IMG/VR virus record: IMGVR_UViG_3300009373_000044
Span: 1-21,922 of that record
DNA from: a virus
Length of the DNA stretch: 21,922 bases
Direction: 5' to 3' (one strand)
In this document: piece by piece, positions 1 through 21,922 of the stretch
Position numbering within the stretch: the first letter of the stretch is position 1
Layout: every line of letters begins with the position of its first letter
The notes under the pieces: model-generated
What the model saw: only the letters and a program-made list of their open reading frames with translations
What the model was told of the DNA's origin: nothing
The model's database searches: none
Translations under genes and position numbers: made by a program

Positions 1-1
1 G

Positions 2-562
2 TCTGTCATTCCAGCATTTTTCAAAATATATTCTGATCCGAGTAGAATTACAATGAAAAATGCTGGAATGACAGCCGCTGGAGTAACATATTTGGGTGAC
101 GCTGGAAAAGAAGTAGATGATGTTGTTCTAGCTATGAGAGAAAAACACAAGTGGGATGATTCGATGTCTGTTCAAGAGAAAAAACAAAAAAAGGTAGATT
201 TTAAGAAGGAATATATGAATATGTTTTTCTCAAAAATGGAGGAATTATCCAAAACAGATGCGGGACAAGACCAACTCATTAAAATGTGGAGTGATATACA
301 TGGCTGCGGTGCAGATGTAAGTACATCAATAGCAAATAAACGCACAGGGAATGTTGAATTAAAACCACCAAATTATTATTGTATTGGTATAAAAAAACCA
401 CTCAAAACATCACACGATGGAACTAAAATGATAATTGAAGTAGATGGTAATAATGATTCTTTTATTCAAATTGATGTTAAAACAGAGGATAAAGCAGCAC
501 CGGTATTGTTATTTAGACATATAACAAAAAAAATTAAAAAAACAAAAGATGATAAAAAATAG
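2..562 (+). CDS. Hypothetical protein, 5' end outside window
   Basis: I do not recognise this protein. The reading frame is open from the left edge of the window, so the gene probably begins upstream. The first Met codon is at 53, but no ribosome binding site precedes it. From Met53 the product is 169 residues, hydrophilic and lysine-rich, with a very basic C-terminal tail (KKIKKTKDDKK), no membrane segment and no signal peptide. Residues about 15-60 are charged and probably helical; the C-terminal half alternates hydrophobic and polar residues as a beta-rich fold would. It lies upstream of the replication cluster. A perfect 21-bp inverted repeat spans positions 3-74 and overlaps the first Met codon. 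Being coding is well supported; function is unknown. Confidence 0.6.
   Translation, partial: SVIPAFFKIYSDPSRITMKNAGMTAAGVTYLGDAGKEVDDVVLAMREKHKWDDSMSVQEKKQKKVDFKKEYMNMFFSKMEELSKTDAGQDQLIKMWSDIHGCGADVSTSIANKRTGNVELKPPNYYCIGIKKPLKTSHDGTKMIIEVDGNNDSFIQIDVKTEDKAAPVLLFRHITKKIKKTKDDKK
3..74. repeat. Perfect 21-bp inverted repeat, 30-nt loop
   Basis: Positions 3-23 are the exact reverse complement of 54-74, separated by 30 nt. The right arm begins inside the Met codon at 53-55. The repeat lies inside an open reading frame, so it is not a normal terminator, and no T-run follows it. A perfect match of this length is far beyond chance. It could be a regulatory hairpin, a template-switch product, or an assembly artefact at a contig end. 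Confidence 0.85.
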
Positions 563-609
563 AATTTTGGTATTGAAAATTTAATTAGCAAAATACTCGG
601 AGAAAATGA

Positions 610-1002
610 TTGAAGTTACAACTAATAGTCACATTCACTAACAAAAAATCACTACAAAATGTTACTAAAAACATCGTAGATAAATTTGATAACATATTAA
701 ATAATAAAATATATGTACTATCAACATCTGGCGAAAAATTAATATGTAGTTATTCTGTTCAGTTAAAAGAGCCAATAGCTTTTCTATCTGATAGTATTTT
801 GGTACATAGGAAAAAATATACGAATACGTTATATTCTATAAATGCACTAAATTTCATAATAAAAAGAATGAACAATGGTTTGTTAGATAAAACATTACAA
901 ATTCCATGGGACAATTATGAGAATTGCTTATTAATTATTGATAACGGAGAATTAAAAAAAATAAATACAAACCTATCAGAAATAATAAATATTGAAAAAT
1001 AA
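610..1002 (+). CDS. Hypothetical protein, TTG start
   Basis: This is an unrecognised 130-residue protein. The start is placed at TTG 610 because GGAG lies at 599-602 with a 7-nt spacing; the nearby ATG at 606 opens a frame of only a few codons. The product begins MKLQLIVTFTNKK and looks like a small alternating alpha/beta protein with no cysteine motif or membrane segment. It is followed at once by a strong promoter-like sequence (1006-1034) that drives the gp32 gene, so it probably ends the upstream transcription unit. Coding is likely; function is unknown. Confidence 0.55.
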   Translation: MKLQLIVTFTNKKSLQNVTKNIVDKFDNILNNKIYVLSTSGEKLICSYSVQLKEPIAFLSDSILVHRKKYTNTLYSINALNFIIKRMNNGLLDKTLQIPWDNYENCLLIIDNGELKKINTNLSEIINIEK

Positions 1003-1005
1003 AGC

Positions 1006-1034
1006 TTGTACAACTGAAAAAAAAGTTGTATATT
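1006..1034 (+). promoter_or_regulatory. Sigma70-like promoter ahead of gp32 gene
   Basis: TTGTAC (1006-1011), a 17-nt spacer and TATATT (1029-1034) form a near-consensus promoter 45 nt before the gp32 start. The decamer AAAGCTTGTA and the string TTGTATATT recur with identical spacing at 15627-15655. The spacer contains the inverted repeat TACAACT/AGTTGTA (1009-1015 and 1024-1030), which could be an operator. The AGGAG at 1067-1071 serves the gp32 start. Confidence 0.6.
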
Positions 1035-1079
1035 CGTGTAAATTAAACATTAATTAAAACTAAAAAAGGAGAATTAAAA

Positions 1080-1901
1080 ATGCCAATTGACAAAAAAATT
1101 ATTAAAGAGAAATTAGAAAGAATTTCACAATCAGCCAGACGTAGAAAAATCGTTTGGAAACCAGACGCAGGAGACCAATATGTACGTATTGTTCCTTATA
1201 AATCAAATCCGGGCTTCCCATTTATTGAACTATATTTCCATTATGGATTTATGGGTAAGAACATTTTATCACCAACAACATTTGATGAACCAGACCCATT
1301 GGTAGAATATGCCAATAAACTGAGAGAATCAGGTGATAAAAAGGATTATGAAAATTCTAAAAAGTTATTTCCAAAAATGAGAGTTTATGCTCCGATCCTT
1401 GTTCGTGGTGAAGAAGGAGAAGGTGTTAAATTCTGGGGATTTAATAAAACCATTTATGAAGAATTCTTAGGAATATTAAGTGATCCTGTTTGGGGCGATA
1501 TTACTGACCCAGCAGAAGGTAGAGATGTAAAAGTAACATTTATACCAGCAAAGAGTAAGGATACATATCCAAAAACTACTATTGTGGTACAACCAAATAT
1601 TACACCAATTAGTACAGATACGGCGATCATATCTGAAGTGAAGAATCAAGCACCAATATCTGATGCTTATACAACACCAACATATGAGGAAATGGTTGAT
1701 TTGTTAAATGAATATTTGGAGGTTACACCTGAATCAGATGAAGAAGAAGAAGACAAACCGAAAGAGCCAACAGAAAAAGGTTATGATGATCTACCATTCG
1801 ATAGCAAAGAAGTTCCAGAAAAAAAGGAATCAACCAAGAATGTTAGAGGCATCGATAAACTAAAAAGCGAGTTGGATAACTTATTCCCATCAGAAGAATA
1901 A
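1080..1901 (+). CDS. 32: gp32-like single-stranded DNA-binding protein
   Basis: This 273-residue protein has the layout of phage gp32, which coats single-stranded DNA during replication and recombination. A basic N-terminal patch (SARRRK, about 18-23) is followed by an OB-fold-like core with aromatic and basic residues (YVRIVPYKSNPGFPF). The C-terminal tail is strongly acidic (EEEEDKPKE, ending LDNLFPSEE); in T4 this tail contacts other replication proteins. I see no cysteines, so the zinc site of T4 gp32 is absent. AGGAG at 1067-1071 sits 8 nt before the ATG and a strong promoter lies upstream, as expected for an abundant protein. It is directly followed by uvsX, a classic partner. Confidence 0.88.
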   Translation: MPIDKKIIKEKLERISQSARRRKIVWKPDAGDQYVRIVPYKSNPGFPFIELYFHYGFMGKNILSPTTFDEPDPLVEYANKLRESGDKKDYENSKKLFPKMRVYAPILVRGEEGEGVKFWGFNKTIYEEFLGILSDPVWGDITDPAEGRDVKVTFIPAKSKDTYPKTTIVVQPNITPISTDTAIISEVKNQAPISDAYTTPTYEEMVDLLNEYLEVTPESDEEEEDKPKEPTEKGYDDLPFDSKEVPEKKESTKNVRGIDKLKSELDNLFPSEE

Positions 1902-1919
1902 ATAAATTAAGAGATTTTT

Positions 1920-3116
1920 ATGGAAAATAAAAGAAGTGAACTCGCTGAGTTATTAGCGAACACGCTTAATAATAAATTTAAAGCAACCAATTATAAAACA
2001 GCCTATTTTCTTGAAGACGATCCCGATGCACCCACAAATGTAAATGAGTGGGTGCCAACTGGGTCATCTATACTTGATATTAAAATATCAAATAAACCAA
2101 ATGGAGGATTTCCCGTTGGTCGTATAATTGAGCTTCTAGGATTGGAGGCTAGCGGAAAATCTTTACTAGCCGCGCATGCACTAGCCAATACACAGAAACT
2201 GGGAGGCATAGCAGTTTATATTGAAACTGAAAGTTCAGTAAGCAAAGAATTTCTAAGAGCAATCGGGGTTGATTTGAAGAATTTGGTATATGTACCACTT
2301 GATACAATTGAAGACGTATTTGAAGCGATTGAATCAATTATCGAAAAAATCAGAAAAACAAGTAAAGATGTTCTAGTAACTATAGTAGTTGACTCAGTTG
2401 CAGCAACAACTACAAAACTGGAAATGTCATCTGACTATGATAAAGCCGGATATAATACTGGTAAGTCTATTATCATTTCACAGGCCTTACGTAAAATAAC
2501 CAATACAATCGCTCGTGAGCGAGTGTGTTTAATATTCACAAATCAGCTTAGAAAAAACATGAACTCAATGCCTGGAACCGATCCATATACCACAAGTGGT
2601 GGTATGGCTCTTGCGTTTCATTCATCTGTTAGAATCCGATTGAGAAATATGGGCAAATTAAAAACCAAGGCAGGCGGTGTTGAAGAAGTAGTCGGTATGA
2701 AGACTCGAGTTGTTATTACAAAGAACCGAGTTGGTCCACCGTGGAAGGAATTGGTGTATGATATATATTTCAATTCTGGAATTGATAATTGTGGTGGTTG
2801 GTTGACCACAATGAAGGAAAGAAAACTTGTCAAACAAGCGGGAGCTTGGTACGAGTATACAGATAAAGATACTGGTGAAGTTCTAAAATTTCAATCTAAA
2901 ACATTTGAATCAGACATATTATCTGATGAAACTAGAAAAGAAACAATATATAATGATATATGTAATTCATTGATATCAAAATATAGAGCCAATGAAGATG
3001 GTGGTATTGATGATATCAAAGTTGATGAGAACATATATGATGAAGATATTGATGAACTAACAGACTCGGAAGATGATGCAAAACCATCAGCAAAAATAAA
3101 ACCAAATGTCAAATAA
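1920..3116 (+). CDS. uvsX: UvsX/RecA-like recombinase
   Basis: This 398-residue RecA-family ATPase forms filaments on ssDNA and pairs homologous strands. The core shows a Walker A motif GLEASGKS (residues 74-81), a Walker B strand VTIVVDSVAA (about 153-162), and a RecA-like segment IFTNQLRKNMNSMPG followed by TTSGGMALAFHSSVRIRL. The C-terminus is acidic (YDEDIDELTDSEDDAK), as in T4 UvsX. It lies 18 nt after the gp32 gene, its functional partner. No clear Shine-Dalgarno precedes the ATG. Its last 11 nt overlap the likely true start of the exonuclease gene at 3106. The frame is complete and I see no intein in it, although UvsX is a known intein target in related phages. Confidence 0.9.
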   Translation: MENKRSELAELLANTLNNKFKATNYKTAYFLEDDPDAPTNVNEWVPTGSSILDIKISNKPNGGFPVGRIIELLGLEASGKSLLAAHALANTQKLGGIAVYIETESSVSKEFLRAIGVDLKNLVYVPLDTIEDVFEAIESIIEKIRKTSKDVLVTIVVDSVAATTTKLEMSSDYDKAGYNTGKSIIISQALRKITNTIARERVCLIFTNQLRKNMNSMPGTDPYTTSGGMALAFHSSVRIRLRNMGKLKTKAGGVEEVVGMKTRVVITKNRVGPPWKELVYDIYFNSGIDNCGGWLTTMKERKLVKQAGAWYEYTDKDTGEVLKFQSKTFESDILSDETRKETIYNDICNSLISKYRANEDGGIDDIKVDENIYDEDIDELTDSEDDAKPSAKIKPNVK

Positions 3117-4131
3117 TATAATAAATAGGAGTAAAGCAGAGTCCATCCACCAAGACATTAATTCAAAGGTGTTGATAGTGGATGGACTTTAACTCAACTT
3201 ATATATTCGTTGTTTTGCCGCTATACCCGCAATGAATGGCGAAGGATATCATGTCGGTGGTATAACAGGATTTTTGAAATCAATTGCGTATGCCATCCGA
3301 CAATTTAATCCAACAAGATGTATAATTGTGTTTGATGGAAAAAATGGATCGGTTAGACGCAGGAAATTATACCCAGATTATAAACATAAAAGTACTATTT
3401 CATCAAAGTATAATCGGATGTATAAAAATGATGCTGACGAAGTGGCATCGATGAAAAAACAATTTTCTAGATTACTTGATTATTTAAGTACTTTACCTAT
3501 ATCTATAATATCAATAGATGGTATTGAAGCTGATGATACAATAGCATATGCATCAACTGAAATACTAAAAGATAGTGATGTAGTTATATTATCAACTGAT
3601 AGGGATTTCTTACAATTGGTCGACAAACGAATCAATGTGTGGAGTCCTATTAAAAAGATACTATATAATGTTGATACAATTAAAGAGGAATTTGGTATAA
3701 GTCCTAATAATTTTTTATTGTATAAAATGTTCGTCGGAGATAATTCAGATAATATTCCGGGAATCAAGGGAGTTGGAATTAAAACAATTGAAAAAAGATT
3801 TTCATTTCTAAAAGAGGACAAAGAATATAGCATTAATGATATTATTAATGAATGTGTATTAAATCAAAATACTAAAATCAAAATATATGATTCCGTAATA
3901 AACCAAAAAGATCAACTGTTGTTAAATAAACAACTGATGGATTTGAAAAATTTAGACATATCAGGAAACTCAAAATTATTAATAGGATATAAAATAGAAG
4001 AGAAAATAGAAAGCTTAAATAAAATAGCATTCGTTGGAATGTTATTAAAGGATGATATTATTAACTTGGTTGGTGATGTACATTTCTGGCTAAAAAACTC
4101 ATTCGATAAATTGAACTACTATGCAAAGTGA
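3106..4131 (+). CDS. 5'-3' exonuclease (RNase H/flap type), interrupted by in-frame TAA
   Basis: This is a phage 5'-3' exonuclease of the polymerase I N-terminal/RNase H family, which removes RNA primers and flaps. Motifs include FDGKNGSVRRRKLYPDYK, DGIEADDTIA, STDRDFLQLVD and the helix-hairpin-helix-like VGDNSDNIPGIKGVGIKTI. The longest open part starts at ATG 3232, but conserved N-terminal sequence continues upstream in the same frame: KVLIVDGL, stop, L, NLYIRCFAAIPAMNGEG. Removing six bases restores VDGLNLYIR, the family's first metal-binding motif. The upstream frame starts at ATG 3106, overlapping uvsX by 11 nt, the same overlap as that between this gene and the helicase gene. Starting at 3232 would lose the catalytic Asp of VDG, so the gene is broken, recoded or mis-sequenced at TAA 3190-3192. 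Confidence 0.82.
3138..3195 (+). other. Hairpin followed by CTT-TAA-CTC inside exonuclease gene
   Basis: Positions 3138-3150 pair with 3178-3190 (12 Watson-Crick pairs and one G-U; 27-nt loop). The right arm encodes the conserved VDG. It runs directly into CTT (3187-3189), TAA (3190-3192) and CTC (3193-3195), followed by AAC for the conserved Asn. CTT and CTC are synonymous Leu codons flanking the stop, so deleting six bases or hopping Leu-tRNA six bases gives exactly the expected protein. Confidence 0.75.
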
Positions 4132-5515
4132 TAACTTAAAAGAACACGACGATAACTTTCAAGCTAAATTAATAGCTTCTTTTATCACTGATAAGTTTTT
4201 CTTTCAACAAGTAATTGATGTTATTGATCCAAAGCATTTTACTACAGAGATGGACCAGTTTGTCGTTAAATTAATGTTTGATCACTTTTTGGATTATAAA
4301 CAATTACCGACAGGAACTGTAATAAAAACTGAAATTGAAAAGATTAAAGATGATGTATTGAGATCATCAATATATGATAGATTAAAAAAAGTTCAATCGG
4401 TTATTGACTCGACTGATTTACAATATGTCAAGGATGAATATTTGAAATTCTGTCTAACCAAAGAAATCGAATCAGCACTAATAAAATCAGCTGACTTATT
4501 ACAAGTTGGTGAATTAGATGGAATAAAAACACTAGTCAGTAATGCATTTAATTCAATATCGGATCGCGATTTTGGTCATAATTACTTAAAAGGATTTGAA
4601 GATAGATACGAGAAAGATATCCGAAATCCAATACCAACTCCATGGCCGGTTATTAATAAAATAATGGATGGCGGATTATCTGGAGGAGAACTTGGGTGTG
4701 TAATCTCACCGCCCGGAAGAGGAAAAACATGGAGTTTGTCGGCAATTGGTTCTCACGCTCTTAAGATTGGAAAAAATGTATTACATTATACACTTGAAAT
4801 TAATGAGCATTATGTGGCAAAACGATATGATTCAATATACAGCGGCGTACCATTTTCAGAACTAAGGTTCAAAAAAGAAGAGGTATTTGATAGTATTAAA
4901 AGTTATGATGAATCAACTCTAATAATAAAAAAATATGGTGGCAAAAAAGCATCAATACAAACTCTTACTGCTCATATTGAAAAATGTATCAATAATGGAA
5001 TAAAGCCAGATTTGATTGTTGTAGATTATGCTGATTTACTAAAACCTACAATATATCATAATAAAGAATCACATGCGATATTGCAAGACATATATGTCGA
5101 CTTATGCGTATTGGCCGAAGAATATAATATACCGTGCTGGACTGCATCACAAACCGGAAGACATGCTATAAACTTAGATATTATTGAAGATGATTCAATT
5201 GCCGGATCATATGGCAAAATAATGGAATCATATTTTGTTATGACAGTATCAAGAAATGTAACAGATAAAGAAGGCGGAACAGCAAAAATCTTTGTGGCAA
5301 AGAATAGATTTGGTCCAGATGGATTAACTTTTCCTTCGAAATTTAATGCAAGCAACGGCCGGATATTGATATATGAAAAAGATAGCATTGAAGGAAAAAA
5401 AGTAACGAATGATCTAGACAATGATATACCAACAAGAGTTGAATTACGTGATAGGTTCAATGATTTGATGGGCAAAGACAAAAAATTAGATGATAAAAAA
5501 ATAGATTTAGGATAA
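4121..5515 (+). CDS. 41: gp41/DnaB-like replicative helicase
   Basis: This 464-residue protein is a hexameric RecA-fold DNA helicase of the DnaB/T4 gp41 type, which moves 5'-3' on the lagging strand and recruits primase. The N-terminal helical domain (about 1-150) is followed by PTPWPVINKIMDGGLSGGEL, the Walker A motif PPGRGKT (197-203), a Walker B region IKPDLIVVDYADLL (about 292-305) and a late segment ASQTGRHA...DSIAGSYGK typical of the family. It starts 11 nt inside the exonuclease gene, so translation is probably coupled. The gene is uninterrupted, although gp41 helicases are known split-intein hosts in environmental phages. Confidence 0.88.
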   Translation: MQSDNLKEHDDNFQAKLIASFITDKFFFQQVIDVIDPKHFTTEMDQFVVKLMFDHFLDYKQLPTGTVIKTEIEKIKDDVLRSSIYDRLKKVQSVIDSTDLQYVKDEYLKFCLTKEIESALIKSADLLQVGELDGIKTLVSNAFNSISDRDFGHNYLKGFEDRYEKDIRNPIPTPWPVINKIMDGGLSGGELGCVISPPGRGKTWSLSAIGSHALKIGKNVLHYTLEINEHYVAKRYDSIYSGVPFSELRFKKEEVFDSIKSYDESTLIIKKYGGKKASIQTLTAHIEKCINNGIKPDLIVVDYADLLKPTIYHNKESHAILQDIYVDLCVLAEEYNIPCWTASQTGRHAINLDIIEDDSIAGSYGKIMESYFVMTVSRNVTDKEGGTAKIFVAKNRFGPDGLTFPSKFNASNGRILIYEKDSIEGKKVTNDLDNDIPTRVELRDRFNDLMGKDKKLDDKKIDLG

Positions 5516-5536
5516 TATTTAGGAGGATATATATAC

Positions 5537-6739
5537 ATGCTATACAATTATAATGATGTTTTAGAAAAAACAAAACAGTATTTTGATGGTGATGAGTTAG
5601 CAGCTATAGCTTGGATCAATAAATACGCTTTAAAGGACTCAGATAAAAATATATATGAGCTAACTCCAGATGATATGCACAATAGACTGGCTGATGAAAT
5701 ATCTAGAGTGGAAAATACATATGATAATCCAATAACCAGACAACAAATATATGAATTATTAAAAGACTTTCAATATGTTATTCCACAAGGCGGACCAATG
5801 GCCGGCATAGGAAATAACTATCAGATTACATCCTTATCAAATTGTTTTGTCGTTGGCAGTGATCCACCGGCAGATTCATATGGTGGTATATTAAAAACTG
5901 ACGAACAACAAGTTCAACTGATGAAACGTAGGGGAGGAGTTGGACATGATTTGTCGCACTTAAGACCATCAAATTCATCTGTACAAAATTCAGCATTAAC
6001 GTCAACTGGTGTTACTTCATTTATGGAGAGATATTCTAATTCAACTAGGGAAGTAGCACAAGACGGTCGTCGTGGTGCTTTAATGCTAACACTATCGATA
6101 AAACACCCCGATGTACTTGAATTTATTAAGATTAAATCTAATTTAGATAAAGTTACTGGAGCAAATGTGTCTATAAAATTGACTGATGAATTTTTGAAAT
6201 CGGTTATTGCTGATAAAAAATTTACACATACATTTCCAATTAATGCAACTGGCGATGATATAAAACAGACAAAAGAAGTTAATGCTATTGACTTATGGAA
6301 TCAAATTGTATTTAATGCTTGGAATACTGCTGAACCTGGAATATTATTTTGGGATAAAATTATATCTGAAAGTCCAGCTGATTGTTATAAATCAGATGGA
6401 TTTGAAACAGTGAGCACGAATCCATGTGTTTCGGGCGATACAATAATAACAACCAATATTGGCAAATTGACAGTTAAAGAAATTTTTGAAAGATTTAATA
6501 ATGGTGAAAAATTTATTATTGATTCGTTTAATGTTAAAGAAAACAAACTAGAAAAAGATGAAATAGAGGATATATTATTGACAAAAAGAAATGCGAATAC
6601 TATAGAATTAATTTTAGAAGATAATTCAACACTTGTTTTAACACCAGACCATAAAGTGTTTACTAAAAATAGAGGATGGGTCAATGCGTGCCAGCTTTGT
6701 GAAGAAGATATTTTATTAAAGATTGATGAAAAAAGTTGA
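5537..6739 (+). CDS. nrdJ: NrdJ ribonucleotide reductase N-terminal fragment fused to N-intein 1
   Basis: The first 296 residues are the N-terminal part of a class II (adenosylcobalamin-dependent) ribonucleotide reductase, which makes dNTPs. SNCFVVGS holds a catalytic Cys (about 103), followed by LMKRRGGVGHDLSHLRP. The extein ends ETVSTNP, just before the conserved catalytic NPCSE motif. From Cys297 the sequence is a split-intein N half of 104 residues: CVSGDTIITT (block A) and TPDHKVFTKNRGWV (block B), ending at TGA 6737-6739. AGGAGG (5521-5526) gives a strong ribosome site. The matching C half and the next extein piece start at 7554, after an endonuclease gene. The class II call rests on the C-terminal zinc-binding tail of the last fragment. 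Confidence 0.9.
   Translation: MLYNYNDVLEKTKQYFDGDELAAIAWINKYALKDSDKNIYELTPDDMHNRLADEISRVENTYDNPITRQQIYELLKDFQYVIPQGGPMAGIGNNYQITSLSNCFVVGSDPPADSYGGILKTDEQQVQLMKRRGGVGHDLSHLRPSNSSVQNSALTSTGVTSFMERYSNSTREVAQDGRRGALMLTLSIKHPDVLEFIKIKSNLDKVTGANVSIKLTDEFLKSVIADKKFTHTFPINATGDDIKQTKEVNAIDLWNQIVFNAWNTAEPGILFWDKIISESPADCYKSDGFETVSTNPCVSGDTIITTNIGKLTVKEIFERFNNGEKFIIDSFNVKENKLEKDEIEDILLTKRNANTIELILEDNSTLVLTPDHKVFTKNRGWVNACQLCEEDILLKIDEKS
6425..6736 (+). other. Split intein 1, N-terminal half
   Basis: These 104 codons begin at Cys (TGT 6425-6427), directly after the NP of NPCSE. Block A is CVSGDTIITT and block B is LTPDHKVFT with the expected Thr and His. There is no C-terminal splicing motif before the stop. 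Net charge by count is about -6 (20 acidic, 14 basic), complementary to the basic C half at 7554-7670. Confidence 0.9.
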
Positions 6740-6764
6740 AAAATTTATTTTCGTGATATATATA
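6736..6764 (+). promoter_or_regulatory. Candidate promoter for intein-1 endonuclease gene
   Basis: TTGAAA (6736-6741), a 17-nt spacer and TATATA (6759-6764) lie between the N-intein and the endonuclease gene. The -35 box contains the N-intein stop codon TGA (6737-6739), the same arrangement as at 20180-20207. A possible AT-rich stem (6741-6752 with 6793-6806, 2-nt bulge) would enclose the -10 box and the start codon. In DNA this AT-rich, the call is tentative. Confidence 0.4.
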
Positions 6765-6789
6765 GTATATTAAAGATGGGCACAGATTT

Positions 6790-7557
6790 ATGGAAAATGA
6801 AAATTTAGATGAGTTTAGAAATTTTATATCTGATATATATGAGCAAAAATTTTTTGATGTTAAAGGTAAGGCGCGATTTCATAATATTGAAAAAATTAAA
6901 AATGACAAAAGATATGAAAATTCTAAAAAGATTATTGAAAAATATTATTATGAAAAAGGATTTGGCATAAAATATTTTATAAAATATTTCAAATTGAATG
7001 TTTCTTACCCAGTTCTTAGAAAGTGTTTCTTAAATTTTTTTGAAATAAAATTGAGGAGTTATGAAGAAATAACAGATAATTTACGCAAACTAAGAAGGGA
7101 AAAAATAGAATATGAGAGAGAAAACAATATGGGATGGTTTTCTGAAGAATCAAGAAGAAAGACAAAAATAAGAAATTCTATACAGAGGGGGATCCAAGGT
7201 TATTTTTTTAATGAGAGCAGAAATAAATTCGTTTGGTTAAGAAGTTCTTGGGAATATATTTTTGCAAAATGGCTTAATAAAAATAAATTTGATTGGGACG
7301 TTGAAGTAGAAATGTATAATGTGGGAGGCAAGAAATATAGGCCAGATTTCTTTATATTTGAAAATAGCAAGATAACAAAAATTATAGAAGTTAAAGGCTA
7401 TTGGAAAAATAATAATTGGAAATTTGAAGTATTAGGTGAACAATTAAAAGATAAAAATATAGAATTTATTTTGATAGAAAATATTTTACCCTATTGTTCA
7501 CTTAAATTCAAAGATGAGGTGGAAACTTGGAAACTAGAAAGAAAGGCAGACAAATGA
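6790..7557 (+). CDS. PD-(D/E)XK-type homing endonuclease inside split intein 1
   Basis: This 255-residue protein lies between the two halves of intein 1 and is probably the nuclease that spreads the insertion. The N-terminal two thirds are basic and helical, plausibly for DNA binding. The C-terminal part carries a restriction-like fold: VWLRSSWEYIFAKWL (about 148-162), YRPDF (Asp186) and IIEVKGYW (Glu200, Lys202), giving PD...EXK. The stop overlaps the ATG of the next gene (ATGA, 7554-7557), so the C-intein fragment is probably translated by coupling. No clear ribosome site precedes ATG 6790. It has its own candidate promoter. Nuclease fold is likely; homing role is inferred from its place in a fractured gene. 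Confidence 0.75.
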   Translation: MENENLDEFRNFISDIYEQKFFDVKGKARFHNIEKIKNDKRYENSKKIIEKYYYEKGFGIKYFIKYFKLNVSYPVLRKCFLNFFEIKLRSYEEITDNLRKLRREKIEYERENNMGWFSEESRRKTKIRNSIQRGIQGYFFNESRNKFVWLRSSWEYIFAKWLNKNKFDWDVEVEMYNVGGKKYRPDFFIFENSKITKIIEVKGYWKNNNWKFEVLGEQLKDKNIEFILIENILPYCSLKFKDEVETWKLERKADK

Positions 7558-7670
7558 AAGTTATAGAAACAAAAATAAAAAAAATCAATATTCATAAGAA
7601 TGAAACTGTTTATGATTTGAAAGTTAAAAAAAATAATAACTTTTTTGCTAATGATTTATTGGTCCACAAT
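7554..7670 (+). other. Split intein 1, C-terminal half
   Basis: These 39 codons include block F (ETVYDLKVKKNNNFFAND) and block G (LLVHN) directly before the Cys +1 residue of the extein. Net charge is about +4, opposite to the N half. With the N half the intein is only 143 residues and has no internal endonuclease. Confidence 0.9.
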
Positions 7671-8132
7671 TGTTCAGAAATTCCGTTGTGTATTTTTGAT
7701 TCTTGTCGTCTATTAGCAATAAATTTATATAGTTATGTTTCAAATCCATTTACAAAAAAAGCAAAATTTGATTTTGATTTGTTTAAACAACATATTGGAT
7801 TTGTTACACGTATTATGGACGATATTATTGATTTGGAGCTTGAAAAAATTAAAGTGATTATTACAAAAATAGATAATGATCCAGAACTACCCGAGATTAA
7901 ATTGGTTGAAAAACGCCTATGGGAAAATATTTATCACAAAACATCAGCTGGTCGCAGAACAGGAATTGGAATCACAGCTGAAGGAGACATGTTAGCCGCA
8001 TTGGGTATTCAATATGCTAGTAAAAAGGCCATTGGATTCTCTACACGCGTGCATAAATTATTGGCAATAGAATCATATCGTGAATCAATTAATCTATCAA
8101 AAGAGAGAGGTAGTTTTCAATATGGAATTTAG
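7554..8132 (+). CDS. nrdJ: C-intein 1 fused to NrdJ middle fragment, ends at frameshift
   Basis: The product starts with 39 residues of C-intein 1 (ending FFANDLLVHN), then continues from Cys with CSEIPLCIFDSCRLL, the catalytic NPCSE region of NrdJ, and RRTGIGITAEGDMLAALG. ATG 7554 is chosen over the in-frame TTG 7527 because it forms an ATGA overlap with the endonuclease stop and begins right at the intein fold. After ERGSF (codon ending 8117) the frame runs into TAG 8130-8132. The homologous protein continues in the -1 frame as SIWNLDKEKDNPF. So this gene is truncated by a one-base deletion in a T run, by sequencing error, or is joined to the next frame by -1 slippage. Confidence 0.85.
   Translation: MKVIETKIKKINIHKNETVYDLKVKKNNNFFANDLLVHNCSEIPLCIFDSCRLLAINLYSYVSNPFTKKAKFDFDLFKQHIGFVTRIMDDIIDLELEKIKVIITKIDNDPELPEIKLVEKRLWENIYHKTSAGRRTGIGITAEGDMLAALGIQYASKKAIGFSTRVHKLLAIESYRESINLSKERGSFQYGI
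8111..8120 (+). other. Apparent -1 frameshift site in nrdJ
   Basis: The frame reads GGT AGT TTT CAA and then stops at 8130. Re-reading one base back from the T run at 8114-8117 gives TTT TCA ATA TGG AAT, the expected FSIWN. The -1 frame is closed by TAG at 8111-8113, so the shift must happen between 8114 and 8132. One extra T would restore a single frame. Confidence 0.75.
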
Positions 8133-8599
8133 ATAAAGAAAAAGATAATCCATTTATTAAAAGAATAATGGAAGCTGAACCTGATTTATTGGATGATTAC
8201 AAAAAATATGGTAGACGAAATATATCAATGTTAACTGTCGCGCCGACTGGGTGTTTAGTTGATTCAACTAAAATTAAAACAGATCACGGATATATAACAT
8301 TGGCAGAATTATTTTTGGTTAATGGATATGATCTGGAGAGACTTAGGGGACTACGAGATATGTGGATAGAACCAACCCAGGATATATATGTGTATAATAT
8401 ATTTGGTGAGAAGAATAGAATCACGAAATTATATTGGGCGGGTGAATATAACACGAAAAGAATTAGATTGAGCGATGATAATTTGTTGGAGTCAACCATG
8501 AATCATAAATTTTTAGTTAAACTAAATAATAAAGAAGCAATATGGAAGAAGGCAGTTGATTTACGGGTTGGTGATATTATTATTAAGAAAATTGAATAA
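8117..8599 (+). CDS. nrdJ: NrdJ middle fragment (after frameshift) fused to N-intein 2
   Basis: In the -1 frame the reductase continues as SIWNLDKEKDNPFIKRI, KKYGRRNISMLTVAPTG, up to the conserved APTG/TVS site. From Cys (8252) the sequence changes to a second split-intein N half of 115 residues, ending at TAA 8597-8599. If read alone, the first ATG is 8168, without a ribosome site, which argues that this is the continuation of the preceding frame rather than a separate gene. With the frame corrected, the middle polypeptide is C-intein 1, about 194 extein residues, N-intein 2: a piece that must be spliced at both ends. Confidence 0.85.
   Translation, partial: SIWNLDKEKDNPFIKRIMEAEPDLLDDYKKYGRRNISMLTVAPTGCLVDSTKIKTDHGYITLAELFLVNGYDLERLRGLRDMWIEPTQDIYVYNIFGEKNRITKLYWAGEYNTKRIRLSDDNLLESTMNHKFLVKLNNKEAIWKKAVDLRVGDIIIKKIE
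8252..8596 (+). other. Split intein 2, N-terminal half
   Basis: These 115 codons start at Cys right after APTG. Block A is CLVDSTKIKTDHGYITLAEL; a block B-like segment STMNHKFLVKL carries His. The half is slightly basic (about +2), while its C half is strongly acidic (about -12), the opposite polarity to inteins 1 and 3. Confidence 0.88.
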
Positions 8600-8603
8600 A
8601 TAT

Positions 8604-8636
8604 TTGATATTTTTACTATTGCTCTATACTTATACT
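8604..8636 (+). promoter_or_regulatory. Candidate promoter for intein-2 endonuclease gene
   Basis: TTGATA (8604-8609) is followed 15 nt later by TATACT (8625-8630) and at once by a second TATACT (8631-8636). Spacing to the -35 is not ideal for either (15 or 21 nt), so confidence is modest. The -10 boxes lie in the loop of the hairpin 8615-8662, so a transcript started here would lack its left arm. Confidence 0.35.
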
Positions 8637-8662
8637 AAAGGAACATAAATAGGAGCAATAGT
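8615..8662 (+). promoter_or_regulatory. Hairpin sequestering ribosome site and GTG start of endonuclease
   Basis: ACTATTGCTC (8615-8624) is the exact reverse complement of GAGCAATAGT (8653-8662), with a 28-nt loop. The right arm covers three bases of the AGGAG ribosome site (8651-8655) and the first two bases of the GTG start (8661). In mRNA read through from nrdJ this should block translation of the endonuclease. Confidence 0.75.
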
Positions 8663-9785
8663 GAGAAATATAAAAAAAATATCGTATTTGGAAAAATATA
8701 ACAAACTAGTTGAAGAACATGGACCAATAGAGGGAATGAATCAATATTACCGATTTATTAGGGGGGTGTCATTAGAAAAATATATATTGAAATATGGTGA
8801 AATAGATGGTAAGAAAAAATACGACGAATGGAAAGATATACAAAAGAATTCGGGGGTTTCTTTGGATAAAATGATTAAAAAATATGGTGAAATAGATGGT
8901 AAGAAAAAATATGAGAATTGGAAACAAGATACTAGACAAGATTTAAACGCGTTTATAAAAAGATATGGCCGCATTAGTGGTGAAGAAAAATATAATGAAT
9001 TTAAAAGAAAATCATTGGCCGCATTATCTAAAGTGGATCAATCAAAAAAGAAGTCAATTAGAAAATTAAATTATTGGATGGATGTTACTAACGGTGATGT
9101 TCAACTTGCAAAAAGAAAATTATCCGAATATCAAAATACAGCAAGTTTAGATAAATTTATAAATAAATATGGGGATGTAGATGGTAAAAGACGGTATTTG
9201 GAAACAAATGCAAAAAGAGGAACGACACTACGAACAATGATCGAAAAATATGGTGAAGTAGAAGGTAAAGAAAAATACGAGATTTGGAGGAATACCAATA
9301 AGCACTTGAAAGAGGATTGGATAAAAAAATATGGTGAAGTAGACGGTAATAGGAGATATCTAGAATTAACAAAAAAGAAAATAGAAAGAACCAAAAGATA
9401 TTCTGATATTGGTTTGGAATTCTGTGAAGAAATATATAAGAAACTTTGTCATAAATATAGCAATTTTTATTACGGGGAATCAGAATATATGTTTTTTATA
9501 TTTGAAGATGATGTAAGGATAATAGTCCCAGATATGTATATAAAAGATATAAATTTGGTTATCGAATTTTATGGTGATTTCTGGCATAAAAATCCATTAA
9601 TATATGATATTTCGCAAGAATTTGTAAAAGAAACATGGGAACGAGACGAAAAACGGATCTCCATACTAGAAAAGAAAATAAATTCCAATGTAATAATAGT
9701 GTGGGAATATGATTATCGCAAAGATCCGGATGGTGTAATAAATAAAATAGTGGATGAAATAATTATGAATTATGGAAAAGATTAA
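8661..9785 (+). CDS. Vsr-like homing endonuclease with tandem KYGE-x-GK repeats
   Basis: This 374-residue protein starts at GTG 8661, with AGGAG at 8651-8655. Residues about 14-235 hold six to seven copies of a roughly 29-residue unit, consensus SLxKxIxKYGExDGKxKYExW, probably DNA-binding. The C-terminal domain resembles Vsr patch-repair nuclease: VPDMYIKDINLVIEFYGDFW then His309, followed by WERDEKRISILEK and VIIVWEYDYR. Key residues by position are Asp291, Glu302, Asp306 and His309. Vsr-like (EDxHD) nucleases were described as the endonuclease class of fractured phage genes with split inteins (Dassa et al. 2009). The 3' end overlaps the C-intein gene by 14 nt. Nuclease class is well supported; activity is inferred. 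Confidence 0.82.
   Translation: MRNIKKISYLEKYNKLVEEHGPIEGMNQYYRFIRGVSLEKYILKYGEIDGKKKYDEWKDIQKNSGVSLDKMIKKYGEIDGKKKYENWKQDTRQDLNAFIKRYGRISGEEKYNEFKRKSLAALSKVDQSKKKSIRKLNYWMDVTNGDVQLAKRKLSEYQNTASLDKFINKYGDVDGKRRYLETNAKRGTTLRTMIEKYGEVEGKEKYEIWRNTNKHLKEDWIKKYGEVDGNRRYLELTKKKIERTKRYSDIGLEFCEEIYKKLCHKYSNFYYGESEYMFFIFEDDVRIIVPDMYIKDINLVIEFYGDFWHKNPLIYDISQEFVKETWERDEKRISILEKKINSNVIIVWEYDYRKDPDGVINKIVDEIIMNYGKD
8790..8911 (+). repeat. Exact 32-bp direct repeat inside endonuclease gene
   Basis: Positions 8790-8821 and 8880-8911 are identical and lie 90 nt (30 codons) apart. They encode KYGEIDGKKKY twice. Other repeat units in the gene match only at protein level, so these two copies are a recent duplication or conversion. 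Confidence 0.9.
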
Positions 9786-9912
9786 TATAGAGAATATACA
9801 ATATGAAGAATTAACTGTGATTAGTGTAGATGATAATGTTGCTGAAACAATGGATATTGAAGTTGAGAACGATCATTATTATGAACTAGATGGTGGGATA
9901 TATTCGCACAAT
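9772..9912 (+). other. Split intein 2, C-terminal half
   Basis: These 47 codons show block F (ETMDIEVENDHYYELDGG) and block G (IYSHN), followed by Thr as the +1 nucleophile. Composition is strongly acidic (13 acidic, 1 basic), unlike most split C-inteins, and complementary to a slightly basic N half. Confidence 0.88.
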
Positions 9913-10923
9913 ACTGTATCATTATTAACACAAACCACATCGGGCATTGAACCGTTATTTATGCCATATTATAAAAGAAATAAAAAAATTAATTCAAATG
10001 ATGTTGATGCAAAGGTACATCATACGGATGCTTCGGGTGATAGTTGGGAACAATATAATGTATTTCATCCAAAACTAAAACACTGGATGGAATTGATGGG
10101 GCATACTAATATTGAGGATAAAATAGATGATGAGTTAAATAATATATTTGAAAAATCTCCATACTTTGGATCAACTGCAAATGACATTAATTGGTTGGAT
10201 AAAGTTAAAATGCAAGGTGAAATACAAAAGTGGGTCGACCATTCAATATCAGTAACAGTTAATTTACCAAATACAGCAACAGAAGAATTAATATCAGATA
10301 TATTTAAGCAGTCTTGGAAATCAGGCTGCAAGGGCATTACAGTATATCGCGATGGTTGTCGTGCCGGTGTTTTGATATCAAATAACGATTTAGATAGAAA
10401 TGGGACTAAAATCCAACATAACTCAGCACCAAAACGTCCAAAAATACTTGATTGTGATATACACCAAATAACAGCTCTTGGTAAAAAATGGGTTGTATTG
10501 GTTGGTTTATTAGAAGGAGATCCATATGAAGTTTTTGCATTCAAACAAGATAAAATAACTATATCACCAAAATTTACAAAAGGATTATTAACACGACATA
10601 AGAGCGGCCATTATAAACTAGAAATACCAGACACAATAGAATTCAATGATATTACAAATTTGTTTGAACGTGATGAGCAAGAATCTCTCACTAGAATTTT
10701 ATCATGGGGATTACGACACGGCGGCGGCGTTAAATATGCAATGGAACAACTGAATAAATCGGGTGAATCAATAGCATCATTTAGTAAAGCTATTTCACGA
10801 ACATTGAAAAAATATATTAATGACGGTGATAAATCTAGTGTGCTATGTCCTGAGTGTGGCGGTGAAATGATATATCAAGAGGGATGCATACGCTGCAAAT
10901 CTTGTTCGTGGAGTAAATGTTAA
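9772..10923 (+). CDS. nrdJ: C-intein 2 fused to NrdJ C-terminal fragment
   Basis: The first 47 residues are C-intein 2 (ending GGIYSHN). The reductase then resumes at Thr with TVSLLTQTTSGIEPLF, completing the APTG-TVS motif. The C-terminus carries four Cys pairs or singles (CPECGGEMIYQEGC and CKSCSWSKC), the zinc-binding tail typical of B12-dependent NrdJ. After both splicings and frame correction the enzyme would be about 826 residues. The ATG at 9772 lies 14 nt inside the endonuclease gene, which suggests translational coupling. The gene ends 4 nt before the next. Confidence 0.9.
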   Translation: MEKINIENIQYEELTVISVDDNVAETMDIEVENDHYYELDGGIYSHNTVSLLTQTTSGIEPLFMPYYKRNKKINSNDVDAKVHHTDASGDSWEQYNVFHPKLKHWMELMGHTNIEDKIDDELNNIFEKSPYFGSTANDINWLDKVKMQGEIQKWVDHSISVTVNLPNTATEELISDIFKQSWKSGCKGITVYRDGCRAGVLISNNDLDRNGTKIQHNSAPKRPKILDCDIHQITALGKKWVVLVGLLEGDPYEVFAFKQDKITISPKFTKGLLTRHKSGHYKLEIPDTIEFNDITNLFERDEQESLTRILSWGLRHGGGVKYAMEQLNKSGESIASFSKAISRTLKKYINDGDKSSVLCPECGGEMIYQEGCIRCKSCSWSKC

Positions 10924-10927
10924 AATT

Positions 10928-11260
10928 ATGAAAAAGGTATTACTTGAAGAATTGAATTGGCCAAATGATTTCGATAGCGATTGGTTAAATGAGATAATAG
11001 AATCTGTTAATGAAACATCTGATTGGAATGGAAAAGCTAAAATGGTAATTACACAAAAAGATGTTGATGATTATAATGGATTATTTGATAATATGCTGGG
11101 ATGGGAATTCCAAATTCAACAAAATAAACATGAAGACCATAAGACCGATGGCCAAATGGTTGAATATCAAATTAGCATAACTGATAATAAAAAACAAAAA
11201 ACACAATTTTATACTGAAATGTGTTTGATGGTTGGTTGGAACATTAAGTTATTAAAATAG
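10928..11260 (+). CDS. Hypothetical small acidic protein
   Basis: I do not recognise this 110-residue protein. It begins 4 nt after nrdJ, in the AAATTATGAAA start context shared by several small genes here, and has no Shine-Dalgarno. It is rich in Asp, Glu, Asn and Trp (LNWPNDFDSDWLNE, SDWNGKAKM), with no cysteine motif or membrane segment. It sits between nucleotide metabolism and DNA polymerase, so an accessory replication role is possible but unproven. Confidence 0.6.
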   Translation: MKKVLLEELNWPNDFDSDWLNEIIESVNETSDWNGKAKMVITQKDVDDYNGLFDNMLGWEFQIQQNKHEDHKTDGQMVEYQISITDNKKQKTQFYTEMCLMVGWNIKLLK

Positions 11261-11288
11261 TATTGAAATGAAAAAAAATAAATAACGA

Positions 11289-13166
11289 ATGTACCAAAAT
11301 CTTTTTTTCGATCGAGAAAGTTATGTAATGCACGTCTTCGACGATGCTAAAGGATACTATAAATCCAAATACAATTCGTATGCCTATGTATTAGATGCTG
11401 GTGGTATGTATAATACACTGGATGGCAAAACTGTTAAGAGGATACCGGGATATAAGGTTAAAGAATATGATAAAAGTTTATTATATGAATCAGATGTAAA
11501 ACCAGAAATAAGGTTTTTGATCGACAAGTACGGACTATCAGATGAACCATCCAAAAATCATATTACACTATTTTTTGATATCGAAGTCGAATCAGCTGAT
11601 GGTTTCCCAGACCAAGTATTAGCTGAGCAAGAGGTAACTGCAATATCATGTTGGATAAAAGAGATAGATTCATCTATACTACTTCTTCTTGATAAAAGCG
11701 ACATTATAAAAGATGTAAATAAGAAAAATGTTAAAATTATATCATTCAAAGATGAAGTATCTTTATTGGATGAATTTATTAATATATTACACAAAATCAA
11801 ACCAACGATACTAACTGGTTGGAATATAAATAACTTTGATATACCATATCTATATAATAGGTATACCAATATATTTGGTGAAGATGTAGCAAAACAATTA
11901 AGTCCAATTAACATAGTTAAAGAGGATCATTATAACGACGGTGAATATAAAATAGCTGGTGTAAATTGTTTAGACTATTTATTATTATATAAGAAATTCG
12001 AATCAAACCAGAAACAAGCATATTCACTTGATTTTATTGGTGAATTGGAGATAGGACTTGGCAAGGTAAAATATGACAAATCATTGGATGATCTATACAA
12101 TACAGACATCGAAGGATTTATTGAGTATTGTTTTCGTGATGTTGAAATTGTAAAACAACTTGATGAAAAATTAAACCATATTGAACTGACTAAGATGGTA
12201 TGTCATAAAGGACACGTACCATACGAAGATATATTTATGTCGTCTAGATATTTAGAAGGAGCGATATTAACGTATTTGAAAAATAATGAAATAGTATCAC
12301 CCAATAAAAAACCAGAAATCAAACTTGTATTATCTCGAGATCATAACTTAGATGAATCAAAATTATATGTTAGAAGCATACCAAAAGAAACACCATTAAG
12401 TGGTATGTTAGGCATAAAGAAATCAAAATCCTCATTTGTATATGTCGACTATAAAGAATATAAGGGGAACTATTTCATATTAAAGGAACCACTAAAAGAA
12501 TATATAGATAAAACTTATAAGGTATCGTTCGAGTTTACAGGAGCTAGAGTTAAACCACCAAAACCAGGTAGGTTTAAGTGGATGTTTGATTTAGACTTAA
12601 AATCAATGTATCCGTTTTCAATTATTACATTGAATATATCTCCAGAAACAAAAAAAGGCAAAGTATTTGAATTTGACCCATATGAGTTTTATAATAATAA
12701 AGACGCAAATATAAGAGTCATATTTGACTCAGATGAATTATTGATTACGTATTCTGAATTAAGGAAATTGTTGATAAAATATAATTGTTCTATATCATCC
12801 AATGGAATAATTTATTCACTTGAAAAACGTGGTTTGATACCAAATATACTTGAATTGTGGTCTTTTGAGCGCGATGATGTAAAGGAAAAACGCGATGAAC
12901 ATAAAGAAGGATCAAAGAAATATCAGTATTTCGATAGACTCCAGGAAAGGCAAAAGGTTTTGCTTAACTCAATTTATGGGTGTCTTGGTCTGCAATCATT
13001 TCGTTGGTATGATTTAGATAATGCGGAAGCAACAACGTCGAGTGGAAGGACATTAATAACATATTCAGAAAAAGTTGCAAATTTATTTTATAATAAAGAG
13101 TTAAATATCGATGTAAGTGCATCAAAAAATAATCAAGTAGATTATTGTGCTTACATCGATACGTAG
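11289..13166 (+). CDS. 43: Family B DNA polymerase, N-terminal fragment (exonuclease and palm to motif C)
   Basis: This 625-residue piece carries the proofreading domain and most of the polymerase domain of a T4 gp43-like enzyme. Exo I is FFDIEVES (Asp97, Glu99), Exo II GWNINNFDIPYLYNR, and Exo III YCFRDVEIVKQL. Polymerase motif A is DLDLKSMYPFS (about 434-444) and motif B RQKVLLNSIYG (about 554-564). The frame stops at TAG 13164-13166 right after YIDT, the first half of motif C (YxDTDS); the other catalytic half, DS, begins the next frame. Split gp43 genes are known in some T4-like Aeromonas phages, but a cut between the two motif C acidic residues would need very exact reassembly. It could also be a scar, a recoded gene or an error. 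Confidence 0.88.
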   Translation: MYQNLFFDRESYVMHVFDDAKGYYKSKYNSYAYVLDAGGMYNTLDGKTVKRIPGYKVKEYDKSLLYESDVKPEIRFLIDKYGLSDEPSKNHITLFFDIEVESADGFPDQVLAEQEVTAISCWIKEIDSSILLLLDKSDIIKDVNKKNVKIISFKDEVSLLDEFINILHKIKPTILTGWNINNFDIPYLYNRYTNIFGEDVAKQLSPINIVKEDHYNDGEYKIAGVNCLDYLLLYKKFESNQKQAYSLDFIGELEIGLGKVKYDKSLDDLYNTDIEGFIEYCFRDVEIVKQLDEKLNHIELTKMVCHKGHVPYEDIFMSSRYLEGAILTYLKNNEIVSPNKKPEIKLVLSRDHNLDESKLYVRSIPKETPLSGMLGIKKSKSSFVYVDYKEYKGNYFILKEPLKEYIDKTYKVSFEFTGARVKPPKPGRFKWMFDLDLKSMYPFSIITLNISPETKKGKVFEFDPYEFYNNKDANIRVIFDSDELLITYSELRKLLIKYNCSISSNGIIYSLEKRGLIPNILELWSFERDDVKEKRDEHKEGSKKYQYFDRLQERQKVLLNSIYGCLGLQSFRWYDLDNAEATTSSGRTLITYSEKVANLFYNKELNIDVSASKNNQVDYCAYIDT

Positions 13167-13169
13167 ATG
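13106..13169 (+). other. Hairpin followed by ACG-TAG-ATG inside polymerase motif C
   Basis: TATCGATGTAAG (13106-13117) is the exact reverse complement of CTTACATCGATA (13150-13161). Two G-U and two Watson-Crick pairs extend the stem inwards, leaving a 24-nt loop. The right arm encodes AYID of motif C. Then follow ACG (Thr), TAG (13164-13166), ATG (13167-13169) and GAT TCA (Asp-Ser). Removing TAGATG gives an uninterrupted YIDTDS. Confidence 0.75.
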
Positions 13170-14030
13170 GATTCATTATTCTTTTCAACTTTACCAATTA
13201 TTGAAAAAAGATATCCAACTGAGGATTATGAAAATGATTCTTTTATGATTAATAAAACACTTGAAATCACTAGAGAAATACAAAACTTTATTAATGATTC
13301 GTATAAAAATTATTCAAATGGATTTCATTGTGTTAAAAATCATAGCTACAAAATTAAGCAAGAACTTGTAGCAAAATCCGGATTTTGGTTAGATGTAAAG
13401 AAACGATATGCATTACTAATAGTTGATAAAGAGGGCGTGAGACTTGAAAAACCAAAATTAGATGTAAAGGGATTGGATACTGTACGTAGTGATTTTCCAA
13501 ATAGTATGCGTGAGTTTATGAAGGAAACATTAATGCATATATTAGAGTTTAAGTCAAAAGAGTTTTTGGATAAACATATTGAGCAATTCAAAGAAAAAAT
13601 AAATTCAATTGAAGTAAAAGATATCGCTCGACCATCTTCAGTAAATGGTATTGGTAAGTATTCTGGAAGAAAAACACCAGGAGGATTGACCGAAATTAAA
13701 AAAGGAGCTCAATCACATATAAAAGGATGTATATATTATAATGATTTGATTAATATATTTGATCAATCAAAAGATTACGAGCACATCAGGAATAAAGATA
13801 AAATTAAGAGTGTTTACTTGAAAGACAATCCATATCAATTTGAATCTTTATCTTATCGGGGATATGACGATCCGCCAGAAATTATTGAATTTATTGAAAA
13901 ATATATAGACCGAAATAAAATCTTTGAATTATTGCTGGTAAATAAATTAAATTCATTCTATAAAGCTTTGGGCTGGGGCGAGATTAATGCGTTAATAAAT
14001 AAAAACATAAATAAATTTTTTGATTTTTAG
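13167..14030 (+). CDS. 43: Family B DNA polymerase, C-terminal fragment (motif C second half, palm/thumb)
   Basis: The 287-residue product starts MDSLFFSTLPIIEKR, the second half of the catalytic YIDTDS motif, and continues through the rest of palm and thumb. VKKRYALLIVDKEGVRLEKPKLDVKG matches the family's conserved K-Y region after motif C. The C-terminus, NKFFDF, resembles the clamp-binding tail of T4-like polymerases. The ATG abuts the TAG of the upstream fragment with no ribosome site, so synthesis would need reinitiation, hopping or readthrough. This gene itself ends TAG followed directly by the ATG of the next gene, the same TAGATG junction. Confidence 0.88.
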   Translation: MDSLFFSTLPIIEKRYPTEDYENDSFMINKTLEITREIQNFINDSYKNYSNGFHCVKNHSYKIKQELVAKSGFWLDVKKRYALLIVDKEGVRLEKPKLDVKGLDTVRSDFPNSMREFMKETLMHILEFKSKEFLDKHIEQFKEKINSIEVKDIARPSSVNGIGKYSGRKTPGGLTEIKKGAQSHIKGCIYYNDLINIFDQSKDYEHIRNKDKIKSVYLKDNPYQFESLSYRGYDDPPEIIEFIEKYIDRNKIFELLLVNKLNSFYKALGWGEINALINKNINKFFDF

Positions 14031-14783
14031 ATGATATACAATTATAAAGACGGAGACATAGACTTTAGTGATATAACTCTTAATTTAAGAGCTGATCAAA
14101 AGAGAAAAGTAAGAACTAAAAATACTGATATACTATACAAATATCAGAATAAGTATTATACGAAATACAAATCGAATTACCGACGGTTGCTTTGGAATAC
14201 TAAGACCGCGATGAGTAATAATTATATTTTGGCATGCAAATTTATAGATTTCAGCACGGTCGATTCATTTATCGATATTGGATGTGGAACTGGAGAGTTT
14301 ATAGATTATGTTATATCAAATCATGAAATAGACAATATTGTTGGCGTCGATGCCGTACCAAATTTTGTTGATTATGCTAAAAAAGAAAATAAAAATCATA
14401 ATGTAGAATTTATAAATGACAATCTATTTAATATACCAAATAACGATGGCATTAAAACATATGATCTCTGCACTATGATTGGTGTATTGCAGGTATTAGA
14501 TCTAAATTCAATGGAGCATATTTTTGATGTAATCAAAGAAGTAGTAAATAGTGGCGGTCAAATTTGGCTAACATCAGTTAATTATTATAAGTATATAAAA
14601 CATCGTTTTAGTACAGACAATCGACGATTGGCTGGAACTTGGAAACATAAAGTTGAAGAAGTGGTATATTATATGAAAGATGATTTTCATGATATTAAAT
14701 TCGGTTCTTTCGATAAAGATGGAGAAATAGCTGAAAATAAATACGACGGCAGATATATTTTCGTTTATGGAGTTAAAAACTAA
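14031..14783 (+). CDS. Class I SAM-dependent methyltransferase
   Basis: This 250-residue protein has a Rossmann-type methyltransferase domain. Motif I is FIDIGCGTGEF (about 82-92), binding S-adenosylmethionine; the acidic end of strand 2 is IVGVDAVPNFVDYA; motif IV is YDLCTMIGVLQVL; and a later motif is VNSGGQIWLTSVNYYK. No NPPY or SPPY motif is present, so it is not a typical DNA aminomethyltransferase; the target may be a small molecule, base modification or protein. It starts directly at the polymerase stop (TAGATG), and a GNAT-like gene follows 6 nt later, suggesting a joint modification pathway. Confidence 0.75.
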   Translation: MIYNYKDGDIDFSDITLNLRADQKRKVRTKNTDILYKYQNKYYTKYKSNYRRLLWNTKTAMSNNYILACKFIDFSTVDSFIDIGCGTGEFIDYVISNHEIDNIVGVDAVPNFVDYAKKENKNHNVEFINDNLFNIPNNDGIKTYDLCTMIGVLQVLDLNSMEHIFDVIKEVVNSGGQIWLTSVNYYKYIKHRFSTDNRRLAGTWKHKVEEVVYYMKDDFHDIKFGSFDKDGEIAENKYDGRYIFVYGVKN

Positions 14784-14789
14784 TTAAAA

Positions 14790-15623
14790 ATGGATCCAAA
14801 TAAAATTAAAATAGATGATTTTTTCTCGTTGCCATATTATATTTCATTTTATAATCTGATGTGCAAGCCACTTCCAAATAATATTGGATTCATAAAGAAT
14901 AAGAATCAAATGGTATTATTCAAGCAAGAATATATCGAAGACGCTCAGCCATTTCTAGACGGCATAAAGAAAATTATACTGTTTAATATGAGCGAGGATA
15001 ATTATGATTTATTTCTGAAACGTGGAATAAAGCATGCTAAATCTAAAAATGATAGCATTATTTCAATATTTGATGGTGATTTTTTCAAATTGGAAGGAAA
15101 AAAACATAGACATTTAAGATATAGAAGAAATCATTATACAAAACGATTTAATTTTGAGGTTAGAGACAGCGTTAGATCAATGTATGATTTTGATATTTTT
15201 ATAAAGAAGTGGAATAATATGAGAAAAGATGCACACTTTCAATTACATACTGGCTATGATGTTAGATTCATTAAAGAGAATCTGAACAATTATAAAGATA
15301 AACTAGTGCAAAAGTGGTTTTATGATGATAATGAATTAGTCGGATATTCAGTCGTTGATAGAGCGTCTAATGGCAAATATAATCTATTATGTAGGAAAGC
15401 TTTCACTGATGAAAAATATACTGATTTATGTATGTATATGGATTATTGTGTATTCAAATTAATCTACGATGATATAAAAAAACCTTATTTAGTTAATATG
15501 GGCGCTGGACAATCTGGAGTTAAACAATATAAAGAGACTAAATTTCCATATTTTGCTTCATATAAATTGATAACAGCTAAATATGATGTAGTTAATGACC
15601 AGGTAGTAAATAATTTCTGGTAA
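14790..15623 (+). CDS. GNAT/FemAB-like acyltransferase, putative
   Basis: This 277-residue protein has no motif I can name with certainty. KLEGKKHRHLRYRRNHYTKRF followed by a C-terminal part with LVGYSVVDRASNGKYNL, YTDLCMYMDYCVFKL and VNMGAGQSGVKQYKETKFP resembles GNAT-fold acyltransferases of the DUF2156/aminoacyl-transfer group. There is no signal peptide or membrane helix. It lies between a methyltransferase and two DNA methyltransferases, so a role in nucleic acid or metabolite modification is possible. It ends just before a promoter. Confidence 0.45.
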   Translation: MDPNKIKIDDFFSLPYYISFYNLMCKPLPNNIGFIKNKNQMVLFKQEYIEDAQPFLDGIKKIILFNMSEDNYDLFLKRGIKHAKSKNDSIISIFDGDFFKLEGKKHRHLRYRRNHYTKRFNFEVRDSVRSMYDFDIFIKKWNNMRKDAHFQLHTGYDVRFIKENLNNYKDKLVQKWFYDDNELVGYSVVDRASNGKYNLLCRKAFTDEKYTDLCMYMDYCVFKLIYDDIKKPYLVNMGAGQSGVKQYKETKFPYFASYKLITAKYDVVNDQVVNNFW

Positions 15624-15626
15624 AGC

Positions 15627-15655
15627 TTGTAGCTGTCCCATAATTTTTGTATATT
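15627..15655 (+). promoter_or_regulatory. Sigma70-like promoter ahead of DNA methyltransferase gene
   Basis: TTGTAG (15627-15632), 17 nt and TATATT (15650-15655) repeat the design of the gp32 promoter, including AAAGCTTGTA just after a stop codon and TTGTATATT. The predicted start of transcription, about 7 nt past the -10 box, falls at or next to the ATG at 15663, so the mRNA would be leaderless. Confidence 0.6.
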
Positions 15656-15662
15656 TATATAA

Positions 15663-17195
15663 ATGAAGTATTTTTACGAGAAAACAGATTTCGACAAATT
15701 CAAATCAAATATATCATATGATGATATACTGGGCATGGACGAATGTCAATTTACCGCTTGGGTAAAGCTATTGAGATTAGAAGTCATCCAGAACTGGAAC
15801 AATGGAATCCCTCCGGTCGTAGGAAAAAATGAAATTGATATCATAAAGTCATTCCGGAAAATCAGAGGGTTTTTTACACCAGACTTGATTTTACCAGACA
15901 AGGATTGCTTGGGAATAATCCGAAATTTCAATAAAACTGGAAGTGAAATAAATCAATTTTTCCCAACAATGCTCAAAACTAAAATTACTATAAGTAAAAA
16001 CCCAGATAAAGCAAAATCAATATATGATGTGATTTCAAAGGATTGTTTTCTAGATAGGTTTATTCATATAATGAAGCGGACACTCAAACGTGATTCAATG
16101 TACATATATTCAAAATCGCTAACAAAACAGACAAATGAGGATGAAATTTGTTATATGGGCGGTGATGGATATAAATGGATTATTGATAATATTAAAAAAC
16201 TAACAAATTATGGCATATGGTTAAATGAAGTAGATGATTGCAGTGATGATGAATACGTATATCTCATCAAATCAGACATCGAAAAATTAATTGAATCAAA
16301 TCATATAACGCAAAAAGAACTAACAAATATATCCGATCTAAAAGACGATAAAAAATACTTAATTCGATATTATAAAAAAAATCAACAAATATTTCCAGGA
16401 ATAATTCAAATACTCAGACTAAGTCTTGGAACGCAACCAGTTGTGAATTTTCCACCAACTACTGCAAAATTACTGTACGAAAAGTATACAGAACACATAG
16501 ATAAGGATGTGATCAATATATATGATCCAAGTGCTGGCTGGGGCGGTCGTATTTTGGGAGCAATGTCATTATCAAAAAGAGTACATTATGTTGGAGTAGA
16601 TCCAAATATAGATAATTTCATATCAGGACCCAATATTACAAGGTATGAATACTTAGCTGACTTCTATAATGAAAAATGTATTGGATCAACAAATGAAAAT
16701 TTTAATAAGTTTTTTGAATCAAAAGAAAATAAAAATACATATGACATATATCCATCGGGAAGTGAAAATATACACTTGAATCCCGATTTTCAAAAATATA
16801 AAGGAAAGATTGATTTTGTGTTTACGTCGCCTCCCTACTTTAATCGAGAACAATATGGCGATTCTGATGGTCAATCATATATTCAATATCCTAAATATGA
16901 AGACTGGAGGGATAATTTTCTAAAACCAACATTGAAAACAGCAGTTGAATATCTGGACAATGATAGGTATTTGGCGTGGAATATAGCATCAATTAAAATA
17001 GGCAAAGATGAGTATTTACCGTTACAAGAAGATTCAGTGCAAATACTGAAGGATTTGGGAATGGAATATATTGGATATTATCGGATGTTAATGACGAAAA
17101 TGATTGGAATCCGACCGAAAGGAGTATTAAATTGGATAGAGATAAAAGGAGTTTGGTATAAATATGAGCCAATATTTCTGGCATATAAAAATTAA
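15663..17195 (+). CDS. SPPY-type DNA methyltransferase, putative (large paralogue)
   Basis: This 510-residue protein has a C-terminal DNA aminomethyltransferase core. Motif I is YDPSAGWGGRILGAM (about 287-301), binding SAM; VHYVGVDPN follows; motif IV is FTSPPYFNREQYG (about 387-399), the catalytic (S/D/N)PPY loop of N4-cytosine or N6-adenine enzymes. Motif I precedes IV. The N-terminal 250 residues are an unrecognised, probably DNA-recognising region. It shares the same core with the protein at 18465-19670. No ribosome site is visible; the promoter at 15627-15655 would give a leaderless message. Likely role: modifying phage DNA against host nucleases. It could instead act on a hypermodified base. 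Confidence 0.7.
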   Translation: MKYFYEKTDFDKFKSNISYDDILGMDECQFTAWVKLLRLEVIQNWNNGIPPVVGKNEIDIIKSFRKIRGFFTPDLILPDKDCLGIIRNFNKTGSEINQFFPTMLKTKITISKNPDKAKSIYDVISKDCFLDRFIHIMKRTLKRDSMYIYSKSLTKQTNEDEICYMGGDGYKWIIDNIKKLTNYGIWLNEVDDCSDDEYVYLIKSDIEKLIESNHITQKELTNISDLKDDKKYLIRYYKKNQQIFPGIIQILRLSLGTQPVVNFPPTTAKLLYEKYTEHIDKDVINIYDPSAGWGGRILGAMSLSKRVHYVGVDPNIDNFISGPNITRYEYLADFYNEKCIGSTNENFNKFFESKENKNTYDIYPSGSENIHLNPDFQKYKGKIDFVFTSPPYFNREQYGDSDGQSYIQYPKYEDWRDNFLKPTLKTAVEYLDNDRYLAWNIASIKIGKDEYLPLQEDSVQILKDLGMEYIGYYRMLMTKMIGIRPKGVLNWIEIKGVWYKYEPIFLAYKN

Positions 17196-17198
17196 ATT

Positions 17199-17423
17199 AT
17201 GAAAAAAGAAGAAAAAGTAATTAATGGGGTCTTAGAACATATTTCATCAATAGAAGAAAAAACTGGTTTTGCTCATAGAATAATATTTGAAGTCGTAAAC
17301 TGGTCTTCAATGAATTATTATGAAGCAATGGGATTACTAGAGGGAGTAAAAATTGATTATCACGAAACTTGGAGCAAAATCATACAAGAAGAAAATGAAG
17401 AAGATAGAAAAAAATTAAATTAA
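17199..17423 (+). CDS. Hypothetical small protein
   Basis: This unrecognised 74-residue protein starts 3 nt after the methyltransferase gene in an AATTATGAAA context without Shine-Dalgarno. It is predicted helical and strongly charged, with an acidic-basic C-terminus (QEENEEDRKKLN). No known motif is visible. Tight spacing with its neighbours supports it as a real gene in the clamp operon. Confidence 0.55.
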   Translation: MKKEEKVINGVLEHISSIEEKTGFAHRIIFEVVNWSSMNYYEAMGLLEGVKIDYHETWSKIIQEENEEDRKKLN

Positions 17424-17433
17424 ATAATAAATT

Positions 17434-17724
17434 ATGAAAGAATATAATGTAAAATATAAAGTGGGTGCCGATGTTTATATATTATCATCAAAGAAAATTT
17501 ATAAAAGTAGAATTGACAAAATTAGAGTTATAGAAAGTCAACCATACAGTGAATTTGAGTATGGTAGACATCCTGGAGAAAAAGGAAGCGTTGTTGAAAA
17601 AGATGGAATTGAAATTGATTATTTAGTAATTACGTATAAAACCGATAATTATACATCATATGATTGGTATAGTCAAGATGATATTTTTGATAATGAAGAA
17701 GAACTAATAAGGAAAATTAAATAA
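17434..17724 (+). CDS. Hypothetical small protein, possibly SH3-like barrel
   Basis: The 96-residue product begins YKVGADVYILSSKKIYKSRIDKI and ends with a tyrosine-rich stretch and SQDDIFDNEEELIRKI. This pattern of short beta strands followed by a C-terminal helix recurs in small phage proteins of SH3-like shape, but I cannot name a family. It has an AATTATGAAA start context and lies 15 nt before the clamp gene. Confidence 0.55.
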   Translation: MKEYNVKYKVGADVYILSSKKIYKSRIDKIRVIESQPYSEFEYGRHPGEKGSVVEKDGIEIDYLVITYKTDNYTSYDWYSQDDIFDNEEELIRKIK

Positions 17725-17739
17725 TAATAAAAACAAATC

Positions 17740-18462
17740 ATGAAAAAAGAAAGTTTATTACAATTCATTGACAAGTACAGTCTCGGAGATAATATCTCTA
17801 CTGTACTAATTAAATCAGAGAACGACACAGTATCTGTTGATTTTATATCTGATGATAAAACAACAAAAGGAACTGTCGTGATGAATGATTTTAAGGACTT
17901 GGGTGAAGCCGAACTTGGAATCTATAATACCGGAAAGCTAAAGAAAATGCTTGATGTACTGGACGATACTATTGATATTGAGTACAAAAAAGAATCTTCA
18001 GCAAACAAAATATCATCTGTCATTTTATCGGATAAAAAAATCAAAACAAAGTATGTTGTATGCGAACAGAGTGTAATTCCGGTAGTTCCAAAAATGAAAG
18101 CAGAACCACCATATGAAATCGAAGTTGATATCGACACAGATTTTATTGATGATTTTATTCGAGTAAATAATGCTATTGATGCAGAAACATTTACTGCAAT
18201 TGCAGACGATGATTCTATTAAGTTTGTTTTTGGTTATGTAAAACATACCAATACAAATACAATTACACTTGATATTAAGGCAAAAACGCAATCAAAAATT
18301 GATGAAGTAACATTAAATTCAAATATGTTAACTGAAGTATTGAAAGCAAATAGAGGCTTAAGTGGATCAATTAAAATATCATCTGCTGGGTTATCATTTA
18401 TTAAGTTTACTTCTACTAAATTTGAAACTGAATATTATTTAGTTGCTGCTCAAAGTATTTAA
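17740..18462 (+). CDS. 45: Sliding clamp (gp45-like processivity factor)
   Basis: At 240 residues this is close to T4 gp45 (228). It has the two-domain, beta-strand-rich pattern of the trimeric clamp, with the interdomain region near VPKMKAEPPYEIEVDIDTDF and a C-terminal strand series (TLNSNMLTEVLKANRGLSG, KFETEYYLVAAQ). It tethers the polymerase to DNA and, in T4, activates late transcription. Its partner is the polymerase tail FFDF at 14030. The loader genes lie downstream at 19935-21922, matching the T4 order 45-44-62 with two genes in between. No Shine-Dalgarno is seen. Confidence 0.85.
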   Translation: MKKESLLQFIDKYSLGDNISTVLIKSENDTVSVDFISDDKTTKGTVVMNDFKDLGEAELGIYNTGKLKKMLDVLDDTIDIEYKKESSANKISSVILSDKKIKTKYVVCEQSVIPVVPKMKAEPPYEIEVDIDTDFIDDFIRVNNAIDAETFTAIADDDSIKFVFGYVKHTNTNTITLDIKAKTQSKIDEVTLNSNMLTEVLKANRGLSGSIKISSAGLSFIKFTSTKFETEYYLVAAQSI

Positions 18463-18464
18463 TT

Positions 18465-19670
18465 ATGTCTGCTAAAACTGGATATACACCAACACCACTA
18501 CATCCTTATTTTGAGAGATTTTTGAATCGGGAACCATACCTCTATATTACAAAAGAGGAACACGATTATATAGTTAAAAATTTCGAAGTAAGAGAAGGTA
18601 GGATACAGTTAGCAAATGTTATGGTTACTTATCCACCACCGATCCGCGAACATTCGTTGAAAGATTGCTATGTCGATTATCTGAAATTGAAGTCTACTCG
18701 TCTTAATGAGTTGTTTGTTACTGGCGATTGGAATTTTAGGAATGAAAAGGATTTTAAGCATTCTGTTAAACTAGATGGTAAGAACACATACATAAGACGC
18801 ATAATGACTGGCAATATATCTAGTGATTTCTTCCATATAAAAAATAGATGGAGTTCATCTTCAATTAGGTTTCCAGCTCCAATTGATGTATGGAATCAAC
18901 ACAAATATTCGTACTTAATAGCTGGAGCTTTTTATACACTTGGGTTTGAAGAATTCAATCTAAGTGCGTTTAAGACTATGACAGCATTGCGTACATATAT
19001 ATGTTCTCAGTTTAAGCCAAACGTAGCTAAAGTACTGTATGATTATTTCAAAGCAGAATCTGTCTTGGATTTCTCGATGGGATGGGGAGATCGACTAGCT
19101 GGGTTTTTCGCAGCAAACACAGCACAATTATATGTTGGCGTAGATCCAAAAGTTGATAATCATCCGATATATAATGAACAAGCCGAGCATTATCAAAAAT
19201 GGAACGGCTGGTTTGAAGTTAGCAAAAAAACAGACTTCATAATTGCTCCAGCTGAAGATGCTGATTTATCAAAATATGAAAATAAAATTGATTTGGTATT
19301 TACATCACCACCATACTTCGATACAGAAGTATATTCTGGTGAAGAAACTCAATCATGCAATAAATATAAAACAATCAACGACTGGAATGAATTATTTCTA
19401 CATAAAGCAATAGACAATGTATGGAAAACAATAAAACCAGGCGGACATATGTTGATCAATATAGCTGACGTAAAAAGAGGCAATACATATATGAATATAT
19501 GTGATATAATGATTGAATATGTTGAAGGAAAACATAAAGCAAAATACATAGGAGCAATTGGAATGCAAATGACGCTGAGACCAAATTCAGCCGCGAGAAC
19601 TGAAGAGTTCGAAGGTGATAAGAATTCAGTATTTTGCGAGCCAGTTTGGATATTTAAGAAACTAGGATAA
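18465..19670 (+). CDS. SPPY-type DNA methyltransferase, putative (small paralogue)
   Basis: This 401-residue protein is related to the enzyme at 15663-17195. Motif I is LDFSMGWGDRLAGFF (about 201-215), then LYVGVDPKVDN, then the catalytic motif IV FTSPPYFDTEVYSGEETQS (about 279-297) and IKPGGHMLINIADV. The shared signature SxGWGxRLxG...VGVDP...TSPPYF sets both apart from standard restriction-modification enzymes. The N-terminal 180 residues differ from the larger paralogue, suggesting another target. It starts 2 nt after the clamp gene. Likely role is phage DNA methylation; the methylated base cannot be read from sequence. Confidence 0.7.
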   Translation: MSAKTGYTPTPLHPYFERFLNREPYLYITKEEHDYIVKNFEVREGRIQLANVMVTYPPPIREHSLKDCYVDYLKLKSTRLNELFVTGDWNFRNEKDFKHSVKLDGKNTYIRRIMTGNISSDFFHIKNRWSSSSIRFPAPIDVWNQHKYSYLIAGAFYTLGFEEFNLSAFKTMTALRTYICSQFKPNVAKVLYDYFKAESVLDFSMGWGDRLAGFFAANTAQLYVGVDPKVDNHPIYNEQAEHYQKWNGWFEVSKKTDFIIAPAEDADLSKYENKIDLVFTSPPYFDTEVYSGEETQSCNKYKTINDWNELFLHKAIDNVWKTIKPGGHMLINIADVKRGNTYMNICDIMIEYVEGKHKAKYIGAIGMQMTLRPNSAARTEEFEGDKNSVFCEPVWIFKKLG

Positions 19671-19673
19671 ATT

Positions 19674-19919
19674 ATGAAAAATAGAACAAAACAGGAAGTA
19701 GTAGTGAATAATATAATATTAGACACTCCAAAAAAGTATAAATCAGCCGTTAATAAAATGGCAAAAATGTTAGCAAAAGATGACCCAGATGGTAAAATTT
19801 TAGAGGAAATGAAAAAACTAGAGAAGGCTGGATTTGATAATAATTATATCATGAAATATATGGTCCATGCAATGAAACACAGTAATAGAACTGATGCTGA
19901 TATGGAATTATTTGATTAA
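19674..19919 (+). CDS. Hypothetical small basic protein
   Basis: This unrecognised 81-residue protein is lysine-rich and probably all helical (KYKSAVNKMAKMLAKDD, EEMKKLEKAGFDNNYIMKYMV). It starts 3 nt after the methyltransferase gene in the AATTATGAAA context and precedes the clamp-loader gene by 15 nt. No motif allows a function call. Confidence 0.55.
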   Translation: MKNRTKQEVVVNNIILDTPKKYKSAVNKMAKMLAKDDPDGKILEEMKKLEKAGFDNNYIMKYMVHAMKHSNRTDADMELFD

Positions 19920-19934
19920 TAAATTTAAGATTAT

Positions 19935-20183
19935 ATGATTGACAAAAATAAAGAACATTTTTTCTGGAATGAGCGGTACCGCCCCCAAAATTTAGATGAT
20001 TATGTGGGCAATGAAGCATTAATACAGAGCGTCAAAATATGGATAGAAAGTGGCGAAATCCCAAATCTATTATTATATGGGAAAGCTGGGACGGGCAAAT
20101 GTTTGGATTATTCTGAGTATATTGATATTGAGATGGAAGTATCTGATGATGAATATAAGATACTAAAACAATATGAAATTTGA
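19935..20183 (+). CDS. 44: gp44-like clamp loader N-terminal fragment fused to short N-intein 3
   Basis: The first 55 residues are the start of an AAA+ clamp-loader ATPase: FWNERYRPQNLDDYVGNEAL is the family's opening box, and LLLYGKAGTGK is the Walker A motif up to its Lys. Then Cys (20100) opens a 27-residue N-intein that ends at TGA 20181-20183. The Walker A Thr and the rest of the protein come from the gene at 20305. Neither fragment can bind ATP alone, so loader activity depends on trans-splicing. No strong ribosome site precedes the ATG. Confidence 0.88.
   Translation: MIDKNKEHFFWNERYRPQNLDDYVGNEALIQSVKIWIESGEIPNLLLYGKAGTGKCLDYSEYIDIEMEVSDDEYKILKQYEI
20100..20180 (+). other. Atypical split intein 3, short N-terminal half (27 aa)
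   Basis: The half contains only the block A region (CLDYSEYIDIEMEV), then an acidic stretch. Block B is in the C half instead. Splits between blocks A and B with a very short N half are known from environmental phage inteins such as AceL-TerL and the VidaL group. Net charge is about -7 against +4 for the C half. Confidence 0.85.
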
Positions 20184-20207
20184 AATATTTTCTAGAAAAC
20201 ATATACT
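20180..20207 (+). promoter_or_regulatory. Candidate promoter inside split intein 3
   Basis: TTGAAA (20180-20185), a 16-nt spacer and TATACT (20202-20207) lie just after the N-intein. The -35 box contains the stop codon TGA (20181-20183), as at 6736-6764. It would drive the C-intein/clamp-loader fragment now that the endonuclease gene is gone. Confidence 0.45.
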
Positions 20208-20321
20208 AATTTAATATTCTTATGCCATTCGTGTCATGCTAGAACCGCAAACTCGCATGATGATGGTTGGATTGATTATTATGTAAATAAAAATAAACAG
20301 TTTTATGAAAAAGAAATTTAG
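20196..20321 (+). pseudogene. 3' remnant of an HNH homing endonuclease gene
   Basis: The frame of 20196-20321 encodes KTYTNLIFLCHSCHARTANS, then HDDGWIDYYVNKNKQFYEKE and Ile before TAG 20319-20321. NLIxLCxxCHxRT is the end of an HNH nuclease domain, including its second CxxC and the following His. The frame has a stop at 20193-20195 and no start codon, so only about 41 codons remain and the protein cannot be made. It overlaps the C-intein start (20305) by 17 nt, the way the intact endonuclease gene in intein 2 overlaps its C-intein gene. Confidence 0.8.
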
Positions 20322-20694
20322 GTTACCAGTTGGAGAACTTTTTAAGTTTTTTAATTTATTGGATATTGATGATAATGATACTGTTGATATTAATAGATAT
20401 TTAGCTATTAAAAATCAATATAATAAATATAAACGTATTAATTCTTTAATAAAAAAACAGGGTCAAGTAAATATATATAAATTTGAAGATGATATAAATA
20501 TTAAATGTGATGAAAAACATTTAGTTAGATGTAATAATAGATTTATATGTATAAAAGATGCCGATACAGTTGATACAATATATGGAAATAAAAAAAAGAT
20601 GGGGGCAATATCAGGAACTATTAAAGATGTTTATGATTTTTCAATAGATAGTCCACACGAATATATAACATCTAATGGTGTTATTTGCCACAAT
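20305..20694 (+). other. Atypical split intein 3, long C-terminal half (130 aa)
   Basis: A basic start (MKKKFRLPVGELFKFF) is followed by block B (INIKCDEKHLVRC, with Cys where Thr is usual), block F (VYDFSIDSPHEYIT) and block G (GVICHN) before Thr +1 of the extein. Cys before the terminal His-Asn is unusual but seen in some inteins. Confidence 0.85.
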
Positions 20695-21480
20695 ACATCT
20701 TTAGCAAAATTATTGGTTAAGAATATAGATTGTGATTTCATGTATGTTAATGCCAGTGATAAAGGTAATATTGATTTTCTTAGAAACGAAATCATACCAT
20801 TCGCAACATCAATTGGATTTAAGGATCGTAAAATTATAATTCTTGATGAAGCGGATTATTTATCATTTGGTGGAATGGGTGGTTCTCAACAAGCACTTAG
20901 AAATACAATGGAAGCATCATCTAGAAATACAAGATTTATTTTAACTTGTAATTATGTTGAAAAAATAATTGATCCAATCAAAAGTCGTTGCGATGTATAC
21001 CATATAACACCACCATCCAGGAAAGAGGTCGCTGTATTATTAACTAAAATTCTTAATAAAGAGCAAGTGGAATATGATGTATCTGATTTAGCAGTAGTTG
21101 TTAATTCAACATATCCGGATATGAGGAGAGCTATTAATTTGATTCAACGACAATCCATTAATGGTAAACTTAAGATTAGCAAACAATCAATTATTGAATC
21201 AAATTATATGCTAAAAATAGCAGAAGAACTAAAATCCAATAAAGAACCAAAAGAAAAATTCAAATCAATACGTAAAATAATATCAGATAGTAAAGTAAGA
21301 GATTTCGAAGATTTATATAGATTTCTATTTGATAATGTAGATGACTATGCAAAAGGAAATATAGCATCTGTTATATTAGAAATAGCCGAGACTCAGTTTC
21401 AGTCGACTTTCGTGGTGGATAAAGAAATTGCGGTAACAAGCTTATTGGTGAAATTAATTAGGACCATAAATGAAAAATAA
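20305..21480 (+). CDS. 44: C-intein 3 fused to gp44-like clamp loader C-terminal fragment
   Basis: The first 130 residues are C-intein 3; the clamp loader resumes at Thr of Walker A (TSLAKLLVKNI). Further AAA+ motifs are Walker B IIILDEADYL, sensor 1 FILTCNYVEK and the arginine-finger region IKSRCD, then helical lid and collar domains. Joined exteins total 316 residues, close to T4 gp44 (319). The complex loads the gp45-like clamp. The ATG at 20305 has no visible ribosome site and lies inside the HNH remnant, suggesting that translation once depended on the lost endonuclease gene. Confidence 0.88.
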   Translation: MKKKFRLPVGELFKFFNLLDIDDNDTVDINRYLAIKNQYNKYKRINSLIKKQGQVNIYKFEDDINIKCDEKHLVRCNNRFICIKDADTVDTIYGNKKKMGAISGTIKDVYDFSIDSPHEYITSNGVICHNTSLAKLLVKNIDCDFMYVNASDKGNIDFLRNEIIPFATSIGFKDRKIIILDEADYLSFGGMGGSQQALRNTMEASSRNTRFILTCNYVEKIIDPIKSRCDVYHITPPSRKEVAVLLTKILNKEQVEYDVSDLAVVVNSTYPDMRRAINLIQRQSINGKLKISKQSIIESNYMLKIAEELKSNKEPKEKFKSIRKIISDSKVRDFEDLYRFLFDNVDDYAKGNIASVILEIAETQFQSTFVVDKEIAVTSLLVKLIRTINEK

Positions 21481-21495
21481 AGGAGGAATAAAATA

Positions 21496-21696
21496 ATGAC
21501 AAAACAAAATATTAATATATCTGGTTTACCAAAAATTACATGTGAAGAATGCGATAGCGAAGTATTTGAACAAGTGTTCGTAATACATAAATTATCAGCA
21601 TTAGATCCAGTAAATCCAGATGGACAGGAAAGAATAATTCCTGCAATGGCTTTTAGATGTGCAAAATGTAGAGAAATACTTGACTATGAATACTAA
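21496..21696 (+). CDS. Zinc-ribbon protein, hypothetical
   Basis: The 66-residue product has two Cys pairs, TCEECDSE near residues 14-21 and RCAKCREI near 54-61, separated by about 35 residues: a four-Cys zinc ribbon. AGGAGG at 21481-21486 gives a strong ribosome site 9 nt before the ATG. It ends 11 nt inside the gp62-like gene, so the two are coupled. Its place between clamp-loader subunit genes suggests a replication or transcription accessory; the function is unknown. Confidence 0.7.
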   Translation: MTKQNINISGLPKITCEECDSEVFEQVFVIHKLSALDPVNPDGQERIIPAMAFRCAKCREILDYEY

Positions 21697-21922
21697 GAAA
21701 AAAGATGGCAACAAGGCAAAGACTATATTTGATAATATAAATGACCTAACAAATAAAAAAACACCGTGGTCAGAATATGATGAAATGGATAGAAAATCAT
21801 TTAATGTATTTATGTTAAATAGATGGTTATCTATGGATTTTGATTTAATTGATCTAGTTGATTATTTACAACAATATACAATTAATATACTGGATAAAGC
21901 ATCTACATATAAAGTATATTTT
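21686..21922 (+). CDS. 62: gp62-like clamp loader small subunit, 3' end outside window
   Basis: The frame opens at ATG 21686, overlapping the zinc-ribbon gene by 11 nt, and stays open to the window edge (79 codons). It reads TIFDNINDLTNKKTPWSEYD, then KSFNVFMLNRWLSMDFDLI and helical sequence. The pattern 'phi-x-phi-N-x-x-LS' after a short N-terminal lead and the place after gp44 fit T4 gp62, the non-ATPase clamp loader subunit. The call rests largely on position; the sequence is divergent. Confidence 0.6.
   Translation, partial: MNTKKKDGNKAKTIFDNINDLTNKKTPWSEYDEMDRKSFNVFMLNRWLSMDFDLIDLVDYLQQYTINILDKASTYKVYF

Follow-up and report, generated by a model that had tools for sequence, protein, structure and literature searches.

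A start-site hairpin with a late-type promoter motif in its loop suggests I-TevI-like late translation of a split-intein endonuclease in a T4-like phage

For the homing endonucleases I-TevI, I-TevII and I-TevIII of the T4 group I introns, a stable RNA helix hides the ribosome-binding site in early and middle read-through RNA, and in the I-TevI type a late promoter just 5' of the gene yields an RNA that lacks the 5' arm of this helix (PMC2988022). A hairpin also sequesters the ribosome site of the endonucleases SegB of T4 and MobE of Aeromonas phage Aeh1 (PMC2988022). Among ordinary late genes of T4, the lysozyme gene e and soc, which are carried on long early RNA, are silenced by RNA structure at their start sites, and for gene e late promoters give RNA without the 5' strand (PMC3014915). 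The regulatory principle is already known from these systems. Here we describe an endonuclease gene lying inside a split intein for which comparative evidence gives good support to late-only translation of the I-TevI kind, with start site, repression and timing all predicted.

The window, that is, the whole 21,922-nt stretch of DNA analysed, is a piece of the genome of a T4-like phage, in which uvsX, RNase H, a gp41-type helicase, nrdJ and a family B DNA polymerase follow each other in this order on one strand. Two IMG/VR contigs match it at 99.98% over the 9.1-kb stretch compared, one of which is its 75-kb parent contig (G001). Two split inteins divide NrdJ into three frames, and each gap holds one endonuclease gene. 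An NrdJ-N::IntN1 frame (5537-6739) is followed by endonuclease 1 (6790-7557), by an IntC1::NrdJ-middle::IntN2 frame on the + strand with its true start at about 7554 and its end at 8599, by the gene of endonuclease 2 (8661-9785, + strand, 374 aa), and by IntC2 fused to the C-terminal piece of NrdJ (9772-10923, + strand), which overlaps the end of the endonuclease 2 gene. The end of the middle NrdJ piece fused to IntN2 occupies 8168-8599 (+ strand), with a match to Intein_splicing (PF14890) at 8168-8596 that stays under the curated cut-off, and the TAA stop codon of this frame (8597-8599, + strand) lies just 5' of the hairpin described below. Host frames that end in IntN or start with IntC, with an endonuclease frame between them, form a fractured-gene layout. 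Genes fractured by split inteins and carrying endonucleases of the EDxHD type were reportedly described by Dassa et al. 2009 (NAR 37:2560), in the order IntN / endonuclease / IntC, and gene layout and nuclease type are the same here.

Three further features of the window concern its assembly and its other coding frames. At about 8113 it is one T short in a TTTTT run that is present in both IMG/VR copies (L001 and L002); the missing T, which is probably an assembly or sequencing error, breaks the NrdJ-middle frame with a stop at 8132. The start of IntC2::NrdJ-C at 9772, inside the end of endonuclease 2, has no evident Shine-Dalgarno sequence. A 21-nt perfect inverted repeat (3-23/54-74) at the very start of the window is possibly a contig-end artefact.

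Endonuclease 2 is predicted to be an EDxHD/Vsr-like nuclease, with a KYGE repeat domain preceding a C-terminal Vsr/EDxHD-type nuclease domain. A Pfam search assigned it no family, and the link to Vsr comes from profile and fold searches: a profile of seven sequences reaches the Vsr structures 1odg, 1vsr and 1cw0 (E 0.004-0.005), and a Foldseek search with the AlphaFold model (mean pLDDT 74.8) finds Vsr and the catalytic domain of I-Bth0305I (3r3p) with probabilities of 0.98-1.00 and weak E-values. The GTG start (window MRNIKKISYLEKY) aligns with the ATG of an ortholog (L031/L053, MKKIKKISYPNKY), which argues that GTG is the true start of the gene. Endonuclease 1 (6790) belongs to a different nuclease family and is PD-(D/E)XK-like.

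The locus differs from I-TevI, I-TevII and I-TevIII in both partners. The host element of I-TevI is a self-splicing RNA and here it is a split intein; the nucleases I-TevI, I-TevII and I-TevIII are of the GIY-YIG or HNH families and here the enzyme is Vsr/EDxHD-like. As with MobE, the endonuclease gene lies within or next to genes for ribonucleotide reductase. The free-standing MobE, however, breaks the nrdA gene of Aeh1 into pieces that work without splicing, whereas the pieces here carry split-intein halves, and the nuclease family of MobE and SegB is not that of the endonuclease in the window. Unlike gene e and soc, which are ordinary late genes, the gene controlled here encodes a mobile endonuclease.

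Between the IntN2 stop and endonuclease 2, a left (5') arm TTTTTACTATTGCTC (8610-8624, + strand) faces a right (3') arm GAGCAATAGTGAGAA (8653-8667, + strand), the two full arms pairing at 87% over 15 nt around an inner core, ACTATTGCTC/GAGCAATAGT (8615-8624/8653-8662), that is a perfect 10-bp stem. With the AGGAG Shine-Dalgarno sequence at 8651-8655 (+ strand) and the GTG start codon at 8661-8663, the right arm covers part of both, and the stem core takes the GAG of the Shine-Dalgarno (three of its five bases) and the GT of the start. The loop holds TATACTTATACT at 8625-8636, and a candidate late promoter box, TATACTTATA, forms together with a downstream CTAAAG the sequence TATACTTATACTAAAG (8625-8640, + strand). 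The segment has a minimum free energy of -18.9 kcal/mol; the mean of its shuffles is -6.9 (z -5.11), and 0 of 200 shuffles are equally stable. In an Rfam search the hairpin fell into no family. The first-pass annotation had placed a perfect 10-bp stem over part of AGGAG and GTG, with promoter boxes in the loop, and sequence and folding both confirm this; the 10 bp are right for the core but not for the full extent of the stem, as the arms reach 15 nt.

According to the folding models, the state of the start site depends on where the RNA begins. In the read-through RNA the unpaired probability is 0.15 at the Shine-Dalgarno and 0.04 at the start, and in RNA beginning at 8641-8645 it rises to about 0.67-0.70 and 0.63-0.66, respectively. 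Across 17 box-containing hairpin loci, the start region is on average unpaired at 0.20 in read-through and 0.66 in loop-started RNA. The same annotation had suggested that read-through RNA hides the endonuclease start and loop-started RNA exposes it, by analogy with I-TevI; the predicted values (0.04 against 0.66) agree with the former, and the analogy is apt (PMC2988022, PMC3014915). As in the T4 type of control, there is a predicted sequestering helix, this helix is kept in relatives, and, at the level of motifs, a late motif is placed such that RNA started from it would be without the 5' arm. We consider it very probable that the hairpin silences read-through RNA and that a late promoter in the loop frees the endonuclease start late, as a timing switch. 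Early and middle mRNA running on from the upstream nrdJ piece would fold the 8610-8624/8653-8667 hairpin, which would mask the Shine-Dalgarno and the GTG, so that the NrdJ pieces would be translated and the endonuclease hardly at all. Once infection is in its late phase, the late RNA polymerase of the phage would initiate at the loop box, and as RNA begun in the loop is without the left arm, the start would be free and the endonuclease would be made.

Judged by its distribution, TATAYTTATA(CTAAAG) is the resident phage's own late-type promoter motif, and the idea that the loop holds a real promoter motif is borne out by its recurrence before virion genes of the same contig. The top 9-mer of upstream intergenic DNA in the 75-kb contig is ATATTTATA (six occurrences, 0.36 expected), TATATTTATA has seven occurrences on the coding strand and none on the opposite one, and TATAYTTATA sites, several of them followed by CTAAAG, lie 16-35 nt upstream of genes that include those of the head-tail connector and the tail tube. 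Since the sequence is AT-rich, single near-matches to TATAYTTATA are cheap: at 9/10 or better the contig has 41 sites on the + strand and 51 on the - strand. Across the relatives, a box matching at 9/10 or better is present in 26 of 53 intein-endonuclease gaps, where dinucleotide shuffles predict 4.3, and in 12 of 58 control gaps (Fisher p 0.0015); the loops of three NrdJ-site orthologs (L053, L054 and L056) are without a 9/10 match. Transcription is predicted to start at about 8640-8645. The T4 gp55-type late promoter, I-TevI's among them, has the box TATAAATA, and TATACTTATA represents another consensus that likewise stands before virion genes. A sigma-70 promoter in the loop was considered and rejected, with 47 regional sites found against 44.8 expected and no + strand site that has its -10 element in the loop.

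Relatives were gathered by protein and profile scans of IMG/VR and from phage records. In seven of seven NrdJ-site orthologs (L053, L054, L055, L056, L057, L059 and L064), whose endonucleases are 36-55% identical to that of the window, a hairpin lies in the gap that separates the IntN stop from the start of the endonuclease gene, and its sequence differs among them, with altered right arms such as GCAATAG, GCTATTG, GCTTTAG and GCGTTAG; in L059 it is located upstream of the best ATG. By the first-pass annotation's own criterion, a stem without compensatory changes would have refuted the proposal; left and right arms have in fact changed together. At NrdJ sites the duplex of a locus's own arms reaches -17.2 kcal/mol and that of swapped arms -9.1 (permutation p 2e-4); the corresponding values are -19.5 and -8.6 for ten loci mostly at non-NrdJ sites (p 5e-5), and -11.0 and -5.8 for all 53 intein junctions (p 5e-5). 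When entire hairpin regions were aligned with MAFFT, the arms fell out of register, and a 10-pair core registered by hand, from which a 2-nt bulge of L057 was omitted, was used instead. In this core 94.3% of cells are paired, six of the ten pairs show double changes, and the covariation score of 0.548 (0.198 when shuffled) is reached in 0 of 500 shuffles.

Endonuclease junctions are also more structured than control gaps, which were taken from between other gene pairs of these loci. The median z is -1.8 at 60 endonuclease junctions and +0.26 at 68 controls (p 3e-8), and z falls below -3 at 23 of the former and five of the latter. Three of these five structured controls, their sequences read by eye, resemble homing endonucleases of other families in the same layout; L207:2526, L145:6011 and L181:4766 are likely zinc-finger type, PD-(D/E)XK and GIY-YIG endonucleases, respectively, with the same hairpin and a TATAYTTATA-like loop. 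The hairpin is not universal, as z is below -2.4 at 28 of 53 intein junctions with IntN, and several helicase-site relatives keep the box and lack a strong hairpin. A hairpin at every endonuclease junction is ruled out by the weak fold at 6790 and in about half of the relatives. In the window itself, the gap before endonuclease 1 (6739-6790) has this weak fold only, together with a late-box match of 8/10 (GATATATATA).

The distance between stop codon and hairpin bears on translational coupling, by which ribosomes ending the IntN frame would melt the hairpin and support a low, nrdJ-tied level of endonuclease, with an internal promoter unneeded. The left arm does start near the IntN stop in several relatives (at -2 in L054 and L057, and at +13 in the window), but the distance lies anywhere between -2 and +35 nt, and for relatives at the helicase site it is mostly 16-35 nt, beyond the reach of a terminating ribosome, so that melting of this kind cannot be the general rule. 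Coupling would moreover leave the resident phage's late box in the loop unexplained, and we regard it as improbable; the likely mechanism is that of the T4 I-TevI type.

A second phage allows the content of the loop to be compared with a different set of promoters. LR756500 is a 462-kb jumbo phage of 24% G+C with an endonuclease 43% identical to that of the window, and it has two classes of upstream motif (seen at L210-L229), an early-type AACTTTnTTATTATATTTAC and a late-type [AG]ATATATAA[AT]AT. The AACTTT-n-TTATTATATTTAC class stands before NAD synthetase, an ATPase/loader-like protein and many small genes, and the [AG]ATATATAA[AT]AT class before tail sheath, head protease, major head and baseplate genes. 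The loop of the LR756500 endonuclease hairpin carries AATATATAAAATA, which belongs to the late class and not to the TTATTATATTTAC class; thus, each of the two phages has its own late box in the loop. The same genome speaks to the idea that the hairpin is a mere by-product of late promoters, whose T-rich upstream tract would pair with the purine-rich ribosome site without any regulatory role. Such a pairing exists in the contig of the window, where the head-tail connector gene has a T-tract that pairs with AAAGAGGAAA. However, among 27 late-box genes of LR756500 the median z is -2.75 for the eight nuclease genes and +0.42 for the 19 others (p 5e-6), and compensatory changes maintain the stems in sequence outside the box, which makes a by-product very unlikely. 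LR756500 also encodes, at 39887-41179 (L211-L212), an endonuclease belonging to the same PHROG (22677) whose ATG is enclosed by a stem of about 27 bp (z -10.3) that contains the late box AATATATAAAAT.

That the hairpin is instead a terminator or an RNA-processing site, ending or cutting the nrdJ transcript and lowering endonuclease expression, would suit its place in a short gap past the IntN stop codon, but we give this hardly any credence, since no T run follows the stem (the next sequence is ATATAAAAAAAATATC), the hairpin is absent from the terminator scan list, and the element with a constant position is the right arm, at the ribosome site and start codon, not the left arm at the stop. An intrinsic terminator was rejected, as it requires a stem followed by a T run and there is no U tract. 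An I-TevI-like operator, with the hairpin region resembling the homing site, was rejected as well, the similarity to the joined intein flanks being 9.0 against 8.9 for shuffled sequence.

The timing switch proposed for this locus extends a known mechanism, that of I-TevI and MobE, beyond T4 introns and free-standing genes: the endonucleases concerned are EDxHD/Vsr-like and sit inside split inteins, several nuclease families are involved, and the late boxes are phage-specific. In the searchable literature, which does not include Dassa et al. 2009, we found no description of a hairpin and late promoter for split-intein endonucleases, which is not proof of absence. As the host is a split intein and not a self-splicing RNA, the protection of RNA splicing, the rationale given for I-TevI, cannot apply; this points to late timing itself as the shared reason, be it homing while genome copies abound or sparing the expression of the host gene. 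Testable late-promoter predictions are gained for two lineages of uncultured phages. More tentatively, and at slightly less than an even chance, endonucleases of several families (Vsr/EDxHD, GIY-YIG, PD-(D/E)XK and zinc-finger type) in distantly related phages may repeatedly have evolved the same portable timing device by wrapping their start around the resident late promoter, a reading that includes a stem evolving freely and a loop adopting the local late box. If it holds, such loops could reveal the late promoters of uncultured phages.

Other interrupted replication genes came up alongside these loci. The clamp-loader (gp44) gene of the window (19935-20183 and 20305-21480) is interrupted by an intein that is apparently split very near its N end, the first piece holding about 27 of its residues, with a 121-nt gap that lacks an endonuclease frame. 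In the Lak phages L013 and L014, endonucleases lie in broken DNA polymerase genes, in frames that are open only when TAG is read as a residue. In Desulfovibrio phage 7757 (L019:2597-2750), where a polymerase gene is broken, a very long stem of about 23 bp surrounds a GTG of the endonuclease frame.

What the first reader, a model, noticed from the sequence alone, without database searches (positions are those of the whole stretch)
20100..20694. Clamp-loader split intein holds the fossil of a deleted HNH endonuclease
Between the 27-residue N half and the 130-residue C half lie only 121 nt. In them an untranslatable frame encodes the C-terminal end of an HNH nuclease (NLIFLCHSCHART), and this frame overlaps the C-intein start by 17 nt. 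This captures an intermediate: the endonuclease has been deleted but the split in an essential gene persists, supporting a route by which endonuclease-free split inteins arise.
Basis: partly seen in the sequence, partly recalled or inferred. Interest (0 to 1): 0.85.

Follow-up and report, generated by a model that had tools for sequence, protein, structure and literature searches.

The report
Split intein keeping endonuclease gene fossil
In an uncultured phage, an essential replication gene is broken in two by a protein-splicing element, and the 121-base gap between the halves still holds the tail end of a deleted DNA-cutting 'selfish' gene; related phages carry the same gap with a nearly whole gene, with other stumps, or with nothing left, so the loss can be followed step by step.

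Summary
The clamp-loader gene (gp44-like, 19935-21480) is split by an intein at the Walker-A motif: 27-aa IntN, 121-nt gap, 130-aa IntC. A 41-codon frame without a usual start codon (20196-20321) is the C-terminus of an HNH endonuclease and overlaps the IntC start by 17 nt.

Scans of 2.9 million viral contigs gave a decay series at this split point. L010 has a near-full-length HNH gene with frame lesions. L020 keeps ~65 codons, the window 41, L023 42. L009 has only a 10-nt gap. All four HNH traces share the 17-nt overlap. Window and L020 remnants diverged under protein-level selection (pN/pS 0.35, like IntC), so the gene was alive for most of that time and was probably truncated separately. 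L021, inside the split clade, is contiguous again, apparently re-fused by a deletion. L004 is a contiguous outgroup; L003 is intein-free.

Closest known system: 'fractured genes' (Dassa 2009). New here: observed endonuclease loss with the split persisting, and a possible re-fusion. Splicing was not tested. No strictly intact HNH copy was found; the one open endonuclease gene at a comparable split (L031, TAG read as Gln) is a different nuclease.

The parts
19935..20099 (+). Clamp-loader (gp44-like) N-extein, ending in the Walker-A motif GKAGTGK
   Evidence: same sequence uninterrupted in L003
20100..20183 (+). IntN, 27 aa (CLDYSEYIDIEMEVSDDEYKILKQYEI) plus stop TGA
   Evidence: homologous to IntN of L009, L010, L020, L023
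20184..20304 (+). 121-nt gap between the two half genes
20196..20321 (+). Fossil: last 41 codons and stop of an HNH endonuclease gene, no usual start codon; its last 17 nt overlap the C-half start
20305..20694 (+). IntC, 130 aa, ending ICHN, followed by Thr+1
   Evidence: (intein fold)
20695..21480 (+). Clamp-loader C-extein (TSLAK... to stop TAA)

Best explanation
The clamp-loader gene carries an N-terminally split intein whose gap once held a free-standing HNH homing endonuclease gene. The two half proteins are made separately, IntN and IntC associate, and Cys1 / Asn130 / Thr+1 chemistry joins the exteins (inferred from motifs and fold). The endonuclease presumably made the arrangement mobile (inferred). 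Its 3' end was laid over the first 17 nt of the C half, probably coupling translation of the two (overlap shown, coupling inferred). Later the endonuclease lost selection and was removed by deletion from its 5' side, leaving the last 41 codons as a non-coding leader ahead of the C half. Other lineages lost different amounts. The split remained because re-joining needs an in-frame deletion that keeps a working intein. The result is an endonuclease-free split intein, reached by decay of a fractured gene.
For: Fossil matches HNH families and relatives. Same split point with a near-full-length HNH gene in L010 (read through, PF01844 positions 1-46 of 47 at E 2.3e-7) and with different truncations in L020 and L023; identical 17-nt overlap in all four. 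L009: 10-nt gap, no trace. L031: full-length MTES_1575-like endonuclease in a more distant clamp-loader split intein at the same P-loop. Window-L020 fossils: 33 codons, 20 identical aa, pN/pS 0.35 versus 0.36 for IntC; none of 20,000 neutral simulations reached 20 (mean 12.3), so the gene was coding for most of the divergence. IntC model matches intein structures, NpuDnaE, VidaL and gp41-1 among them. Intein clade window+L020+L021 100/99; inteins more alike than exteins for window-L020, consistent with mobility.
Against: No strictly intact HNH copy at this site was found. L010's lesions lie partly in A-runs and could in part be sequencing errors. The selection signal comes from one pair of 33 codons. 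The trees have only 7-8 rows and a distant root. Whether L009 ever held an endonuclease cannot be told. Protein splicing was not shown.
Confidence: 0.88

Rival explanations
1. The stump is not a dead fossil but is kept for a function: either as a small peptide or as the leader (ribosome-binding region) that starts translation of the C half.
For: All stumps keep the 3' end and the exact 17-nt overlap; amino-acid-level conservation between window and L020.
Against: No usual start codon in the window's frame; L020 and L023 stumps also lack an upstream ATG; L009 does without any stump; no recognisable Shine-Dalgarno or special RNA structure in the window's gap. The conservation is equally explained by recent death.
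Confidence: 0.08
2. The split never came from an endonuclease insertion: the split intein existed first and the HNH gene inserted into the gap in some lineages only.
For: L009 is split without any trace of an endonuclease; contiguous L004 shows the intein itself does not need one.
Against: Two separately branching lineages (window/L020 and L010/L023) carry homologous HNH sequence with the identical 17-nt overlap, so the HNH was most likely present in their common ancestor. It does not change the conclusion that the window's HNH was deleted.
Confidence: 0.25
3. Assembly or sequencing artefact.
For: The window does contain one homopolymer error elsewhere (RNR, about 8113-8117), and L010's lesions lie partly in A-runs.
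Against: Two other assemblies are identical here over 6618 bp; independent relatives show the same arrangement.
Confidence: 0.02

Closest known systems
Fractured genes: split inteins with a free-standing endonuclease gene between the halves (Dassa et al. 2009, NAR 37:2560; known here from citations and memory, text not held)
   Same: Phage replication gene broken by a split intein with an endonuclease gene at the break; the window has two such loci in its RNR gene
   Different: Here the endonuclease is deleted to a 41-codon stump while the split persists, and several decay stages exist at one site; the nuclease is HNH rather than the Vsr-like family
Atypically (N-terminally) split inteins such as VidaL, AceL-TerL, PolB16 OarG (PMC13014065, PMC10189870)
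   Same: [quoted passage not shown] VidaL (6vgv) is among the top fold matches of IntC
   Different: IntN carries a 12-13-residue charged tail (27 aa in all, against 15-16 in PolB16 and VidaL); different host gene; endonuclease fossil in the gap
Homing cycle of endonuclease decay (reviewed in PMC3229294)
   Same: The endonuclease loses selection and decays while the splicing element stays
   Different: The cycle as described ends in a contiguous mini-intein; here it ends in an endonuclease-free split intein, or in apparent re-fusion (L021)
HNH homing endonucleases (PF01844; phrog_144, phrog_119)
   Same: NLxxLCHxCHxxT C-terminal motif; the L010 gene read through matches the full domain
   Different: In the window only the last 41 codons remain, without a start codon

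Membership tests
Split intein (trans-splicing Hint domain) | Nucleophile at position 1, and His-Asn followed by Cys/Ser/Thr at the C junction | tested here: met
   Cys1; CHN followed by Thr+1; the C-H-N-T junction is invariant in the aligned relatives
Split intein (trans-splicing Hint domain) | Hint fold | tested here: met
   AlphaFold2 model of IntC (mean pLDDT 77.7) matches intein structures at E down to 3e-5; by sequence Pfam PF14890 is weak (E 0.075 for the C half, 0.0022 for contiguous L004)
Split intein (trans-splicing Hint domain) | Exteins rejoin to a complete host protein | tested here: met
   GKAGTGK + TSLAK corresponds to GKAGTGKTTLAK in the intein-free gene of L003; by sequence only
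Split intein (trans-splicing Hint domain) | Trans-splicing activity | not testable with these tools
   needs a bench assay
Fractured gene (Dassa type) | Free-standing endonuclease gene between the intein halves | tested here: not met
   only a 41-codon stump without start codon in the window; near-full-length HNH gene in L010, full-length other nuclease in L031
HNH endonuclease (PF01844) | Score above the Pfam gathering threshold with the complete H-N-H core | tested here: not met
   16.4 bits against a cut-off of 21.4, positions 29-43 of 47 only, as expected of a fragment; L010 read through scores 31.3 bits
N-terminally (atypically) split intein | IntN of about 15-37 aa, split near the N-terminal end | tested here: met
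   27 aa; the split lies before the helix at IntC residues 9-15 of the model
Group I intron | Rfam match over the locus | tested here: not met
   no Rfam family reaches its threshold in the window

The most novel reading that the evidence does not exclude
Split inteins can return to a single gene. L021 lies inside the split clade but is contiguous: its reading frame keeps the IntN tail (SDDEYQILK) and then runs directly into FLNLLDI of IntC, lacking the KKKFRLPVGELFKF stretch that the split relatives have. A deletion spanning stop, endonuclease remnant and start would have re-fused the halves, adding a reverse branch to the homing cycle.
Probability: 0.6. Interest if true: 0.78.

Novelty: new variant of a known kind. 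Interest (0 to 1): 0.66.

Why it matters
How naturally split inteins without any endonuclease arise has been a matter of inference. Here a single insertion site in one gene family shows the endonuclease present but lesioned, three different truncations, complete absence, and apparent re-fusion, so the order of steps becomes testable by sequencing more relatives. It also supplies a set of related, short-IntN split inteins for trans-splicing work.

Tried and rejected
MKFEIFSRKHILI (ATG at 20174) as the endonuclease's own N-terminus: rejected; it is only the overlapping frame of the IntN tail, and a similar chance frame occurs in L020. Read-through of the N-half stop into the C half: rejected; two stops lie in frame and the fossil frame is not the C-half frame. 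RNA structure in the window's gap: no better than shuffles. Intron: no Rfam hit. An intact HNH gene at the site: not found in viral contigs (all 8 scans used), phage records or species genomes (the single hit, L033, was not examined). Other hits of the C-junction scan (L022, L024-L027) show no intein halves at the match and were taken as chance; L029 looks like a terminase intein. The tree with L031 included is distorted by its long branch. One clade test (all HNH-bearing rows together) was set aside as uninformative, since L021 descends from within that group. Dassa 2009 itself is not in the paper library.

Full report
Check of the observation. The clamp-loader gene is encoded in two parts. 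The N part (19935-20183) ends ...GKAGTGK|CLDYSEYIDIEMEVSDDEYKILKQYEI*, and the C part (20305-21480) begins MKKKFRLPVG... and reaches ...SNGVICHN|TSLAK.... Between them lie 121 nt. In the frame of the N part, after TGA 20181 and TAG 20193, an open stretch of 41 codons reads KTYTNLIFLCHSCHARTANSHDDGWIDYYVNKNKQFYEKEI and stops at 20321, 17 nt inside the C part. It has no ATG, GTG or TTG. Two other assemblies of the same phage are identical over 6618 bp including this locus.

Is the remnant really HNH? Against PHROGs the matching families of known function are all HNH endonucleases (best E 0.0018; one family of unknown function also appears at 0.085). Pfam PF01844 matches at E 0.011 over profile positions 29-43 of 47, below the gathering score because only the tail is there. 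A degenerate-codon search for NLIFLCHxCHA..T in 2.9 million viral contigs finds only the two other assemblies of this phage and L010, and in L010 it lies at the same split point of the same gene. Chance is a poor explanation.

Relatives. The same intein at the same clamp-loader site was found in: L004 (LR756508.1, 484-kb phage), contiguous without endonuclease; L009, split with a 10-nt gap; L010, split with a 1018-nt gap carrying a near-full-length HNH gene; L020, split, 205-nt gap with an HNH tail of about 65 codons including HLHHIDYDKRNDSRENLIF; L023, split, 107-nt gap with a 42-codon HNH tail that begins inside the N-half stop region; L021, contiguous; and, more distantly, L030/L031, split, with a full-length endonuclease whose frame has 14 TAGs, evidently read as Gln in that phage, and a C-terminal MTES_1575-like match (E 0.0027). 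L003 is intein-free. In all four HNH-bearing loci the endonuclease frame stops exactly 17 nt inside the C half. The remnant matches its counterparts at E 2.8e-14 (L020), 1.1e-7 (L023) and 3.4e-6 (L010), and nothing in L009, L021 or L030's contig. L010's gene is broken: two changes of frame, in A-rich runs, and an in-frame TGA; read through, it matches PF01844 over positions 1-46 of 47 at 2.3e-7. Its DNA-binding repeats resemble those of the L031 endonuclease (43% over 68 aa) and of a Caulobacter phage Cr30 protein encoded beside the terminase gene (50% over 58 aa).

When did the endonuclease die? For window against L020, over 33 codons upstream of the overlap, 20 amino acids are identical; pN/pS is 0.35, against 0.36 in IntC. 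Placing the same substitutions at random gives 12.3 identical residues on average and never 20 in 20,000 trials. So most of the divergence happened while the gene was translated (or the stump is still constrained, a rival considered above). The two lineages keep different lengths, so the truncations were probably separate and recent; further shortening of one longer shared stump cannot be excluded.

Trees. Inteins of window, L020 and L021 form one clade (100/99); L010 and L023 pair (89/92); the root on contiguous L004 is distant. Holding the two contiguous copies L004 and L021 together is rejected at p-AU 0.018, with the caution that the pair was chosen after the tree was seen. In the exteins only L020+L021 group (98/99); the window's extein is not clearly with them (p-AU 0.056), and intein identity exceeds extein identity for window-L020 (60% versus 51% aa). 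This is consistent with, not proof of, horizontal movement of the intein.

Re-fusion. L021 reads CLDYSELIDIKMRVSDDEYQILK-FLNLLDIGLSE. It keeps the IntN tail that contiguous L004 lacks, and lacks the KKKFRLPVGELFKF that the split relatives, and L004 in the form RELRLPVGRLFELL, have. The simplest reading is a deletion from the IntN tail into IntC that removed stop, gap and start. Its predicted structure still matches inteins, but the first 17 residues are modelled with low confidence, so whether it splices is open.

How it works. The IntC model is an intein by fold: RadA, NpuDnaE, VidaL, Cat and gp41-1 inteins are among the top matches. The split lies near the N-terminal end, before the helix at IntC residues 9-15, an atypical split position. 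Trans-splicing would restore GKAGTGKTSLAK, the Walker-A motif, so the ATPase is presumably inactive until spliced (inferred). In the endonuclease-bearing state, overlap of the endonuclease stop with the C-half start suggests translational coupling, and in L010 a strong hairpin (z -4.65) lies between the N half and the endonuclease start; regulatory elements brought in with phage homing genes have been reported (from memory). In the window that coupling is gone; the C half must start on its own behind an A/U-rich leader that consists largely of the fossil.

Known and new. Fractured genes with free-standing endonucleases are known (Dassa 2009, seen here only through citations), the window itself has two more in its RNR gene, and decay of endonucleases is the homing cycle (PMC3229294). 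A 2013 survey mentions putative HEG domain remnants in a Lactococcus phage nrdD coding region interrupted by an intron (PMC3653736), so endonuclease remnants in phage genes are not new in themselves. Searches of the held library found no phage clamp-loader split intein and no report of endonuclease stumps inside split inteins, though most subscription papers are not held. The new part is the observed series at one site and the possible re-fusion.

Noticed in passing
window 5537-10923: The ribonucleotide reductase gene is broken twice by split inteins, each with a free-standing endonuclease gene still in place (6790-7557 and 8661-9785), overlapping the following C half by 31 nt (if that half starts at TTG 7527) and 14 nt.
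   Followed up: partly
window about 8113-8117: The window has TTTT where another assembly of the same phage (L035) has TTTTT, breaking the RNR frame; both other assemblies match this stretch with one extra base, so this is a window-only 1-nt difference.
   Followed up: yes
window 13164-13169: The DNA polymerase is cut by an in-frame TAG followed by ATG inside motif C (YCAYIDT*MDSLFF), also in the other two assemblies; L004 carries an intein at about the same point (VHN|TDSVFY), so this may be a split left after intein loss.
   Followed up: partly
L010 2965-3060: A strong hairpin (z -4.65) between the N half and the endonuclease start, with an 11-bp perfect inverted repeat.
   Followed up: partly
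L031 1069-2529: This phage evidently reads TAG as glutamine: the endonuclease frame has 14 in-frame TAGs and is otherwise open, while the half genes and the endonuclease end in TAA.
   Followed up: partly
L010 about 4500-7000 and L020 about 10490-11250: Both phages carry a second split intein in the same clamp loader at LDE|C, so the protein is made in three pieces.
   Followed up: no
L010, L031, window 8661-9785, L016 (Cr30): Endonucleases of these sites share repeated DNA-binding modules (YWLKKGYSxxEA / KYGExxG) but end in different nuclease domains (HNH or PD-(D/E)XK-like), suggesting domain swapping.
   Followed up: partly
L015: Another phage with what look like split inteins in its terminase and helicase genes, each with an endonuclease-like gene at the split.
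   Followed up: no
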